NCBI RefSeq assembly: GCF_013817345.1
Contig: NZ_JACDCW010000001.1
Coordinates: 1-64,000 of the forward strand
Source: Methylibium sp.
GTDB lineage: Bacteria > Pseudomonadota > Gammaproteobacteria > Burkholderiales > Burkholderiaceae_C
Direction of reading: 5' to 3'
Length of the DNA stretch: 64,000 bases
Shown: positions 1 through 64,000 of the stretch, in pieces
Layout: each line of letters opens with the position of its first letter
Numbering within the stretch: the stretch's first letter is position 1
Translations under genes and position numbers: made by a program
Notes under the pieces: model-generated
What the model was told of the DNA's origin: nothing
Seen by the model: the letters and a program-made list of their open reading frames with translations, nothing else
Database searches by the model: none

Positions 1-1047
1 CAGCGGCGCGGCGAGCTGAAGCAGCGCGGGCGCCAGCGGCAGCCGCTCGGCCGCGAGCGCCGCGCCGCCGAGCGCAAGCGCCCCGCCGATCAGCGCGCCG
101 ACGAGGCTGGCGCCCAGCGCCAGGATCAGGATCTGCAAGAGCACCAGCGCCGCCAGCCGGCCATCGCGCAAGCCCAGCGCCCGCAGCGTGGCGAGAGTTC
201 CGAGCTTGCCCTGCAGATACGCCTGCACGCTGTTGAAGACACCCAGCCCGCCGATGAACAGCGCGGAGAAGCCGACCAGCAGCAGGCCCGATCCGATCTG
301 CCCCAGCACCTCGGCGATGCGCTCGCTGCGCTGCTCGAAGCTGCGCACCTCGGCATCGGCGCGGGGAAAGGCCGCCATGAAATCGTCGCGCCACGCCGCC
401 GGCTCGAGCTCGGTGCGCACGCGGTAGCGGTAGGCCACGCGGCTGAGCGGCTGTACCAGGCCGGTGGCCTGCAGTGCACCGGCCGCCACCAGCGCGGGCG
501 CGCCGCTCCAGTCGGCGCGCAGACTGCGGTCGGGCTGGCGCAGGACCACGGCGCGAACCTCCAGGCCGATGTCGCCGATCTCGACGCGGTCGCCCGGCGC
601 GAGGCCCAGGCGTTGCGCCAGCACCGCGTCGAGCGCGACGCCCCAGGTGCCGTCGCGCAAGGCCAGCGTCTCAGTCAGCGACCCGGGCGGAGACAGCGTG
701 ACGCTGCCGTAGAGGGGGTAGCGCGCGTCGGCGCTCTGCAGCTCGATGAGCTGCGCGCGGCCCCGGGCGGTGCGCAGCATGGTGCGCAGTTCGGTCAGCA
801 GCGACACTTCGCCGCGCGCGCGCATCCAGGCGATCTCCGCGTCTTCGAGCGGGCGGTCGTGGCGCACTTCCACATCGCCGCCGAACAGCGCGCGTGCATC
901 GGCCTGCAGACTGCCGGCGACTTGTCGGTACAGCCCACCGCCGGCGGCGACCAGCGCCACGCCCAAGGCGAGGCAGGCGCAGAAGATCCACAGCGATCGG
1001 CCGCTGGCGCGCAGGTCGCGCCAAGCCAGGCTAAGCAGGAAGCGCAT
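1..1047 (-). CDS. FtsX/MacB-type ABC transporter permease, N-terminal part (cut by window edge)
   Basis: This frame is open from an ATG at 1047 to the window edge, 349 codons without a stop, so it is missing from the ORF track. The start reads MRFLLSLAWRDLRASGRSLW followed by a first membrane helix. A long extracytoplasmic region comes next, then several hydrophobic segments near the edge (LLLVGFSALFIGGLGVFNSV). This is the layout of YbbP-like FtsX-superfamily permeases, which usually exceed 800 residues, so more than half is outside. The start overlaps the end of the ATPase gene by 17 bases, indicating a translationally coupled pair. The substrate is unknown; this family often works in lipoprotein or envelope export. 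Confidence 0.85.
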   Translation of the reverse strand, partial: MRFLLSLAWRDLRASGRSLWIFCACLALGVALVAAGGGLYRQVAGSLQADARALFGGDVEVRHDRPLEDAEIAWMRARGEVSLLTELRTMLRTARGRAQLIELQSADARYPLYGSVTLSPPGSLTETLALRDGTWGVALDAVLAQRLGLAPGDRVEIGDIGLEVRAVVLRQPDRSLRADWSGAPALVAAGALQATGLVQPLSRVAYRYRVRTELEPAAWRDDFMAAFPRADAEVRSFEQRSERIAEVLGQIGSGLLLVGFSALFIGGLGVFNSVQAYLQGKLGTLATLRALGLRDGRLAALVLLQILILALGASLVGALIGGALALGGAALAAERLPLAPALLQLAAPL

Positions 1048-1762
1048 GCGGTGCGGCCCCCAGGGGGCGGACTTCGCAAGGGCTGTCGCCTTCGTGCGCG
1101 CTGGTCTCGTGAAGCCGCCCGTCGTGCAGGCGCAGCACGCGGTCGCAGCGGGCAGCGAAGGCCAGGTCGTGCGTGACCAGCACCAGGGTCGCGCCGGCGT
1201 CGCGGTTGAGCTCGAACAGCAGGTCGCGGATCACCTCGCCGGTGTGGTCGTCGAGGTTGCCGGTGGGCTCGTCGGCCAGCAGCAGGCCGGGGCTGTGCAC
1301 CAGCGCGCGGGCGATCGCCACGCGCTGCTGTTCGCCGCCCGAGAGCTGGCTCGGGTAGTGATCCATGCGCGGCGCCAGGCCAACGCGGCGCAACTGCTCG
1401 CGCGCCTTGGGGTAGGCGTCGCTGCGGCCGGCGATCTGCAGCGGAAGCGCCACGTTGTCGAGCGCGTTCAGGCTGGGCAGCAGGTGGAAGGACTGGAACA
1501 CGATGCCGATGCGGTCGCGCCGCAGATCGGCCAGGGCGTCGCGGTCGAGCGCGTCGAGGTCCACGCCATCGACCCTCACGCTGCCCGCGCCGGGTCGCTC
1601 CAGGCCGGCGAGCAGCAGCAGCAAGGAGGTCTTGCCCGAACCCGAAGGCCCGGCAATGGCCACGCTCTGGCCGGCGGCGATGTGCAGGTCCACGCCGCGC
1701 AGCACGTCGATGCGTGCCGCGCCCATCATGTAGTGCATGGAAAGGCCGGTCAGTGCGATCAT
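1031..1762 (-). CDS. ABC transporter ATP-binding protein, LolD/MacB/YbbA type
   Basis: This 243-residue ATPase powers the adjoining FtsX-type permease. Visible motifs are Walker A GPSGSGKTS, the Q-loop region FQSFHLLPSLNALDNV, signature LSGGEQQRVAIARAL, Walker B LLLADEPTGNLD and the switch histidine in LVLVTHD. The ORF track begins at 2164, but the family start is the ATG at 1762 (MIALTGLSMHYMMG). It overlaps the downstream permease by 17 bases. It is divergent from the MFS gene that starts at 1990, with about 230 bases between them. YbbA and LolD are the closest named families; I cannot choose between them. Confidence 0.9.
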   Translation of the reverse strand: MIALTGLSMHYMMGAARIDVLRGVDLHIAAGQSVAIAGPSGSGKTSLLLLLAGLERPGAGSVRVDGVDLDALDRDALADLRRDRIGIVFQSFHLLPSLNALDNVALPLQIAGRSDAYPKAREQLRRVGLAPRMDHYPSQLSGGEQQRVAIARALVHSPGLLLADEPTGNLDDHTGEVIRDLLFELNRDAGATLVLVTHDLAFAARCDRVLRLHDGRLHETSAHEGDSPCEVRPLGAAPHALPA

Positions 1763-1989
1763 GGAAAAGCGGTGCCGAGGCGCGGGCGAAAAGCGGCCAG
1801 TGTGGCGGGAGCGACACTGCGTCGGCCGCGCAGGGGCATTGCCAGCTTGTGGACGAAAGGCAGGCACTGGCATCGGACTTGCCTGCTTCGAGCGGCCGGC
1901 TCCGCCGCCGCCGACGGGGCCCCGGGCACGGCGTGCGCCGGCAGGCGGGTCATGAAACCACTTCGACGAAGGCGCACCCGAGCGATGCC

Positions 1990-3612
1990 ATGAACGAGAG
2001 CAAACCCGCGGAGGCGACTCCGAAAGCCACCGCGCACATCGGGCCCTGGGCGCCGCTGAAGCAACCGGTGTTCCGCATGCTGTGGGGCGTGTGGGTGACG
2101 GCCAACGCGTGCATGTGGATGAACGACGTTGCGGCGGCCTGGATGATGACCTCGCTGAGTTCATCGCCGCTGATGGTGGCGCTGGTGCAGTCGGCCTCCA
2201 CCTTGCCGGTGCTCCTGCTGGGGCTGCCCAGCGGCGCGCTGGCCGACATCGTGGATCGCCGGCGGTATTTCATGATCACGCAGATCTGGGTAGCCGCCGT
2301 GGCGCTGCTGCTGTGCGCCGTGGTCTTGCTGGGCGCGATGACTGCGCCGCTCCTTCTTGCACTGACCTTCGCCAACGGCATCGGCCTGGCGATGCGCTGG
2401 CCGGTGTTTGCCGCAATCGTGCCGGAACTGGTGCCGCGCCCGCAGCTCGCGGCTGCGCTGGCGCTCAACGGCATCGCGATGAACGCGTCGCGCATCATCG
2501 GGCCGGTCATCGCGGGGGCGATCATCGCCAGCGCCGGCAGCGCCTACGTGTTCGCGCTCAACGCGCTGCTGTCGGTGGCGGCGGCCTTCGTCATCCGGCG
2601 CTGGAAGCGCGAGCAGAAGGTCAGCGCCTTGCCGGGCGAGCGCTTCATCGGCGCGATGCGGGTCGGCATGCAATACGTGTGGCAGTCACGCCCCATGCAT
2701 TCGATCCTGCTGCAGGTGGCACTGTTCTTCCTGCAGGCGACCGCGCTGCTCGGGCTGCTGCCGCTGGTGGCCAAGGGGCTGCGGGGCGGCGACGCGGGCA
2801 CGTTCACACTGCTGCTCGCATCGATGGGTGCCGGCGCCATCGTCGCCGCGATGTTCCTGCCGCGCCTGCGCCGCGCGTTTCGCAGCGATGCGCTCGTGAT
2901 CTACGGGACCATGCTGCAGGCCACGGCGATGCTGGTGGTGAGCGTGGCCCCCAACGCCGCCGTGGCGGCGCCGGCCATGATGGTGGCAGGCGCGGCGTGG
3001 CTCACGGTGGCGAACTCTCTGATGGTGTCGGCCCAGATGGCCTTGCCCGACTGGGTGAGGGCGCGCGGCATGTCCATCTTCCAGATGGCACTGATGGGCA
3101 GCAGCGCCGCCGGCGCCGCGCTGTGGGGATTGGTCGCGACGTGGACGGATGTGCGCACCAGCCTGATCAGCGCGGCAGTTTTCGGGCTGGCCTGCGCGGT
3201 GCTGACGCGGCGCTTCCTGCCGACGCCGGGCGCCGACGAAGACCTCACGCCCACGCAGTTCGCGCGGCCGGCCGGCACCGAGATCGACCTCGATCTGCGC
3301 GAAGGCCCGGTGCTGGTGACCATCGACTACCTGATCGACCCGGCGCGCACCGACGAATTCCTGCAGGTGATGCAGGAAAGCCGCCGCAACCGCCTGCTGC
3401 ATGGCATGTTGTCGTGGGGTCTGTTCCGCGATGCGGCCGACTCACGGCGCTTCATCGAACACTATGTGGACGAGTCGTGGGTGGAGCACCTGCGGCACTT
3501 CGAGCGCATGACGGCGTTCGATGTGGCCTTGCGCGAGCGGCGGCTCTCGTTCCATGTCGGCGAATCGCCGCCGCTTGTGTCGCGCTACATCGCGCAGGCG
3601 CTTCGGCGGTAG
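1990..3612 (+). CDS. MFS transporter, EntS/MFS_3 type, with C-terminal dimeric alpha-beta-barrel-like domain
   Basis: This 540-residue protein has about twelve hydrophobic helices in residues 30-430. A soluble C-terminal region of about 110 residues follows, including the segment WGLFRDAADSRRFIEHYVDE. That tail is characteristic of the MFS_3 group (enterobactin-exporter-like), where it resembles an antibiotic-biosynthesis-monooxygenase fold. The likely role is inner-membrane proton-driven export of a small molecule; the substrate cannot be read from sequence. The ORF track starts earlier (1714), but the ATG at 1990 (MNESKPAEATPK) directly precedes the first helix and leaves room for a divergent promoter. 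Confidence 0.85.
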   Translation: MNESKPAEATPKATAHIGPWAPLKQPVFRMLWGVWVTANACMWMNDVAAAWMMTSLSSSPLMVALVQSASTLPVLLLGLPSGALADIVDRRRYFMITQIWVAAVALLLCAVVLLGAMTAPLLLALTFANGIGLAMRWPVFAAIVPELVPRPQLAAALALNGIAMNASRIIGPVIAGAIIASAGSAYVFALNALLSVAAAFVIRRWKREQKVSALPGERFIGAMRVGMQYVWQSRPMHSILLQVALFFLQATALLGLLPLVAKGLRGGDAGTFTLLLASMGAGAIVAAMFLPRLRRAFRSDALVIYGTMLQATAMLVVSVAPNAAVAAPAMMVAGAAWLTVANSLMVSAQMALPDWVRARGMSIFQMALMGSSAAGAALWGLVATWTDVRTSLISAAVFGLACAVLTRRFLPTPGADEDLTPTQFARPAGTEIDLDLREGPVLVTIDYLIDPARTDEFLQVMQESRRNRLLHGMLSWGLFRDAADSRRFIEHYVDESWVEHLRHFERMTAFDVALRERRLSFHVGESPPLVSRYIAQALRR

Positions 3613-3618
3613 TTGTCC

Positions 3619-4356
3619 TTACATCGCGAGCAGCAGCACCGCGTATGCGGCGACGCCAAGCAGGAACGCCGAGAACCGGCTCTCCCGCCGCTCGGGAAGC
3701 TCTTCCTTCATCACGTTGAGAATCACGCCTCCTGCCACGAGCGCGATCAGCACCACGACCGCCGCGGCTTCGATCTCCGCGTAAAGGCCGAGCAGCCAGC
3801 CGCCGAAGACTGCAACGGCCAGCACCCACCGCCCCACACGGTCATAGCGGCTCTTGTGATGCTCGTACAGCCCGAAGTCGGTCACGAGGAAATGCAGCGC
3901 CATGGCCAACACGAAGAACACGAGGGAAGGGGTGTCCGAAGTATTGCGGTGCACCAGCAGATAGCCGATCAGCACGTTGTAGGCCGCGAACGACGCGATG
4001 TGGAGGGCGAACACGCCGGAGCTGGTCGCGTCTTCGCGTTGCTTTGCTCGCTCGCCGTCGCGCGACGTCAGAGCGAACCGCTCCAAGCCATAGAACGCCA
4101 CGAGACCGGCCAGCGCGATCAGGTAAACGTGCCGGTCGGCGAAGGCCCCCGCGCTGCTCGTCGTTTCGGACAGCACGTCTTGCCCTTCGCTCAGTTCCGG
4201 CAAAAGATGCAGGAACACATAAGCGACCGACACACCGCCGGCGATGGACAGCCAGCGGCTGCGAGGCGTCCCGGACAGCACGCTCAAGCGTCCGACGAGA
4301 AGGTGGATTGCCACCATCGCGATGACGGCAACGAGCGAAACCAGGAACTGGGGCAT
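3619..4356 (-). CDS. Integral membrane protein, ZIP-like
   Basis: A 245-residue protein with about seven to eight hydrophobic helices. It begins MPQFLVSLVAVIAMVAIHLL, contains HLLPELSEG near residue 55 and ALHFLVTDFGLYEHH near residue 155, and ends in a glycine-rich helix pair. The spacing of helices, the acidic/histidine motif after the second helix and the final helix pair recall ZIP metal transporters. The canonical HNxxDG motif is absent, so metal transport is only a guess. It converges on the MFS gene, with six bases between the two stop codons. Confidence 0.6.
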   Translation of the reverse strand: MPQFLVSLVAVIAMVAIHLLVGRLSVLSGTPRSRWLSIAGGVSVAYVFLHLLPELSEGQDVLSETTSSAGAFADRHVYLIALAGLVAFYGLERFALTSRDGERAKQREDATSSGVFALHIASFAAYNVLIGYLLVHRNTSDTPSLVFFVLAMALHFLVTDFGLYEHHKSRYDRVGRWVLAVAVFGGWLLGLYAEIEAAAVVVLIALVAGGVILNVMKEELPERRESRFSAFLLGVAAYAVLLLAM

Positions 4357-4557
4357 CGGGTCGTGACGGCAGGCACTGCCATCAAAACCGTCGATGGCAA
4401 CCGATGTTCCTGCGCGGGAAGAACTCGCGGCACACGCGGAACGAGCGGCTTTTCATGGCCGGATCCTACCGAGAGTCGGAGGCGCTCAGGAGCGCTGCTT
4501 GCTCCGAATCCGCCAGTGACCCCTCGTGGTCAGCCCCAATGGCGAGGAGTTCTCACA

Positions 4558-5649
4558 ATGAAGCCAAACGATCAACACACCGCGCTGGCGCCACAGAAGC
4601 GTCCGTTGCGGGTGCTGCTGGTGGCGGGGAGCGACAGGCGCCAGTACAACTGCCCCGGCGTCGACTCGAAGGCGCGCGCGCTCATGTTGCGGCTGGCCGA
4701 TCGGCTCCCCCCCGAATGGGAGATCGACGTCGAGGACCTCGGCAACGTCTATGGCCGCGCGCGCATCCAGAGCTGCAACGCGTGCGTTTCGACGTCGATG
4801 GCGCTGTGCGTGTGGCCGTGCAATTGCTATGAAGCGGGCGACAAGAACGAGCCCGATCTGATGTGGGACCTCGACCTGTATGCGCGGCTGGATCTCGCCG
4901 ACGCCTGGGCCTTCGTGGCCCCTGTCAACTGGTACGCACCGACGTCCAACCTCAAGCTCATGTTCGACCGGCTGGTCTGTGCCAACGGCGGCAATCCGCG
5001 GGAGGACCTGATCGACCACAAGAACCCGGAGAAGGCCATGGTGCTCGAACGCACCGGCGCATGGCGCGAAGAACTCTCGCTCAACCATCTGGAGGGGCGC
5101 ACTGCCGCTTTCTTCTGCTACGGTGACGATGCGGCCGAGGAGCGCGACCGGGATGGGCGGCCCCGCTACCTTCGCCATCCTGATTGGTTCGATCCTGCGG
5201 CCGAGCCGATGCGCGACGGACTGCGAGACGCCTATGCGCCGCTTGTCTGGCAGTGCCGCTTCAGCGGTATCGAGGTGCCCGATCCGTTGTGGACCTACCA
5301 GGACTTCGGCAAGGGACGCATCTACGCGGACAACCAGGCCGAGCAACTGCCCTCCGAGCCGGGATTCTTCGACGCCTTCGACGCCTGGGCGGACCGCCTG
5401 GCCGCGCATGTCTCGGTCAAAGGACGGGTGGCGCCAGGCAAGTACCGCGCCTTCGGCTACCAGGCACCCTCGCACCGCTGGGCCGACGCGAAGTTGAAGT
5501 GGCGCGAGCTGCGCCTCAACGCCGGGCTGCCGCCCGCCGGCTCATCGCCTGCGGCGCAACAGGCGGCCGGGCTCAACCGAGACGCCACCTTCTCACCGAA
5601 ACGCAGCGAAGCAAGCCGCCACGGCGATGCTGCCGACCGAGCGCTGTAG
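4558..5649 (+). CDS. Flavodoxin-fold / NADPH-dependent FMN reductase-like protein with cysteine cluster
   Basis: A 363-residue protein. The N-terminal part (RVLLVAGSDRRQYNCPGVDSK; FVAPVNWYAPTSNLKLMFDR) is a flavodoxin-like FMN-binding fold, as in NADPH-dependent FMN reductases. Residues near 70-90 hold five closely spaced cysteines (SCNACVSTSMALCVWPCNCY), more than simple reductases carry, which suggests a metal or redox centre. The length is about twice that of a single flavodoxin domain, and the C-terminal half is unassigned. The ATG at 4558 is preceded by GGCGAGGAGTT, a good ribosome binding site. The gene is 55 bases upstream of a membrane protein and probably cotranscribed with it. Confidence 0.7.
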   Translation: MKPNDQHTALAPQKRPLRVLLVAGSDRRQYNCPGVDSKARALMLRLADRLPPEWEIDVEDLGNVYGRARIQSCNACVSTSMALCVWPCNCYEAGDKNEPDLMWDLDLYARLDLADAWAFVAPVNWYAPTSNLKLMFDRLVCANGGNPREDLIDHKNPEKAMVLERTGAWREELSLNHLEGRTAAFFCYGDDAAEERDRDGRPRYLRHPDWFDPAAEPMRDGLRDAYAPLVWQCRFSGIEVPDPLWTYQDFGKGRIYADNQAEQLPSEPGFFDAFDAWADRLAAHVSVKGRVAPGKYRAFGYQAPSHRWADAKLKWRELRLNAGLPPAGSSPAAQQAAGLNRDATFSPKRSEASRHGDAADRAL

Positions 5650-5704
5650 CCCCGCGAAACGATCTAGCGTCCTCTACAACCAAGCCAACAAAAGGAGAAG
5701 AGTC

Positions 5705-6382
5705 ATGGAACAGCGAATGAATGAGCTCGGGACTGAAACCGGAGTTGCTGCGACCGCACTGATGGGCGCCGCTGCCGGCGCGATTGCGGTCTGGGCCCTG
5801 GATCGTGTGGACTGGTTCATGTGGAACCGTCTGGACGCGAGAACCCGCACAAGGACCGTTTCGGTGCGACCTCATGGCGAGCCGCCGTCGCATGCGCTGG
5901 TCAGCAAGATCGAAAAGGCCGCTGGCCTGAATCCGACGGACAGGCAACACGATCTCGCGGGTGACATCACCCACTACATGATCGGCATCGGGCCGGCTGC
6001 CGGGTATGCCGTCATGAGAGACAAGTTGCCCGGTCGAGGGCCCGCGCGCGGCCTGCTCTATGGCCTTGGTGTTTTCCTGCTGCAGGATGAAGCCTTCAAT
6101 ACGGCAACCGGCCTGGGTGCGAAGCCGCAAGCCTATCCATGGCAGGCGCACGCAAGGGGGCTGATCGCTCATCTGGTCTACGGGGTAACGACCGAGCTCG
6201 TTCTCAACGTGATGGAGCGCGCAGTCGAGTCGGCTCGAACAGGCGGGACCGCGGGAGGCACAGACCCAGCGTTGGAGCGATCCCGCGACTTGAATGGAAA
6301 GCGGGTCAACGAAGGCACCGAGACGGCAGGGGCCGATGAACCAGAGACCCAAGGCCGGCTGTCACCGGTTTCGTCTCACTGA
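5705..6382 (+). CDS. Small membrane protein, YagU/DUF1440-like
   Basis: A 225-residue protein. The N-terminal glycine/alanine-rich helix (ALMGAAAGAIAVWALDRVDW), the conserved-looking DITHYMIGIGPAAGYAV and the following helix LLYGLGVFLLQDEAF suggest an inner-membrane protein of the YagU/DUF1440 type. The tail of about 45 residues is polar and probably disordered. AAAGGAGAAGAGTC lies just upstream of the ATG at 5705, a strong ribosome binding site that decides the start against the longer ORF at 5627. Function unknown; it probably forms an operon with the flavodoxin-like gene. It converges on gyrB. Confidence 0.6.
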   Translation: MEQRMNELGTETGVAATALMGAAAGAIAVWALDRVDWFMWNRLDARTRTRTVSVRPHGEPPSHALVSKIEKAAGLNPTDRQHDLAGDITHYMIGIGPAAGYAVMRDKLPGRGPARGLLYGLGVFLLQDEAFNTATGLGAKPQAYPWQAHARGLIAHLVYGVTTELVLNVMERAVESARTGGTAGGTDPALERSRDLNGKRVNEGTETAGADEPETQGRLSPVSSH

Positions 6383-6451
6383 TGCTCCGAAGGCTGTGCC
6401 CTACCGCTTCGAATGCAACTGGTCGTAGTTGTCCGACCTACACGACAACAC

Positions 6452-9058
<2,607 letters not shown>

Positions 9059-9114
9059 TCAAAACGCGGCAGCGGGCTCGCGGCCCGCTGTGCTGGCAAG
9101 GCGTGGTGGGCGGC

Positions 9115-10233
9115 TCAGATGCGCATCGGCATGACCACGTACTTGAAACCGGCCTGCTCGGGCACCGTCACCAGTGCCGAGCTGTTGCCGTCCTGCAGCG
9201 ACAGGCTGACCATCTCCTGGTCCATGTTGGCCAGCGCGTCCATCAGGTAGGTGACGTTGAAGCCGATCTCGATGGCGTCGCCGCCGTAGTCGATCTCGAG
9301 CTCTTCCTTGGCTTCTTCCTGCTCGGCATTGCTGGACGCAATGCGCAGCGTGCCGGGCTCTATGTTGATCCGAACGCCCTTGAACTTCTCGCTGGTCAGG
9401 ATGGCGGCGCGCTGCAGGCTGGCGAGCAGCGGCGCACGGCCCAGGGTGACGTGGTTCTTGTGGTTCTTCGGAATGACGCGGTTGTAGTCGGGGAACTTGC
9501 CTTCGACGAGCTTGGTGACGAACTCCATGCCCGAAAAAGCGAACTTGGCCTGGTTGCCGGCGAAGCGCATCTCGATGGCGCCCTCGCCGCCTTCCTTGTC
9601 GTCACGCAGCAGGCGCTGCAACTCGAGCACGGTCTTGCGCGGCAGGATCACCTCCTGCTTGGGCATCTCGACCTCGAGCGTGGCCTGGGCGAGCGCGAGA
9701 CGGTGGCCGTCGGTGGCAACCAGCGTCAGGCTCTTGCCTTCGGCGACGAACAAAATCCCGTTGAGGTAGTAGCGGATGTCGTGCACCGCCATCGCGAAGT
9801 GCACCTGCGCGATCAGCGCCTTGAGCGACTTCTGCGGCACGCTGAAGGCCGGGCCGAAATCGGCCGCCTCCTGCACCAGCGGGAAGTCCTCGGCCGGCAG
9901 CGTCTGCAAAGTGAAGCGGCTCTTGCCGCCCGAAAGTGTCAGCTTGCTCTGTGCTGAACTCAGCGTGACGTTCTGATCGGCCGGCAGCGTGCGCAGGATG
10001 TCGATCAGCTTGCGCGCCCCCACCGTCGCCTGAAAGTCGCCTGGATCGCCATCGAAGCTGGCCCGGGTGCGCACCTGGATTTCCAGATCGCTGGTCGTGA
10101 ACTCGATCTCCGGTCCGGTCTTGCGCAGCAGCACGTTGGCCAGCACGGGCAGGGTGTGACGGCGTTCGACGATGCCGGCCACGGCCTGCAGCGCAGCGAG
10201 AAACTTTTCCTGCGGGCTCTTCAAGACAATCAT
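9115..10233 (-). CDS. dnaN: DNA polymerase III beta subunit (sliding clamp)
   Basis: Ring-shaped processivity clamp for DNA polymerase III. The 372-residue length matches three clamp domains of about 120 residues. The start MIVLKSPQEKFLAALQAVAG and the C-terminus FKYVVMPMRI are typical; the C-terminal MPMR segment forms part of the partner-binding pocket. An AGAGG-like ribosome binding site precedes the ATG. It is the middle gene of dnaA-dnaN-gyrB, 235 bases downstream of dnaA. That spacer contains DnaA-box-like sequences and probably its own promoter. Confidence 0.98.
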   Translation of the reverse strand: MIVLKSPQEKFLAALQAVAGIVERRHTLPVLANVLLRKTGPEIEFTTSDLEIQVRTRASFDGDPGDFQATVGARKLIDILRTLPADQNVTLSSAQSKLTLSGGKSRFTLQTLPAEDFPLVQEAADFGPAFSVPQKSLKALIAQVHFAMAVHDIRYYLNGILFVAEGKSLTLVATDGHRLALAQATLEVEMPKQEVILPRKTVLELQRLLRDDKEGGEGAIEMRFAGNQAKFAFSGMEFVTKLVEGKFPDYNRVIPKNHKNHVTLGRAPLLASLQRAAILTSEKFKGVRINIEPGTLRIASSNAEQEEAKEELEIDYGGDAIEIGFNVTYLMDALANMDQEMVSLSLQDGNSSALVTVPEQAGFKYVVMPMRI

Positions 10234-10468
10234 TTGAACCTCTTTGAGACTAGTCGTATTAGTAGGGAGAGCGCTGTCCTGTGGACAAGGCTATTTTCGC
10301 CTGATACGGCAGGGGTTTAGCACGCCCCGAAGCCTGTGCGCGGATGCGCCGATCGTGCGGGAGCGATCGGCAACAACTTTGCGACTGCGCTCTGACCTGT
10401 GGACAGTCTGGCACTTGACGAGAACTTGTCCCCAGGCTTGTCACTTGACGGCACCGGCATGGGCGTGC
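10234..10468. promoter_or_regulatory. dnaA-dnaN spacer with DnaA-box-like sequences
   Basis: This 235-base spacer holds TGTGGACAA at 10280-10288 (TTGTCCACA on the minus strand, one base from the DnaA box TTATCCACA). It also holds TGTGGACAG at 10399-10407 and TTGTCCCCA at 10426-10434, both weaker. The nonamer CACTTGACG occurs twice, 30 bases apart. The spacer could carry the dnaN promoter under DnaA control or be an accessory part of the origin. The boxes are read from sequence; the role is inferred. Confidence 0.5.
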
Positions 10469-11872
10469 TCATCCTTTGAGGGTCTGCTCGAGCACGTGCA
10501 ACTGCTGGTTGAGTTCGGTGTTCTTGCCGCGCTCCGCGCCGATCTTGCGCACCGCGTGCAAGACGGTGGTGTGGTCGCGACCGCCGAACAGTTCGCCGAT
10601 CTCCGGTAGGCTTTTTTGCGTGAGCTCCTTGGCCAAGTACATGGCGATCTGGCGCGGCCGGGCGATCGAGGCAGGCCGCTTCTTGCTGTACATGTCGGCG
10701 ACCTTGATCTTGTAGAAGTCGGCGCAGGTCTTCTGAATGTTCTCGACCGAGATCTGCCGGTTCTGTATCGACAGCAGATCCTTCAGCGCCTCGCGCGCCA
10801 GCGCGATGTTGATGTCCTTCTGCGAGAAGCGCGCATAGGCCAGTACCTTGCGCAGCGCCCCTTCGAGCTCGCGCACATTGGCGCGCACGTTCTTGGCGAT
10901 GAAGAAGGCCACGTCCTCGGGCATGGGCGCGCCCTCCACGTCAGACTTCTTCATCAGGATGGCGACGCGCATCTCCAGCTCGGGCGGCTCGATGGCCACC
11001 GTGAGCCCGGCGTCGAAGCGCGAGGTGAGGCGCTCGTCGATGTCGGCCAGCCCCTTGGGGTAGGTGTCGCTGGTCATGATGATGTGCGCGCGCTTGGCAA
11101 GCAGCGCCTCGAACGCGTTGAAGAACTCCTCCTGCGTGCGCTCCTTGCCGGCGAAGAACTGCACGTCGTCGATCAGCAGCAGGTCGAGCGAGTGGTACTT
11201 GGCCTTGAGCTCGTCGAAGGTCTTGCGCTGGTAGTTTTTCACCACGTCGGTGATGAACTGTTCGGCATGCAAGTACAGGATGCGCGCGTCCGGCCGGTCG
11301 CCCAGCAGTGCGTTGCCCACCGCATGGATCAGGTGGGTCTTGCCCAGACCGACGCCACCGTAGATGAAGAGCGGGTTGTACATGGCGCCCGGAGCGCCGG
11401 CCACGTGCAATGCGGCCGTGCGGGCCATCTGGTTGGCTCGACCGGGGACCAGGGTGTCGAAGGTGAGGTTGGCATTCAGCCGATGCTGTGGCTGCGCAGC
11501 GGCGCCGGCCGGGGAAGCCGTAGTGCTCCTCACCGGCCGCGGGGTGGCCCCCAGCCAGGCCCCGAGGGCTTGGGGCTGGCCGTTGGCGATTGCAGGTTCG
11601 CCGCGTGGCGGCGTTTCGCGCGCAGCGAGCAGCAATTCGAGCCGGACCGGCTTGCCGACGAGCTCGCTGAGCACGTTCTCGATGCGAGAGCCGTACTGAT
11701 TGCGGATCCAGTCGAGCTTGAAGCGGTTGGGCACGCGCAAGGTGGCTACGGCGCCGTCGCCCTGGTCGATCAGGTCGGCGGCCGGCAGCGGTCGTATCCA
11801 GGTGTTGAACTGCTGCTCGGGCAGCTCGGTCGCCAGGCGTTCGCAGCCGCGCGACCAGACATCGGCGCTCAT
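10469..11872 (-). CDS. dnaA: Chromosomal replication initiator protein DnaA
   Basis: The AAA+ protein that binds oriC and opens the duplex. Domain I covers roughly residues 1-85 ([21 protein letters not shown]), and a variable linker follows to about 130. The AAA+ core has Walker [13 protein letters not shown] and Walker [11 protein letters not shown]. Domain IV ends with the DnaA-box-binding signature [17 protein letters not shown] use the ATG at 11872 (467 aa) rather than the track's TTG at 11887, because that TTG lies inside a DnaA-box-like sequence (TTGTCCACA). It is divergent from rpmH across the presumed origin. Confidence 0.98.
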
Positions 11873-12288
11873 CGGTGTTGTGGACAATCAAGGTCGGAGC
11901 GATAGGATTCTAGCGGGGCATCGGCCGCAAAAACCGTGTTATCCACAGTTTGTGGAGCCCGCCCGCGCGCGCTTCTGACGAGCGCGCGCAGAGGCCCCAA
12001 ACCGGCAAGTCGTTGACCGGAAAAGACTTTCTTGCTCTAATCACAGGTTTTCCGCGAGGCGATCGATGGACTTTGTTCCAGCGTCGCTTCTTACTGTGCG
12101 TCACTGGGCGCACGGTCAAAAGCGCTCGATCGAAGGCGCGGAGTCAGGCAAGGCGAGGATCTTCCAAAGGGATTTTTCCAAAAGGATTCGGGCCAGCAAC
12201 GCCGCATTCAACCCGAGTCAGCGCCGGTTCCCCGGCGATCCGGTCAGCACCATCTCCGGGGCATCTGTTTGCTCCACGAAGGCTCATC
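11873..12288. other. oriC: Probable replication origin (oriC) between dnaA and rpmH
   Basis: This 416-base gene-free stretch lies between divergent dnaA and rpmH. It holds a perfect DnaA box TTATCCACA (11939-11947), a second box TTGTCCACA on the minus strand (11879-11887), several GATC sites and AT-richer patches at 12015-12050 and 12158-12188. It also has a perfect 9-base inverted repeat (GCGCGCGCT at 11965-11973, AGCGCGCGC at 11981-11989). On the minus strand TAGAAT (11912-11907) is a plausible dnaA -10 box between the two DnaA boxes, which would allow autorepression. Gene orientation also diverges here. Only two good boxes are visible, so the full functional origin may be larger. Confidence 0.6.
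12013..12041 (+). promoter_or_regulatory. Probable sigma-70 promoter of the rpmH operon
   Basis: TTGACC (12013-12018) and TCTAAT (12036-12041) are separated by 17 bases, each one or two bases from the sigma-70 consensus. This leaves an untranslated leader of about 240 bases before rpmH. The strength fits a ribosomal-protein promoter, and its place inside the origin region is usual. The transcription start is inferred. Confidence 0.6.
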
Positions 12289-12423
12289 ATGAAACGCACC
12301 TACCAACCTTCTAAGATCCGTCGCGCCCGCACCCATGGCTTCCTGCTGCGCATGAAGACGCGCGCCGGCCGTCAGATCCTCAACGCTCGCCGCGCCAAGG
12401 GCCGCAAGCGCCTCGCGGTCTGA
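12289..12423 (+). CDS. rpmH: 50S ribosomal protein L34
   Basis: A 44-residue, highly basic protein of the large ribosomal subunit. [19 protein letters not shown] and the C-terminal [10 protein letters not shown] are the universal L34 signature. It is too short to stand alone in the ORF track, where it appears only inside a longer frame. It is followed after 25 bases by rnpA, the conserved rpmH-rnpA arrangement near the origin. Confidence 0.98.
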
Positions 12424-12448
12424 TCCGGCCGACCTCGCCGGCCCGGCC

Positions 12449-12910
12449 GTGAGCCCTACCAGCGGCGGCCCCGATCTGCGCGCCGCCGACTTCCAACGCG
12501 CTTTGTCGACCCGGCCCTGTGCGCGAAGCGAGCACTTCTTTTTGCACCACGTGGCCTGCGCTTCTGGACCAGCGAAGCCGAAGTTGTCAACAGATGAAAA
12601 CGCTGAGGTATGGGCGCCTGTGGATGACCGCCACCGTTTTGGCCTCGTGGTGCCCAAGCGCCATGCTCGCCGGTCAGTGACGCGCAGCCTCATCAAACGT
12701 CAGGGGCGCACTGCGTTCGCGTCCTCCGCGGCACAACTCCTTGCCGGCGACTGGCTGTTGCGCCTGCGCAGCCCCTACCCGACCGCACAGTTTCCCAGCG
12801 CCGCATCCGCTGCGCTGCAAGAGCGGGTGCGCGAAGAACTGCAGGCCCTGTTTGTCGGCGCCAGCCGGGCCAACGCGCGGGCCGGCGAGCCGAAGAGCAC
12901 GCGCGCATGA
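12449..12910 (+). CDS. rnpA: Ribonuclease P protein component
   Basis: Protein subunit of RNase P, which assists the RNA subunit in 5' maturation of tRNA. The RNP motif region RRSVTRSLIKRQGR lies near residues 73-86 and is preceded by the typical FGLVVPKRHA strand. The start is a GTG at 12449; no ATG is available before the conserved DFQRAL segment. At 153 residues it is longer than usual (about 120) because of both termini and a loop rich in charged residues. Its last four bases overlap the yidD start (ATGA). Confidence 0.93.
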   Translation: MSPTSGGPDLRAADFQRALSTRPCARSEHFFLHHVACASGPAKPKLSTDENAEVWAPVDDRHRFGLVVPKRHARRSVTRSLIKRQGRTAFASSAAQLLAGDWLLRLRSPYPTAQFPSAASAALQERVREELQALFVGASRANARAGEPKSTRA

Positions 12911-13221
12911 AGCGCGTGCCGCAACGCTTGCTGATTTTTTTGGTGAGAGGCTATCGCCTGCTGCTCAGCCCTTGGCTGGGTAGCGGTTGCCGGTTCGAGC
13001 CCACCTGCTCGGCCTACGCGCAGGACGCGCTCGAGCGCCATGGCGCGCTGGCGGGCAGCCTGCTCGCTACCGGGCGGGTGTTTCGTTGCCATCCGGGCTG
13101 CGCCGGCGGCCATGACCCCGTGCCGGCCGATTTGCCCGGCTGGCTTTCACGCCTGGGAGGCTCTCGGGGCCGCCGGGCCGCCGAGCCAGCTCCCCGATCC
13201 CCTTTCGAGATTTCGCCATGA
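12907..13221 (+). CDS. yidD: Membrane protein insertion efficiency factor YidD
   Basis: Small (104 aa) membrane-associated factor that helps YidC insert proteins. The conserved core FLVRGYRLLLSPWLGSGCRFEPTCSAYA and the later RVFRCHPGCAGGHDPV carry the family's invariant cysteines. It overlaps rnpA upstream and yidC downstream by ATGA junctions, so the block is probably translated in a coupled way. Confidence 0.96.
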   Translation: MKRVPQRLLIFLVRGYRLLLSPWLGSGCRFEPTCSAYAQDALERHGALAGSLLATGRVFRCHPGCAGGHDPVPADLPGWLSRLGGSRGRRAAEPAPRSPFEISP

Positions 13222-14897
13222 CCGATATGCGCCGCACCCTGCTCTGGGTGGTTTTCACGATGTCTCTTGTTCTGCTGTGGGACGGCTGGAACAAGCACAC
13301 CGGCCAGCCTTCGCTGTTCGGTCCCACGTCGCGCCCGGCGGCTGGTGCGGCCGCGCCGGCGCAGCCGTCCGGCACGGTGCCGGGTTCGGTCCCTGCGGCG
13401 GCGACGATCGCGGCCGCGGCCGCGTCGAGCCCGGCGGTCAGCGCGCCGCCGGTGGCCGGTGCACCGGTGGCGGCTCCGTCGCGAACCGTGACCGTCACGA
13501 CCGACGTGCTGCAGGTCAGCCTCGACACACGCGGCGGCGATGTGGTGCGCGCAGAGCTGCTCAACCACGTGGACCAGAACGACCCGAGCCGCAACGTTCT
13601 GGTCTTCGACCGCTCGCCCGAGCGTGTCTATCTGGCCCAGACCGGCCTCATCGGCGCCCCCGGCCTGCCCAACCACCTGACGCCGCTCGAGTTGCAGCCT
13701 GGAGAAACCACGCTGGCGCCGGGCAGCGATTCGGTCAGCGTCGTGTTCGAGTCGGCCGAGCAGGGCGGCGTCAAGCTGAGAAAGACCTTGAGCTTCGGTC
13801 GCGGCGACTACGCGTTGAAGGTGCGTCACGAGGTGATCAACACCTCGGGCGAGCCGGTGTCGCCGCAGCTCTACACGCAACTGGTGCGCGACGGCAATCC
13901 GCCGCCCGGCGAGTCGAGCTTCTACTTCACCTTCACCGGGCCGGTGGCCTACACCGACGCGGCCAAGTTCCAGAAGATCGATTTCGGCGACATCGAGGAC
14001 GGCGACGCCCGCTTCGACAAGTCGGCCGACAACGGCTGGGTCGCCATGGTCCAGCACTACTTCTTCTCTGCCTGGCTGCACACCGATCCGGCGCCGCGCG
14101 AGTTCTATACGCGCAAGGTGGACAACAACCTCTACGCGGTGGGGACGATCTACCCGCTGGGCAGCATCGCACCTGGCCAGAGCAAGACCTTCGACAACCT
14201 GCTGTATGTCGGCCCGCAGGAAGAGAAGAAGCTCGAGGCGCTGGCCCCGGGGCTGGACCTGGTCAAGGACTACGGCTGGTTCACCATCCTGTCCAAGCCG
14301 CTGTTCTGGCTGCTCGACCAGCTGCACAAGATCCTGGGCAACTGGGGCTGGGCCATCGTGGCGCTGGTGGTGCTGCTGAAGGCGGCCTTCTACACGCTCA
14401 ACGCCCACGCCTACAAGTCGATGGCCAAGATGAAGGCGGTCAACCCCAAGGTGACGGAGATGCGTGAGCGGCTCAAGGACAAGCCGCAGCAGATGCAGCA
14501 GGAAATGATGCGCATCTACCGCGAGGAGAAGGTCAACCCGCTGGGCGGGTGCCTGCCGATCCTTGTGCAGATGCCGGTGTTCATCGCGCTCTATTGGGTG
14601 TTGCTGTCGAGCGTGGAGATGCGCAACGCGCCGTGGATCGGCTGGATCACCGACTTGTCCGTGCGCGACCCCTGGTACATCCTGCCGATGGTGATGACTG
14701 CGACCACCTTGCTGCAGACCTGGCTCAACCCCACGCCGCCGGACCCGATGCAGGCACGCCTGATGTGGATCATGCCGATGGTGTTCTCGGTGATGTTCTT
14801 CCTCTTCCCGGCCGGTTTGGTGCTGTACTGGATCACCAACAACATCCTGTCGATCGCGCAGCAGTACCTGATCAACCGGCGGCTCGGCGTGAGCTGA
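13218..14897 (+). CDS. yidC: Membrane protein insertase YidC
   Basis: 559-residue insertase for inner-membrane proteins, alone or with SecYEG. The N-terminal anchor MTDMRRTLLWVVFTMSLVLL is followed by an alanine/proline linker. The large periplasmic beta domain spans about residues 90-345, and the conserved five-helix core spans about 355-555 (WGWAIVALVVLLKAAFYTLN; GGCLPILVQMPVFIALYWVL). Length and layout match the Gram-negative form. It lies directly behind yidD in the origin block. Confidence 0.98.
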   Translation: MTDMRRTLLWVVFTMSLVLLWDGWNKHTGQPSLFGPTSRPAAGAAAPAQPSGTVPGSVPAAATIAAAAASSPAVSAPPVAGAPVAAPSRTVTVTTDVLQVSLDTRGGDVVRAELLNHVDQNDPSRNVLVFDRSPERVYLAQTGLIGAPGLPNHLTPLELQPGETTLAPGSDSVSVVFESAEQGGVKLRKTLSFGRGDYALKVRHEVINTSGEPVSPQLYTQLVRDGNPPPGESSFYFTFTGPVAYTDAAKFQKIDFGDIEDGDARFDKSADNGWVAMVQHYFFSAWLHTDPAPREFYTRKVDNNLYAVGTIYPLGSIAPGQSKTFDNLLYVGPQEEKKLEALAPGLDLVKDYGWFTILSKPLFWLLDQLHKILGNWGWAIVALVVLLKAAFYTLNAHAYKSMAKMKAVNPKVTEMRERLKDKPQQMQQEMMRIYREEKVNPLGGCLPILVQMPVFIALYWVLLSSVEMRNAPWIGWITDLSVRDPWYILPMVMTATTLLQTWLNPTPPDPMQARLMWIMPMVFSVMFFLFPAGLVLYWITNNILSIAQQYLINRRLGVS

Positions 14898-14916
14898 GAC
14901 AGTCGCGCCCGAAGCC

Positions 14917-14976
14917 CACAACGCCCCGCCCCGCGGGGCAGCGTGAACCGAACGCCCCGCCCCGCGGGGCGTTGTG
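14917..14976. repeat. Twin 20-bp direct repeat with nested palindromes before mnmE
   Basis: The 20-base sequence AACGCCCCGCCCCGCGGGGC occurs twice (14920-14939 and 14951-14970). Each copy contains the perfect palindrome GCCCCGCGGGGC. The outer flanks CACAACGCCCCG (14917-14928) and CGGGGCGTTGTG (14965-14976) are also complementary, so the block can fold as two hairpins or one long one. There is no T-tract. It may act as an mRNA stabiliser, terminator or attenuator between yidC and mnmE; this is inference. Confidence 0.75.
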
Positions 14977-15000
14977 CATTGAAGACTCGACAATCACGCC

Positions 15001-16371
15001 ATGCTCGCGCGTCTTCACGACCCTGTTGCCGCCATCGCCACTGCGCCCGGCCGTGGGGCGGTCGGCATCGTGCGCGTGTCGGGGCGCGACCTGGGCGGCT
15101 TGATTCGAGCGGTATGCGGGCAGGCCCTCGTGCCACGGCATGCCCATTACCTGAGCTTTATCGACGGCCAGGGCGGCGTCATCGACCAAGGCCTGGCGCT
15201 GCACTTTCCGGCGCCGCACAGCTACACCGGCGAAGAAGTGCTCGAGTTGCAGGCGCACGGCGGGCCGGTGCTGCTGCAACTGCTGCTGGCGCGCTGCCTG
15301 CAGGCGCTGCCGGGCTCGCGCGTGGCCGAACCGGGGGAGTTCACGCAACGCGCCTTTCTCAACGACAAGCTCGACCTGGCCCAGGCCGAAGCGGTGGCCG
15401 ACCTGATAGACGCCAGCACCGAGGCTGCGGCCCGTTCGGCCTCGCGCGCGCTGGCGGGCGCCTTCTCGCACGAGATCGACGGGCTGCGTGATCGCCTGAT
15501 CGAGCTGCGCATGCTGGTCGAGGCGACGCTCGACTTCCCCGAGGAGGAGATCGATTTCCTCCAGCAGGCCGACGCCCGCGGGCGGCTCGCACGCATTGCC
15601 GCGGCGCTCGATGCCGTGCTGATGCGAGCGCGCCAGGGCGCGCTGCTGCGCGAGGGGCTGAGCGTGGTGCTGGCCGGCCAGCCCAACGTGGGCAAGAGCT
15701 CGCTGCTCAATGCGCTGGCGGGGGCCGAGCTGGCCATCGTCACGCCCATTCCGGGCACCACGCGCGACAAGGTCAGCGAAACCATCCAGATCGAGGGCGT
15801 GCCGCTGCACGTGATCGACACCGCCGGTCTGCGCACCGACGGCGAGGCGAGCGACGAGGTCGAGCGCCTGGGCATCGAGCGTAGCTGGGGCGCGATCGGC
15901 TCGGCCGACGTGGTGATCTTCCTGCACGACCTCACGCGCGGCGACGACGCGGCTTATCGAGCCGGTGAGCAGGAGATCGCGGGGCGCCTCCCGGCTGGCG
16001 TGAGCGTGCTCGACGTCTATAACAAGATCGATGCGGTGGATGCGCAAGTGCTGCCGGCCAACGCGCTGGCGCTTTCCGCGCGTACCGGCGATGGACTCGA
16101 GGCGCTACGACAGCGTCTGCTGCAACTCGCCGGCTGGCAGGCCGGCGCCGAAGGCGTGTTCATCGCCCGGGCGCGGCATCTGGAGGCACTTCACGCCACG
16201 CGCGCGCATGTCGAGCAAGCGCAAGCGCTGGCCGCCCGCGACGATGCGGCGCTCGACTTGCTGGCCGAAGAACTGCGCTGCGCGCACGACGCGCTCGGTG
16301 CGATCACGGGCCGCTTCACGGCCGATGATCTGCTGGGTGAAATCTTCGGACGGTTCTGCATCGGAAAGTGA
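15001..16371 (+). CDS. mnmE: tRNA uridine-5-carboxymethylaminomethyl(34) synthesis GTPase MnmE
   Basis: 456-residue GTPase that, with MnmG, installs the cmnm5 modification at wobble uridine of certain tRNAs. The N-terminal folate-binding domain begins [22 protein letters not shown]. The central G domain shows G1 [17 protein letters not shown]3 DTAG and G4 NKID. The C-terminal FCIGK carries the family's essential cysteine. Its partner mnmG lies about 28 kb away here rather than next door. Confidence 0.98.
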
Positions 16372-16475
16372 TGCAGTTCACGCCGGCTGCGGCACGGTGC
16401 CCGCGCTGGCAGCACCGCGCTTTAGCGCCCCAGAACGGTGCCGATAATCCGGCACCCGCCTTTCCCCACTTTCCG

Positions 16476-16934
16476 ATGAGCCACGAACAACTGCTGCATG
16501 CCATTCAGTCGCTGAACGCTGCCGACGCGTTCAGGCCGCGGCTGGACGCGGCGCAGTGGCGCAACTTTCTGCAGTACCTGACGGCGCACCACATTCGCAG
16601 CGGCGAACTGCTCGTCAAGCAAGGTGAGCTGGACCGGACCGTCTATTTCCTTGGCGAAGGCAGCCTGCAGGTCTATGCAACGGGGGGTACGGCGGGCGCG
16701 AGTCGAAGTGCCATCCTGCGACCCGGGGCGATGTGCGGCGAGCCGGGGCTGTTCGCCGACGGCATGCGCACGGCCAACGTCGCGGCCATGACGACCAGCA
16801 CGGTGTGGGCGATGCGGCTGCCTCGCTTCGAGGAGTTGTGCGCGCGCACGCCGGCGATCGCGCTGGAAATCCTGCGAGCAGCCGGCTCGGTGATGGCTTT
16901 GCGGATGCGGGCGAACATCGCGCAGATCGCCTGA
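16476..16934 (+). CDS. Cyclic nucleotide-binding-fold protein without DNA-binding domain
   Basis: A 152-residue protein that is almost entirely one CRP-like cyclic-nucleotide-binding beta-roll (SGELLVKQGELDRTVYFLGEGSLQVY; RPGAMCGEPGLFADGMRTANV). No helix-turn-helix follows, so it is not a full CRP/FNR regulator. It may sense a ligand or act by protein contact. The ATG at 16476 starts MSHEQLLHAIQSLNA; the longer track ORF overlaps mnmE and adds low-complexity residues. The partner is unknown. Confidence 0.75.
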   Translation: MSHEQLLHAIQSLNAADAFRPRLDAAQWRNFLQYLTAHHIRSGELLVKQGELDRTVYFLGEGSLQVYATGGTAGASRSAILRPGAMCGEPGLFADGMRTANVAAMTTSTVWAMRLPRFEELCARTPAIALEILRAAGSVMALRMRANIAQIA

Positions 16935-16993
16935 CCGCTTCGCGCGGGTAGCAAAGAAAAGCGCCGCACAGCGGCCCCCGGTCTTCGGCGGTG

Positions 16994-17022
16994 GCGAACG
17001 GGCGCCCGTCCTACCCGTTCGC
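16994..17022. terminator. Hairpin between convergent genes
   Basis: GCGAACGGG (16994-17002) and CCCGTTCGC (17014-17022) form a perfect 9-base stem with an 11-base loop, just before the convergent apt stop codon. There is no T-run on either strand, so factor-independent termination is uncertain. Position between two convergent genes is the main support. Confidence 0.45.
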
Positions 17023-17028
17023 TCGTTG

Positions 17029-17568
17029 TCAATGGCCCTCGAAGCTCACCAGCGTGAACAGCTGCAAACCAGAGGCGCGCAGCTTGGCCGCGCCGCCGAG
17101 CTCCGGCAGATCGACGATGGCCGCGCCTTCGATCACCACGGCACCCAGCCGCTCAAGCAGGCGCTTGCCCGCCATCATGGTGCCGCCAGTGGCGATCAAA
17201 TCGTCGATCAGCAGCACGCGGTCCCCGGGCTGCACCGCGTCGGTGTGCATCTCCACGGTGGCCGAGCCGTACTCCAGCTCGTAGCTTTCCGCCACGGTGG
17301 CGTAGGGCAGCTTGCCCTTTTTGCGGATCGGGATGAAGCCGATGTTCAGCTCGTAGGCCAGTACCGAGCCGATGATGAAACCGCGCGCATCCAGGCCGGC
17401 CACCGCGCCCGGCCGCTGGTCGAAATAGCGGTGCACGAACTGGTCGATCAGCACGCGAAAGACCTTCGGGTTCTGCAGCAGCGGCGTGATGTCGCGGAAC
17501 TGCACGCCGGGCGTCGGCCAGTCTGGCACGGTGCGGATCGTCTGGCGGATGAGGGCGCGATCGTCCAT
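17029..17568 (-). CDS. apt: Adenine phosphoribosyltransferase
   Basis: Purine-salvage enzyme that converts adenine and PRPP to AMP in the cytoplasm. The PRPP-binding loop [17 protein letters not shown] is intact, and the N-terminal [20 protein letters not shown] is typical. The 179-residue length from the ATG at 17568 ([18 protein letters not shown]) matches the family; the track's longer frame adds unrelated sequence. The next gene in the same direction begins about 70 bases upstream. Confidence 0.95.
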
Positions 17569-17638
17569 GGCGGCGAGGGGCGCGGCGCGCCGGTCAAGCG
17601 AGGGCCGCATTATCTCGGCAGCTGTCGCGGCGCGGGGC

Positions 17639-18334
17639 TCAGGCGGGCGCGAACGGGCCGATGGTTTGCGGCGCGCCGTCGCGGCCCGCCCGCAGCACCA
17701 GGCCTTCGCCCGAGGCGGCGCTGCCGCCCGCCAGCGCACCGAGGGTGAACTGGTGACTGATCCAGACTTCGAAGCCGTGCCGGGGCAGATCGACCAAGGC
17801 GCGGCGCAGTTGCGCCACCTGCGCTTCGCGGTCTTCGGTCATGCGCGGCGAGCCGAGCGCGGGCCAGGCCTGGACCGTCTCGCCGAAGGCCAGCCGGGCG
17901 GTGTCGAGACAGCGGCACCAGGGACTGGAGCGCACCGCCGCCGGCTGCAGCCGGCGTTCGCGGAACCACGCACCGATGCGGCGCGCCTGGGCGCGTCCGG
18001 CGTCGTCGAGGTTGCGCTGCGTGCCGCATTCGCCGAGCCGGAACTCCGGCGGATCGAAGGTGCCCGGCGCCAAAGCATGGCGCAGCATGACCACCACGCC
18101 GCCGCCGCGCAGTGCTTTCATCACCTCAGGTGCCGGCTCGGCCGCTCTCAGCGTGGTCGGCATGGCGAGGGTGCAGCCCAGCGCCGCGGTCGCGCGCAGC
18201 AGCGCACGTCGATCGATCGGCGCAAAGCACTCGGCCCTCACAGCCTCGTTCCGGCTTGCGGCAGCCTCGACGGCCGCCATGTCGGCCGCGTCGGACCGCG
18301 CGGGCGAGGCCTCAGACCTGCGGCTTGAACGCAT
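17639..18334 (-). CDS. Histidine phosphatase family protein with Tat-type signal
   Basis: A histidine-phosphatase (phosphoglycerate-mutase-like) fold protein. [19 protein letters not shown] holds the catalytic Arg-His, and a second conserved His is in [12 protein letters not shown] twin-arginine signal ([19 protein letters not shown]) ends in TLRAAEP, so export to the periplasm in folded form is likely. The track start at 18334 overlaps the upstream gene by 23 bases and gives a long N-region. The ATG at 18280 or a GTG at 18241, preceded by GAGG, would give a more usual Tat signal. Substrate unknown. Confidence 0.8.
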
Positions 18335-19271
18335 AGCCGCTACCCGCCGCCTCGATGTGGCCGAACGCGGGGAAGGGGAAGTGAAAGCCGCCGACCATCG
18401 CGCGGCTGCTCACCAGCCGCGCGAAGATTTCGCGCCGCACCCGGCTCGCCGCCGCGGGGTCCATGTCGAAGCCGACCGCCCAGTCGGGCTGGCGTGCGAA
18501 CAGCGCCGGCACGTTCGTCAGGTCGGCCAGATAGTGGAAGCGGTGCGGGCCGCGGCCCGCTTCGAACACCGTATGGCCGGGCGTGTGGCCGTAGGCCGGC
18601 ATGGAGCGCAAACCGGGCAGCAGTTCGGCGCCGGGCTCGAAACGCTGCAGCATCGCTTCGGGCATGTCGCCGAACACGCGCCGCGCATTGGCGAACAGGC
18701 CCTTGGAGCGCTCGTCGGTGGCGGCGCGGGCCTTGCCGTCGTCCATCCAGAACGCGTACTCGGGCGCCGGCACCAGGACCCGCGCCTTGGGAAAAGCCAG
18801 GTCGCCGGCCTTGTTGCGCAGGCCGTGGATGTGGTCGCCGTGGAAGTGCGAGATCACCACCGTGTCGATGTCGCCGGCCTGCAGGCCGGCCGCCCGCAGA
18901 TGAGTCAGCAGCTTGCCGGCGGTCGGGCCGCCGTACTCGCCGAGGCCGGCGTCGAACAGCAGCTTGCGGCCGCCGAAGACGAGCACGAAAGGCGTGTAGG
19001 GCACGTCGATGTAGTCGGTCGGCAGGCCCTGCACGGCCAGCAGGGCGCGCACCTCGGCCAGGGGCGCGTTGGTGACGAACTGCTCCGTGAGGGGCCGGCG
19101 CGAAACGCCGTCGCTCAGCGCGATGACCTCGATGTCGCCCAGTTTCTTGCGCCGATAGCCCGTCGAGGGGATTGGCGGGACGCCGAAGCCCGGGCCGTCC
19201 TGGGCCCAGGCGGGAAGGCTAGGAACCGCGGCGCCCAGGCCGGCCTTGAGCAGCGTGCGGCGGTTGAGCAT
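18312..19271 (-). CDS. MBL-fold metallohydrolase with Tat signal
   Basis: A 319-residue metallo-beta-lactamase-fold hydrolase. The zinc motif VISHFHGDHIHGL is near residue 170, and later histidines lie in AYGHTPGHTVFEAG. The N-terminus MLNRRTLLKAGLGAAVPSLPAWA is a twin-arginine signal peptide, so the enzyme is probably periplasmic. Quorum lactonases and many other hydrolases share this fold, so the substrate is open. The gene overlaps the start of the histidine phosphatase; both are Tat-exported and may work in the same pathway. Confidence 0.85.
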   Translation of the reverse strand: MLNRRTLLKAGLGAAVPSLPAWAQDGPGFGVPPIPSTGYRRKKLGDIEVIALSDGVSRRPLTEQFVTNAPLAEVRALLAVQGLPTDYIDVPYTPFVLVFGGRKLLFDAGLGEYGGPTAGKLLTHLRAAGLQAGDIDTVVISHFHGDHIHGLRNKAGDLAFPKARVLVPAPEYAFWMDDGKARAATDERSKGLFANARRVFGDMPEAMLQRFEPGAELLPGLRSMPAYGHTPGHTVFEAGRGPHRFHYLADLTNVPALFARQPDWAVGFDMDPAAASRVRREIFARLVSSRAMVGGFHFPFPAFGHIEAAGSGYAFKPQV

Positions 19272-19437
19272 GCGGACCTCCGTGAGTGGCGTAGGCGCGG
19301 ATCATCGATCCGCGCCGCAAGTCCACGCGACGCCGCTTCGCAAAGCGCAGCGCTGCGGCGGGTCTTTGTCGGGGTCGCGCGGCGGGCGGCGATCTACGGC
19401 AATCCCGCGCGCGGACCCTCCCGTGGCGTCAACGGGC

Positions 19438-21441
19438 TTAACCCTCGAGCAAGCGCGCCTCGGCCAGCGCCAGCGCCTCGGGCCGGCCGGCCAGCACCAG
19501 CGTGTCGCCGACGGCGAGCCGGAGATCGTCGGTCGGCCGCACCACCGCGCCGCCGGCCCGGCGCACCGACACCACCTGCGCGGCCAGTGCGCCGAGCGCC
19601 TGCTGACCGAGCGTGGCGCCCAAACTGGCGGCGCTTTCCGACAGGGTGACGCTCTGCAGCCGAGCCTGCTGCAGCTCCTCGGCGGTGTCGTCGTCGGCGC
19701 CGTGGAAGTAGCCGCGCAGCAGGCCGTAGCGCGCGTCGCGCTGCTCCTGCACGACGCGGATCACGCGGCGCATCGGCACGCCGACCAGGGCCAGCACATG
19801 CGTGGCCATCATCAGCGAGCCCTCGATCGCCTCGGGCACCACCTCGGTGGCGCCGGCGGCCTGCAGGGCCTCGAGGTCGCTGTCGTCGAGTGTGCGCACG
19901 ATGACCGGCACGGTGGGCGCGTGTTCGCGAACGAGCCGCAGGATCTTCAGCGCCGAGAGCGTGTCGTGGTAGCTGACCACGACCGCATTCGCGCGCGCCA
20001 GGCCGGCGGCCATCAGGCTTTGCAGCCGCGCGGCGTCGCCGTACACGACGCTCTGGCCGGCGGCCGCGGTCTGGCGCACGCGGTCGGGGTCGAGATCGAG
20101 CGCCATGTAGGGGATGTGCTCGGCGTCGAGCAGCCGCGCCAGGTTCTGGCCGCTGCGCCCGTAGCCGCAGATGATGACGTGTGCCTCGGCATTGATGGCG
20201 CGCTTGGCGATGGTCGTCATGGCCACCGACTGCAGCAGCCAGTCGCTCGCCGCCAGGCGCATGACGATGCGGTTGCTGTACAGGATCATGAAGGGCGTGG
20301 CCATCATCGACAGCACCATCGAGGCCAGCACCGGGCTCTCGAGCTGCGCCGGCAGCAGCCCGTTCTGCGAAGCCAGCACGAGCAGCACGAAGCCGAACTC
20401 GCCCGCCTGCGCCAGATAGAGGCCGGTGCGCACAGCCACGCCCGGCTGTGCGCCGAAGAGGCGGGCCAGCAGGGTGACGAGGCCGAACTTGAACAGCACC
20501 GGCAGCGTGGTCAGCAACAGCACCAGCGGCCACGCGCCGGCCACCGCGCGCCAATCCAGCTTCATGCCGATGGTGATGAAGAAGAGGCCCAGCAGCACGT
20601 CGTGGAAGGGCCGGATGTCGGTTTCGACCTGATGCTTGTATTCCGTCTCCGCGATCAGCATGCCGGCCACGAAGGCGCCGAGCGCGAGCGAGAGCCCGGC
20701 ATGCTCGGTGAGCCAGGCCAGACCCAGGGTGACCAGCAGCAGGTTGAGCATGAACAGCTCGTCGCTGCGCCGGCGCGCGACCAACGTGAGCCACCAGCGC
20801 ATCACCCGCTGGCCGCCGACCAGCAGCACGGTGAGCAATGCGCCGGCCTTCAGCGCGGCGAACAGCAGTGCGCGTGTCATGTCGTCGCCATCGGCGTTCT
20901 GGCCTAGCGCCGGGATCAGCACCAGGAACGGCACGACGGCCAGATCCTGGAACAGCAGCACGCCCATCACGCGCTTGCCGTGCGGTGTCTCTAGTTCCAG
21001 CCGCTCGGCCATCAGTTTGACGAGGATGGCGGTGCTGCTCATCGCCAGCGCGGCGCCGAGGGCCACGGCGCTTTGCCAGGGCAGCCCGCCGGAGCGGCCG
21101 GCGAGCGCCAGGCCCCAGACCAGCAGCGCATTGCCGCCGATCGCCGCCGCCATGGTCAGCGCCACCTGCGACAGACCCAGGCCGAACACCAGCGTGCGCA
21201 TGCTGCGCAGCTTGGGCAGGTTGAACTCCAGGCCGATCACGAACATGAGGAACACCACGCCGAACTCGGCCAGGTACTCGACGTTGGCTGAGTCCTCGGC
21301 GAGCGCCAGCGCGTTGGGGCCGATCAGCACGCCGACCGTCAGATAGCCCAGCATGGGCGGCAGCTTCAACGAGCGGCACAGCACCACGCCGAGTACCGCG
21401 GCGATCAGGTACAGCAGAACGACTTCGAGCGTGGTGGCCAT
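19438..21441 (-). CDS. CPA2-family cation:proton antiporter, KefB/KefC/YbaL-like
   Basis: A 667-residue membrane protein. The N-terminal 390 residues form about twelve helices of the Na+/H+ exchanger fold (LPPMLGYLTVGVLIGPNAL; LAEFGVVFLMFVIGLEF). A TrkA-N nucleotide-binding domain (HVIICGYGRSGQNLARLLDAE) and a TrkA-C domain (residues about 580-665) follow. This is the KefB/KefC plan of potassium or proton efflux gated by a cytosolic ligand. It is divergent from kdsD with about 100 bases between; TAGAAT at 21488 could be the kdsD -10 box. Confidence 0.9.
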   Translation of the reverse strand: MATTLEVVLLYLIAAVLGVVLCRSLKLPPMLGYLTVGVLIGPNALALAEDSANVEYLAEFGVVFLMFVIGLEFNLPKLRSMRTLVFGLGLSQVALTMAAAIGGNALLVWGLALAGRSGGLPWQSAVALGAALAMSSTAILVKLMAERLELETPHGKRVMGVLLFQDLAVVPFLVLIPALGQNADGDDMTRALLFAALKAGALLTVLLVGGQRVMRWWLTLVARRRSDELFMLNLLLVTLGLAWLTEHAGLSLALGAFVAGMLIAETEYKHQVETDIRPFHDVLLGLFFITIGMKLDWRAVAGAWPLVLLLTTLPVLFKFGLVTLLARLFGAQPGVAVRTGLYLAQAGEFGFVLLVLASQNGLLPAQLESPVLASMVLSMMATPFMILYSNRIVMRLAASDWLLQSVAMTTIAKRAINAEAHVIICGYGRSGQNLARLLDAEHIPYMALDLDPDRVRQTAAAGQSVVYGDAARLQSLMAAGLARANAVVVSYHDTLSALKILRLVREHAPTVPVIVRTLDDSDLEALQAAGATEVVPEAIEGSLMMATHVLALVGVPMRRVIRVVQEQRDARYGLLRGYFHGADDDTAEELQQARLQSVTLSESAASLGATLGQQALGALAAQVVSVRRAGGAVVRPTDDLRLAVGDTLVLAGRPEALALAEARLLEG

Positions 21442-21543
21442 GGGCGAGAGGCAAAGGGTGAGCAGGTCATGCCCGTGCAGGCCCCGCCTAGAATCGTTCG
21501 ATGCTACTCAAGGCTTCGTGGCGCCAGCCCCGGGGCGCACCCT

Positions 21544-22548
21544 GTGAGCAACACCCCCCTTGTTTCATCCGCCGAGCGCAGCGTCGCGATGGGCGCGCAG
21601 GCGTTGGCCATCGAAGCACAAGCCTTGGTCGCGCTCGAGCAGCGCATTAAGGGTCCGATGGCACCGGCTTTCGCGCGAGTCGTCACGCTGGTGCTGGGCT
21701 GCCAGGGCCGCGTCGTCGTGATGGGCATGGGCAAGAGCGGCCATGTCGGGCGCAAGATCGCCGCCACGCTCGCCTCCACCGGCACGCCGGCGATGTTCGT
21801 CCACCCGGCCGAGGCCAGCCACGGGGACCTCGGCATGGTCACGCCGCAGGACGTGGTGCTGGCAATATCGAACTCGGGAGAAAGCGAGGAGCTGAGCGCC
21901 ATCCTGCCGGTGCTCAAGCGCCTGGGCGTGACCGTGGTGGCGATCACCGGCCGCGCCGAGTCGGGCCTGGCGCTTCATGCCGAGGCGGTGCTCGACAGTT
22001 CGGTCGCGCTGGAGGCCTGCCCACTGAACCTTGCGCCGACGGCCAGCACCACCGCGCAGATGGCGCTCGGCGATGCGCTCGCGGTGGCGCTGCTCGACGC
22101 GCGCGGCTTCAAGGAGGCCGATTTCGCGCGCTCGCACCCGGGCGGATCGCTCGGCCGCAAGCTGCTCACGCATGTGCGCGACGTCATGCGCTCCGGCCGC
22201 GCGGTGCCTCGCGTGGCGCCGGACACCGCCTTCACTGACCTGATGCGCGAAATGAGCGGCAAGGGCTTGGGCGCGACCGCGGTGGCCGACGATGCCGGCC
22301 GGGTGCTCGGCATCTTCACCGACGGCGATCTTCGCCGCCTGGTCGAAAACGGCAGCGACCTGCGTGCGCTGCGGGCCGCCGACGTGATGCATGCCAATCC
22401 GCGCACCGTGCGCGACGATGCGCTGGCGGTCGATGCAGCCGACATGATGGAGGCGTTTCGCATCACCAGCGTGCTGGTCGTCGACGGCGAAGATGCTCTG
22501 GTCGGCGCGCTCAACATCAACGATCTGCTGCGCGCGAAGGTGATCTGA
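21544..22548 (+). CDS. kdsD: Arabinose-5-phosphate isomerase (KdsD/KpsF)
   Basis: Converts ribulose-5-phosphate to arabinose-5-phosphate, the first step of Kdo synthesis for lipopolysaccharide. The SIS domain (VVVMGMGKSGHVGRKIAATL; NSGESEELSAILPVL) occupies about residues 30-200, and two CBS domains follow. The GTG at 21544 gives 334 residues, close to E. coli KdsD (328). The stop overlaps the kdsC start as TGATG, so translation is probably coupled. Confidence 0.95.
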   Translation: MSNTPLVSSAERSVAMGAQALAIEAQALVALEQRIKGPMAPAFARVVTLVLGCQGRVVVMGMGKSGHVGRKIAATLASTGTPAMFVHPAEASHGDLGMVTPQDVVLAISNSGESEELSAILPVLKRLGVTVVAITGRAESGLALHAEAVLDSSVALEACPLNLAPTASTTAQMALGDALAVALLDARGFKEADFARSHPGGSLGRKLLTHVRDVMRSGRAVPRVAPDTAFTDLMREMSGKGLGATAVADDAGRVLGIFTDGDLRRLVENGSDLRALRAADVMHANPRTVRDDALAVDAADMMEAFRITSVLVVDGEDALVGALNINDLLRAKVI

Positions 22549-23171
22549 TGAACGCAGCGAACCCGGCGGCGAGCGATCCGCAAGGCGACGTGTTGCGGCC
22601 GGTGCGCGCGACGCTCGCGTTCGCGCCGCAACTGCTGCTCCGTGCGCAGGGCATCCGCGCGGCGATCTTCGACGTCGACGGCGTGCTGACCGACGGGCGC
22701 GTTTATATCGGCGAGCACGGCGAGACGGTCAAGGCCTTCAGCACGCTCGACGGGCAGGGGCTCAAGCTGCTGGCGCTGGCGGGCATTGCGCCGTTGGTCA
22801 TCACCGGGCGCGACTCACCGGCGGTGCGCCGGCGCGTCGCCGACCTGGGGCTGGCTCACGCCGTCTACGGCGTGCACGACAAGCTCGCGGCAGCCTGCAC
22901 GCTGCTTGCCACGCTCGGCCTGGCCTGGCCGCAGGTCGCGGTGATCGGCGACGACTGGCCCGACCTGCCGCTGCTCGCGCGCGCCGGCTTCGCGGGCGCA
23001 CCGGCCAATGCCCATGCCGAGGTGAGCGCCATCGCCGACCATGTCACCGCCGCGCGGGGCGGCCACGGCGCGGCGCGCGAGTTCTGCGATCTGCTGCTGG
23101 TGGCCAGCGGCTGCTACGCCGCATTGCTGCACAGCCACCTCGAAACACTCGACCACAGCGGCGCGCCATGA
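22548..23171 (+). CDS. kdsC: 3-deoxy-D-manno-octulosonate 8-phosphate phosphatase
   Basis: HAD-family phosphatase that releases Kdo from Kdo-8-phosphate. AAIFDVDGVLTDGRVYIGEHG carries the catalytic DxD, VITGRDS is motif II, and the later GDDWPDLPLL is the metal-binding motif. At 207 residues it carries a slightly long N-terminus relative to the usual 170-190. Overlaps kdsD by one base and precedes lptC. Confidence 0.95.
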   Translation: MNAANPAASDPQGDVLRPVRATLAFAPQLLLRAQGIRAAIFDVDGVLTDGRVYIGEHGETVKAFSTLDGQGLKLLALAGIAPLVITGRDSPAVRRRVADLGLAHAVYGVHDKLAAACTLLATLGLAWPQVAVIGDDWPDLPLLARAGFAGAPANAHAEVSAIADHVTAARGGHGAAREFCDLLLVASGCYAALLHSHLETLDHSGAP

Positions 23172-23232
23172 GTCCGACCTTCGAGCGCGAGCCTTCCGCC
23201 CGGCGGAGCCGCACGAAGCGCAAGGGCGCCGC

Positions 23233-23934
23233 ATGACCGAGCGCGGCGACATGGCCGAGGCGCCGTTCAGCGAGTTGGCGCCGCTGGCGCCGCTCGCCGG
23301 TCCACGCGTGCACCGCGGCGGGCCGCTCGGAGCGCGCTTGTGGGAGCGGCTGATGAGCTATCTGCCGGTGCTGCTGATGGGGCTGCTGGCGGCGCTGACC
23401 TGGTGGCTGGTGAAGAACACGCCGCAGCCCGGCGACGCCGGCAACGCGCAGCCGCCGAGCAAGGCGCCCGACTACACGATGCGCGACTTCGCCGTGAGCA
23501 GCTACAACGCGGACGGAACGCTTCTCACTCGCCTGGAGGGCGATGTGCTGCAGCACTACCCGTACAGCGACACGGTCGAGGTCCAGGGCGTGCGCCTGCG
23601 TGCGCTCGACGAGTCGGGGCGCGTGACCCTCGGCAGCGCCGATCGCGGCTTCAGCAATGGCGCTGCCACCCAGGTGCGCCTGGTCGGCGACGCACGCGTC
23701 GTGCGCGAGCCGGGCCCGAGCGAGGCGGCTGGCGAGCGCATCGAATTCCGGGGCGAGGTGCTCGAAGTCGATACCGAAAGCGAGCGGGTGCACTCCGACC
23801 GACCGGTCACATTGATCACCGAGCGGGGGCAGTTGCAGGCGAACAGCCTCGACTACGACCACACCGACCGCGTCGCGCGGCTCGACGGGCGGGTCACGGG
23901 CGTCCTGCAGCCGGCGCCGCTGCCGAAGCCGTGA
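23233..23934 (+). CDS. lptC: LPS export protein LptC
   Basis: Bitopic inner-membrane component of the Lpt bridge that passes LPS from LptBFG to LptA. A single helix (YLPVLLMGLLAALTWWLV, about residues 43-60) is followed by a periplasmic domain of beta strands (YTMRDFAVSSYNADGTLLTRLEGD). At 233 residues it is a little longer than typical. The gene is 61 bases after kdsC. lptA and lptB usually follow at once in betaproteobacteria but are absent here; an SDR gene lies downstream instead. Confidence 0.9.
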   Translation: MTERGDMAEAPFSELAPLAPLAGPRVHRGGPLGARLWERLMSYLPVLLMGLLAALTWWLVKNTPQPGDAGNAQPPSKAPDYTMRDFAVSSYNADGTLLTRLEGDVLQHYPYSDTVEVQGVRLRALDESGRVTLGSADRGFSNGAATQVRLVGDARVVREPGPSEAAGERIEFRGEVLEVDTESERVHSDRPVTLITERGQLQANSLDYDHTDRVARLDGRVTGVLQPAPLPKP

Positions 23935-24043
23935 GGCGCGCCGCAGCCGGGCCGTGCCTGGGTGCGCCCGAGCGGCGGTGGCGCAGTGCACCGATCGGCC
24001 GCAGGAGCTTCTCTTGCCTGCAGCGTTCGGCGCTCGGGACGAC

Positions 24044-24844
24044 ATGACCGCGCCGCTGGTCTTCATCACCGGCGCTTCCAGTGGCATCGGCCAGGCACTC
24101 GCTGCGCGCTTCGCCGCTGAAGGCTACCGGCTCGCGCTGGTGGCGCGGCGCGCCGGCGACATCGAACGCTGGTGCCGCGAACAAGGCTGGCCGACCGAGC
24201 GCTGGGCAGTCTATGGCGCCGATGTGCGCGATGTGCCCGCGATCACGGCCGCCGGGCGGGCCTGCCTCGCTGCTCAGGGCCTGCCCGATGTGGTGATCGC
24301 CAACGCCGGCATCAGCATCGGCGTGGACACCGCGGAGTACGAAGACTTGGACGTGATCCGCGCCACCTTCGAGACCAACAACCTCGGCATGGCGGCGACG
24401 TTTCAGCCCTTTCTCGGGCCAATGCGAGAGCGCAGGCCGCAGAAGTGTGGCGTGGGGCGCCCCGGCACGCTGGTCGGCATCGCCAGCATGGCCGCCATCC
24501 GTGGCCTGCCTGGCCACGGCGCTTACTGCGCGAGCAAGGCCGGGGTGGTGGCGTATTGCGAAAGCCTGCGCGGCGAATGCCGCGCCTTCGGCATCAAGGT
24601 GGTGACCTTGCTGCCCGGCTACGTGGCCACGCCGCTGACTGCGCGCAACCGATACGGCATGCCCTTCCTGATGAAGCCCGACGATTTCGCCGAGCGCGCC
24701 TTTCGCGCGATCCAGGGAGGAGCCAGCTACCGGGTGATCCCATGGCAGATGGGGGTGGCGGCCAAGCTCTTGCGCTTGCTGCCCAATGCCCTGCTCGATC
24801 GCCTGCTCGTCGGGCGCGGGCGCAAGAACCGGCAGGGGCAGTAG
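24044..24844 (+). CDS. SDR-family oxidoreductase
   Basis: 266-residue classical short-chain dehydrogenase/reductase. The cofactor motif FITGASSGIGQALAARFA is at the N-terminus, NAG is in VVIANAGISIG, and the catalytic Tyr-Lys pair is in YCASKAGVVAYCESL. The conserved PG after the active site is in LLPGYVATPLTARN. Substrate unknown; such genes next to envelope clusters are often involved in lipid metabolism. Transcription likely ends at the strong hairpin about 35 bases downstream. Confidence 0.9.
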   Translation: MTAPLVFITGASSGIGQALAARFAAEGYRLALVARRAGDIERWCREQGWPTERWAVYGADVRDVPAITAAGRACLAAQGLPDVVIANAGISIGVDTAEYEDLDVIRATFETNNLGMAATFQPFLGPMRERRPQKCGVGRPGTLVGIASMAAIRGLPGHGAYCASKAGVVAYCESLRGECRAFGIKVVTLLPGYVATPLTARNRYGMPFLMKPDDFAERAFRAIQGGASYRVIPWQMGVAAKLLRLLPNALLDRLLVGRGRKNRQGQ

Positions 24845-24878
24845 GCGGGTCGCGCCGGCGCAACGCTCAGGCAAAACA

Positions 24879-24912
24879 AAAAGGCGGTGGGCCTGAGCGC
24901 CACCGCCTTTTC
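24879..24912. terminator. Bidirectional factor-independent terminator
   Basis: AAAAGGCGGTGG and CCACCGCCTTTT form a 12-base stem around the loop GCCTGAGCG. A-rich sequence lies before it and T-rich sequence after it (TTTTCTTTG). It serves the SDR gene on the plus strand and the convergent RRM gene on the minus strand. Confidence 0.9.
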
Positions 24913-24966
24913 TTTGTTCGAGCGACGCGCCGGCATGGACCGGCCGGCACGAGTCACCAGCGTGAT

Positions 24967-25494
24967 TCAGTAGCCGCTGCGTCCACCGCCGCTGCCGCCA
25001 TATCCGCCGCCACCGCCGCTGCGTCCACCGCCGCCGCCGCCGTAACCACCGGTGCCGCCGCCGCCACCGCTGCGGCCACCACCACCGCCGCCGCCATAGC
25101 CGCCTCCACCACCGCCACCGCCACCATAGCCGCCGCCTCCAGCCCCACCGCCGCTGCGTCCACCGCCACCGCCGCCGTAGCCACCACCGCCGCCGCCGGT
25201 ACCGCCGCCGCCACCGTAGGGGCCGCGGAAACCACCCGGGCGCTCTTCGCGCGGACGGGCCTCGTTGACGACGATGGCACGACCGGACAAGGACTGCCCG
25301 TTCATGCCTTCGATGGCGGCCTGCGCCTCGGCATCGCTGCCCATCTCGACGAAGCCGAAGCCTTTCGAGCGGCCGGTATCGCGGTCCATCATGACCTTGG
25401 CCGATGTGACCGTGCCAAACTGACCAAAGGACTGCTGGAGTTCTTCGTCACGTACACCGTAGGCCAGATTGCCTACATAGAGCTTGTTTCCCAT
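24967..25494 (-). CDS. Glycine-rich RRM RNA-binding protein
   Basis: 175 residues. One RRM occupies residues 1-80, with RNP2 KLYVGNLAYG and RNP1 SKGFGFVEM. A tail of about 90 residues follows, almost entirely Gly with Tyr, Arg and Ser (YGGGGGG and GRSGGG units), resembling RGG/YGG low-complexity domains. Bacterial RRM proteins of this type bind RNA and are often induced by cold. A leader of more than 100 bases with the stem GGTACC-GA-GGTACC (minus-strand sense) precedes the gene, and CATAAT on the minus strand at 25613-25608 is a candidate -10 box. Repeat length in the tail could vary among strains. Confidence 0.92.
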   Translation of the reverse strand: MGNKLYVGNLAYGVRDEELQQSFGQFGTVTSAKVMMDRDTGRSKGFGFVEMGSDAEAQAAIEGMNGQSLSGRAIVVNEARPREERPGGFRGPYGGGGGTGGGGGGYGGGGGGRSGGGAGGGGYGGGGGGGGGYGGGGGGGRSGGGGGTGGYGGGGGGRSGGGGGYGGSGGGRSGY

Positions 25495-25701
25495 GGGGGA
25501 GCGCCTTTCTTCCTCTTTAAACGGTACCTCGGTACCCGAAACACCATGTGGAGCCTCAACCCGCCGGAACCGATCCAGAGAAGGCGCCGCACCGAAAAAA
25601 CGAAACCATTATGTGTGAAGCTTTGCGTTTGAGTACGGTGCCATCCCACGAGTGTTGTAACGGCGCCGTCCCCGTTGGCACCGGCCTGTGCGCCGGCTGA
25701 G

Positions 25702-26481
25702 ATGCGCAGTGACGCGGTGCGCATCGCCAGCCTGGTGCCCAGCCTCACCGAGCTGGTGATCGCCCTCGGACTGGGCCCTCGGCTGGTGGCGCGCACCGGC
25801 TTTTGCATTCATCCGGCGCATGCCGTGGCCGAGGTGTCCAAGGTCGGCGGCACCAAGGACGTGAACCTCGCCAAGCTGCGCCGGCTGGCGCCGACGCATG
25901 TGCTGGTCAACATCGACGAGAACCGGCGCGAGACGGTCGAGTCCTTGCGCGAGTTCATCCCGGAGGTGATCGTCACGCACCCCTGTTCGCCGCGCGACAA
26001 CCTGGCGTTGTTCGAGCAACTGCGGGCGGCCTTCGCCGCCGAGCCCGGCATCGCCGAGCGTGCTGCCGCGCTCGGCGAAGAGTTGGCCGACGAGCTGGCC
26101 CGCAGCGAAGCGCAGGCCTGGCCGGCGCAGCGGGTGCTGTACCTGATCTGGCGCGCACCCTGGATGACCGTGGCGCGCGATACGTACATCGCCTGCATGC
26201 TTGCCACCGTGAACTGGCGCAGCCTGCCCGCGCAGGACGGCGGCCCGAGCGGCGCTGCGCGCTACCCGGTGCTGCAGGGCGATGAGCCGTGGCTCGCCGG
26301 CGTGGACCGCGTGCTGCTCAGCAGCGAGCCCTACCGCTTCGACGCCAGCCACTTGGCCGAAGCAAAGGCGCTGTGCCCGGGCGCGCGGGCCCAGCTTGTC
26401 GATGGCGAACAGCTCAGCTGGTACGGGCCGCGTGCGGCGGCCGGCTTGCGCTACCTGCGCGCCCTGGCCGAGTCGGGCTGA
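25702..26481 (+). CDS. BtuF/helical-backbone metal-receptor-type substrate-binding protein, cytoplasmic form
   Basis: 259 residues with the BtuF-like fold: RIASLVPSLTELVIALGLG at the start, then VGGTKDVNLAKLRRLAPTHV and a long helix-linked C-terminal lobe. No signal peptide is present, so unlike the periplasmic B12- or haem-binding relatives it is predicted to stay in the cytoplasm. The ATG at 25702 (MRSDAVRIASL) replaces the track's TTG. No transporter genes adjoin it; marC follows after 34 bases. A role with cobalamin or another corrinoid/metal ligand is only inferred. Confidence 0.75.
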   Translation: MRSDAVRIASLVPSLTELVIALGLGPRLVARTGFCIHPAHAVAEVSKVGGTKDVNLAKLRRLAPTHVLVNIDENRRETVESLREFIPEVIVTHPCSPRDNLALFEQLRAAFAAEPGIAERAAALGEELADELARSEAQAWPAQRVLYLIWRAPWMTVARDTYIACMLATVNWRSLPAQDGGPSGAARYPVLQGDEPWLAGVDRVLLSSEPYRFDASHLAEAKALCPGARAQLVDGEQLSWYGPRAAAGLRYLRALAESG

Positions 26482-26515
26482 TTGCAGACCGCCGCGCTGG
26501 CCCGAGAATCGCGTC

Positions 26516-27154
26516 ATGGACCTCAAGCCGCTGATTGCGTTGCTGGCGATCGTCAACCCGATCGGCGCTATCCCCTTCTTTCTCAGCTTCACCAGCGGCT
26601 TCAGCCGTGCGCAGCGCCAGCGCACGATCCGCGTCAGCGCCTTCAGTGCCTTCGTGGTGATCGCCGTGAGCGCTCTCGCCGGGCTGCGCATCATCGAGTT
26701 CTTCGGCATCAGCATCGCCTCCTTCCAGGTCGGCGGCGGCACCTTGCTCCTGATCAGCTCGCTGCAGATGCTGCATGCCCAGCCAGCCGAGACAAGCAAG
26801 GAAGACGTCAGCGAAGGCGCCGAGCGTGCCGATGCCGGCGACAGCATCGCCGTGGTGCCACTGACCATTCCGCTGCTCACCGGCCCGGCCACCATCTCGA
26901 CGATGGTGATCTATGCCCAGCAGAGTCCGCACTGGTGGCAGCTTGGCACGCTGGTGCTCTACGGCGTGGTGATCGGCGTGGCGGTGTACGTCGCCTTCAT
27001 GGCCTCGGGGCGCATCGCGCGCGTGCTGGGCCAGACGGGCATCAACGTGATGACGCGGCTGATGGGCCTGATCCTCGCCGCCATGGCGGTCGAGATCATG
27101 GCCGCGGGGCTGATGCAGCTGTTCCCGGTGCTGGCGACGGCGCTGCCGCGCTGA
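26516..27154 (+). CDS. MarC-family integral membrane protein
   Basis: 212 residues with six predicted helices. AIVNPIGAIPFFLSFTSG at the start and LTIPLLTGPATISTMVIY in the middle are the two family motifs (Asn-Pro-hydrophobic-Gly and its repeat). The name MarC comes from proximity to marRAB in E. coli, but it is not a proven multidrug pump. Function unknown. Confidence 0.88.
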   Translation: MDLKPLIALLAIVNPIGAIPFFLSFTSGFSRAQRQRTIRVSAFSAFVVIAVSALAGLRIIEFFGISIASFQVGGGTLLLISSLQMLHAQPAETSKEDVSEGAERADAGDSIAVVPLTIPLLTGPATISTMVIYAQQSPHWWQLGTLVLYGVVIGVAVYVAFMASGRIARVLGQTGINVMTRLMGLILAAMAVEIMAAGLMQLFPVLATALPR

Positions 27155-27335
27155 GCCATTTCGCGATGAGTTGTCCGTTGCGGACCGAGGATCGGGCCGC
27201 GCCCCAGCCGGCCTCGGCCAGCCGCGAGACGCGGCTGGCGCTCGTGCCGTCCAAGTCCGCGCAGGCGGTTTTGGAGCCGCGGCGCTTGCTCCCCTTAGGG
27301 GATCGGCCGATGTACCCGTCGCACGAGGGGCTCCA

Positions 27336-29006
27336 ATGAGCGACGCGCTGCGCTTCGACCACGTGATCATCGGCGCCGGCACCGCCGGCTGCCTGCTCGC
27401 CAACCGGCTCAGCGCCGACCCGGGCAAACGCGTGCTGCTCATCGAGGCGGGCGGGCGCGACAACTACCACTGGATCCACATCCCGGTCGGCTACCTGCAT
27501 TGCATCGGCAACGCGCGCACCGACTGGCTCTACCGCACCGAGCCCGATCCCGGGCTGAACGGCCGCGTGCTGCGCTACCCGCGCGGCAAGGTGCTCGGCG
27601 GCTGCTCCAGCATCAACGGCATGATCTACATGCGCGGGCAATCGCGCGATTACGAACACTGGGCCGACGTGACCGGCGACGACGCCTGGCGCTGGGAGGC
27701 GGTGCTGGCGCGCTTCCGGCAGCACGAGGACCACCATGGCAGCGACGCCGTCGACCCCGGGTTCGCCGCCTTCCACGGGCGCGGCGGCGAATGGCGGGTC
27801 GAGAAGCAGCGCTTGCGCTGGGATCTGCTCGACGCCTTCGCGCTGGCCGCGCAGCAGGCCGGCATCCCGGCGAGCAGCGATTTCAATCGGGGCAACAACG
27901 AGGGCGTCGGGTACTTCGAGGTCAACCAGCGCGCCGGCTGGCGCTGGAACACGGCGCGGGCTTTTCTGCGGCCGGCCTGTCATGGCCGGCCGAACTTCAC
28001 GATGTGGACCGGCGCGCAAGTCTCCCGCTTGCTGCTCGAACGCGGCGGCGACGGTGCGCTGCGTTGCACGGGCTGCGAAGTGCTCACGCCGCAGGGGCTG
28101 CAGACGGTCAAGGTCGACGGCGAAGTGCTGCTTTGCGCGGGCGCGATCGGCTCGCCGCAGTTGCTGCAGCTCTCCGGCATCGGACCGGCCGAGCTGCTTG
28201 CGCAGCGCGGCGTGCCCGTGCAGCGCGCACTCCAGGGCGTTGGCGAAAACCTGCAGGACCACCTGCAGATCCGGGCCGTGTTCAAGGTAACGGGCGCCCG
28301 AGCCGGCCGGCTCACGCTGAACACCCGAGCCGCCTCGTGGTGGGGCAAGGCGCTCATTGGACTGGAGTACGCCGCCCGGCGCAGTGGGCCCATGAGCATG
28401 GCGCCTTCGCAACTCGGCGCCTTCACGCGCTCCTCCCCCGAGCACGCGTGGCCGAACCTCGAATACCACGTGCAGCCGCTGAGCCTGGAGGCCTTCGGCG
28501 AACCGTTGCACGGCTTCGATGCCTTCACCGCGAGCGTGTGCAACCTGAATCCGACCAGCCGCGGCAACGTGCGCATCAAGAGCCCGCGTTTCGAGGACGC
28601 GCCCGCCATTGCGCCGCACTACCTCTCCACCGCCGAGGACCGCCAGGTCGCCGCCGACAGCCTGCGCGTCACGCGGCGCATCGCCGCCCAGCCGGCGCTC
28701 GCCGGCTACCGGCCCGAGGAATTTCGCCCCGGCCTGCGGTACCAGAGCGACGAGGAACTGGCCCAGCTTGCCGGCGACATCGGCACCACCATCTTTCACC
28801 CCGTGGGCACCTGCAGCATGGGCCGCGTCGACGATCCCGATGCGGTGGTCGATGCCCGGCTGCGCGTGCGGGGCGTAAGCGGACTGCGCGTGGTGGACGC
28901 CAGCGTGATGCCGACCATCACGAGCGGCAACACCAACAGCCCCACCTTGATGATCGCGGAGCAGGCAGCAGCCTGGATCGCCGCCGATGGCGGCCACCGG
29001 CGCTGA
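27336..29006 (+). CDS. GMC-family FAD oxidoreductase, choline/alcohol dehydrogenase-like
   Basis: 556-residue flavoprotein. The FAD-binding motif DHVIIGAGTAGCLLANRLS is at the N-terminus. GMC signature 1 is GGCSSINGMIYMRGQ and signature 2 is GAIGSPQLLQLSGIGP. The C-terminal active-site region has HPVGTCSMG and an Asn-rich SGNTNSPTLMIAEQAA. Oxidation of a primary alcohol or choline-like substrate is expected; no betB or betI neighbour is present, so BetA is not supported. The ATG at 27336 is taken because the motif begins about ten residues later. Confidence 0.93.
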   Translation: MSDALRFDHVIIGAGTAGCLLANRLSADPGKRVLLIEAGGRDNYHWIHIPVGYLHCIGNARTDWLYRTEPDPGLNGRVLRYPRGKVLGGCSSINGMIYMRGQSRDYEHWADVTGDDAWRWEAVLARFRQHEDHHGSDAVDPGFAAFHGRGGEWRVEKQRLRWDLLDAFALAAQQAGIPASSDFNRGNNEGVGYFEVNQRAGWRWNTARAFLRPACHGRPNFTMWTGAQVSRLLLERGGDGALRCTGCEVLTPQGLQTVKVDGEVLLCAGAIGSPQLLQLSGIGPAELLAQRGVPVQRALQGVGENLQDHLQIRAVFKVTGARAGRLTLNTRAASWWGKALIGLEYAARRSGPMSMAPSQLGAFTRSSPEHAWPNLEYHVQPLSLEAFGEPLHGFDAFTASVCNLNPTSRGNVRIKSPRFEDAPAIAPHYLSTAEDRQVAADSLRVTRRIAAQPALAGYRPEEFRPGLRYQSDEELAQLAGDIGTTIFHPVGTCSMGRVDDPDAVVDARLRVRGVSGLRVVDASVMPTITSGNTNSPTLMIAEQAAAWIAADGGHRR

Positions 29007-29400
29007 GCCGCAGGGCCGCAGAGCCGCAGCGACGGTGTTGCCGCCATCGGCGTGGCCGGACGATTCGGTGCGCTAGCGAACGCGCGCCGCCGCACATCGG
29101 CCGAAGGTAAACCCCGATGCACCGCCCGACCGCGACTGCCTAAAGTGCGCAGACTCGCGACGGGCCTGCCCGTCTGACGGGGGACCGAGGAGACAAAGCA
29201 AAAAATGGCGGACGATGTTCCGCCGCGACCGACAAAGGTCACACAAACACGGCGCGGGCCCATCCGTCTGCGCTTGAAGAGCGTCGGTACCCCCGGCGCT
29301 CTTTGTTTTGTGGCATCGCGTTCGTTGCCTGCCACCGCAGTTCGGGCCCGGCGCTTGGGCTACCCTCGCCGCCCGTCCTCCTGCCGCTGCGGCGCCCGCC
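29007..29400 (+). other. 394-bp intergenic region with structured RNA candidate
   Basis: No convincing gene. In plus-strand order it has a hairpin GACGGG-CCTG-CCCGTC (29159-29174), a purine-rich stretch GAGGAGACAAAGCAAAAA, a hairpin GGCGGA-CGATGT-TCCGCC (29207-29224) and a terminator-like stem (29277-29309). TAAAGT at about 29141 is a weak -10 candidate. It could encode a small RNA, or be a leader that attenuates the TSUP gene starting at 29401. An ATG at 29205 opens a frame but lacks family resemblance. Confidence 0.45.
29277..29309 (+). terminator. Factor-independent terminator-like stem before the TSUP gene
   Basis: AAGAGCGTCGG (29277-29287) pairs with CCGGCGCTCTT (29293-29303), with one T:G pair, and is followed by TGTTTT. 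The polarity is plus strand. It lies about 270 bases after the GMC oxidoreductase and about 90 bases before the TSUP start, so it ends either the former's message or a short independent transcript. Confidence 0.7.
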
Positions 29401-30162
29401 ATGCTCGACCTCGCCATCGTCACGCTGGCCTCGCTCTTCGCCGGTTTCGTCGACGCCATCGTCGGCGGCGGCGGGCTGATCCTGGTGCCGGCGCTGTTCA
29501 GCGTGTTTCCCAACGCCGCGCCGGCCACCCTGTTCGGCACCAACAAGGGCGCCGCCGTGTGGGGCACGGCCTGGGCGACCGCGCAGTTCGCGCGCCGCGT
29601 CCGGCTGCCCTGGTCCGCCTTGCTGCCGGCCGCTGCCGCGGCACTGATCGGCGCCTTCGCCGGGGCCTGGACGGTCACGCAGATCAGCGCCGACGGCCTG
29701 CGCCGCGCTTTGCCTTTCGTATTGCTGGCGGTGCTGGTCTACACGCTCGCCCGCAAGGACCTCGGCCGCAGTCATGCGCCGCTCCATCACGGGCGCGCTG
29801 AGGCCGGCTGGGCCTCGCTGATCGGCGCGATCGTCGGCTTCTACGACGGGTTCTTCGGCCCCGGCGCCGGCAGCTTCTTCGTCTTCCTGTTCGTGCGCGC
29901 GCTCGGCTACGACTTCCTGCACGCCAGCGCCAGCGCCAAGCTGCTCAACACCGCCACCAACCTCGCTGCACTCGGCGCCTTTGCCTGGACCGGGCACGTG
30001 TGGTGGCACATCGCCGTGGTGATGGCCGTGGCCAACGTGGCGGGCAGCCTCGTCGGCACTCGCTTGGCGCTGCGTCACGGTGCCGGCTTCGTGCGGGTCG
30101 TGTTCATCGTGGTGGTGTCGATGCTGATCCTCAAGACGGCGTTCGACGGCTTCATGCGTTGA
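29401..30162 (+). CDS. TSUP (TauE/SafE)-family sulfite/organosulfur-type permease
   Basis: 253 residues, about eight helices. The N-terminal repeat FAGFVDAIVGGGGLILVPALF and the second-half motif AIVGFYDGFFGPGAGSFFVFLF are the two matching glycine-rich motifs of the TauE/SafE/YfcA family. The family moves sulfur-containing or small organic anions across the inner membrane; the substrate here is unknown. The ATG at 29401 is chosen over the track's upstream start because the first helix begins at once. Confidence 0.9.
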   Translation: MLDLAIVTLASLFAGFVDAIVGGGGLILVPALFSVFPNAAPATLFGTNKGAAVWGTAWATAQFARRVRLPWSALLPAAAAALIGAFAGAWTVTQISADGLRRALPFVLLAVLVYTLARKDLGRSHAPLHHGRAEAGWASLIGAIVGFYDGFFGPGAGSFFVFLFVRALGYDFLHASASAKLLNTATNLAALGAFAWTGHVWWHIAVVMAVANVAGSLVGTRLALRHGAGFVRVVFIVVVSMLILKTAFDGFMR

Positions 30163-30259
30163 AGCGGGCCGACCGGAGCCACCGCCCGGGCTGCATTGCA
30201 CACAAGGCCACGCGGCGTCTCGGCCTGGTCCGCGCCGGGGACCGCAGAATCGCGGTCGA

Positions 30260-31873
30260 ATGACGACGCTCCCCGCCAGACCTGCTTCTCGCCTCTCGCG
30301 ACGACTTGCCGCGGCAATGTGTACGGCCTCGACCGCCGCGGCGATGGTGCTGCCGGCAGCGAGCCTCGCGCAAGACGCCGATCCTTCACACGCACCCGCA
30401 CCGTGCCGCGTCGACGGTCTGCGCCACGAGGTACTGTGCGGCCGGGTATCGCGCCCGCTAGACCCGGCTCAGCCGGCCGGCCGGCGAATCGACGTGCACT
30501 ACGTCGTGGTGCCGGCCACAGCCCTCGCCAAGCGACCCGACCCGGTGTTCTTCTTCGCCGGCGGCCCCGGGCAAAGCGCCATCGCGTTGGCCGGCCGGGT
30601 CATGCCCTTGTTCCAGCGCCTCAACAACCGGCGTGACATCGTCTTCATCGACCAGCGCGGTACCGGCCGCTCGGCGCCGTTGACGTGCGCGAGCGACGAT
30701 GCGCTGCCGCTGGCCGAGCGACTCGATCCGGACCGGGCGATCGCCCGGCTGCACGCCTGCCGCGAAACACTGCAGGCGCTGCCGCACGGCGACCTGCGCC
30801 GCTACACCACCGTCATCGCGACGACGGACGCCGAGGCGGTGCGTGCCGCGCTCGGCGCTCCGCAAGTGAACCTGGTCGGCGGCTCCTACGGCAGCCGTGC
30901 CGCGCTCGACTATCTGCGCCAGTTTCCCGCACGCGTGCGACGCGTCGTGCTCGACGGCGTGGCGCCGCCCGACATGGCGTTGCCGCGCAGCCTGTCGCTC
31001 GATACCGCCGCGGCGCTCGAAGCCTTGTTCGCCGATTGCGCACGGGACGCTGCCTGCACCGCCCGCCACCCGAAACTGCGCGAGCGCTGGCAGACGCTGC
31101 TGGCCAGTCTGCCGGCACGGATGAGCGCCGTGGATCCCGCTACCGGAATCACGAGCACCGTGACGCTGCGCCGGGAGACCGTTGCCGCCGCTGTGCGAGG
31201 GCCGCTCTACGCGCCGGCGCTGGCTGCGGCGCTGCCGTTCGCGATCAACGAGGCGCTGGCCGGGCGTGCTGCGCCGCTGATCGGCTTGGCCGGCAGCCTG
31301 GGCGGCGGCACGCGTGCGCTCGAAACAGCCGAAGGCATGCATTTTTCGGTGGTCTGCGCGGAAGACATGCCGCGGCTCGATGCGCCGCCTGCGACCGGTA
31401 CGAGGTCAGGCGCAACGGCGGACGCCGCAGCAGACGAAACGGTGTGGAACAGGACCGATGCAGCCGCGCCGGCGCAGGCTGCCAATGCGTTCTCGCAGGC
31501 CTTCCTGCGGCCCTACCGCGAGGTGTGCGCTGACTGGCCGCGCAGCGAGGTGCCGCCGGCTTTCTACACACTGCCTCGCAGCACGGTGCCTTTGCTCGCC
31601 TTCAGCGGAACGCTGGACCCGGTGACGCCGCCGCGTCATGGCGAGCGGGTGGTGCGGGCACTGGGCGCGGTGGAATCCGGCGGCAAGGCGCGCCATGTGG
31701 TCGTCGCCAACGTCGGGCATGGAGTGTTCGCGGTCGACTGCACGCGCGAAGTGCTGCAGCGCTTCATCGATGTCGAAAGCGAAGCGGACGCGATGTCGGC
31801 CGACGCTTCGTGCCTGGCCGGGCTGCCGCGGCCACCGGCTTTCGAGCCGCCCCGGCCGGAGTTGGCCGGGTGA
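30260..31873 (+). CDS. Secreted alpha/beta hydrolase, tripeptidyl-aminopeptidase/proline-iminopeptidase-like
   Basis: 537 residues. The signal peptide (LAAAMCTASTAAAMVLPAASLAQD) ends near residue 39. The alpha/beta-hydrolase core has the oxyanion strand FFFAGGPGQSA, FIDQRGTGRSAPL and the nucleophile elbow GGSYGSRAALDYL (Ser catalytic). The C-terminal TAP-like domain VPLLAFSGTLDPVTPP holds the acidic residue, and GHGVFAVDC the His. Exported peptidase or esterase activity is expected. The stop overlaps the next ABC ATPase start (GTGA). Confidence 0.88.
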   Translation: MTTLPARPASRLSRRLAAAMCTASTAAAMVLPAASLAQDADPSHAPAPCRVDGLRHEVLCGRVSRPLDPAQPAGRRIDVHYVVVPATALAKRPDPVFFFAGGPGQSAIALAGRVMPLFQRLNNRRDIVFIDQRGTGRSAPLTCASDDALPLAERLDPDRAIARLHACRETLQALPHGDLRRYTTVIATTDAEAVRAALGAPQVNLVGGSYGSRAALDYLRQFPARVRRVVLDGVAPPDMALPRSLSLDTAAALEALFADCARDAACTARHPKLRERWQTLLASLPARMSAVDPATGITSTVTLRRETVAAAVRGPLYAPALAAALPFAINEALAGRAAPLIGLAGSLGGGTRALETAEGMHFSVVCAEDMPRLDAPPATGTRSGATADAAADETVWNRTDAAAPAQAANAFSQAFLRPYREVCADWPRSEVPPAFYTLPRSTVPLLAFSGTLDPVTPPRHGERVVRALGAVESGGKARHVVVANVGHGVFAVDCTREVLQRFIDVESEADAMSADASCLAGLPRPPAFEPPRPELAG

Positions 31874-32655
31874 TCCGCGCCGAGGCGCTGCACAAGCGCT
31901 TTGCGGTTGCGGCCAAGGGCCTCTTCGGCCGCCGCCGGCCGCCGCCGCTGGTCGCTGTCGCGGACGTCGGCTTCACGGCGACCAATGGCCTCATCACCGG
32001 CCTGCTCGGTCCGAACGGCGCCGGCAAGACCACGACCCTGCGCATGGTGGCCGGGCTGGTCCTGCCGGACGGCGGCCGCATCGATGTCGACGGCATCGAC
32101 GTGACCCGTGACCCGCAAGCCGCCCTGCGCTGCATGGGCGTGCTCGGCGACGGCCGGGGCCTTTACCCGCGGCTCAGCGCCCGCGAGAACATCGTGTACT
32201 ACGCGCGGCTGCACGGGCTCGACCGCGACACCGCTCAGGCCCGCGCCGAGACGCTGGCCGAGACGCTGGACATGAAGCCGCTGCTCGAGCGCCGCACGGA
32301 GGGCTTCAGCCAAGGCGAACGCATGAAGACGGCGCTGGCCCGCGCGCTGGTCCACGACCCCGCCAACATCCTGCTGGACGAGCCGACCAACGGGCTCGAT
32401 GTGCTCTCCACACGCGCCTTGCGCGAGGCGCTGCGCCATCTGTGCAGCCCGGCGGGGGGCTCGAAGTGCATCGTGTTGTCGAGCCACGTGATGCAGGAGG
32501 TCGAGCGGCTGTGCGACCACGTGATCGTGATCGCCGGCGGGCGCACCGTGGCCGAGGGCACGGTGGCGCAGTTGTGCGAGCAGAGCGGCGAAAGCGATCT
32601 GGAGGAAGCGTTCGTGACGCTGGCATTCGGCACTCAGCAGGGCGCCCGCGCATGA
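31870..32655 (+). CDS. natA: ABC transporter ATP-binding protein, NatA-like
   Basis: 261-residue ATPase with Walker A GPNGAGKTTTLRM, signature-like SQGERMKTALARAL, Walker B NILLDEPTNGLD and switch His in VLSSHVMQEVERLCDH. The layout matches NatA of the Na+-extruding NatAB system and its homologues, but the exported substrate may differ. The start is a GTG at 31870 that overlaps the previous stop. It is joined to the permease gene by an ATGA overlap. Confidence 0.85.
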   Translation: MIRAEALHKRFAVAAKGLFGRRRPPPLVAVADVGFTATNGLITGLLGPNGAGKTTTLRMVAGLVLPDGGRIDVDGIDVTRDPQAALRCMGVLGDGRGLYPRLSARENIVYYARLHGLDRDTAQARAETLAETLDMKPLLERRTEGFSQGERMKTALARALVHDPANILLDEPTNGLDVLSTRALREALRHLCSPAGGSKCIVLSSHVMQEVERLCDHVIVIAGGRTVAEGTVAQLCEQSGESDLEEAFVTLAFGTQQGARA

Positions 32656-33845
32656 CGCGCGCGCTACACAAGGGCGACGTGTGGGCCGGCGCCGGCGCCG
32701 TCTTCGTCAAGGAGATCGTCGACGCGCTGCGCGACCGCCGCACGCTCGCCATGGTGCTGGTCAGCTCGGTGTTGCTGGGGCCGCTGGTGCTGGCCTTGCT
32801 GTCGAGCCTGGTCGCGGGACTGGAGGAGCGTGCGGAGCGGCGCGTCGTGGTGGCGGCCGGCATGGAGCACGCGCCGACCCTGCGCAACTTCATCGAGCGC
32901 CAGACCTACCGCATCGAGGCCGCCCCGCCCGATTACGAGGCCCGGCTGAAAGCCTCGACGCTCGGCGAGCCGGTGCTGCTGATCGAGCCCGGTTTCGAGG
33001 CGGGGCTGGCCCGCGGTGAGGCGCCTTCGGTGGCCATCGTCAGTGACAGCAGCAACCGTCAGGCCGAAACCGGTGCCCGCCGGCTGCAGCGTCTGCTCGA
33101 TGGCTTCAACCGCGAGCGCGGCTCCCTGCTGCTGGCGCTGCGCAGCGTGCCGGCGCAGTTGCTGCAGGCGATCGACGTGCAGGATCACGACCTCGCCAAC
33201 ACACGCAGCCGCGCCACGCAGCTCACCGGCATGCTGCCCTTCTTCGTCATCATGGCGGTGCTCTACGGCGCGCTGAACGCGGCGCTCGACACGACGGCCG
33301 GCGAGCGCGAGCGCGGCTCGCTGGAGCCGCTGCTCACCAACCCGGCCTCGCCGATGGCGCTGGTGCTCGGCAAATGGGCGGCCGTGGTCACGGTGGCCAT
33401 GCTGATCGCGCTGCTCAGCGTGCTGAGCTTCCTGCCTGCGCGCCTGCTGATCCAGAGCGAGACCTTGCGTTCTCTGTTCGTGTTCGGCTCGGCCGAGGCG
33501 GCGCGCTTCCTGTTGGTGCTGGTGCCGCTGGCGGCCGGGCTGTCGGCGCTGATGATGGCGGTGGCGATCCGCTGCAAGAGCTTTAAGGAGGCGCAGGCCA
33601 ACAACACGGCGGTGATCCTCGGCGTGTCGCTGATGCCCCTGGTGGCCTTGTTCAATCAGGGTGGAGATGAGCCCTGGTTCGCGTGGGTGCCGGCCTTGGC
33701 GCAGTACACCTTGATGAACCGGGTGTTGCGCGGCGAGGCGCTGGGCACCGCCGATGTGCTGGTCTCGCTGGTCGTGGGCCTCGTGCTCACCGCGTTGTGC
33801 CTGGCCTTCGTGGCGCGGCATCTGCGTTCGGTGGCGGTGCGCTGA
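32652..33845 (+). CDS. natB: ABC transporter permease, NatB-like
   Basis: 397 residues. An N-terminal helix (LAMVLVSSVLLGPLVLALLSSL) precedes an extracytoplasmic domain of about 140 residues. Five to six helices follow from about residue 190 (GMLPFFVIMAVLYGALNAAL), with the conserved GERERGSLEPLL loop typical of ABC-2 permeases. It overlaps its ATPase gene by four bases and forms an exporter with it. Confidence 0.85.
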   Translation: MTRALHKGDVWAGAGAVFVKEIVDALRDRRTLAMVLVSSVLLGPLVLALLSSLVAGLEERAERRVVVAAGMEHAPTLRNFIERQTYRIEAAPPDYEARLKASTLGEPVLLIEPGFEAGLARGEAPSVAIVSDSSNRQAETGARRLQRLLDGFNRERGSLLLALRSVPAQLLQAIDVQDHDLANTRSRATQLTGMLPFFVIMAVLYGALNAALDTTAGERERGSLEPLLTNPASPMALVLGKWAAVVTVAMLIALLSVLSFLPARLLIQSETLRSLFVFGSAEAARFLLVLVPLAAGLSALMMAVAIRCKSFKEAQANNTAVILGVSLMPLVALFNQGGDEPWFAWVPALAQYTLMNRVLRGEALGTADVLVSLVVGLVLTALCLAFVARHLRSVAVR

Positions 33846-33977
33846 AGGGGGTACGCCGGCAGCGCGCTTCACGGCCGCTGCCGCGCGTATCGGCTCGAAC
33901 GCATTAGATCTTCAGTGGATTTGTCGGCGCCCGCGAACGCCGCTGGTTGCTCCGCAGCGTCGCGTACACCGCGCGGT

Positions 33978-34448
33978 TCATGCCAGCGGTATGAAGCCCG
34001 AGTCGCGCGAGCCAGCGCCGCGGCTGCCGAGGCGGCGGGCCGGCGGGGCGTCGCCTGTCGCCCGGTGTCGCTCTTCGCGTTGCGACTCCTCGAGCGCACG
34101 TTGCACCTCCGCCTGCCACGGCAGACCATGAACGATGCCGTTGAGATGCGGCGCGGCTTCGTGCGCGGTGAGCACCTCGCCTTCGTTGCCGATCAGGCGC
34201 AGGTTGGTGATCATCATCATGGGGTCGGCGATGGCAATCACGCCCTGCGCCACTTCGATCCAGTCCCATGACACGCCGGCCGCGCTGTCGGCGGCGCGGC
34301 CGCCCCACACCGTCTGCCCGGTGTACGGCCAATCGGCGTTCAGAGGCAGCGCGACATGCGTGCCAAGATGCACGAAGTGCGGTCTCGATTCGAGAGCCGG
34401 CTGCCACAATACAGGCGGCCACGCGCCCACGGTCCATGCAGGAGTCAT
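33978..34448 (-). CDS. Unrecognised protein divergent from luxR
   Basis: 156 codons. I do not recognise the family. The N-terminal two thirds look like a folded domain rich in Trp and hydrophobic residues (WPYTGQTVWGGRAADS; VSWDWIEVAQGVIAIADP; MMMITNLRLIGNEGEVL). The last 50 residues are polar and Arg-rich, perhaps disordered. There is no signal peptide. It starts 73 bases from the first lux-box-like site and is transcribed away from luxR, so that site could control both. Whether it belongs to the quorum-peptide system is open; an immunity or modification role would be speculation. Confidence 0.55.
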   Translation of the reverse strand: MTPAWTVGAWPPVLWQPALESRPHFVHLGTHVALPLNADWPYTGQTVWGGRAADSAAGVSWDWIEVAQGVIAIADPMMMITNLRLIGNEGEVLTAHEAAPHLNGIVHGLPWQAEVQRALEESQREERHRATGDAPPARRLGSRGAGSRDSGFIPLA

Positions 34449-34520
34449 GATTGAGTCGGGCTTGCGCCCGAAGTCGGTTTTGGTGCTTGCCAGTGTGAAG
34501 CGGCGAGCCGGGCTTGAAAG

Positions 34521-34536
34521 CTGTAAACCTTGTCAG
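34521..34536. promoter_or_regulatory. lux-box-like operator 1 (upstream of luxR)
   Basis: CTGTAAACCTTGTCAG fits the imperfect dyad CTG-N10-CAG of LuxR/LasR/RhlR operators (half sites CTGTAAAC and CTGACAAG). It shares 13 of 16 bases with a second site at 35338-35353. It sits between the luxR-type gene and the divergent unknown gene, so it could give autoregulation and shared control. Binding is inferred. Confidence 0.65.
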
Positions 34537-34548
34537 GGCTGCATCGAA

Positions 34549-34570
34549 CGGTGTGCGATGCCGCACACCG
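34549..34570. repeat. Perfect 22-bp inverted repeat just upstream of luxR
   Basis: CGGTGTGCG and CGCACACCG are separated by ATGC, forming a perfect 9-base dyad that ends 25 bases before the luxR ATG. It may be an operator for another regulator, or an mRNA hairpin close to the ribosome binding site. Its half-sites do not match the lux boxes. Confidence 0.7.
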
Positions 34571-34595
34571 GCACACATTGAACTTGAAGGACGCG

Positions 34596-35309
34596 ATGCT
34601 GCAAGGCAGCTACCAATCGGTTCTCGAAGCGCGCAACCGCGAGGAGTTTCGCAACGAGGTCGTGCGCTTCACGAAGCAGCTGGGCTTCGAGACGGTTGCG
34701 GCAGTGACGATCATTGATCATCACATCGGCGACTCGGAGTTCATCGAAGTCGACAACGCGCCGGACGCCTGGCGCGACGCCATGCAGGATCCGCAAGGCG
34801 GTCAACTCGATCCGGTGATGCAGCATTGCAAACGTCACAGCGTGCCGATCATTTGGGATCAAGGCACCTATGTGTCAGCGGGCCAAGGGGCGCTTTGGGA
34901 AATTCAGGCGCGCTATGGATACCGTGCCGGCATTTGCCTCGCGCTGCATATGCCGGACGGCAGGCACTTCATGCTGGGTGTCGACCGCGATCAGGCCTTG
35001 CCGAACGATCGCGCCGAAGTCACGCGCATCGTTGCCGACTTGCAGCTCTTCGCCGTTCATGCGCAGGACACCGCCATGCGCGTGTTGGTCCCCGAGCGAT
35101 TGCAGCCTGAACGGCCGAAGCTCACTCCTCGAGAGCTCGACAGTTTGCGCTGGACCATGGAAGGCAAAACTGCTTGGGAGGTCGGCGCCGTACTCGGCAT
35201 CACAGAACGAACCGCCGTCTTGCATGTGAGCAACGCGATGCACAAACTCGGCTGCAACAACAAGCACCAAGCGGTGCTCAAAGCGCTGCGGCTCGGTTTG
35301 ATCCGTTGA
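34596..35309 (+). CDS. LuxR-family transcriptional regulator with autoinducer-binding domain (LuxR solo)
   Basis: 237 residues. Residues 1-165 look like an acyl-homoserine-lactone-binding domain. They include DAWRDAMQDPQGGQLDPVMQ and IIWDQGTYVS, carrying the family's Trp/Asp pocket pattern. The C-terminal LuxR helix-turn-helix is TPRELDSLRWTMEGKTAWEV followed by LGITERTAVLHVSNAMHKLG. No luxI synthase is in the window. The ATG at 34596 follows GAAGGA at good spacing; the track start at 34530 lies in the upstream palindrome. It likely activates the downstream peptide-exporter operon through the lux-box-like sites. Confidence 0.92.
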   Translation: MLQGSYQSVLEARNREEFRNEVVRFTKQLGFETVAAVTIIDHHIGDSEFIEVDNAPDAWRDAMQDPQGGQLDPVMQHCKRHSVPIIWDQGTYVSAGQGALWEIQARYGYRAGICLALHMPDGRHFMLGVDRDQALPNDRAEVTRIVADLQLFAVHAQDTAMRVLVPERLQPERPKLTPRELDSLRWTMEGKTAWEVGAVLGITERTAVLHVSNAMHKLGCNNKHQAVLKALRLGLIR

Positions 35310-35337
35310 GTTGACGTAACTCAGGGTTTACCCGCCC

Positions 35338-35353
35338 CTGTAAGAGTTGTCAG
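35338..35353 (+). promoter_or_regulatory. lux-box-like operator 2 (upstream of the small peptide and exporter)
   Basis: CTGTAAGAGTTGTCAG is the partner of the site before luxR and shows the same CTG-N10-CAG dyad. If bound at -42.5, as lux boxes usually are, transcription would start near 35388. TTCAAT at 35377-35382 would then be the -10 element and the small ORF would begin about 20 bases later. Geometry is consistent; use is inferred. Confidence 0.7.
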
Positions 35354-35408
35354 TACCCTCTGCCATCTGGCGCTGCTTCAATCTGGGCATTGCATTCATT
35401 GCGGATGC

Positions 35409-35588
35409 ATGTCAACACAGACTGGAGCCACCGTGCAAAAAAACCGCCAAGTTCCCGACACCGTTGCTGCAAATCGCCGTGTTGATCGCCCCCTCCCTGC
35501 AGGACAGACGGCACCGCTTCCGCTGGATCCCGGCCTTCTCACGCATGTCGGCGGTGCCGGTCCGCGGGCCCCGCGAACCACTTGGTGA
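35409..35588 (+). CDS. Short double-glycine-leader peptide precursor (candidate exported quorum-regulated peptide)
   Basis: A 59-residue ORF not in the supplied track, which I translated codon by codon from 35409 to the TGA at 35586-35588. The first 36 residues are polar and look unstructured. LPLDPGLLTHVGGA follows, resembling the tail of double-glycine leaders cut by C39 peptidases; with cleavage after Gly-Ala, Leu sits at -12 and -7 and Val at -4 as in the consensus. The remainder is GPRAPRTTW, only nine residues (ten if cut after Gly-Gly). There is no clear ribosome binding site. It lies between a lux-box-like site and a CvaA/CvaB-like exporter, the expected place for the cargo gene. A competing 103-codon frame (35347-35658) overlaps it. 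Confidence 0.6.
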   Translation: MSTQTGATVQKNRQVPDTVAANRRVDRPLPAGQTAPLPLDPGLLTHVGGAGPRAPRTTW

Positions 35589-35670
35589 TCGCGCGCAAAG
35601 CGGACTAGCCGCACCGAGACCGCAAGCCGCGACCGGTGCGGGGCCGCTCGGGCGCTGACCGCGCCCACCG

Positions 35671-36954
35671 ATGCCCTCCCTCTTTCGCCCCGAAGTTGTC
35701 GAAGCCCGCCAGCAAGCCTGGCTGGGCGGCATCCAGCTCATCCGGCCGCTGTCGCTGTCCTTCCTGACCGCCTGCGCCGTTATCGCGGCGCTTTTGGTCA
35801 TGGGCTATCTGTTCTTCGGCGAGTACACGCGCAAGGCCCGGATCGGCGGGGTGCTGGTGCCCGATCTGGGAGTGATCCGGCTGATGCCGCCGGAGCCGGC
35901 CAACGTGCTGGAGCGCCTTGCGCACGAAGGGCAGTCGGTTAAGCGCGGGGCATTGCTGTTTGTGCTGTCGGCCGATCGCGCCACCGCCGGCGGCGATGCC
36001 CAAGCCTCCGTGCAGCGCAGTCTCGCGCTCACGGAGCGCAGCCTGCAGGACGCGCTGCAGCGCCAAAGCGCTCTGCTCGACACCCGGCGCACCGCGCTCG
36101 ACCGCCAGATCGCCGATCGACGCGGCGAACTGGCACAGATCGAAACCGAATCGACGCTGCACCGCGAACGGCTCGACCTGGCGCAGCAGGCGCTCGCTCA
36201 GTACGACTCATTGCACCGCGACAACTTCATCTCCTTCGCGCAATTGCGCGCCAAGGGAGAGGAAGTGCTGGCGGTGCGCGCCCAGCTCCAGGCGCTGCAA
36301 CGGCAGCGGGCCGCGCAGCAGCGCGAGATCGGCGTGCTCGAAGGCGAACGCCGCGAGCTTCCGCTGCAGGCGCAGGCCGCCCGGGGCGAACTCGAGCGCG
36401 ATCTCGCCATGGTGGCGCGCGAGGCGACCCAGACGGAGGCCCGCCGCCGCATCCTCGTGCATGCGCCCAGCGACGGCGTGCTCGGCGCGGTGCTGGCCGA
36501 GCCCGGCCAGCCGGTGACGCCGGCCGCCGCACTCGCCAGCCTGGTGCCGGCCGATGCGCGCCTGCAGGCACATCTGTATGCACCGTCCAGCGCCTTGGGT
36601 TTCGTGCGCCCCGAGCAGGCGGTGCTGCTGCGCTACCAGGCCTATCCGTACCAGAAGTTCGGTCACCAGACCGGGCAGGTGCTGCAGGTCTCGCGCACGC
36701 CGCTGCAGGCCACCGAGATGGCCGGCGTGCCGTTGGCCGGCGTGGCCGCGTTCTCCGACGTGAGCGGCGAGCCGCTGTACCGCATCACCGTGGCGCTCGA
36801 CCGCCAGACCGTCTCCGCTTACGGCCAGCCGCAAGCGCTGGTGGCGGGCATGCAGCTCGAGGCCGATGTGCAACTCGACCGCCGCCGGCTGATCGAGTGG
36901 TTGTTCGAACCGCTGCTCGGCCTGACCGGGCGCGTCGCTGCCGAGCCGACATGA
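35671..36954 (+). CDS. HlyD-family adaptor of a colicin-V-type exporter (CvaA-like)
   Basis: 427 residues. One membrane helix (LSFLTACAVIAALLVMGYLFF, about residues 29-49) is followed by GEYTRKARIGGVLVPDLGV, then paired coiled coils (about residues 110-260) and a barrel domain. The segment LLRYQAYPYQKFGHQTGQVL followed by VSRTPLQ closely resembles CvaA of the colicin V system. It bridges the ABC transporter to an outer-membrane TolC-type channel, which is not encoded here. No strong ribosome binding site is seen before the ATG. It is 82 bases downstream of the peptide ORF. Confidence 0.9.
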   Translation: MPSLFRPEVVEARQQAWLGGIQLIRPLSLSFLTACAVIAALLVMGYLFFGEYTRKARIGGVLVPDLGVIRLMPPEPANVLERLAHEGQSVKRGALLFVLSADRATAGGDAQASVQRSLALTERSLQDALQRQSALLDTRRTALDRQIADRRGELAQIETESTLHRERLDLAQQALAQYDSLHRDNFISFAQLRAKGEEVLAVRAQLQALQRQRAAQQREIGVLEGERRELPLQAQAARGELERDLAMVAREATQTEARRRILVHAPSDGVLGAVLAEPGQPVTPAAALASLVPADARLQAHLYAPSSALGFVRPEQAVLLRYQAYPYQKFGHQTGQVLQVSRTPLQATEMAGVPLAGVAAFSDVSGEPLYRITVALDRQTVSAYGQPQALVAGMQLEADVQLDRRRLIEWLFEPLLGLTGRVAAEPT

Positions 36955-37002
36955 GCAGCGCCAAAGCATGAGCACGCCGGGCCGCCCCAAGGGCTCATGC
37001 TC

Positions 37003-37100
37003 CCGCTCGGCGGGACCGCGCGCAGCGCGTAGGGGCAAGGCGGGTCTTTCGAGCCGCATGCGGCGAGCCCGCCGAGCGGCAGCGGCCTGCAGGCCGCTGC
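37003..37100. repeat. Nested palindromes between adaptor and transporter genes
   Basis: CCGCTCGGCGGG (37003-37014) pairs with CCCGCCGAGCGG (37068-37079). A perfect 22-base palindrome (37079-37100: GCAGCGGCCTG and CAGGCCGCTGC) follows at once. This GC-rich structured spacer resembles REP-like intergenic elements and may tune expression of the downstream transporter or stabilise the upstream message. Confidence 0.6.
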
Positions 37101-37119
37101 GCGCACCGCAGGTGCCCCA

Positions 37120-39270
37120 GTGAGCGACGGTCTGCGCTGGGGCTGGAGCGCCTCTGCCGTACCGATGGTCCTGCAGACCGAGGGCGCCGAATGCGGACTG
37201 GCCTGTCTGGCGATGGTGGCCGCGCATCATGGCCACCGCACCGACCTGGCCACGCTGCGTCAACGCTTCTCGCTGTCGCTCAAGGGCGCGACCCTGGCCG
37301 ACCTCGTGCGCTTCGCCGGAGCGCTGCAGCTCAACGCCCGGCCCCTGCGCGCCGAGCTGGAGCACCTCTCGCAATTGCAGTTGCCCTGCATCCTGCATTG
37401 GGATCTGAACCACTTCGTGGTGCTGAGCGACGTCAAGCGCGCGCGAGGCGGCTGGGTGGCAACCATTCACGACCCGGCGCGCGGCATCAGGCGGCTGCCG
37501 CTGGCCGAGCTGTCCCGGCATTTCACCGGCGTGGTGCTCGAACTGCTGCCCGGCGCCGGCTTCGAGGCCAAGACGGAACGCCAGCATGTCGGCCTGCGCC
37601 AGCTGCTCGGTCCGGTACGCGGCCTGAAGCGCTCGCTGGTGCAGATCTTCGTGCTCGCCCTGGCGCTGGAGCTGTTCATGCTGCTCGCGCCCTTCCTGCT
37701 GCAGTGGGTGGTCGATGGCGCCCTGCTCAGCGGCGACCGCGACTTGCTGATCACGCTGGTGATCGGCTTCGGCCTCCTGATGGGCCTGCAGGTGGCGACG
37801 GGTGCGTTGCGCTCCTGGGCGGTGCTCTATCTGTCGAGCACGCTCAACCTGCAGTGGCTGGGCAATGTGTTTGCGCACCTCATGCGCCTGCCGGTGGCGT
37901 GGTTCGAGAAGCGCCATGCCGGCGACGTGATGTCGCGCTTCGGCGCAATCCAGAAAATTCAGGAAACGCTCACCACCAGCTTCATCGAGGCAGTGCTCGA
38001 CGGCCTGCTGGTCGTGGTGACGCTCGCCGTGATGTGGGTCTACAGCGCCCTCTTGACCAGCATTGCGCTGGGCGCGGTCGCGATCTACGCGGTGTTGCGC
38101 TGGGCCTTCTTCCGCCCGCTGCGCGACGCCACCGAGGAGGCGATCGTGCACGAGGCCACGCGCTCGACGCACTTCCTCGAATCGCTGCGCGGCGTGCAGG
38201 CCATCAAGTTGTTCAACCGGCAGGACGAGCGCCGTGCCCGCTTCATGAACTTGGTGGTCGATGCGATGAATGCCGACATCGCCACCAAGAAGCTTGATCT
38301 CGCCTTCGGCGTCGCCAACAAGCTCGTGTTCGGCCTGGAGCGCATCGCCGTCATCGGCGTCGGGGCGCTGCTCGTGATGGACGAGCTGTTCACGGTCGGC
38401 ATGCTGTTCGCCTTCCTCGCATTTAAGGAACAGTTCGCGCAACGCGTGGCCGGCCTGATCGACAAGGTGGTCGAGCTGAAGATGCTGCGGCTGCAGGGCG
38501 AGCGCCTGGCCGACATTGTGCTCACCGCACCCGAGGTGCAGGTCGAGGACAAAGACGCCCGGCAGGAACCGGCAGCGCGGCTCGAGGTGCGCGACGTCGA
38601 TTTCCGCTACGCCGACACCGAGCCGAAGGTGCTCGAAGGCGCCAGCCTGGTCATCGAGCCGGGCGAATCGGTGGCCATCGTGGGACCGTCGGGCTGCGGC
38701 AAGACCACCTTGCTCAAGCTGATGCTCGGCATTCACGCTCCGCAAAGCGGCGAGATCCGCGTCGGCGGCGTGCCGCTCGCGCAACTCGGCCTGGCACGCT
38801 GGCGCGACATGATCGGCACGGTGATGCAGGACGACCAGCTGTTCGGCGGCTCCATCGCCGACAACATCGGCTTTTTCGACGTGCAGATGGATGCAGCTCG
38901 GGTCGAGGAATGCGCACGCCTGGCCTGCGTGCACGACGAGATCGAGGCCCTGCCGATGGGCTATCACACGCTGATCGGCGACATGGGCGCGAGCCTGTCG
39001 GGCGGGCAGAAGCAGCGCGTCCTGCTCGCCCGCGCGCTCTACAAACGCCCGCGCATCCTCTTTCTCGACGAAGCCACCAGTGCGCTCGACGTCGACCGCG
39101 AGCGGATGGTCAACCAGGCGATCCGCGGGCTCGACATCACGCGCGTGATCGTGGCCCACCGGCCGGAAACCATTGCAGCGGCGGCACGGGTCATCGTGCT
39201 GCAGGGTGGCCGCGTGACGCAGGATCTGCGCAGCGTGCCTAATCACGCGCAATCCGAAACCGGCCCCTGA
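37120..39270 (+). CDS. C39-peptidase-containing ABC transporter (CvaB-like, double-glycine peptide exporter)
   Basis: 716 residues from a GTG at 37120. Residues 15-130 are a C39 cysteine peptidase that removes double-glycine leaders: Cys25 in QTEGAECGLACLAMV, His98 in LNHFVVL and Asp118 in IHDPARG, so the triad is complete. Six helices follow (about 165-440). The C-terminal ATPase has Walker A GPSGCGKTTLLKL, signature LSGGQKQRVLLARAL and Walker B ILFLDEATSALD. It is expected to cleave and export the peptide encoded at 35409, together with the CvaA-like adaptor. Confidence 0.95.
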   Translation: MSDGLRWGWSASAVPMVLQTEGAECGLACLAMVAAHHGHRTDLATLRQRFSLSLKGATLADLVRFAGALQLNARPLRAELEHLSQLQLPCILHWDLNHFVVLSDVKRARGGWVATIHDPARGIRRLPLAELSRHFTGVVLELLPGAGFEAKTERQHVGLRQLLGPVRGLKRSLVQIFVLALALELFMLLAPFLLQWVVDGALLSGDRDLLITLVIGFGLLMGLQVATGALRSWAVLYLSSTLNLQWLGNVFAHLMRLPVAWFEKRHAGDVMSRFGAIQKIQETLTTSFIEAVLDGLLVVVTLAVMWVYSALLTSIALGAVAIYAVLRWAFFRPLRDATEEAIVHEATRSTHFLESLRGVQAIKLFNRQDERRARFMNLVVDAMNADIATKKLDLAFGVANKLVFGLERIAVIGVGALLVMDELFTVGMLFAFLAFKEQFAQRVAGLIDKVVELKMLRLQGERLADIVLTAPEVQVEDKDARQEPAARLEVRDVDFRYADTEPKVLEGASLVIEPGESVAIVGPSGCGKTTLLKLMLGIHAPQSGEIRVGGVPLAQLGLARWRDMIGTVMQDDQLFGGSIADNIGFFDVQMDAARVEECARLACVHDEIEALPMGYHTLIGDMGASLSGGQKQRVLLARALYKRPRILFLDEATSALDVDRERMVNQAIRGLDITRVIVAHRPETIAAAARVIVLQGGRVTQDLRSVPNHAQSETGP

Positions 39271-39375
39271 AGCACAGACCGAACGCGAGCTCGGGCCGGT
39301 GCGCTGCGGCACACAAAGGCGCTGGCGAGGTGTGACATTTCGCTCGCGCCGTGCCGGCCCCACCGAGGGTTTGCT

Positions 39376-40158
39376 ATGGTGCGCGTTGTGAATGACGACG
39401 CACCGCCACTGCCGCAACTGCATCCGCGTTGCGCGCTCTTTCTCGATTTCGATGGCACGCTCACCCCGATCATGCTGCGGCCGCAGGATGTCGAGGTCGG
39501 CGCCTGGCTGGTGCCCACCTTGCGCAGCCTGCAGTCCCGTTTGAATGGGGCGCTTGCGATCATCAGCGGGCGGCCGCTGAGCGAGCTCGATGCCTTCCTC
39601 GCGCCGCTGCGCCTGCCGGCCGCCGGCGTGCACGGCGTGGAGCGGCGCGATGCCCAGGGCCGCACGCGCGTGCAGGCCGGTGCTCCGCCGGCCGATGTGC
39701 TCTACACAGTGGAGCGTGTCGTGGCTCGCTACCCGGAGCTGCGGCTCGAGCGCAAACCTTCGGCGCTCGCTTTGCACTACCGCGAAGCGCCGCATCTCGG
39801 CGACGTGTGCCAGCAGACCCTGCTGGCGGCGGTGCGACCGCACCAGGAAGACTGGACCGTGCTGCTCGGCAAGTGCGTGGTGGAGTTCAAGCCCAAGCGG
39901 GCCACCAAAGCGCATGCGGTGATCGAGTTCATGGAAAGCGAGGAGTTCGCCGGTCGCGTGCCGCTGTTCATCGGCGACGACGCGACCGACGAAGACGGCT
40001 TCACTGCGGTGCAGGCCGCGGGCGGTGCCGGCGTCAAGGTCGGGCCCGGGCCGAGCGGTGCGCTGCACCGCCTGGCCGACCCCGATGCGGTGCGCGTCTG
40101 GTTGCAGGCGGCCCTCGCGCAGTGGCCGCAGTCGGCCCAGCCGCAGAGCGCGCCATGA
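39376..40158 (+). CDS. otsB: Trehalose-6-phosphate phosphatase
   Basis: 260-residue HAD-family enzyme that dephosphorylates trehalose-6-phosphate to trehalose. Motif I is LFLDFDGTLTPI, AIISGRPLSEL follows, and the metal-binding motif is IGDDATDEDGF. It heads a three-gene trehalose cassette with a GH15 hydrolase and otsA. The ATG at 39376 has no strong ribosome binding site. Confidence 0.95.
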   Translation: MVRVVNDDAPPLPQLHPRCALFLDFDGTLTPIMLRPQDVEVGAWLVPTLRSLQSRLNGALAIISGRPLSELDAFLAPLRLPAAGVHGVERRDAQGRTRVQAGAPPADVLYTVERVVARYPELRLERKPSALALHYREAPHLGDVCQQTLLAAVRPHQEDWTVLLGKCVVEFKPKRATKAHAVIEFMESEEFAGRVPLFIGDDATDEDGFTAVQAAGGAGVKVGPGPSGALHRLADPDAVRVWLQAALAQWPQSAQPQSAP

Positions 40159-40252
40159 GCCGGCAGGGCCGCCGGGGTAAGCAAGGCCCCCTTCCCTGTA
40201 CGCGGCGCGCCCCTGCGCTCGGCTGGGCGGGGCGAAGAGCTTGGGTGCGTCC

Positions 40253-42052
40253 ATGAGGCCGCATGGCAGCTCGCTCGACCTCGGCCTCATTGGCAACTGT
40301 TCCATCAGCGCGCTGATCGACGCGCAGGCGCGCATCGTCTGGTATTGCCTGCCGCGCTTCGACGGCGACCCGGTGTTCCATGCCTTGCTGGCCGATCCGC
40401 CCTCGTGGCCGGCCAACGGTAGCTGGACGATCGAGATCGAGGACTTCGAGCGCAGTGAGCAGTCCTACGACGAAGGCACCGCCATCCTGCGCACGCGGCT
40501 GATCGGCCGCAACGGCGATGCGATCGAGGTGGTCGATTTCGCGCCGCGATTCTTTTCGCGCAATCGGCCGTTTCGCCCGGCGGTGCTGATTCGGCGTGTC
40601 CATCCCGTGCGCGGCCACCCGCGTATCCGCATCAGCATGCGGCCGATGGCCGACTGGGGCCGCGTGGTGCCGCAGATCACGCGAGGCGGCCATCACCTGC
40701 GTTATTGCGGCCCCGCCGGCACCTTGCGCCTCACCACCGACGCGCCCATCACCTACATCGAGGCCGAGATCTGGTTCTCGCTGGGCGGGCCGCTCAACAT
40801 GTTGCTCGGCCCGGACGAGACGGTCGAGCGCGGCGTGGCCGAGGTCGCACGGGAGTTCGAGGAGCAGACCGCGCATTACTGGCGCAGCTGGACGCGCGCG
40901 CTGGCCCTGCCGCTGGAATGGCAGGCCGCAGTGATCCGGGCCGCCATCACGCTCAAGATGTGCCTGTTCGAGGAGACCGGCGCCATCGTTGCGGCAATGA
41001 CGACGAGCATTCCCGAGGCGCCCGACAGCCAGCGCAACTGGGACTACCGCTACTGCTGGCTGCGCGACGCCTTCTTCGTGGTACGCGCGCTCAACAGCCT
41101 GTCGGAAGTCGGCACGATGGAGGACTACCTGCGCTGGCTGCACAACGTGGTGCGCGAGGCGGCGGGCGGGCACATCCAGCCGCTCTACGGCATCGGGCTG
41201 GAGAAGACCCTGCCGGAGGTTCAGCTCGATCACCTGCGCGGCTACCGCGGCATGGGCCCGGTCCGCGTGGGCAATCAGGCGCAGGAACACTTCCAGCACG
41301 ACGTGTACGGCAATGTCATTCTCGGCGCCGCGCAGTCCTTCCACGACCGGCGGCTCTTCCGGCGCGCCGACGCCGGCGACTTCGCCCTGCTCGAAGCGGT
41401 GGGCGAGCGCGCCTGGGCCACGCACGATCAGCCCGACGCCGGCATGTGGGAGCTGCGCACCCGCGCACGCGTGCACACGTCGTCGGCGCTGATGAGTTGG
41501 GCCGCCTGTGACCGCCTCGCCAAGATCGCCGTGGCGCTGGCGCTTCCGGAACGCGCGCTCCTTTGGCGCGCGCGGGCCGACACCATCCGTGAGCGGGTAT
41601 TGAGGGAGGCCTGGAGCGAACGCCGCCAGGCCTTCGCCGAGAGTCTGGGCGGCAACGACCTTGACGCCAGCGTGCTGCTGATGGCGGAGGTCGGCTTCAT
41701 CGATCCCCGCGATCCGCGTTTCATTGCCACGGTCGACGCGCTCGAAGCGAGCCTGTGCGATGGGCCCTACATGCGCCGCTACGAAGCGGCCGACGATTTC
41801 GGCAAGCCCGAAACCGCCTTCAACATCTGCGCCTTCTGGCGCATCGATGCGCTGGTACGCATCGGCAGGCGCGAGCAGGCGCGGGCGATCTTCGAGGCCA
41901 TGCTGGCGGTGCGCAACCCGTTAGGCCTGCTCTCGGAAGACACCGATCCCCGGAGCGGCGAGCTCTGGGGCAACTTTCCCCAAACGTATTCCATGGTCGG
42001 CGTGATCAACGCCGCTGTGCGCCTGTCGGCGCCGTGGGATTCGGTGATCTGA
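40253..42052 (+). CDS. Glycoside hydrolase family 15 protein (glucoamylase/trehalase-like)
   Basis: 599 residues. The N-terminal beta-sandwich (SLDLGLIGNCSISALIDAQA) is followed by the (alpha/alpha)6 barrel with the family motif SQRNWDYRYCWLRDA near residue 265 and a late segment LSEDTDPRSGELWGNFPQTY. GH15 members of this type hydrolyse trehalose or alpha-glucans. Its position between otsB and otsA favours trehalose. There is no signal peptide, so it is cytoplasmic. The ATG at 40253 is preferred over the track's TTG. Confidence 0.9.
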   Translation: MRPHGSSLDLGLIGNCSISALIDAQARIVWYCLPRFDGDPVFHALLADPPSWPANGSWTIEIEDFERSEQSYDEGTAILRTRLIGRNGDAIEVVDFAPRFFSRNRPFRPAVLIRRVHPVRGHPRIRISMRPMADWGRVVPQITRGGHHLRYCGPAGTLRLTTDAPITYIEAEIWFSLGGPLNMLLGPDETVERGVAEVAREFEEQTAHYWRSWTRALALPLEWQAAVIRAAITLKMCLFEETGAIVAAMTTSIPEAPDSQRNWDYRYCWLRDAFFVVRALNSLSEVGTMEDYLRWLHNVVREAAGGHIQPLYGIGLEKTLPEVQLDHLRGYRGMGPVRVGNQAQEHFQHDVYGNVILGAAQSFHDRRLFRRADAGDFALLEAVGERAWATHDQPDAGMWELRTRARVHTSSALMSWAACDRLAKIAVALALPERALLWRARADTIRERVLREAWSERRQAFAESLGGNDLDASVLLMAEVGFIDPRDPRFIATVDALEASLCDGPYMRRYEAADDFGKPETAFNICAFWRIDALVRIGRREQARAIFEAMLAVRNPLGLLSEDTDPRSGELWGNFPQTYSMVGVINAAVRLSAPWDSVI

Positions 42053-42070
42053 ACACTGAAGGACACGGCA

Positions 42071-43456
42071 ATGGCAGGCAGGCTGGTGGTGGTGTCCAAC
42101 CGGGTCGGCGACCCTCGCAAGCCGGCGGCCGGCGGCTTGGCGGTGGCGGTAGGCGAGGCACTGGCTGCCAGTGGCGGCCTGTGGTTCGGCTGGAGCGGCA
42201 AGGTGGTCGAGCAAGGCGACAGCGGGGCGATGCATTCGCAGCAGTCGGGCAAGGTGACCCTGGCGACGTTGGACCTCAACGCGGCCGACCACGAGGCCTA
42301 TTACGAGGGCTATTCCAACCGCGTGCTGTGGCCGGTGTTTCACTACCGGCTCGATCTCGCCGACTTCGAGGCCGGCTTTTTCGAGGGTTACCAGAGAGTC
42401 AACCGCCTCTTCGCGCGCAAGCTGATGACGCTGCTGCGGCCCAACGACGTGATCTGGGTTCACGACTATCACCTCATCCCGCTGGCCGCCGAACTGCGGG
42501 CGGCCGGCTGCACGCAGCGCATCGGCTTTTTCCTGCACATCCCGCTGCCGCCGCCGCTGATCCTTGCCGCGATTCCGGCGCACGAGTGGCTGATGCGCTC
42601 GTTGTTTGCCTACGACCTGGTGGGCCTGCAGAGCGAGGCCGACGTGGAGCACTTTTCGCGCTATGTGAAGTCGGAGGCCGGTGCCGAGCCCCTGGGCGAC
42701 GACCACTACCGCGCCTTCGATCGGCAGGTGCGCGCGCGCGCCTTCCCCATCGGCATCGACGTGAACGAGTTCGCCGCGCTCGGCGAGACGGCCGAGTCGA
42801 TGGAGATTCGCAAGACGCTGCACGAGCAGTACGCCAAGCGGCAACTGCTGATCGGCGTGGACCGGCTCGACTACTCCAAGGGCCTCCCGCAGCGGCTGCG
42901 CGCCTTTCGGCGGCTGCTCGCCAACTACCCCGAGAACCTGAAGAGCGCCACGCTGATCCAGGTGGCAACGCCCACGCGCGAGGGTCTGAATGCCTACGCC
43001 GACATCCGTCGCGAGCTGGAAGGCTTGTCGGGCGAGATCAACGGCGAGTTCGGCGAACTCGACTGGATGCCGGTGCGCTACATCCACCGCACACTGGCGC
43101 GCCGCCGTCTGCCGGGGCTCTACCGTGCGGGGCGGGTGGCGCTGGTGACGCCGTTGCGCGACGGCATGAACTTGGTGGCGAAGGAGTTCATCGCCGCTCA
43201 GGATCCGGAAGATCCGGGCGTGCTGGTGCTGTCGCGCTTCGCCGGCTCAGCCGAACAGCTGCGTGAGGCCTTGCTGGTGAATCCCTACGACACCGGTGCC
43301 ACCGCCGAAGCGGTGCAGCGCGCCTTGCGCATGCCGCTGGGCGAGCGCCGCGAGCGCCATCAGGCGCTATTGACGCGCATTCGCGAGCAGGACGTGCACT
43401 GGTGGCGGATCAGCTTCCTGCGCGCGCTGGAAGAGGCCGAGCGAGCGCCGGGTTGA
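42071..43456 (+). CDS. otsA: Trehalose-6-phosphate synthase
   Basis: 461-residue GT20 enzyme joining UDP-glucose and glucose-6-phosphate. VVSNRVGDP starts the fold, WVHDYHLIPLAAEL and FFLHIPLPPP line the acceptor site, and GVDRLDYSKGLPQRLRAF is the nucleotide-sugar site. It lies 18 bases after the GH15 gene, so the cassette encodes both synthesis and probable breakdown of trehalose, an osmoprotectant. Confidence 0.97.
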   Translation: MAGRLVVVSNRVGDPRKPAAGGLAVAVGEALAASGGLWFGWSGKVVEQGDSGAMHSQQSGKVTLATLDLNAADHEAYYEGYSNRVLWPVFHYRLDLADFEAGFFEGYQRVNRLFARKLMTLLRPNDVIWVHDYHLIPLAAELRAAGCTQRIGFFLHIPLPPPLILAAIPAHEWLMRSLFAYDLVGLQSEADVEHFSRYVKSEAGAEPLGDDHYRAFDRQVRARAFPIGIDVNEFAALGETAESMEIRKTLHEQYAKRQLLIGVDRLDYSKGLPQRLRAFRRLLANYPENLKSATLIQVATPTREGLNAYADIRRELEGLSGEINGEFGELDWMPVRYIHRTLARRRLPGLYRAGRVALVTPLRDGMNLVAKEFIAAQDPEDPGVLVLSRFAGSAEQLREALLVNPYDTGATAEAVQRALRMPLGERRERHQALLTRIREQDVHWWRISFLRALEEAERAPG

Positions 43457-43514
43457 GTCGGTTCGGCGGCTTGCGCTTTTGCCGTGGCCACCATGTCCGG
43501 TTCGCCTTTGCAGC

Positions 43515-44294
43515 TCAGAAGTGCGCCAGGTAGCCGCCGTCGACCGCGAGCGTGTGGCCGGTGACGTAGCTGGCGGCCGGCGAGGCCAGGAACACCACCG
43601 CGCCGGCGATCTCGGCCGGCTGCCCGACACGGCCGAGCGAACTGCGCTGCCGGAGCCAGTCGAGCGTGCGAGGGTCGGTGGCGAGCGAGGCGTTGGTCTC
43701 GGTCGCAAAGAATCCCGGAGCGACGGCGTTGACGGTGATGCCGCGCGACCCCAACTCGGCGGCCAATGCCCTCGTCAAAGCATCGAGGGCGCCTTTGGTG
43801 GCCGTGTAGACCGCGTCGCCGTCGCGCGCAATCGGGCCGGCAATCGACGTGAGGTTGACGATGCGCCCGCCGCCGCTCAGTGGGCCGCGGCCCATCAGCC
43901 GTGCCGCGCGACGCGCCAGTTCGAATGGTGCGACGAGGTTCACCTCCAGCAAGCGGCGCACTTCATCGAGGGTGAATGCGTCGAGCGCACGCCGGTCGCG
44001 CTGGCCGACGTTGTTGACCAGAATGTCGAGGCGGCCGGGGCTGCGCTCGATCTGCTCGAAGGCAGCCTCCACCGACTGGGCGTCGGCGACGTCGAATGCC
44101 AGAAGGTCGATCGCCGCGGCCGGCAACTCGGCCTGCAGCGCCGCCCGGGCCGCTGCCAGTGCCGCCGGGTCGCGGCCGTTGAGCAGAACGTGCGCGCCAG
44201 CGGCGGCCAGGCCGCGGGCAATCTCGAAGCCGAGGCCACGCGCCGCTCCGGTGATGAGGGCGATCTTTCCGTCGAGTGCGAAAGCCGCGTTCAT
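43515..44294 (-). CDS. SDR-family oxidoreductase (gluconate 5-dehydrogenase-like)
   Basis: 259 residues: cofactor motif [31 protein letters not shown] (Val in place of the usual Ala of NNAG), Tyr-Lys in [11 protein letters not shown], and the C-terminal [14 protein letters not shown] typical of the FabG/gluconate-dehydrogenase group. Start at ATG 44294, overlapping the previous gene's stop (ATGA). The substrate is unknown. Confidence 0.9.
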
Positions 44295-44554
44295 GCGCAG
44301 GGACCGGCCGTTGCCTGCTCCAGCCAGCCGAGCCCGCGCAAAGCCTGCTGCCGCGACGACCCGCACCTCTCGGTCGAGGGCCGGAGGCTGCCGCACACGG
44401 CGGGACGACGCGGATCGCCAAAGAGCTTGCAGCGGTTGGCGACGTCGAGCTGAACGCATCGCACCGAGGCAGGCTTGCCGGCCGGCATTCCCGGGATAGG
44501 GCTGGAGATCGAGGGCGCAATGCAGCATGCGCCGCAACCAGAGCGGCAGTTCAC
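44291..44554 (-). CDS. YkgJ-family cysteine cluster protein
   Basis: 87 residues from a GTG at 44554, preceded by GAGGGGAAC on the minus strand. [14 protein letters not shown], then [13 protein letters not shown] and PAVCG, carry the cysteines of the YkgJ/UPF0153 family, likely a zinc or iron-sulfur centre. The track's 157-codon version includes 70 unrelated residues. It is coupled to the SDR gene by a four-base overlap. Function unknown. Confidence 0.85.
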
Positions 44555-44845
44555 GTTCCCCTCGCCTTCAGTCGGCAAGCGCCTTACCGGACGCAGGCGC
44601 GGCGCAGTGCCGAGATCGCCATCGCGATGCGGCGGGCAGAGGCGGCGCAGGGATGACGCAATTTCATGCACGGCATTGTCCGACGGGAGTCGAGGGCGCG
44701 TCCGCAGACATCGGTCTCGGAGATGGGCGGAGCGTCTGAGGGGCGTGAGGTCTGCGCCTCTCAATGCCGTGCTGCTTAAAATTTAGGCTTCGCCCGCTCC
44801 AGGGCGGAGTGTGCCTAGCCGTTGGCCGGGCGAAAAAGGCTTGCC
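44555..44845. promoter_or_regulatory. Divergent promoter region of ykgJ-like gene and mnmG
   Basis: 291 bases without a supported gene. TAAAAT at 44777-44782 is a one-mismatch -10 box for mnmG. The leader can form a CGCCC/GGGCG hairpin. No convincing -35 element was found. Confidence 0.4.
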
Positions 44846-46843
44846 ATGTTTTATCCCCAGGAATTCGATGTCATTGTGGTCGGCGGCGGCCATGCCGGCA
44901 CCGAAGCGGCGCTGGCGGCTGCCCGCATGGGCTGCGCCACGTTGTTGTTGACGCACAACATCGAGACGCTCGGTCAGATGAGCTGCAACCCGTCGATCGG
45001 CGGGATAGGAAAGGGGCACCTCGTCAAGGAGATCGATGCCCTTGGGGGCGCTATGGCACTGGCGACGGACGAAGCGGGTATTCACTTTCGAATTCTGAAC
45101 GGCTCCAAGGGCCCAGCGGTGCGAGCCACGCGTGCGCAGGCCGATCGCATTCTGTACAAGGCGGCGATCCGGCGGCGGCTCGAAAACCAACCAAACCTGT
45201 GGTTGTTCCAACAGGCCGTGGATGATCTGATGACCGAAGGAGACAGAGTGACAGGGGCCGTCACGCAAGTGGGTATTCGCTTCCGTGGAAAGACGGTGGT
45301 GCTCACCGCAGGCACTTTTCTCGACGGGAAGGTCCACGTCGGCCTTCAGAATTACAGCGCGGGGCGTGCCGGCGATCCGTCGGCGATGAGCTTGTCGGCT
45401 CGACTCAAGGAACTCGCGCTGCCGCAAGGCCGCCTCAAGACCGGCACGCCGCCGCGCCTCGATGGACGTACGATCGATTTCGACCGCCTCACCGAGCAAC
45501 CGGGCGACGGCGTAACACGAGCGGATGAAGCTGCGGGCGAAGGCGTGCCGGTGTTCAGCTTCATGGGCCGTACGGATCTTCACCCGCGCCAGATTTCATG
45601 CTGGATAACGCACACGAACGAGCGCACCCACGAGATCATCCGCGGCGGCTTTACGCGCAGTCCGATGTTCACTGGTGGGATTGCCGGTGTCGGACCTCGG
45701 TACTGCCCCAGCATCGAGGACAAGGTGAACCGCTTTGCCGACAAGGGCAGTCACCAGATTTTCCTGGAGCCGGAGGGGCTCACGACGAACGAGTTCTATC
45801 CGAACGGGATTTCCACTTCTCTACCCTTCGACGTTCAGCTCAAGGCGGTTCACTCGATGCCCGGTTTGGAACGGGTGCACATCCTGCGGCCGGGGTATGC
45901 GATCGAATACGACTACTTCGATCCTCGCGCGCTGCGTGCGAGCTTTGAAACGAAGGCCATCCGGGGCCTGTTCTTTGCGGGGCAGATCAACGGAACGACC
46001 GGGTACGAAGAAGCTGCAGCGCAAGGCTTGCATGCGGGCATCAACGCAGCACTTCATTCCCACGATCAACCCGCTTGGGTGCCGACCCGAAGTCAGGCCT
46101 ATCTGGGAGTCCTTGTCGATGACTTGATCACCAAGGGGGTAACCGAGCCTTACCGCATGTTTACCAGCCGAGCCGAGTTTCGACTGCAGCTTCGCGAAGA
46201 CAACGCCGACGTCCGCTTGACCGACTCGGGACGGGCTCTCGGACTGATTGATGATCTTCGGTGGGAAGCCTTCAACCGCAAGCGTGACGCTGTTTCACGT
46301 GAAACAGAACGACTTCGATCGATTTGGGTGAATCCAAAGCTGTTGATTGCTTCTGAGGCAGTGCGGCTATTGGGTAAGGCGCTGGAACATGAACACTCGT
46401 TGTTTGACCTGCTGCGTCGGCCTGACTGTGACTTTGACCTGGTGACGGAGGTGAGCCGAATAGCACGGCCTGACCTCGCGACTCGCGGCCGTAGTGAGTT
46501 GCGCACAGAGCTCGGGGAGCGGCTTGCCGACGCTGTCATCGGGCAGATGGAAATCACAACCAAGTATGCGGGCTACATCGACAAGCAGAATGACGAGATC
46601 GACCGTGCAGTACACCACGAGGAGCTGCGATTGCCAGTAGGGATGGATTACCGCGAGATCAAAGCCCTGAGCTACGAGGTTCGGCACATCCTGCAGACCC
46701 ACCGGCCAGAAACACTGGGGCAAGCGGCGCGAATGGCAGGAGTGACACCGGCGGCGATATCGCTCTTGCTGGTTCATCTGAAAAAAGGGCGCTTCGACGA
46801 TTCTCAGACGATCCAGCCAGTGGGTGTGGACGCTCCAGCATGA
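44846..46843 (+). CDS. mnmG: tRNA uridine-5-carboxymethylaminomethyl(34) synthesis enzyme MnmG
   Basis: 665-residue FAD enzyme that acts with MnmE on wobble uridine. The N-terminal FAD motif [19 protein letters not shown] and the family signature [18 protein letters not shown] are intact, and the C-terminal helical domain ends in [20 protein letters not shown]. The gene carries a perfect parS site in its coding sequence. The start at 44846 ([15 protein letters not shown]) is standard. The stop overlaps rsmG (ATGA). Confidence 0.98.
46291..46306. promoter_or_regulatory. parS: parS centromere site inside mnmG
   Basis: TGTTTCACGTGAAACA is a perfect 16-base palindrome identical to the chromosomal parS consensus bound by ParB. 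It lies in mnmG, about 34 kb from the presumed origin and close to parAB, a usual location. Confidence 0.93.
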
Positions 46844-47526
46844 CGTTTGAAAGCCAAGACCGGCTGGCCGCAACGTTAAGGGAAGGACTTGTTGGTCTGA
46901 AACTCGATTTGGACGGCGTGCAGCAAGGCCTTTTACTGCGGCACCTCGCGCTGATCGAGCAGTGGAATCGCGTCTACAACCTCACTGCCGTACGAGAACC
47001 GGCGCACATGCTCACGCAGCACTTGCTCGACAGCTTGGCGGCAGTCCGGCCGCTTCGGCAGGTGGTTGCTAGCAACGGGTGGCGGGGTGAAGTTTCTCTG
47101 CTCGACGTCGGCAGTGGCGCCGGCCTGCCGGGCATTTCTATTGCGGTTACCTGCCCAGAATGGTCAATGACTTGCGTGGATGCCGTTGGCAAGAAGGCCG
47201 GGTTCATTCGTCAAGTGGGAGTGGAACTGGGATTGCGCAACCTTGCGGCAGTGCATTCGCGTGTGGAGGCGCTGGTACCTAAGCCTTGGCAAGTGATCGT
47301 GTCACGCGCCTTCGCTTCGCTTGCCAGTTTTACCGCGTCGACAGCGCCGTTACTTGCAGAGGGAGGCGTGTGGCTTGCTATGAAGGGCAAGGTCCCGAAT
47401 CAAGAGATTGCGCAGTTGCCTCAAGACATAGAAGTGTTTCACGTGGAACCACTGGAGGTGCCGGGGTTGAATGCAGAGCGCTGTATCGTATGGATGCGCC
47501 GGACGATGGCCGCCCAGCGCGTATAG
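46840..47526 (+). CDS. rsmG: 16S rRNA (guanine(527)-N7)-methyltransferase RsmG
   Basis: 228 residues. The SAM-binding motif is [37 protein letters not shown] precedes it and [13 protein letters not shown] follows, all typical. It methylates G527 of 16S rRNA. It overlaps mnmG by four bases and contains a second, near-consensus parS site towards its end. Confidence 0.97.
47435..47450. promoter_or_regulatory. parS: Second parS-like site inside rsmG
   Basis: TGTTTCACGTGGAACC differs from the parS consensus at two bases in the right half; the GGAAC half is known from pseudomonad parS. It is 1.1 kb from the perfect site in mnmG. Confidence 0.8.
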
Positions 47527-47585
47527 GGCTCTCGATAGCAACGTCGATAGCAAGGCAGGTCAAGCGCGGCTGAGGCGAGGGCGGG

Positions 47586-47655
47586 CTGCGTCAAGCTTGG
47601 CTTGACGCAGCACTCGCACAAACCAGAAAATACGACCAGCCAAAACTTCTGGTTT
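47586..47655. promoter_or_regulatory. Two inverted repeats ahead of the toxin-antitoxin pair
   Basis: CTGCGTCAAGC-TTG-GCTTGACGCAG (47586-47610) is a perfect 11-base dyad. AAACCAGAA (47620-47628) and TTCTGGTTT (47647-47655) form a second, 9-base dyad that ends 11 bases before the antitoxin ATG. Type II antitoxins usually repress their own promoter through such palindromes. The first may also act as an rsmG terminator. Confidence 0.65.
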
Positions 47656-47666
47656 GACTCGACCTA

Positions 47667-47909
47667 ATGAATGCCTTCGTCGGCGCGTTCGAAGCCAAGA
47701 CGCATCTGTCGGCACTGCTGGAGCGCGTCGAGCGTGGCGAAGAGATCGTCATCACGCGCCATGGCCGCCCGGTGGCACGGCTGGTTCCGCCAGCGCCGGC
47801 AGGGCAAGACGCTGAAGGCTTGACAGAGCAGCTAAGGCTGTTCAGGCGCAATCACCCAATGGGCGCGCTGACCTGGCGCCGATTGCGCGACGAAGGCCGC
47901 AGCAGGTGA
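47667..47909 (+). CDS. Type II antitoxin, Phd/YefM family
   Basis: 80 residues. VGAFEAKTHLSALLERVERG followed by EEIVITRHGRPVARLVPP is the classic Phd/YefM N-terminal DNA-binding dimer domain. The short C-terminal tail would wrap the toxin. It overlaps the toxin gene by four bases. The pair is wedged between rsmG and parA, genes that normally adjoin. Confidence 0.93.
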   Translation: MNAFVGAFEAKTHLSALLERVERGEEIVITRHGRPVARLVPPAPAGQDAEGLTEQLRLFRRNHPMGALTWRRLRDEGRSR

Positions 47910-48322
47910 GCTCCTTCGTATTGGATACCTCCGCTGCCCTGAGCTGGTGTTTTGCGGACGAGCACGAGTCCTTCAGCGAGCGGCTGCTGGATCAAGCAAC
48001 CCAAAGCGGCGTGCTGGTGCCCATGCTCTGGCACACCGAAATGGCCGCTGCGCTGCTCGCCGCGCAACGACACGGCCTTCTGGAATCCACCGAATTGCGC
48101 CTCCTGGGCGCCTTGTTCGACCGCCTGCAAATTCAGACAGACGCCGCTGCTCCCGAGCGAGCGCGCCATGACGTGCTGCTCCTCGCGCAGGAGACGGGCC
48201 TGTCGGTCCAGGACGCGACATATCTCGATCTGGCGATGCGCCGGCAGTTACCCTTGGCCACTTTCGATCCGTCCTTGCAGCGCGCCGCAGCGGCCTTGCG
48301 CATACCCACTCTCGCTCCCTGA
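47906..48322 (+). CDS. vapC: PIN-domain toxin (VapC family)
   Basis: 138 residues from a GTG. The acidic PIN residues are visible in SFVLDTSAALSWCF, LWHTEMAAAL, SVQDATYLDLAM and LATFDPSL. PIN toxins of this family cut RNA, commonly tRNA. It is held in check by the upstream antitoxin. The stop overlaps a possible ATG of parA (TGATG). Confidence 0.93.
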   Translation: MSSFVLDTSAALSWCFADEHESFSERLLDQATQSGVLVPMLWHTEMAAALLAAQRHGLLESTELRLLGALFDRLQIQTDAAAPERARHDVLLLAQETGLSVQDATYLDLAMRRQLPLATFDPSLQRAAAALRIPTLAP

Positions 48323-48327
48323 TGCCC

Positions 48328-49101
48328 ATGGCCAAGATTTTCTGCATTGCGAACCAGAAGGGCGGCGTCGGCAAGACGACGACCAGCGTCAACTTGGCGG
48401 CCGGGCTCGCGCAGATCGGCCAAAGAGTACTGATCGTGGACCTCGACCCGCAGGGCAATGCGACGATGGGCTCGGGCATCGACAAGCGCCGGCTCGAGCT
48501 GACCGTCTACGACGTGCTCCTCGAATCGGCCTCCATCGCCGAAGCCCGCCAGCGCAGCGAAAAGGCCGGCTACGACGTCATCGGCGCCAACCGCGAACTG
48601 GCCGGCGCGGAGGTAGAGCTCGTGCAGCTCGAGCGGCGCGACCAACGGCTGAAAGCCGCGCTGGCCCCCGCTGCGGACGACTACGACTTCGTGCTCATCG
48701 ACTGCCCACCCTCGCTCAGTCTGCTCACCCTCAACGGCCTGTGTGCGGCACACGGCGTGGTGGTGCCGATGCAGTGCGAATACTTCGCGCTGGAAGGCCT
48801 GTCGGACCTGGTCAACACCATCAAGCAGGTGCATGCCAACCTCAATCCGGAGCTCCAGATCATCGGCCTGCTGCGCGTCATGTTCGATGCGCGCATCACG
48901 CTGCAGCAGCAGGTCAGCGAGCAGCTCAAGGCGCACTTCGGCGAAAAGGTGTTCAACACCGTGATCCCCCGCAACGTGCGGTTGGCGGAAGCGCCGAGCT
49001 ACGGTTTGCCCGGGGTGGTGTTCGATCCGCAAAGCAAGGGCGCCCAGGCATTCGTCGAATTCGCCCGAGAGATGGTCGTGCGCATCGAGAGCCTGCGCTG
49101 A
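48328..49101 (+). CDS. parA: Chromosome partitioning ATPase ParA
   Basis: 257 residues. The deviant Walker A QKGGVGKTTTSVNLA and LIVDLDPQGNATMGSG are typical of chromosomal ParA/Soj, and VLIDCPPSLSLLTLN is Walker B. It binds nucleoid DNA in the ATP form and moves ParB-parS complexes. An in-frame ATG two codons earlier (48322) overlaps the toxin stop and is an equally possible start. Confidence 0.97.
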   Translation: MAKIFCIANQKGGVGKTTTSVNLAAGLAQIGQRVLIVDLDPQGNATMGSGIDKRRLELTVYDVLLESASIAEARQRSEKAGYDVIGANRELAGAEVELVQLERRDQRLKAALAPAADDYDFVLIDCPPSLSLLTLNGLCAAHGVVVPMQCEYFALEGLSDLVNTIKQVHANLNPELQIIGLLRVMFDARITLQQQVSEQLKAHFGEKVFNTVIPRNVRLAEAPSYGLPGVVFDPQSKGAQAFVEFAREMVVRIESLR

Positions 49102-49111
49102 GGCGGTGACG

Positions 49112-49939
49112 ATGATCGTCCATGCGCCGCCGGCCGTCGCCCGCCTCCCAGCGGCCGGCCTGTCGCCGGCCTTCGACGCGCGACTGCTGGCGCGCATCGA
49201 AGACGCCGGGCTGAACGCGTCCGCGCCTCCGCAACAGCGGGTGCTGGGCGGCTGGATCCTGCGGCTGTCGCCGGGCAAGGCCAAGCGTGCGCGGTGCGTC
49301 AACGCGCTGGCCGTCGGCCGTCTGCCGCTGCCCGAACTGCTGGCGCGTGCCGAAGCCGTGTTCGAGCTGGCGAGTCTGCCCTTCATCGTGCGCATCACCC
49401 CCTTCACGCAGCCGGCCACGCTCGATGCGCTGCTTCAGGCGCGTGGCTTCAAGGCCTTCGACGACACGCGGGTGATGGTCCGCGTCGGCCTGGACGGTTT
49501 GGGCCCCGCAACGCTGCCCGCCGGTTGCGAGCTGGAGGCGCCCGGCCACGGCGCATTCGCCGAGGCGGTCGGGGCCTTGCGCGGCACGCCACTAGCGCAG
49601 CGTCAGGCGCATGCGCAGCGCCTTCGCGAGTCGCCGAGTGCCTACAGCGGGCTGCTACTCAAGCGCGGCGGCAGCCTGCTCGCCTGTGGCCAGCTCGCGA
49701 TGGAGGACGATCTCGTCGGGCTTTACGACGTGTTCACCGTCCCCGAGCAGCGCCAAAACGGTTTGGCCACCGCGCTATGCCTGCAGTTGCTTCGGCTGGC
49801 GCACGAGCGCGGGGCGCGCTGCGCCTACCTGCAGCTAGACGCCGACAACCACGCGGCGCGCTCGGTCTATGCGCGCCTGGGTTTTGTCGATGCCTACGCC
49901 TATCACTACCGCAGCCAGGACACTGATGAACTCGGATAA
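49112..49939 (+). CDS. GNAT-family N-acetyltransferase
   Basis: 275 residues. The C-terminal half has the acetyl-CoA motif VFTVPEQRQNGLATALCLQL and the final DADNHAARSVYARLGFVDAY. The N-terminal half is a degenerate second GNAT-like domain (GGWILRLSPGKAKRARCVNA). Substrate unknown. It sits between parA and parB, a frequent neighbour there in Burkholderiales. Confidence 0.85.
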   Translation: MIVHAPPAVARLPAAGLSPAFDARLLARIEDAGLNASAPPQQRVLGGWILRLSPGKAKRARCVNALAVGRLPLPELLARAEAVFELASLPFIVRITPFTQPATLDALLQARGFKAFDDTRVMVRVGLDGLGPATLPAGCELEAPGHGAFAEAVGALRGTPLAQRQAHAQRLRESPSAYSGLLLKRGGSLLACGQLAMEDDLVGLYDVFTVPEQRQNGLATALCLQLLRLAHERGARCAYLQLDADNHAARSVYARLGFVDAYAYHYRSQDTDELG

Positions 49940-50030
49940 ACCAACGGCCCATGACAGCCGCCGGGAACTGGCGCCTGTGGCCATGGCGCCCCACGCCCCG
50001 CAATCACCCGTCCGAGCCGCGCGACACGAC

Positions 50031-50561
50031 ATGCGAATCCTGACGCTGCCCGGCTGGCAGGGCTCGCCCGCCACGCACTGGCAATCGCGCTGGGAGCGTC
50101 TTTGCGGCCACCGCCGTGTCGAGCAGCACGATTGGCTGCAACCCCGCCGGGGCGACTGGATGGCGCGGCTCGAAGAAGTGCTGCTGGCGCAGCCGTCCCC
50201 GGCGCTGCTGGTCGCCCACAGTCTGGGTTGTCAGTTGGTGGCAGCCTGGGCGGCGCACTCGCGCCACACGGCGAGAGTGCATGCAGCGCTCCTGGTTGCC
50301 CCGCCCGACACGGAGCGGCCCGACATGCCGCCCCAGCTCCACACCTGGCGACCGATCGTCCGCACGCGCCTGCCGTTCCGGGCGACGGTGGTGGCGAGCA
50401 GCGACGACCCTTACTGCACGACCGAACGGGCCGCCGAAATGGCCCAGGCCTGGGGCGCCTTGCTCGTGCCTGCCGGTCCGCTCGGCCACCTCAATGCCGA
50501 CTCCGGCCTCGGCGACTGGCCGCAAGGGCTGGCGCTGCTTCATGACCTTCAACACGACTGA
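50031..50561 (+). CDS. RBBP9/YdeN-type alpha/beta hydrolase
   Basis: 176 residues starting MRILTLPGWQGSPATHWQSR, the usual family start. The nucleophile elbow is LLVAHSLGCQLVAAW, the acidic residue is in ASSDDPYC, and the His is in PLGHLNADSG. A longer start at 49926 (MNSDKPTAH) is possible. It may be a serine hydrolase or esterase; the substrate is unknown. It is four bases before parB. Confidence 0.85.
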   Translation: MRILTLPGWQGSPATHWQSRWERLCGHRRVEQHDWLQPRRGDWMARLEEVLLAQPSPALLVAHSLGCQLVAAWAAHSRHTARVHAALLVAPPDTERPDMPPQLHTWRPIVRTRLPFRATVVASSDDPYCTTERAAEMAQAWGALLVPAGPLGHLNADSGLGDWPQGLALLHDLQHD

Positions 50562-50565
50562 CACC

Positions 50566-51543
50566 ATGGCGACGAAGAAACCCAAGGGCCTCGGGCTCGG
50601 CCTCGAAGCGCTGCTCGGCCCCAAGGTGCAGGACCGCCCCGAGCCGGCGGCCGGCGACGCAAAGCCGACCACGCTCAGGCTCGAGCAACTGCAGCCTGGC
50701 AAGTACCAGCCGCGCACGCGCATGGACGAGGGATCGCTCTACGAACTTGCCGAAAGCATCAAGTCGCAAGGGATCATGCAGCCCATTCTCGTCCGGCCGG
50801 TGACGGGGTCTGGATCGATGGACGGCACAAATGCACCAATGTTTCCAAGCGATAAGAGCGGAGTTGGCGCTCGCTTTGATCGCTATGAAATCATTGCCGG
50901 CGAGCGCCGTGTGCGGGCCGCCAAACTGGCCGGTTTGTCCGAAGTGCCGGTTCTCGTGCGCGAGGTGCCGGACGAGTCGGCGGCCGTCATGGCCCTGATC
51001 GAGAACATGCAGCGCGAGGACCTGAACCCGCTGGAAGAAGCGCAGGGTCTGCGGCGCCTGACCGACGAGTTCGGGCTGACGCATGAGCTCGCCGCCCAGG
51101 CGGTCGGCCGTTCGCGCAGTGCGGCCAGCAACCTGCTGCGCCTGCTCAACCTCGCCGAACCCGTCCAGCAGATGCTGATGGCCGGCGACCTGGACATGGG
51201 CCATGCGCGTGCACTTCTGGCGCTGGAGAAGGCGCAACAGATCATCGCCGCAACAGAAGTCGTTGCCCGCAAGCTCAACGTGCGCGAAGCCGAGCGATTG
51301 GTCGCACGCGCGGCCTCTTCAATTGGACAGCAGCCGCCACGGCAAGCGCTGCCTTCGAAGTCGCGCGATGTTGCGCGGCTCGAGGAAGAGCTTGCCGACC
51401 TGCTGACCGCCGCCGTGGAGATCCGCATCAAGAAGCGCTCCGGTCGCGGCGAGCAGGGCGAGGTGGCCATCGCGTTCGGCTCGCTCGATGAACTCGGCGG
51501 CCTGCTCGACAAGCTTCGGCGTGCGACGCCCTCGGGCGGCTGA
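50566..51543 (+). CDS. parB: Chromosome partitioning protein ParB
   Basis: 325 residues. The CTP-binding domain (YEIIAGERRVRAAKLAG; ENMQREDLNPLEEA), a central helix-turn-helix (LAAQAVGRSRSAASNLLRLL) and a C-terminal dimer domain are present. It loads on parS and spreads as a CTP-dependent clamp. A segment of about 25 residues (GSGSMDGTNAPMFPSDKSG and following) interrupts the CTP domain between VRPV and YEIIAGERR, and its DNA is less GC-rich than its surroundings. Confidence 0.96.
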   Translation: MATKKPKGLGLGLEALLGPKVQDRPEPAAGDAKPTTLRLEQLQPGKYQPRTRMDEGSLYELAESIKSQGIMQPILVRPVTGSGSMDGTNAPMFPSDKSGVGARFDRYEIIAGERRVRAAKLAGLSEVPVLVREVPDESAAVMALIENMQREDLNPLEEAQGLRRLTDEFGLTHELAAQAVGRSRSAASNLLRLLNLAEPVQQMLMAGDLDMGHARALLALEKAQQIIAATEVVARKLNVREAERLVARAASSIGQQPPRQALPSKSRDVARLEEELADLLTAAVEIRIKKRSGRGEQGEVAIAFGSLDELGGLLDKLRRATPSGG

Positions 51544-51950
51544 CCGTCGGGTTTCGGCGCGCGCTACTGCCCACCGCGCCGGAATGCTTGACGAGTTCGC
51601 GCGCCTTGCACGCGGTGCAATCTCGGCGAACCGAGCCGCGTTCGCACGTTAACGAGGACGATGCACGCTGTGCCCGCGGAACCACACTGCTGCACACGGG
51701 CTCCTACTTCGGCGTGGCGCTCGCGGCACGAAAGGGGCATGCTAATTGCACAGCGTGGCAAAGCCGTTGCATCTGGTTCATCGTGAAGATGCGGTCAAAA
51801 GACCGGGTTCTCCGGGCATCACACCGATGTGAAACGCACGCATGATCGTTGGACCGATAGAGTGAGAAACCGAAGGCAGCGCTGCACGGCGAGCCGAATG
51901 CCGGCCAGCCCGTGGCGACGCCGCCTCCCGATACCGAATTGGAGGAAGCG
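51544..51950 (+). promoter_or_regulatory. 407-bp regulatory region of the prkA operon
   Basis: No supported gene. It contains the sigma-54 promoter match listed separately, leaving a leader of about 170 bases. The track frame beginning at 51912 enters prkA in frame but adds 13 residues that the family lacks. The rest is unassigned. Confidence 0.6.
51756..51771 (+). promoter_or_regulatory. Sigma-54 (-24/-12) promoter of prkA-yeaH-spoVR
   Basis: TGGCAAAGCCGTTGCA has GG and GC exactly ten bases apart and matches TGGCAC-N5-TTGCA at nearly all conserved positions. Transcription would begin near 51782. In enterobacteria yeaGH is under sigma-54/NtrC control, so the match fits family knowledge. No enhancer-binding site was confidently identified. 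Confidence 0.75.
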
Positions 51951-53873
51951 ATGGATGTGATCACGAGCTTTGCAGCGCGCTACGAGCGCAGCCGCGAAGA
52001 GGAATTCACGCTCGAGGAATACCTCGATATCTGCAAGCGCGAAGCAACGGCCTACGCCACCGCCTCCGAACGCATGCTCAAGGCGATCGGCGAGCCGGAG
52101 CTGCTCGATACGCGCAACGAGCCGCGCATGTCGCGCCTCTTCGCCAACAAGGTGATCAAGCGCTACCCGGCGTTTGCCGAGTTTTACGGCATGGAAGACG
52201 CGATCGAGCAGGTCGTTTCCTACTTCCGCCACGCCGCGCAGGGCCTGGAGGAGCGCAAGCAGATCCTTTACCTGCTCGGCCCGGTGGGCGGCGGCAAGAG
52301 CTCGATCGCCGAGCGGCTCAAGCAGCTCATGCAGGAAGTGCCCTTCTACGCGATCAAGGGTTCTCCCGTGAACGAGTCGCCGCTGGGGCTTTTCGACGCG
52401 ATCGAAGACGCTGCCACGCTGGAAAAGGAATACGGCATCCCGCGCCGCTACCTCAATCGCATTCTCTCGCCCTGGGCGGTGAAAAGGCTCGACGAGTACG
52501 GCGGCGACATCCGCAAGTTCAAGGTGGTCAAGCGCCGGCCGAGCATCCTCAAGCAGGTCGGCATCTCCAAGACGGAGCCGGGCGACGAGAACAACCAGGA
52601 CATCAGCTCGCTGGTCGGCAAGGTCGACATCCGCAAGCTCGAAACTTACGCCCAGGACGACCCCGACGCCTACAGCTACTCGGGCGGCCTGTGCCTGGCC
52701 AACCAGGGCCTGCTGGAATTCGTCGAGATGTTCAAGGCACCGATCAAGGTGCTGCACCCGCTGCTGACCGCTACCCAAGAAGGCAACTACAAAGGGACCG
52801 AGGGCTTCGGCGCGATTCCCTTCGACGGCATTGTCTTGGCGCACAGCAACGAGAGCGAGTGGAAGGCCTTCCGCAACAACAAGAACAACGAAGCCTTCCT
52901 CGACCGCATCTACATCGTCAAGGTGCCGTACTGCCTGCGCGTAAGCGAAGAGGTCAAGATCTACGAGAAGCTGATCCGCACCTCGTCGCTCAGTGAGGCC
53001 AAGTGCGCGCCGGGCACCTTGAAGATGATGGCGCAGTTCTCGGTGCTCACCCGCCTGAAGGAGCCGGAGAACTCGTCGCTGTTCAGCAAGGCGCTGGTCT
53101 ACGACGGCGAGAGCCTCAAGGACACCGACCCCAAGGCCAAGAGCTACCAGGAATACCGGGACTACGCGGGGGTCGACGAAGGCATGAGCGGCGTCTCGAC
53201 CCGCTTCGCCTTCAAGATCCTGTCCAAGGTCTTCAACTTCGACAGCATGGAGGTCGCAGCCAACCCGGTGCACCTGATGTACGTGCTGGAGCAGCAGATC
53301 GAGCGCGAGCAGTTCGCCAGCGAAACCGAGCAGAAGTACCTGGGCTACATCAAGGAGTTCCTGTCGACGCGCTATGCGGAATTCATCGGCAAGGAGATCC
53401 AGACTGCTTATCTGGAAAGCTACAGCGAATACGGTCAGAACATTTTCGACCGCTACGTGACCTACGCCGACTACTGGATCCAGGACCAGGAGTACCGCGA
53501 CACCGACACCGGCGAGGTGTTCGACCGCGGCTCGCTGAACGGCGAGCTCGAGAAGATCGAAAAGCCGGCCGGCATCTCCAACCCGAAGGACTTCCGCAAC
53601 GAGATCGTCAACTTCGTGCTGCGTGCGCGGGCCGGTAACGCCGGCAAGAACCCGCTGTGGACCAGCTACGAGAAGCTGCGCGCGGTGATCGAGAAGAAGA
53701 TGTTCTCGAACACCGAGGAACTGCTGCCGGTCATCAGCTTCAACGCCAAGGCCAGCGCCGACGAGGCCAAGAAGCACGAGGACTTCGTCAACCGCATGGT
53801 CGACAAGGGCTACACGCCCAAGCAGGTGCGCCTGCTGTGCGAGTGGTACCTGCGCGTGCGCAAGAGCTCCTGA
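51951..53873 (+). CDS. prkA: PrkA-family serine protein kinase (YeaG-like)
   Basis: 640 residues, close to E. coli YeaG (644). The AAA-like N-terminal domain has Walker A LLGPVGGGKSSIAERL after the conserved FYGMEDAIEQVVSYFRHAAQ; the C-terminal part is kinase-like. It is associated with nutrient and stationary-phase stress. TTGGAGGAAGCG before the ATG at 51951 is a strong ribosome binding site and settles the start. First gene of the prkA-yeaH-spoVR operon. Confidence 0.96.
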   Translation: MDVITSFAARYERSREEEFTLEEYLDICKREATAYATASERMLKAIGEPELLDTRNEPRMSRLFANKVIKRYPAFAEFYGMEDAIEQVVSYFRHAAQGLEERKQILYLLGPVGGGKSSIAERLKQLMQEVPFYAIKGSPVNESPLGLFDAIEDAATLEKEYGIPRRYLNRILSPWAVKRLDEYGGDIRKFKVVKRRPSILKQVGISKTEPGDENNQDISSLVGKVDIRKLETYAQDDPDAYSYSGGLCLANQGLLEFVEMFKAPIKVLHPLLTATQEGNYKGTEGFGAIPFDGIVLAHSNESEWKAFRNNKNNEAFLDRIYIVKVPYCLRVSEEVKIYEKLIRTSSLSEAKCAPGTLKMMAQFSVLTRLKEPENSSLFSKALVYDGESLKDTDPKAKSYQEYRDYAGVDEGMSGVSTRFAFKILSKVFNFDSMEVAANPVHLMYVLEQQIEREQFASETEQKYLGYIKEFLSTRYAEFIGKEIQTAYLESYSEYGQNIFDRYVTYADYWIQDQEYRDTDTGEVFDRGSLNGELEKIEKPAGISNPKDFRNEIVNFVLRARAGNAGKNPLWTSYEKLRAVIEKKMFSNTEELLPVISFNAKASADEAKKHEDFVNRMVDKGYTPKQVRLLCEWYLRVRKSS

Positions 53874-53897
53874 ACCAGCGGGGCGACCGGGCACTCC

Positions 53898-55208
53898 ATG
53901 GCGCTGCAGCAGATCATCGACCGGCGGCTCGCGGGCAAGAACAAGTCCATTGGCAATCGCGAGCGCTTCCTGCGCCGCCACAAGGACCAGATCCGCGAGG
54001 CGGTGCGCCGGGCGGTCAGCGGCCGCGGCATCCGCGACATCGAGCAGGGCGAGGACATCTCGCTGCCCAAGCGCGACGTCTCCGAGCCGGTGTTCCACCA
54101 CGGCCAGGGCGGCTCGCGCGAGATGGTGCACCCGGGCAACCGCGAGTACGTCCGCGGTGACCGCATCAAGCGGCCCGAAGGCGGCGCCGGCCGCGGCGGT
54201 AGCCAGGCCAGCGACTCGGGCGAAGGCGAGGACGATTTCGTCTTTCACCTCAGCCGCGAGGAGTTCATGCAGGTCTTCTTCGACGATCTGGCGCTGCCCA
54301 ACCTGATCAAAACCACCCTGGCGGACACGCCGGAGTTTAAGACGCAGCGCGCGGGTTACAGCACCGACGGCACGCAGAACAACCTGCACGTCGTGCGTTC
54401 GATGCGCGGCGCGATCGGCCGGCGCATCGCGCTGGGCGCGGATGCCAGGCGCGAGTTGCGCCAGCTCGAGGCGCACCTGCTGCACCTCCAGCAGCACATG
54501 CGGGCCGACAGCGATTGGCTCGATCTCGACCCGGGCCGCGAAATGCGCTTGCGCGAAATCCGCGACACGGAGGCCTTGATCGAGTTGCTGCGTCAGAAGG
54601 TCGCGCGCATTCCCTACCTCGATCCGATAGACCTGCGCTACCGCAGCCGTATCCGCGTGCCGGTGCCGACCACCAAGGCGGTCATGTTCTGCGTCATGGA
54701 CGTGTCGGGGTCGATGGACGAGGCGCGCAAGGATCTTTCCAAGCGCTTCTTCATCCTGCTCTACCTCTTTCTCACGCGCCACTACGAGCGCATCGAGCTG
54801 GTCTTCATCCGACACCACACGCAGGCGCAGGAGGTGGATGAAGAAGGCTTCTTCCACTCCACCGAGACCGGCGGCACCGTGGTGTCCAGTGCGCTGGTGC
54901 TGATGGAAGAGATCATTCGCAACCGCTTCCCCACCAGTGAGTGGAACATCTACGGCGCGCAGGCCAGCGACGGCGACAACTGGCATCACGACAGCGGCCG
55001 CTGCCGCCAGATCGTCTCCGAGCAGCTCCTGCCGCTGGTGCGCTACTTCGCTTACGTGCAGGTGGCCGAGCCGGAGCAGAACCTCTGGGAGGAGTACGCC
55101 CAGATCGCCGCGCAGCACCCGCACTTCGCCATGCGCAAGGTGCTCGAGGCTGCCCAGATCTACCCCGTGTTCCGGGAGTTGTTCAAGAAGGAAGGGAGCG
55201 CGGCATGA
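53898..55208 (+). CDS. yeaH: YeaH/DUF444 family protein (UPF0229)
   Basis: 436 residues. The C-terminal von Willebrand A-like domain has the metal-site motif MDVSGSMDEARKD. The N-terminal part is basic (RRLAGKNKSIGNRERFLRRH) and the region near residues 85-115 is glycine-rich and flexible. It always accompanies prkA and spoVR in stress-response operons; the biochemical role is unknown. It overlaps spoVR by four bases. Confidence 0.94.
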   Translation: MALQQIIDRRLAGKNKSIGNRERFLRRHKDQIREAVRRAVSGRGIRDIEQGEDISLPKRDVSEPVFHHGQGGSREMVHPGNREYVRGDRIKRPEGGAGRGGSQASDSGEGEDDFVFHLSREEFMQVFFDDLALPNLIKTTLADTPEFKTQRAGYSTDGTQNNLHVVRSMRGAIGRRIALGADARRELRQLEAHLLHLQQHMRADSDWLDLDPGREMRLREIRDTEALIELLRQKVARIPYLDPIDLRYRSRIRVPVPTTKAVMFCVMDVSGSMDEARKDLSKRFFILLYLFLTRHYERIELVFIRHHTQAQEVDEEGFFHSTETGGTVVSSALVLMEEIIRNRFPTSEWNIYGAQASDGDNWHHDSGRCRQIVSEQLLPLVRYFAYVQVAEPEQNLWEEYAQIAAQHPHFAMRKVLEAAQIYPVFRELFKKEGSAA

Positions 55209-56821
55209 ACAAACGCTTCGAGGCGGCGCCCGACCCGACGCCGGATCTCTTCGACGTCCCGGGCGCGAGTGGGAAAGCGCGCGTTCGTTTCGCCCGCGAC
55301 ATCGTCCGGCGAGAGCGCGCGGCGCAGCCGCTGCCCAGCCACAGTGACTGGAGCTTCGAGCTGATCGAGCAGTACCACGACGCGATCCGCGCCACCGCCG
55401 AAAGCTACGGGCTGGACACCTACGCCAACCAGCTCGAGGTCATCACGGCCGAGCAGATGATGGATGCGTATTCGTCGGTCGGCATGCCGGTGAACTACCG
55501 GCACTGGAGCTTCGGCAAGGAGTTCATCTCCAACGAGAAGAACTACCGGCGCGGTCACATGGGCCTGGCCTACGAGATCGTCATCAATTCCGACCCCTGC
55601 ATCAGCTACCTGATGGAGGAGAACCCGATGGCGATGCAGGCGCTGGTCATTGCCCACGCCGCCTACGGCCACAACAGCTTCTTCAAGGGCAACTACCTGT
55701 TCCGCATGTGGACCGATGCGTCGTCGATCATCGACTACCTGGTTTATGCCAAGAATTACATCGCCGAATGCGAGGAGCGCCACGGCCTGAACGCCGTCGA
55801 GGAAACGCTCGACTCCTGCCATGCCCTGATGAACCACGGCGTCGATCGTTATCGCCGGCCGAGCAAGCTCAGCCTGGCTCAGGAACGTGCCCGCCGCGAG
55901 GATCGCGAGGCGTACGCACAGCAGCAGATCAACGACCTGTGGCGCACACTGCCGAAGAAGGCGGACAAGTCGGTCGAAGATGCGGAGGCGCAGCGTTTTC
56001 CGGCCGAGCCGCAGGAGAACCTGCTCTACTTCATCGAGAAGAACGCCCCGCTGTTAGAGCCCTGGCAGCGCGAGATCGTGCGCATCGTTCGCAAGGTGGC
56101 GCAGTACTTCTATCCGCAGCGTCAGACCCAGGTCATGAACGAAGGCTGGGCCACCTTCTGGCACCACACCCTGCTCAACACGCTGTACGACGACGGCCTG
56201 CTGAGCGACGGCATGATGATCGAGTGGCTCAAGTCGCACACCAACGTGGTGTTCCAGCCGCCGGTGGATCACCCGGGCTACAGCGGCATCAATCCGTATG
56301 CGCTCGGCTTCGCGATGTACACGGACATCAAGCGCATCTGTGAGAAGCCCGACGAGGAGGACCGCCATTGGTTTCCCGATCTTGCGGGCAGCGACTGGCT
56401 GGCGACGCTCGACCATGCGATGCGCAACTTCAAGGATGAGAGCTTCATCGGCCAGTACCTGTCACCGCGGCTCATGCGGGAATTCCGCCTGTTCGCGATC
56501 AGGGACGATTCTGACGAGCCGGAACTCGAAGTCAGCGCCATCCACGACGAAGCGGGCTACCGCAAGTTGCGTGAAGCGCTATCTCGGCAATATGATCTGG
56601 GCTCGCGCGAGCCCAACATCCAGGTCTGGAGCGTGAACCTGCGCGGCGACCGCTCGCTCACCCTGCGGCACACGCAGCACAACGCCCGCCCCATGGGCGA
56701 CGCGACGCAGGAGGTGCTCAAGCACGTGGCGCGGCTCTGGGGTTTCGATGCGCACCTGGAGAGCGTGGACAGCGAGGGCGAAGTCGAGAAGCGCTGGACG
56801 GTGACGGGTCCGCGGCACTGA
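55205..56821 (+). CDS. ycgB: SpoVR family protein (YcgB)
   Basis: 538 residues of the SpoVR family. Characteristic segments are HWSFGKEFISNEKNYRRGHM, IAHAAYGHNSFFKGNYLF and QVMNEGWATFWHHTLLNTLY, rich in His and Glu as in a possible metal-binding protein. The name comes from Bacillus sporulation, but in Proteobacteria it belongs to the prkA-yeaH stress operon. Biochemical function unknown. Confidence 0.95.
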   Translation: MNKRFEAAPDPTPDLFDVPGASGKARVRFARDIVRRERAAQPLPSHSDWSFELIEQYHDAIRATAESYGLDTYANQLEVITAEQMMDAYSSVGMPVNYRHWSFGKEFISNEKNYRRGHMGLAYEIVINSDPCISYLMEENPMAMQALVIAHAAYGHNSFFKGNYLFRMWTDASSIIDYLVYAKNYIAECEERHGLNAVEETLDSCHALMNHGVDRYRRPSKLSLAQERARREDREAYAQQQINDLWRTLPKKADKSVEDAEAQRFPAEPQENLLYFIEKNAPLLEPWQREIVRIVRKVAQYFYPQRQTQVMNEGWATFWHHTLLNTLYDDGLLSDGMMIEWLKSHTNVVFQPPVDHPGYSGINPYALGFAMYTDIKRICEKPDEEDRHWFPDLAGSDWLATLDHAMRNFKDESFIGQYLSPRLMREFRLFAIRDDSDEPELEVSAIHDEAGYRKLREALSRQYDLGSREPNIQVWSVNLRGDRSLTLRHTQHNARPMGDATQEVLKHVARLWGFDAHLESVDSEGEVEKRWTVTGPRH

Positions 56822-56939
56822 TCCGTCTCATTGCAGGCCAAGTGCCCGCCCCCTGCTGCGCCTGCGGCCGTCATGCCACAAGCCGGGGCCGGTCAGAGCG
56901 CCCGGCGAATACCGGAGCTTGTGGTCGCTCAGCGGCTCA

Positions 56940-57497
56940 TCAGGCGGCGCCGGCGTTTTTCAGCACCCACACGCCGGCGGGCGGCAAATTGCCCCACACC
57001 ACCTCGCGCAGCGTCCATTGCAGCCGGCTCGCGCGCGGCAGTGCGAACGGTGCGCGGGGTTGGTAGGTGTACTGCACCAGGCGGCGTCCGGGGTGCGCCT
57101 CGACGAACACCAGCAGCGACTGCAAGGTGGTCGTGCGCAAGGGCTCGGGCAGGCTGCGAAAGGGCAGCGACGACACGAGCACCGTGTCGCCGGGTGCCAG
57201 GGCGCGCTCCTCCAGCACCTCATGTGCGGCCGCGCAACTGACCTCGACGTCGGGAAAGCGACGCTTCAGGCCGGCGGCGAGATGGCGCTGCAGCTCCACG
57301 GCAAGCAGCGGCGAATGCGGCGCCACGGCGCGCAACGCGGCGGTCACGGCGCCGGTCCCGGCGCCGAGCTCGATGACCGTGCTTGCCGATCCCACCTGCT
57401 CAGCCATCGCGCGCGCCAGCCGGCGTGACGAAGGCGCCAGTGCTCCGACCAGCGTGGGACGCGTGAGCGCCAGGGCGAGAAAAGCCATGTTGATCAT
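56940..57497 (-). CDS. Class I SAM-dependent methyltransferase, phospholipid-N-methyltransferase-like
   Basis: 185 residues. VIELGAGTGAVTAALRA is the SAM-binding motif; the start MINMAFLALALTRPTLVGALAPSS resembles PmtA/KsgA-like methyltransferases, and VSSLPFRSLPEPL takes the place of the usual NPPF-type motif. Phosphatidylethanolamine methylation is possible but not proven. The ATG at 57497 is chosen; the track start at 57566 adds 23 unconserved residues. Confidence 0.75.
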   Translation of the reverse strand: MINMAFLALALTRPTLVGALAPSSRRLARAMAEQVGSASTVIELGAGTGAVTAALRAVAPHSPLLAVELQRHLAAGLKRRFPDVEVSCAAAHEVLEERALAPGDTVLVSSLPFRSLPEPLRTTTLQSLLVFVEAHPGRRLVQYTYQPRAPFALPRASRLQWTLREVVWGNLPPAGVWVLKNAGAA

Positions 57498-57581
57498 GTC
57501 GAGGGTGTATCGCAGCGAGGGCCGCGCAGGCGTGAGCCGACGCAAGCAGGTGTTGCCGCGGGACACGTCCGGGTCCGCGGC

Positions 57582-58997
57582 TCACAGCACAAAAATCTTG
57601 CCCGGATTGAGGATGTTGTTCGGATCGAACGCGCGCTTGATGCCCTGCATCAGCGCCACGCCGCCCGCACCGGCTTCGTCGATCAGAAAGCCCATCTTGT
57701 GCAGGCCGATGCCGTGCTCGCCGCTGCACGTGCCCTCGAGCCGCAGCGCGCGGGCGACGAGCTGCGCGTTGAGCCGTTCGGCCGTCTCGCGCTCCTGCGG
57801 CTGCAGGGGATCGATCAGATAGCCGACGTGGAAATTGCCGTCGCCGACGTGGCCGACGATGAAGTAGGGCAGGCCGCTGGCATCGACTTCCTTCACCGTC
57901 TCGTCGATGCACTCGGCCAGTCGCGAGATCGGCACGCAGGTGTCGGTCGTCACCGCCCGGCAGCCCGGCCGCGTCTGCAATGCCGACAAGTAGGCGTGAT
58001 GGCGTGCGGTCCACAACCGCGTGCGCGCCTCGGGCGTCGTCGCCCAATCGAAGTCCTCGCCGCCGAACTCTGCCGCGACGGCCTGCACCGTCTCGGCCTG
58101 CTCCTTCACGCCGCCCGGGCTGCCGTGGAACTCCATCAGCAGCAGCGGGGCCTCGCGCAGGCCGAGGCGGTCGTGCGCGTTGACGGCGCGCACGGCATGC
58201 ACGTCGAGCAGCTCGCAGCGTGCGATCGGCACGCCGGTCTGGATGATGCGGATCGTCGTGCGCACCGCCGCGTCGATGCTCGGAAAGCTGCACACCGCCG
58301 CGCTGATCGCCTCGGGCAGCGGATGGAGCTCAAGCGTGATCTCGGTCATCACGCCCAGGGTGCCTTCGCTGCCGACGAAGAGGCGGGTCAGGTCGTAGCC
58401 GGCGCTGCTCTTGCGCGCGCGGGTGCCGGTGCGAACGACCTCGCCGCTGGCCGTGACCACCGTCAGGCCCAGCACGTTCTCGCGCATCGTCCCGTAGCGC
58501 ACGGCGTTCGTGCCGCTGGCGCGGGTGGCGGCCATGCCGCCGATCGAGGCGTCGGCACCGGGGTCGATGGGGAAGAACAGGCCATCGTGGCGAATGTGCT
58601 CGTTGAGCTGCTTGCGGGTCACGCCGGCCTGCACGGTGATCGTCAGATCCTCGGCATCGACGCGCAGCACGCGGTTCATGCAGCTCAGGTCGAGGCTGAC
58701 GCCGCCCTGAACCGCCAGCAGGTGCCCTTCGAGCGAAGAGCCGGCGCCGTAAGCGATCACCGGCACCGCATGCGCATTGGCGAGCGCAACGACGAAGCTC
58801 ACGTCTTCGGTTGATTCGCAATAGACCACGGCATCCGGCGGCGGCACGTCGAAAGGCGATTCGTCGCGGCCGTGCTGCTCGCGCACCGCTCGGGCGGTCG
58901 AGCAGCGCGCACCGAAGCGGGCTCCGAGCGCGTCCAGCATCACGGCGGGTATCGGCCGAGGAGCTAGCTGGGGCAGCAGTTCGACCGGAGCGTTCAT
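57582..58997 (-). CDS. FAD-binding oxidoreductase, D-lactate/glycolate oxidase GlcD type
   Basis: 471 residues. The N-terminal FAD_binding_4 domain has PVIAYGAGSSLEGHLLAVQG and ASIGGMAATRASGTNAVRYG. The C-terminal cap has the conserved CSGEHGIGLHKMGF. It oxidises a 2-hydroxyacid such as D-lactate or glycolate, passing electrons to the respiratory chain. Start at the ATG 58997 (MNAPVELLPQLAPR). It stands alone here, without glcE or glcF. Confidence 0.9.
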   Translation of the reverse strand: MNAPVELLPQLAPRPIPAVMLDALGARFGARCSTARAVREQHGRDESPFDVPPPDAVVYCESTEDVSFVVALANAHAVPVIAYGAGSSLEGHLLAVQGGVSLDLSCMNRVLRVDAEDLTITVQAGVTRKQLNEHIRHDGLFFPIDPGADASIGGMAATRASGTNAVRYGTMRENVLGLTVVTASGEVVRTGTRARKSSAGYDLTRLFVGSEGTLGVMTEITLELHPLPEAISAAVCSFPSIDAAVRTTIRIIQTGVPIARCELLDVHAVRAVNAHDRLGLREAPLLLMEFHGSPGGVKEQAETVQAVAAEFGGEDFDWATTPEARTRLWTARHHAYLSALQTRPGCRAVTTDTCVPISRLAECIDETVKEVDASGLPYFIVGHVGDGNFHVGYLIDPLQPQERETAERLNAQLVARALRLEGTCSGEHGIGLHKMGFLIDEAGAGGVALMQGIKRAFDPNNILNPGKIFVL

Positions 58998-59149
58998 GGG
59001 GGCGGTTCTCCTGAGCGGCCTTGCGTTGCGGCGCAATTGTAGGGAGGTAGGGAGCCGCCTCGGCCGCGTTGAACTCGTGAGCCAGGCAAGGCTTGCGCTC
59101 TTGCTTGCGCTCGCATCAGTGACCCGCGGGGCGCTGCTAGCATCGACCG

Positions 59150-59731
59150 ATGGCCCATCGACTATCCCAGATCGCGACGCGCACCGGCGACGACGGCACC
59201 ACCGGCCTGGGCGACGGCAGCCGCGTCCCCAAGGATCACCTTCGCGTGCAGGCGATGGGCGATGTGGACGAACTCAATTCGACCCTCGGCGTGCTGCTGT
59301 GCGAGCCCTTGCCTGATCAGGTGCGAAAGCTCCTGGTCGACATCCAGCATGAGCTGTTCAATCTGGGCGGCGAGCTTTCGATTCCTGGCTACGCGTTGCT
59401 CAAGGACGAGGCGGTGTTATCGCTGGATGCCGCGCTCGCTGAACACAACGCTGCGCTGCCTCGGCTGCAGGAGTTCATTCTTCCGGGCGGCACGCGCAGC
59501 GCCGCGCTCGCGCATGTTGGCCGTACCGTGGCGCGCCGCGCCGAGCGCACCGTGATCGCGCTGGTCAACACCGAGCCCGACGCCGTGCGCGCCGCGCCGC
59601 GGTTGTACCTCAATCGGCTGAGCGACCTGTTGTTTGTGCTGGCTCGTGTGCTCAACCGGGCCAACCTCGACGGCCTGGGCGGCGACGACGTGTACTGGCA
59701 TAGCACGAGGATGCAGGCCAGCCCGGGCTGA
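59150..59731 (+). CDS. Corrinoid adenosyltransferase, PduO type
   Basis: 193 residues. RTGDDGTTGLGDGSRVPKDH is the N-terminal ATP-binding motif, and TVARRAERTVIAL plus LYLNRLSDLLFVLARVLNR carry the residues typical of PduO-type ATP:cob(I)alamin adenosyltransferases. It makes adenosylcobalamin from cob(I)alamin and ATP. Start at ATG 59150. Confidence 0.95.
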   Translation: MAHRLSQIATRTGDDGTTGLGDGSRVPKDHLRVQAMGDVDELNSTLGVLLCEPLPDQVRKLLVDIQHELFNLGGELSIPGYALLKDEAVLSLDAALAEHNAALPRLQEFILPGGTRSAALAHVGRTVARRAERTVIALVNTEPDAVRAAPRLYLNRLSDLLFVLARVLNRANLDGLGGDDVYWHSTRMQASPG

Positions 59732-59918
59732 CGGGGCCGCAGGCCCCTTGTTGGCTTTGCGCTTCGCAAAACAAGCGCCTGCGTGTCACTGGGCTGGCGC
59801 CGCATCGTCTGTCGTGCCCCCAAAGGGCATCCCATTCGGCAAGGCTACGCGGCCCCGTTCCGGCTCGCGGGTGCCTTGCTTCGCAACGGCTGCCGCGTCC
59901 GGCGGCGCGGGCAAGGCA

Positions 59919-61037
59919 CTAGCCGCGCCGCGCCTTCACCGCCCCGCTCAACACCTCCAGCACCGCCAACGAATCATCCCAGCCGATGCAGGCATCGGTG
60001 ATGCTCTGGCCGTAGGCTAGCTGAGTGGGGTCGTCGCGGCCGGCGCTGAACTTCTGGGCACCGGCGTTGAGGTGGCTCTCGACCATCAGGCCGAACACCT
60101 GCCGGCTGCCGCCGGCAATCTGCTGACCGATCTCCTTTGCCACCTCGACCTGTCGCTGGTGTTGCTTGGCGCTGTTGGCATGCGAGCAGTCGACCATCAG
60201 GCTGGCCGGCAGCTTGGCCGCCGTCAGATCGGCGCACGCCGCCGCCACGCTGGCGGCGTCGTAATTCGGCGCCTTGCCGCCGCGCAGGATGACGTGACAG
60301 TCCTTGTTGCCGCGCGTCTCGACGATCGCCACCTGGCCGTTCTTGTGCACCGAAAGGAAGTGGTGCGGACGGCCGGCCGACTGGATCGCATCGGTGGCGA
60401 TGCGGATGTTGCCGTCGGTCCCGTTCTTGAAGCCGATCGGCGCACTCAGGCCCGAAGCCAGCTCGCGGTGCACCTGGCTCTCGGTGGTGCGCGCGCCAAT
60501 GGCGCCCCAGGAAATGAGGTCGCCGATGTACTGTGGCGAGATCACGTCGAGAAACTCACTGCCGGCCGGCAGGCCCAGGCGGCCGATTTCCATCAGCAAC
60601 TGGCGGGCGATGCGCAGGCCCTCGTCGATGCGAAAGCTTTCGTCGAGGTAAGGGTCGTTGATCAGGCCCTTCCAGCCGACCGTGGTGCGCGGCTTCTCGA
60701 AGTACACGCGCATCACGATCTCCAGCGTGCCGGCATAGCGGTCGCGCTCGGCCTTGAGCTTGCGGGCGTACTCCACGGCGGCCACCGGGTCGTGGATGGA
60801 GCACGGCCCCATCACCACGAGCAGCCGGTCGTCGGTGCCCGCCATGATTTCGCGGATGGCGCGCCGGGTGTTGCCGACCAGCGCCTCGACCGGCGTGCCG
60901 CGCACCGGAAAGAAGCGGATCAGGTGTTCCGGGGGCGGCAGCGGCATGACGTTTTCGATCCGTTCGTCATCGGTCTGGCTGGTCTTGTCGGCGGGCGGGG
61001 CCCAGCCGTCGGGGGCGTTGGTGGACAGGGCATTCAT
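59919..61037 (-). CDS. aroG: 3-deoxy-7-phosphoheptulonate (DAHP) synthase
   Basis: 372-residue class I DAHP synthase, the first enzyme of aromatic amino acid synthesis (phosphoenolpyruvate plus erythrose-4-phosphate). LLVVMGPCSIHDPVAAVEYA and MVDCSHANSAKQHQRQ are conserved active-site segments; the N-terminal extension fits the feedback-regulated AroG/F/H group. The ATG at 61037 (MNALSTNAPDGW) is chosen. Expression is probably controlled by the leader peptide and attenuator just upstream. Confidence 0.97.
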   Translation of the reverse strand: MNALSTNAPDGWAPPADKTSQTDDERIENVMPLPPPEHLIRFFPVRGTPVEALVGNTRRAIREIMAGTDDRLLVVMGPCSIHDPVAAVEYARKLKAERDRYAGTLEIVMRVYFEKPRTTVGWKGLINDPYLDESFRIDEGLRIARQLLMEIGRLGLPAGSEFLDVISPQYIGDLISWGAIGARTTESQVHRELASGLSAPIGFKNGTDGNIRIATDAIQSAGRPHHFLSVHKNGQVAIVETRGNKDCHVILRGGKAPNYDAASVAAACADLTAAKLPASLMVDCSHANSAKQHQRQVEVAKEIGQQIAGGSRQVFGLMVESHLNAGAQKFSAGRDDPTQLAYGQSITDACIGWDDSLAVLEVLSGAVKARRG

Positions 61038-61084
61038 CGGGATCTCCTGGCGACGAGTCGGGAACGGGGTCAAACGCAAAGACG

Positions 61085-61117
61085 AAAAAAAACCGCCGAG
61101 GGACAGGCCCGGCGGTT
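61085..61117 (-). terminator. Attenuator terminator between leader peptide and aroG
   Basis: On the minus strand AACCGCCG and CGGCGGTT form an 8-base stem with an 11-base loop, followed at once by a run of eight T. It lies 25 bases after the leader-peptide stop and about 50 bases before aroG. Together with the aromatic-rich leader it makes a standard attenuator. Confidence 0.9.
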
Positions 61118-61141
61118 GGGGATTCGGCAGCGCTTTCTTGC

Positions 61142-61216
61142 TTAGGCGCTGGCCTCTCCTCCGCCAGAGCGGTGCGAGAACCAGAAATACGCAAAAAAGA
61201 AGGTGCTGCGGAGCAT
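61142..61216 (-). CDS. Aromatic-rich leader peptide of aroG (attenuation)
   Basis: A 24-residue ORF starting MLRSTFFFAYFWFSHR and ending SGGGEASA. Seven of eight consecutive residues (FFFAYFWF) are Phe, Tyr or Trp, the test codons for charged-tRNA supply. A pause hairpin (CTGGC and GCCAG arms) lies towards its end, and a terminator follows. This would match aroG transcription to aromatic amino acid supply. It is hidden in the track within the shadow ORF 61142-62410. Confidence 0.88.
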   Translation of the reverse strand: MLRSTFFFAYFWFSHRSGGGEASA

Positions 61217-61260
61217 GGGCGCGAATGTAGCACGGGCGCATCCGCTGACCCTGAGGCGCC

Positions 61261-62466
61261 TCAACAGGCCTTGGCGCCGAAGCCCTCGTGTTCGAGCCGC
61301 GCGATCAGCGCCGCCACATGGGCCGCGTTTCGGGTCTGCAGCACCAGTTCGACTTCCACGTTTTGAGCGGCCAGGCTGGTGAAGGCGCGCTGATGATGCA
61401 CCTCTTCGATGTTGGCGCCCGCTTCGGCCACAAGCGCCGTGATTCTTGCCAGGACTCCCGGCGAATCGCGCGCGTCGACGCGGATGCGGGTCAGCCGCCC
61501 CGCCCGCACCATCCCGCGCTCGATGATCGCCGCCAGCAACAGCGGATCGATGTTGCCGCCGCACAGCACCAGCCCGACCCGTCTGCCGGCGTAGCGCTGC
61601 GGCTCCTTCAGCAGTGCCGCCAGACCGGCGGCGCCGGCGCCTTCGACGAGCGTCTTCTCGATCTCGAGCAGCATGACGATGGCCTGCTCGATGTCGCCCT
61701 CTTCGACCAGCACCAGATCGTCCACCAAGTTGCGCACGAGCTCGCGGGTGATGTGCCCCGGCTCGCCCACCGCAATGCCTTCGGCGATCGAATTCCTGCC
61801 CTGCGCGTGAGCAGTGCCCTTGATCAGATTGAACATTGCCGGATAGCGGGCCGTCTGCACGCCGATCACCTCGAGGCGCGGCTTCATTGCGCGGGTGACC
61901 GTGGCGATGCCGGAAACCAGCCCGCCGCCGCCGACAGCGACCACCAGCGTGTCCAGGTCGGGCTGCGCACGCAGCATCTCCAGGCCGATGGTGCCCTGGC
62001 CGGCGATGACGAGCGGGTCGTCGAAGGGATGCACGAAGGCCAGTCCTTGCGCCTCGCCCAGGCGCAGCGCATGGGCGCGCGCTTCGTCGAAGCCGTCGCC
62101 GTGCAGCAGCACCTCCGCGCCGAAGCCGCGTGTGCGCTCGACTTTCACCGCCGGTGTGGCCAGCGGCATCACGATCACCACCCGCAGGCCCAGACGTTGC
62201 GCGTGATGGGCGACCCCCTGGGCATGGTTGCCGGCCGAGGCGGTGATCACTCCGGTCAGCGGTGCCCCGCCGGCGCCGCGCTCGGCCACCAGAGCCAGCA
62301 GCTTGTTGAGTGCGCCCCGCTCCTTGAAGGAGGCGGTGAACTGCAGGTTCTCGAACTTCAGGAAGACATGCGCGCCGGTGATCTGCGAAAGCGTCTTCGA
62401 CTCGACGCAAGGCGTTTCCAGCACATGCCCTGCCAACCGCTCCGCAGCGGCCTGCACGTCAGCCAA
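61261..62466 (-). CDS. ilvA: Threonine ammonia-lyase with ACT domain
   Basis: 401 residues. The PLP lysine is in FENLQFTASFKERGALNKL, the glycine-rich phosphate loop is VVAVGGGGLVSGIA, and a C-terminal ACT domain spans about residues 325-400 (LTRIRVDARDSPGVLARI). It deaminates threonine to 2-oxobutyrate; the short form with one ACT domain is common in Burkholderiales. No ATG is available, so the TTG at 62466 is the likely start, 53 bases after tldD. Confidence 0.9.
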   Translation of the reverse strand: MADVQAAAERLAGHVLETPCVESKTLSQITGAHVFLKFENLQFTASFKERGALNKLLALVAERGAGGAPLTGVITASAGNHAQGVAHHAQRLGLRVVIVMPLATPAVKVERTRGFGAEVLLHGDGFDEARAHALRLGEAQGLAFVHPFDDPLVIAGQGTIGLEMLRAQPDLDTLVVAVGGGGLVSGIATVTRAMKPRLEVIGVQTARYPAMFNLIKGTAHAQGRNSIAEGIAVGEPGHITRELVRNLVDDLVLVEEGDIEQAIVMLLEIEKTLVEGAGAAGLAALLKEPQRYAGRRVGLVLCGGNIDPLLLAAIIERGMVRAGRLTRIRVDARDSPGVLARITALVAEAGANIEEVHHQRAFTSLAAQNVEVELVLQTRNAAHVAALIARLEHEGFGAKAC

Positions 62467-62519
62467 GCCGACTGAAGCCAGCGCGGCGGCGCTGGCCGGG
62501 GCGGGCTCCCCGCCAAGGC

Positions 62520-63983
62520 TCAGGCGGTGCCCCCGACGGTCAGCCCGTCGATGCGCAACGTGGGCTGGCCCACGCCGACCGGCACGCTCTGGCCTTCCTT
62601 GCCGCAGGTGCCGATGCCGGTGTCGAGCGCCAGGTCGTTGCCGATCATCTTCACGCGGGTGAGCGAATCAGGGCCGTTGCCGATGATGGTGGCGCCCTTC
62701 ACCGGGTACTGAATCTTCCCGTTCTCGACCCAGAACGCCTCGCTCGCCGAGAACACGAACTTGCCGCTGGTGATGTCGACCTGGCCGCCGCCGAAGTTGG
62801 TGGCGTACAGGCCCTTTTTCATCGAGGCAACGATCTCTTCCTTCGACTTGTCGCCGCCCAGCATGTAGGTGTTGGTCATGCGCGGCATCGGCACATGGGC
62901 ATAGCTCTCGCGGCGGCCGTTGCCGGTCGGGGCAACCTTCATCAGCCGGGCGTTCATCGAGTCCTGGATGTAGCCCTTGAGGATGCCGTCCTCGATCAGC
63001 ACGTTGCGCTGGCTCGGGTTGCCCTCGTCATCGACGTTGAGCGAGCCGCGCCGGTCGGGGATGGTGCCGTCGTCGAGCACCGTCACGCCCTTGGCGGCCA
63101 CGCGCTGACCGACCCGCCCGGCAAAGGCGCTCGAGCCCTTGCGGTTGAAGTCGCCTTCCAGGCCGTGGCCGATGGCCTCGTGCAGCAGGATGCCGGGCCA
63201 GCCGGGGCCGAGCACCACCGTCATCTCGCCGGCCGGCGCCGGGCGGCTCTCCAGGTTGGTGAGCGCCGCGTTGACGGCCTGGTCCACGTAGCCGGCGATC
63301 ACGTCGTCGTGGAAGTAACCCAGCCCGAAACGCCCGCCGCCGCCGCCGGAACCCATTTCGCGCCGGCCGTCCTGTTCGGCGATGACGGTGACCGACAGGC
63401 GCACCAGCGGCCGCACGTCGGCGGCAATCGTGCCGTCGGCGCGCGCGACCAGCACCACGTCGTATTCGCCGGCGAGCCCCGCCATGACCTGCTTGATGCG
63501 CGGATCCTTGGCGCGCGCCATCTTCTCCATGCGTTCGAGCAGGGCAACCTTCTGCGTGCTGTCGAGCGTGGCGATCGGGTCCATCGGCGCGTACAGCACG
63601 CGGCTGGACGCCAGCCTGCGGGCGGGGCCGACCTTGACTCGCTTGCTGGCGCCGCTGGCGGCGATGCTGCGCACCGTGCGCGCGGCATCGAGCAGTGCGG
63701 CCTCGGAGATGTCGTCGCTGTAGGCGAACGCGGTCTTCTCGCCAGCCACGGCGCGCACGCCCACGCCCTGGTCGATGCCGAAACTGCCGCTCTTGACGAT
63801 GCCTTCTTCCAGGCTCCAGCCCTCGCTGCGCGTGTACTGGAAGTAAAGGTCAGCGTCGTCGATGCGGTGCTCGCCGATCACGCGCAGCGCGCCGGCCAGC
63901 TTGGCTTCGTCGAGGCCGAAGGGCTCGAGCAGGAGTTGCCGGGCGATGGCCAAGCGTTCGATGGTGGGTTCGCGTGAAATCAT
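62520..63983 (-). CDS. tldD: Metalloprotease TldD
   Basis: 487 residues. The metal-binding motif LLHEAIGHGLEGDFNRKG (HExxxH) is intact, and GTCGKEGQSVPVGVGQPTLR is the typical C-terminal segment. It forms a heterodimer with TldE/PmbA that degrades unfolded peptides and matures some peptide antibiotics. Start ATG at 63983. TldE is not in the window. Confidence 0.96.
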   Translation of the reverse strand: MISREPTIERLAIARQLLLEPFGLDEAKLAGALRVIGEHRIDDADLYFQYTRSEGWSLEEGIVKSGSFGIDQGVGVRAVAGEKTAFAYSDDISEAALLDAARTVRSIAASGASKRVKVGPARRLASSRVLYAPMDPIATLDSTQKVALLERMEKMARAKDPRIKQVMAGLAGEYDVVLVARADGTIAADVRPLVRLSVTVIAEQDGRREMGSGGGGGRFGLGYFHDDVIAGYVDQAVNAALTNLESRPAPAGEMTVVLGPGWPGILLHEAIGHGLEGDFNRKGSSAFAGRVGQRVAAKGVTVLDDGTIPDRRGSLNVDDEGNPSQRNVLIEDGILKGYIQDSMNARLMKVAPTGNGRRESYAHVPMPRMTNTYMLGGDKSKEEIVASMKKGLYATNFGGGQVDITSGKFVFSASEAFWVENGKIQYPVKGATIIGNGPDSLTRVKMIGNDLALDTGIGTCGKEGQSVPVGVGQPTLRIDGLTVGGTA

Positions 63984-64000
63984 GGTTTCATTCTAGGCAG

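Follow-up and report, generated by a model that had tools for sequence, protein, structure and literature searches.

LuxR solos are abundant, and the ligand of most of them is unknown; peptide pheromone signalling is mostly known from Gram-positive bacteria, for which double-glycine peptides have been reviewed (PMC7595303). Among the closest described systems is PipR, an OryR-type solo of Pseudomonas sp. GM79, which answers a peptide-like compound and depends on an ABC peptide importer (PMC4981722); PMC10134790 gives the PipR ligand as HEHEAA, a derivative of ethanolamine. In the RsaM type 6 topology, a divergent rsaM gene accompanies a luxR solo in Pelomonas, Kinneretia, Albitalea, and other genera (PMC10710839).

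Here we describe a locus in a 64,000-nucleotide stretch of Methylibium sp. DNA, referred to below as the window. As in OryR/PipR systems, it has a LuxR-fold regulator without LuxI, and the ligand of PipR is non-acyl-homoserine lactone (AHL) and peptide-like. In those systems, however, the signal is plant-derived, no peptide gene has been reported, and the proline iminopeptidase gene (pip) and an importer flank PipR. At our locus there is no adjacent pip gene; instead, a ribosomal peptide gene, a lux box, and an exporter adjoin luxR (Table 1), and the peptide core covaries with the ligand pocket. The open-licence literature that we searched contains no description of the peptide gene or of a self-encoded ribosomal LuxR ligand, an earlier description elsewhere remaining possible.

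Table 1 Features of the peptide–luxR locus, in window positions
Feature	Position	Strand	Remarks
Hip1/TAP-like alpha/beta-hydrolase	30260..31873	+	Signal-peptide-like N-terminus; 2.7 kb upstream
RsaM-like (DUF4902-like) gene	33978..34448	-	Divergent from luxR
luxR solo	34596..35309	+	Autoinducer-binding domain and GerE HTH; proposed receptor
Pocket codon A56	34758-34760		
Pocket codon W60	34770-34772		
Pocket codon M64	34782-34784		
Pocket codon G70	34800-34802		
Pocket codon L101	34893-34895		
Pocket codon C115	34935-34937		
lux box CTGTAAGAGTTGTCAG	35338..35353	+	Upstream of peptide gene; similar box in relatives
Candidate -10 element TTCAAT	35377..35382	+	Would place the lux box at about -43
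Upstream extension from ATG	35409..35432	+	Frameshifted in L003
Peptide precursor gene	35433..35588	+	51 codons from GTG, plus stop; signature P-x-x-x-W-COOH
Leader	35433..35558	+	Ends L-12 ... L-7 ... V-4 G G A
Predicted product GPRAPRTTW	35559..35585	+	Double-glycine rule; GG(A) cleavage inferred
Core PRTTW (P-x1-x2-x3-W)	35571..35585	+	P and W invariant; positions covary with LuxR pocket
HlyD-type membrane fusion protein	35671..36954	+	HlyD_3 3e-11, type_I_hlyD 4e-33
C39 peptidase ABC exporter (PCAT)	37120..39270	+	Peptidase_C39 1e-32, ABC_membrane, ABC_tran

A short open reading frame downstream of luxR is conserved as a protein

A preliminary description of the window had proposed a small open reading frame (ORF) at 35409–35588 (+). 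Translation confirmed this frame and its C-terminal end (LPLDPGLLTHVGGA/GPRAPRTTW), while the start had been placed 24 nt too far upstream. ATG 35409 was rejected as the start codon: in L003, the nearest relative (HlyD 97% identical), a 1-bp insertion falls between ATG 35409 and GTG 35433, and the frame is intact downstream of the GTG. Because of this upstream indel, of the GGAG ribosome site that precedes GTG 35433, and of the GTG or ATG start that orthologs have at the matching position, translation most probably begins at GTG 35433, giving a precursor of 51 aa (MQKNRQVPDTVAANRRVDRPLPAGQTAPLPLDPGLLTHVGGAGPRAPRTTW), and the upstream extension is probably not translated within it.

Comparison of the precursor gene between the window and L003 revealed nine differences, seven of them at third codon positions (dN/dS ~0.16). 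The same differences read in the frame of an overlapping ORF at 35347–35658 amount to nine non-synonymous and no synonymous changes, and this frame was rejected as a gene. Across 17 close pairs, pooled dN/dS (computed as uncorrected proportions) was 0.26 in the peptide frame versus 1.9–2.2 in the two remaining forward frames; the substitution count alone does not rule out one antisense frame, in which the wobble position is the same. The precursor ORF is under purifying selection as a protein and the overlapping frame is not. The codon-substitution check that the preliminary description had set for itself, with conservation of the overlapping frame as the refuting outcome, was thus passed.

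The peptide had no match in Pfam, PHROGs, or PADLOC, and its match to the AmcA cyclophane RiPP model of NCBIfam was weak (E 0.024) and below the cut-off. No modification enzyme was noticed within the cassette, and the idea of a Lys–Trp crosslink fails, x1 Lys not being conserved.

The peptide belongs to a large family with a P-x-x-x-W core

Nearly all of the relatives examined have a homologous small ORF immediately after the orthologous luxR. At 102 of 126 non-redundant loci, an ORF ending in P-x-x-x-W was found within 420 nt downstream of luxR, compared with none in antisense, 0.9 on average in shuffles, and 3/125 in a control stretch. Both the proline and the tryptophan of the core are present in all W-type precursors (110/110), with x1 being K, R, or N in 87 and x3 being Gly or Thr in 88 of the 110; the Pro-Arg and terminal Trp that had initially been called unusual are in fact the family signature. 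More than one copy of the core (2–7) occurs in 49 precursors, up to the seven copies of AGPRGTW in L055, and all copies are identical in 41 of these 49. Identical copies within a precursor, together with variation between species, are as expected for a released peptide product. Tiny P-x-x-x-W peptides, whose export is inferred, form a large and apparently undescribed family.

A minority group of loci (L048, L056, L063, L067, L079, L086, L092, L097, L157) carries the variant cores LPRVS, LPRVG, LPRVGGL, LPRAGGL, or LPRIGGL, which lack the terminal Trp, and has Y or H at LuxR position 64. More distant LuxR proteins (~40–50% identical) are followed by tiny ORFs (9–27 aa) with P-x-x-G-G/W/F motifs, such as MICLPRVGW (L213), MTQSHSIAPAFPRVGF (L216), MWKLIAEVFGLPYTGG (L218), and MNPIAVIASQRDFPRTGGW (L204), often with a palindromic site upstream (loci L201, L203–L206, L211–L219, L221–L224, L227, L228). 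Since these ORFs were read by eye and not scored against chance, and the automatic P-x-x-x-W test gave 7/42 at distant loci versus 4/41 in the control stretch, extension of the family to distant LuxR proteins is a tentative lead rather than a result. At L215, two successive short ORFs follow one luxR and both end in FPRVGF, a duplication of separate genes and not repeats within one precursor. Five further loci (L207, L208, L209, L210, L226) have two to five luxR paralogs in tandem beside a single peptide gene; the extra paralogs, for which no peptide of their own was seen, have different pocket residues (e.g. F, A, C, G at 70) and look as if they could be tuned to peptides of other strains.

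The leader goes with the exporter, the peptide–luxR pairing outlives both

The leader profile of 101 precursors reads L-12, L-7, V/I-4, G-2, and G/A-1, and the window precursor conforms at every position (L-12, L-7, V-4, G-2, A-1). The linked exporter is supported by its C39 peptidase domain (Pfam PF03412, E 1e-32) together with the HlyD protein, and the Cys, His, and Asp of the peptidase can be read in AECGLAC, LNHFVVL, and IHDPA. Several claims of the preliminary description bear on this arrangement. Leu at -12 and -7 and Val at -4 before a Gly-Ala site held as claimed, as did bracketing by a lux-box-like site (35338–35353) and an exporter (HlyD and C39 ABC genes downstream). Comparison with relatives supports a precursor of the double-glycine type that carries a nine-residue peptide at its C-terminus, cleavage being inferred; it likewise supports lux box control and service by the adjoining C39 exporter, both of which also remain inferences.

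A GG/GA leader with conserved L-12, L-7, and V-4 is present in every W-type precursor that has a linked exporter (89/89), and is missing from 9 of the 21 that have none. Four genomes with leaderless peptides (L054, L062, L064, L091) lack a C39 exporter at E 1e-100, and in six genomes where the precursor keeps GG with no exporter linked to it, a C39 paralog is encoded elsewhere. The leader therefore goes with the exporter, and the pairing of peptide and luxR outlives the loss of both. Exporter-less loci (L040, L054, L055, L062, L064, L068, L081, L082, L085, L091) adjoin an mnmG-like gene, and in some cases rsmG and parA too, which from sequence alone would put them near the replication origin.

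The LuxR solo has an altered acyl-homoserine lactone pocket

The luxR product has both domains of a LuxR-type receptor (Pfam Autoind_bind 8e-24, GerE 3e-14) and matches QscR, RhlR, SdiA, and LasR by fold and sequence, QscR, RhlR, and SdiA being the matches by fold. Its AlphaFold model has a mean pLDDT of 82.7 and a pTM of 0.66, with weaker stretches at 44–46 and 61–70. No LuxI was found in its own genome (G000) or genus, nor in 34 of 38 genomes of relatives, and we therefore regard it as a solo. It is the only member of its subfamily in its own genome (E 1e-12). A class-level search at E 1e-50 found no match in 369 genomes outside its own, so that the subfamily looks restricted to the family.

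Residues are numbered from codon 34593, which by alignment gives the same numbers as in LasR over 50–130. Pocket positions were assigned by sequence alignment to LasR, without structure coordinates, using a list of LasR AHL-pocket residues that agrees with the contact lists in PMC12567134. Among the LasR AHL contacts, D73 and W88 are kept in the subfamily and position 60 is W, Y, or F. Most members have another residue in place of Y64, and position 56 is A, T, C, or I instead of Y, the window protein having M64 and A56; the canonical contact set (Y56, W60, Y64, D73, W88) is thus not complete.

Peptide core and receptor pocket coevolve residue by residue

A match between the P-x-x-x-W core and the ligand pocket of the neighbouring LuxR had not been seen in the preliminary description. 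Across 74 non-redundant loci, core distance correlated with LuxR ligand-domain distance once HlyD distance was controlled for (partial Mantel r 0.16, P 0.006), and not with distance in the LuxR DNA-binding domain (P 0.84) or in HlyD. Linkage alone is insufficient to account for the signal, since the stretch that separates the ligand domain from the peptide gene encodes the uncorrelated DNA-binding domain. Within the ligand domain, the 17 AHL-pocket columns covary with the core above the rest of the 116 variable columns (Mann–Whitney P 8e-5; P 0.001 in label permutation and in within-clade permutation alike). The leader peptide, used as a control trait, showed no pocket excess (P 0.17), and the exporter did not covary with the core.

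For each core position, the top LuxR column (-1/115, x1/101, x2/56, x3/70) is a pocket position and lies above the 95% max-null from permutations across all columns. Of the receptors with Gly70, 48/48 have a partner with a non-Gly x3; of those with a bulky residue 70 (W, M, F, Y, H, Q, R), 38/38 are paired with Gly at x3; where residue 101 is Lys or Arg, x1 is uncharged (26/26). The window itself obeys these rules, pairing G70 with Thr and L101 with Arg. Pagel tests on a tree of HlyD, whose gene stands outside the peptide/luxR pair, supported dependence for 70/x3 (P ~1e-11) and 101/x1 (P 2e-9), with 14–25 parsimony changes per trait, and gave no signal for the swapped pairs 70/x1 (P 0.76) and 101/x3 (P 0.47). 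Even within the genus of the window, and with LuxR proteins 88% identical, L006 combines PRNGW with Met70 and L004 PKNTW with Gly70. The rules hold in both locus subsets (some genomes may be in both) and in leaderless, exporter-less loci too. We conclude that pocket and core coevolve residue by residue; complementarity of size and charge within the cavity would explain this, in the absence of binding data.

Promoter and surroundings of the locus

The lux box CTGTAAGAGTTGTCAG is the only site in the genome at ≤1 mismatch, and the reversed control had no match; no strict box was found in the own genome beyond the peptide operon, hence no further output is known. Of 127 loci, 120 have a box of this type ahead of the peptide gene. 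A TTCAAT-like hexamer is found in 46 of the 120 boxed loci, at 22–23 nt after the box in 44; a box near -43 is the position known from LuxR-activated class II promoters.

The gene order is kept in relatives named Methylibium, Rubrivivax, Roseateles, Paucibacter, Mitsuaria, Rhizobacter, Piscinibacter, and others, and the RsaM-like gene adjoins luxR in 80/80 loci compared. Its product scores 17.5 bits against Pfam PF16245, below the cut-off of 25; three of four orthologs score 14.5–24.1 bits and the fourth has no match. We therefore call it RsaM-like and do not assign it. The Hip1/TAP-like hydrolase, accompanied by an ABC-2 transporter pair (31810–33845), is retained ahead of the cassette in most loci; its matches to prolyl-aminopeptidase models are weak. 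Whether the hydrolase trims the peptide is speculative, and the association may be synteny only; removal of GPR by it could leave APRTTW, which is the six covarying residues. After the exporter, at 39376–42052, trehalose-phosphatase and GH15 family genes follow in Methylibium.

A proposed peptide signalling loop and its alternatives

The peptide core is very likely the ligand of the adjoining LuxR, for which there are no binding data. Around this pairing we propose, with somewhat less assurance, an autoinducer loop in which the peptide is exported and re-imported and the LuxR solo is the receptor, with binding, export, uptake, and expression all inferred. The C39 exporter would cut the precursor after VGGA, and GPRAPRTTW would leave the cell through the exporter, HlyD, and an outer-membrane channel. 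The C-terminal hexapeptide APRTTW, or a trimmed form, would return to the cytoplasm, e.g. via an Opp/Dpp importer. This step is no more than plausible, its basis being five SBP_bac_5 proteins in the genome. The peptide would then sit in the cavity that holds the AHL in LasR and its relatives, with -1 near 115, x1 near 101, x2 near 56 and 64, and x3 near 70; these contacts rest on covariation and not on structure, the model being only moderately confident around 61–70. Bound LuxR would act at the lux box and turn on pep-hlyD-C39, a positive feedback inferred from the position and uniqueness of the box, and the RsaM-like protein may damp the loop, as inferred from the RsaM literature.

Chance ORFs of some length are common at such GC content, and the precursor could in principle be a spurious ORF in GC-rich intergenic DNA, or the true gene could be the frame 35347–35658. 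Against this stand the 102/126 loci with a P-x-x-x-W ORF, where ~1 would be expected, and the exclusively non-synonymous changes in the overlapping frame, which refute this alternative as far as comparative data allow and leave it all but excluded. Covariation might also merely reflect that adjacent genes are inherited or transferred together, as neighbouring genes can move as a block. We consider this very improbable: the DNA-binding domain, although nearer to the peptide gene, is uncorrelated, as is HlyD, and the coupling is position-specific and chemically complementary, with swapped pairs giving null results.

Two further alternatives concern function. The peptide may be a double-glycine bacteriocin or other exported effector, with the LuxR solo sensing the AHL of neighbours and never contacting the peptide. 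Bacteriocins are a common cargo of C39 exporters, foreign AHLs are frequent ligands of LuxR solos, and the AHL-pocket residues D73, W88, and G113 are kept. This reading nevertheless appears highly unlikely in view of the residue-by-residue core/pocket covariation with its null controls, the persistence of peptide and LuxR without the exporter, the replacement of LasR Y64 in most members and of Y56 by A/T/C/I, and the lack of a noticed candidate immunity gene (no systematic search was made). Less easily set aside, yet still unlikely, is that the peptide binds LuxR mainly inside the producer as a cytoplasmic ligand, co-factor, or antagonist, C39 export serving as a timer or sink. Leaderless versions of 18–20 aa beside luxR, with no close C39 exporter and an intact residue-70 rule, speak for it, as do the tiny ORFs of 9–27 aa after distant LuxR proteins without a linked exporter; a dedicated exporter and canonical leader in 89/110 W-type precursors speak against it, and several identical core copies per precursor suit a released signal better. 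For the exported pheromone that we favour, the leaderless and exporter-less relatives are an adverse observation, showing that export is not universal; so is the Trp-less minority (LPRVS, LPRVGGL), and a signal without any target beyond the peptide operon would be odd.

In a bolder form, which as a whole we regard as likely, the exported-pheromone reading describes a quorum-sensing class of Burkholderiaceae whose LuxR-type receptors have peptides as ligands. Every solo would have a ribosomal P-x-x-x-W or P-x-x-G-G/W peptide of its own, and complementarity of size and charge within the former AHL pocket would determine specificity. This reading would cover both exporter-linked repeat precursors and leaderless peptides of 9–27 aa. 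If it is true, the LuxR subfamily gains a predicted and easily synthesised ligand for each strain, with a written specificity code (115/-1, 101/x1, 56/x2, 70/x3), and the ligand question for such solos reduces to a short reporter assay. Peptide pheromone signalling would be joined with the classic Gram-negative receptor family, and the loci would be a source of orthogonal peptide/receptor pairs. The findings suggest that some kin of the classic homoserine-lactone receptors sense a self-made peptide instead.

Comparison with known systems

With LuxI/LuxR AHL quorum sensing the locus shares the receptor fold, the lux box, the feedback layout of the operon, and the RsaM-like neighbour; it differs in having no LuxI, a ribosomal peptide in place of the AHL, and replacement of LasR Y56 and, mostly, Y64. 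The RsaM type 6 topology very likely represents the same two genes in related genera, with neither peptide nor exporter mentioned in the relevant sections of PMC10710839. RRNPP/Rgg systems (e.g. Rgg/SHP) resemble it in the short ribosomal peptide, its export and presumed re-import, and a cytoplasmic transcription factor encoded next to it, whereas the receptor here is of the LuxR autoinducer-binding type, Gram-negative, and unrelated to the TPR fold of RRNPP proteins. Class II microcins and NHLP-like systems have the same GG leader, HlyD, and C39 ABC exporter, while the product here is short, often repeated, and tied to a LuxR protein rather than to a target cell. The parts (LuxR fold, GG leader, C39 exporter, and lux box) are of known kinds, and the novelty lies in the pairing of ligand and receptor.
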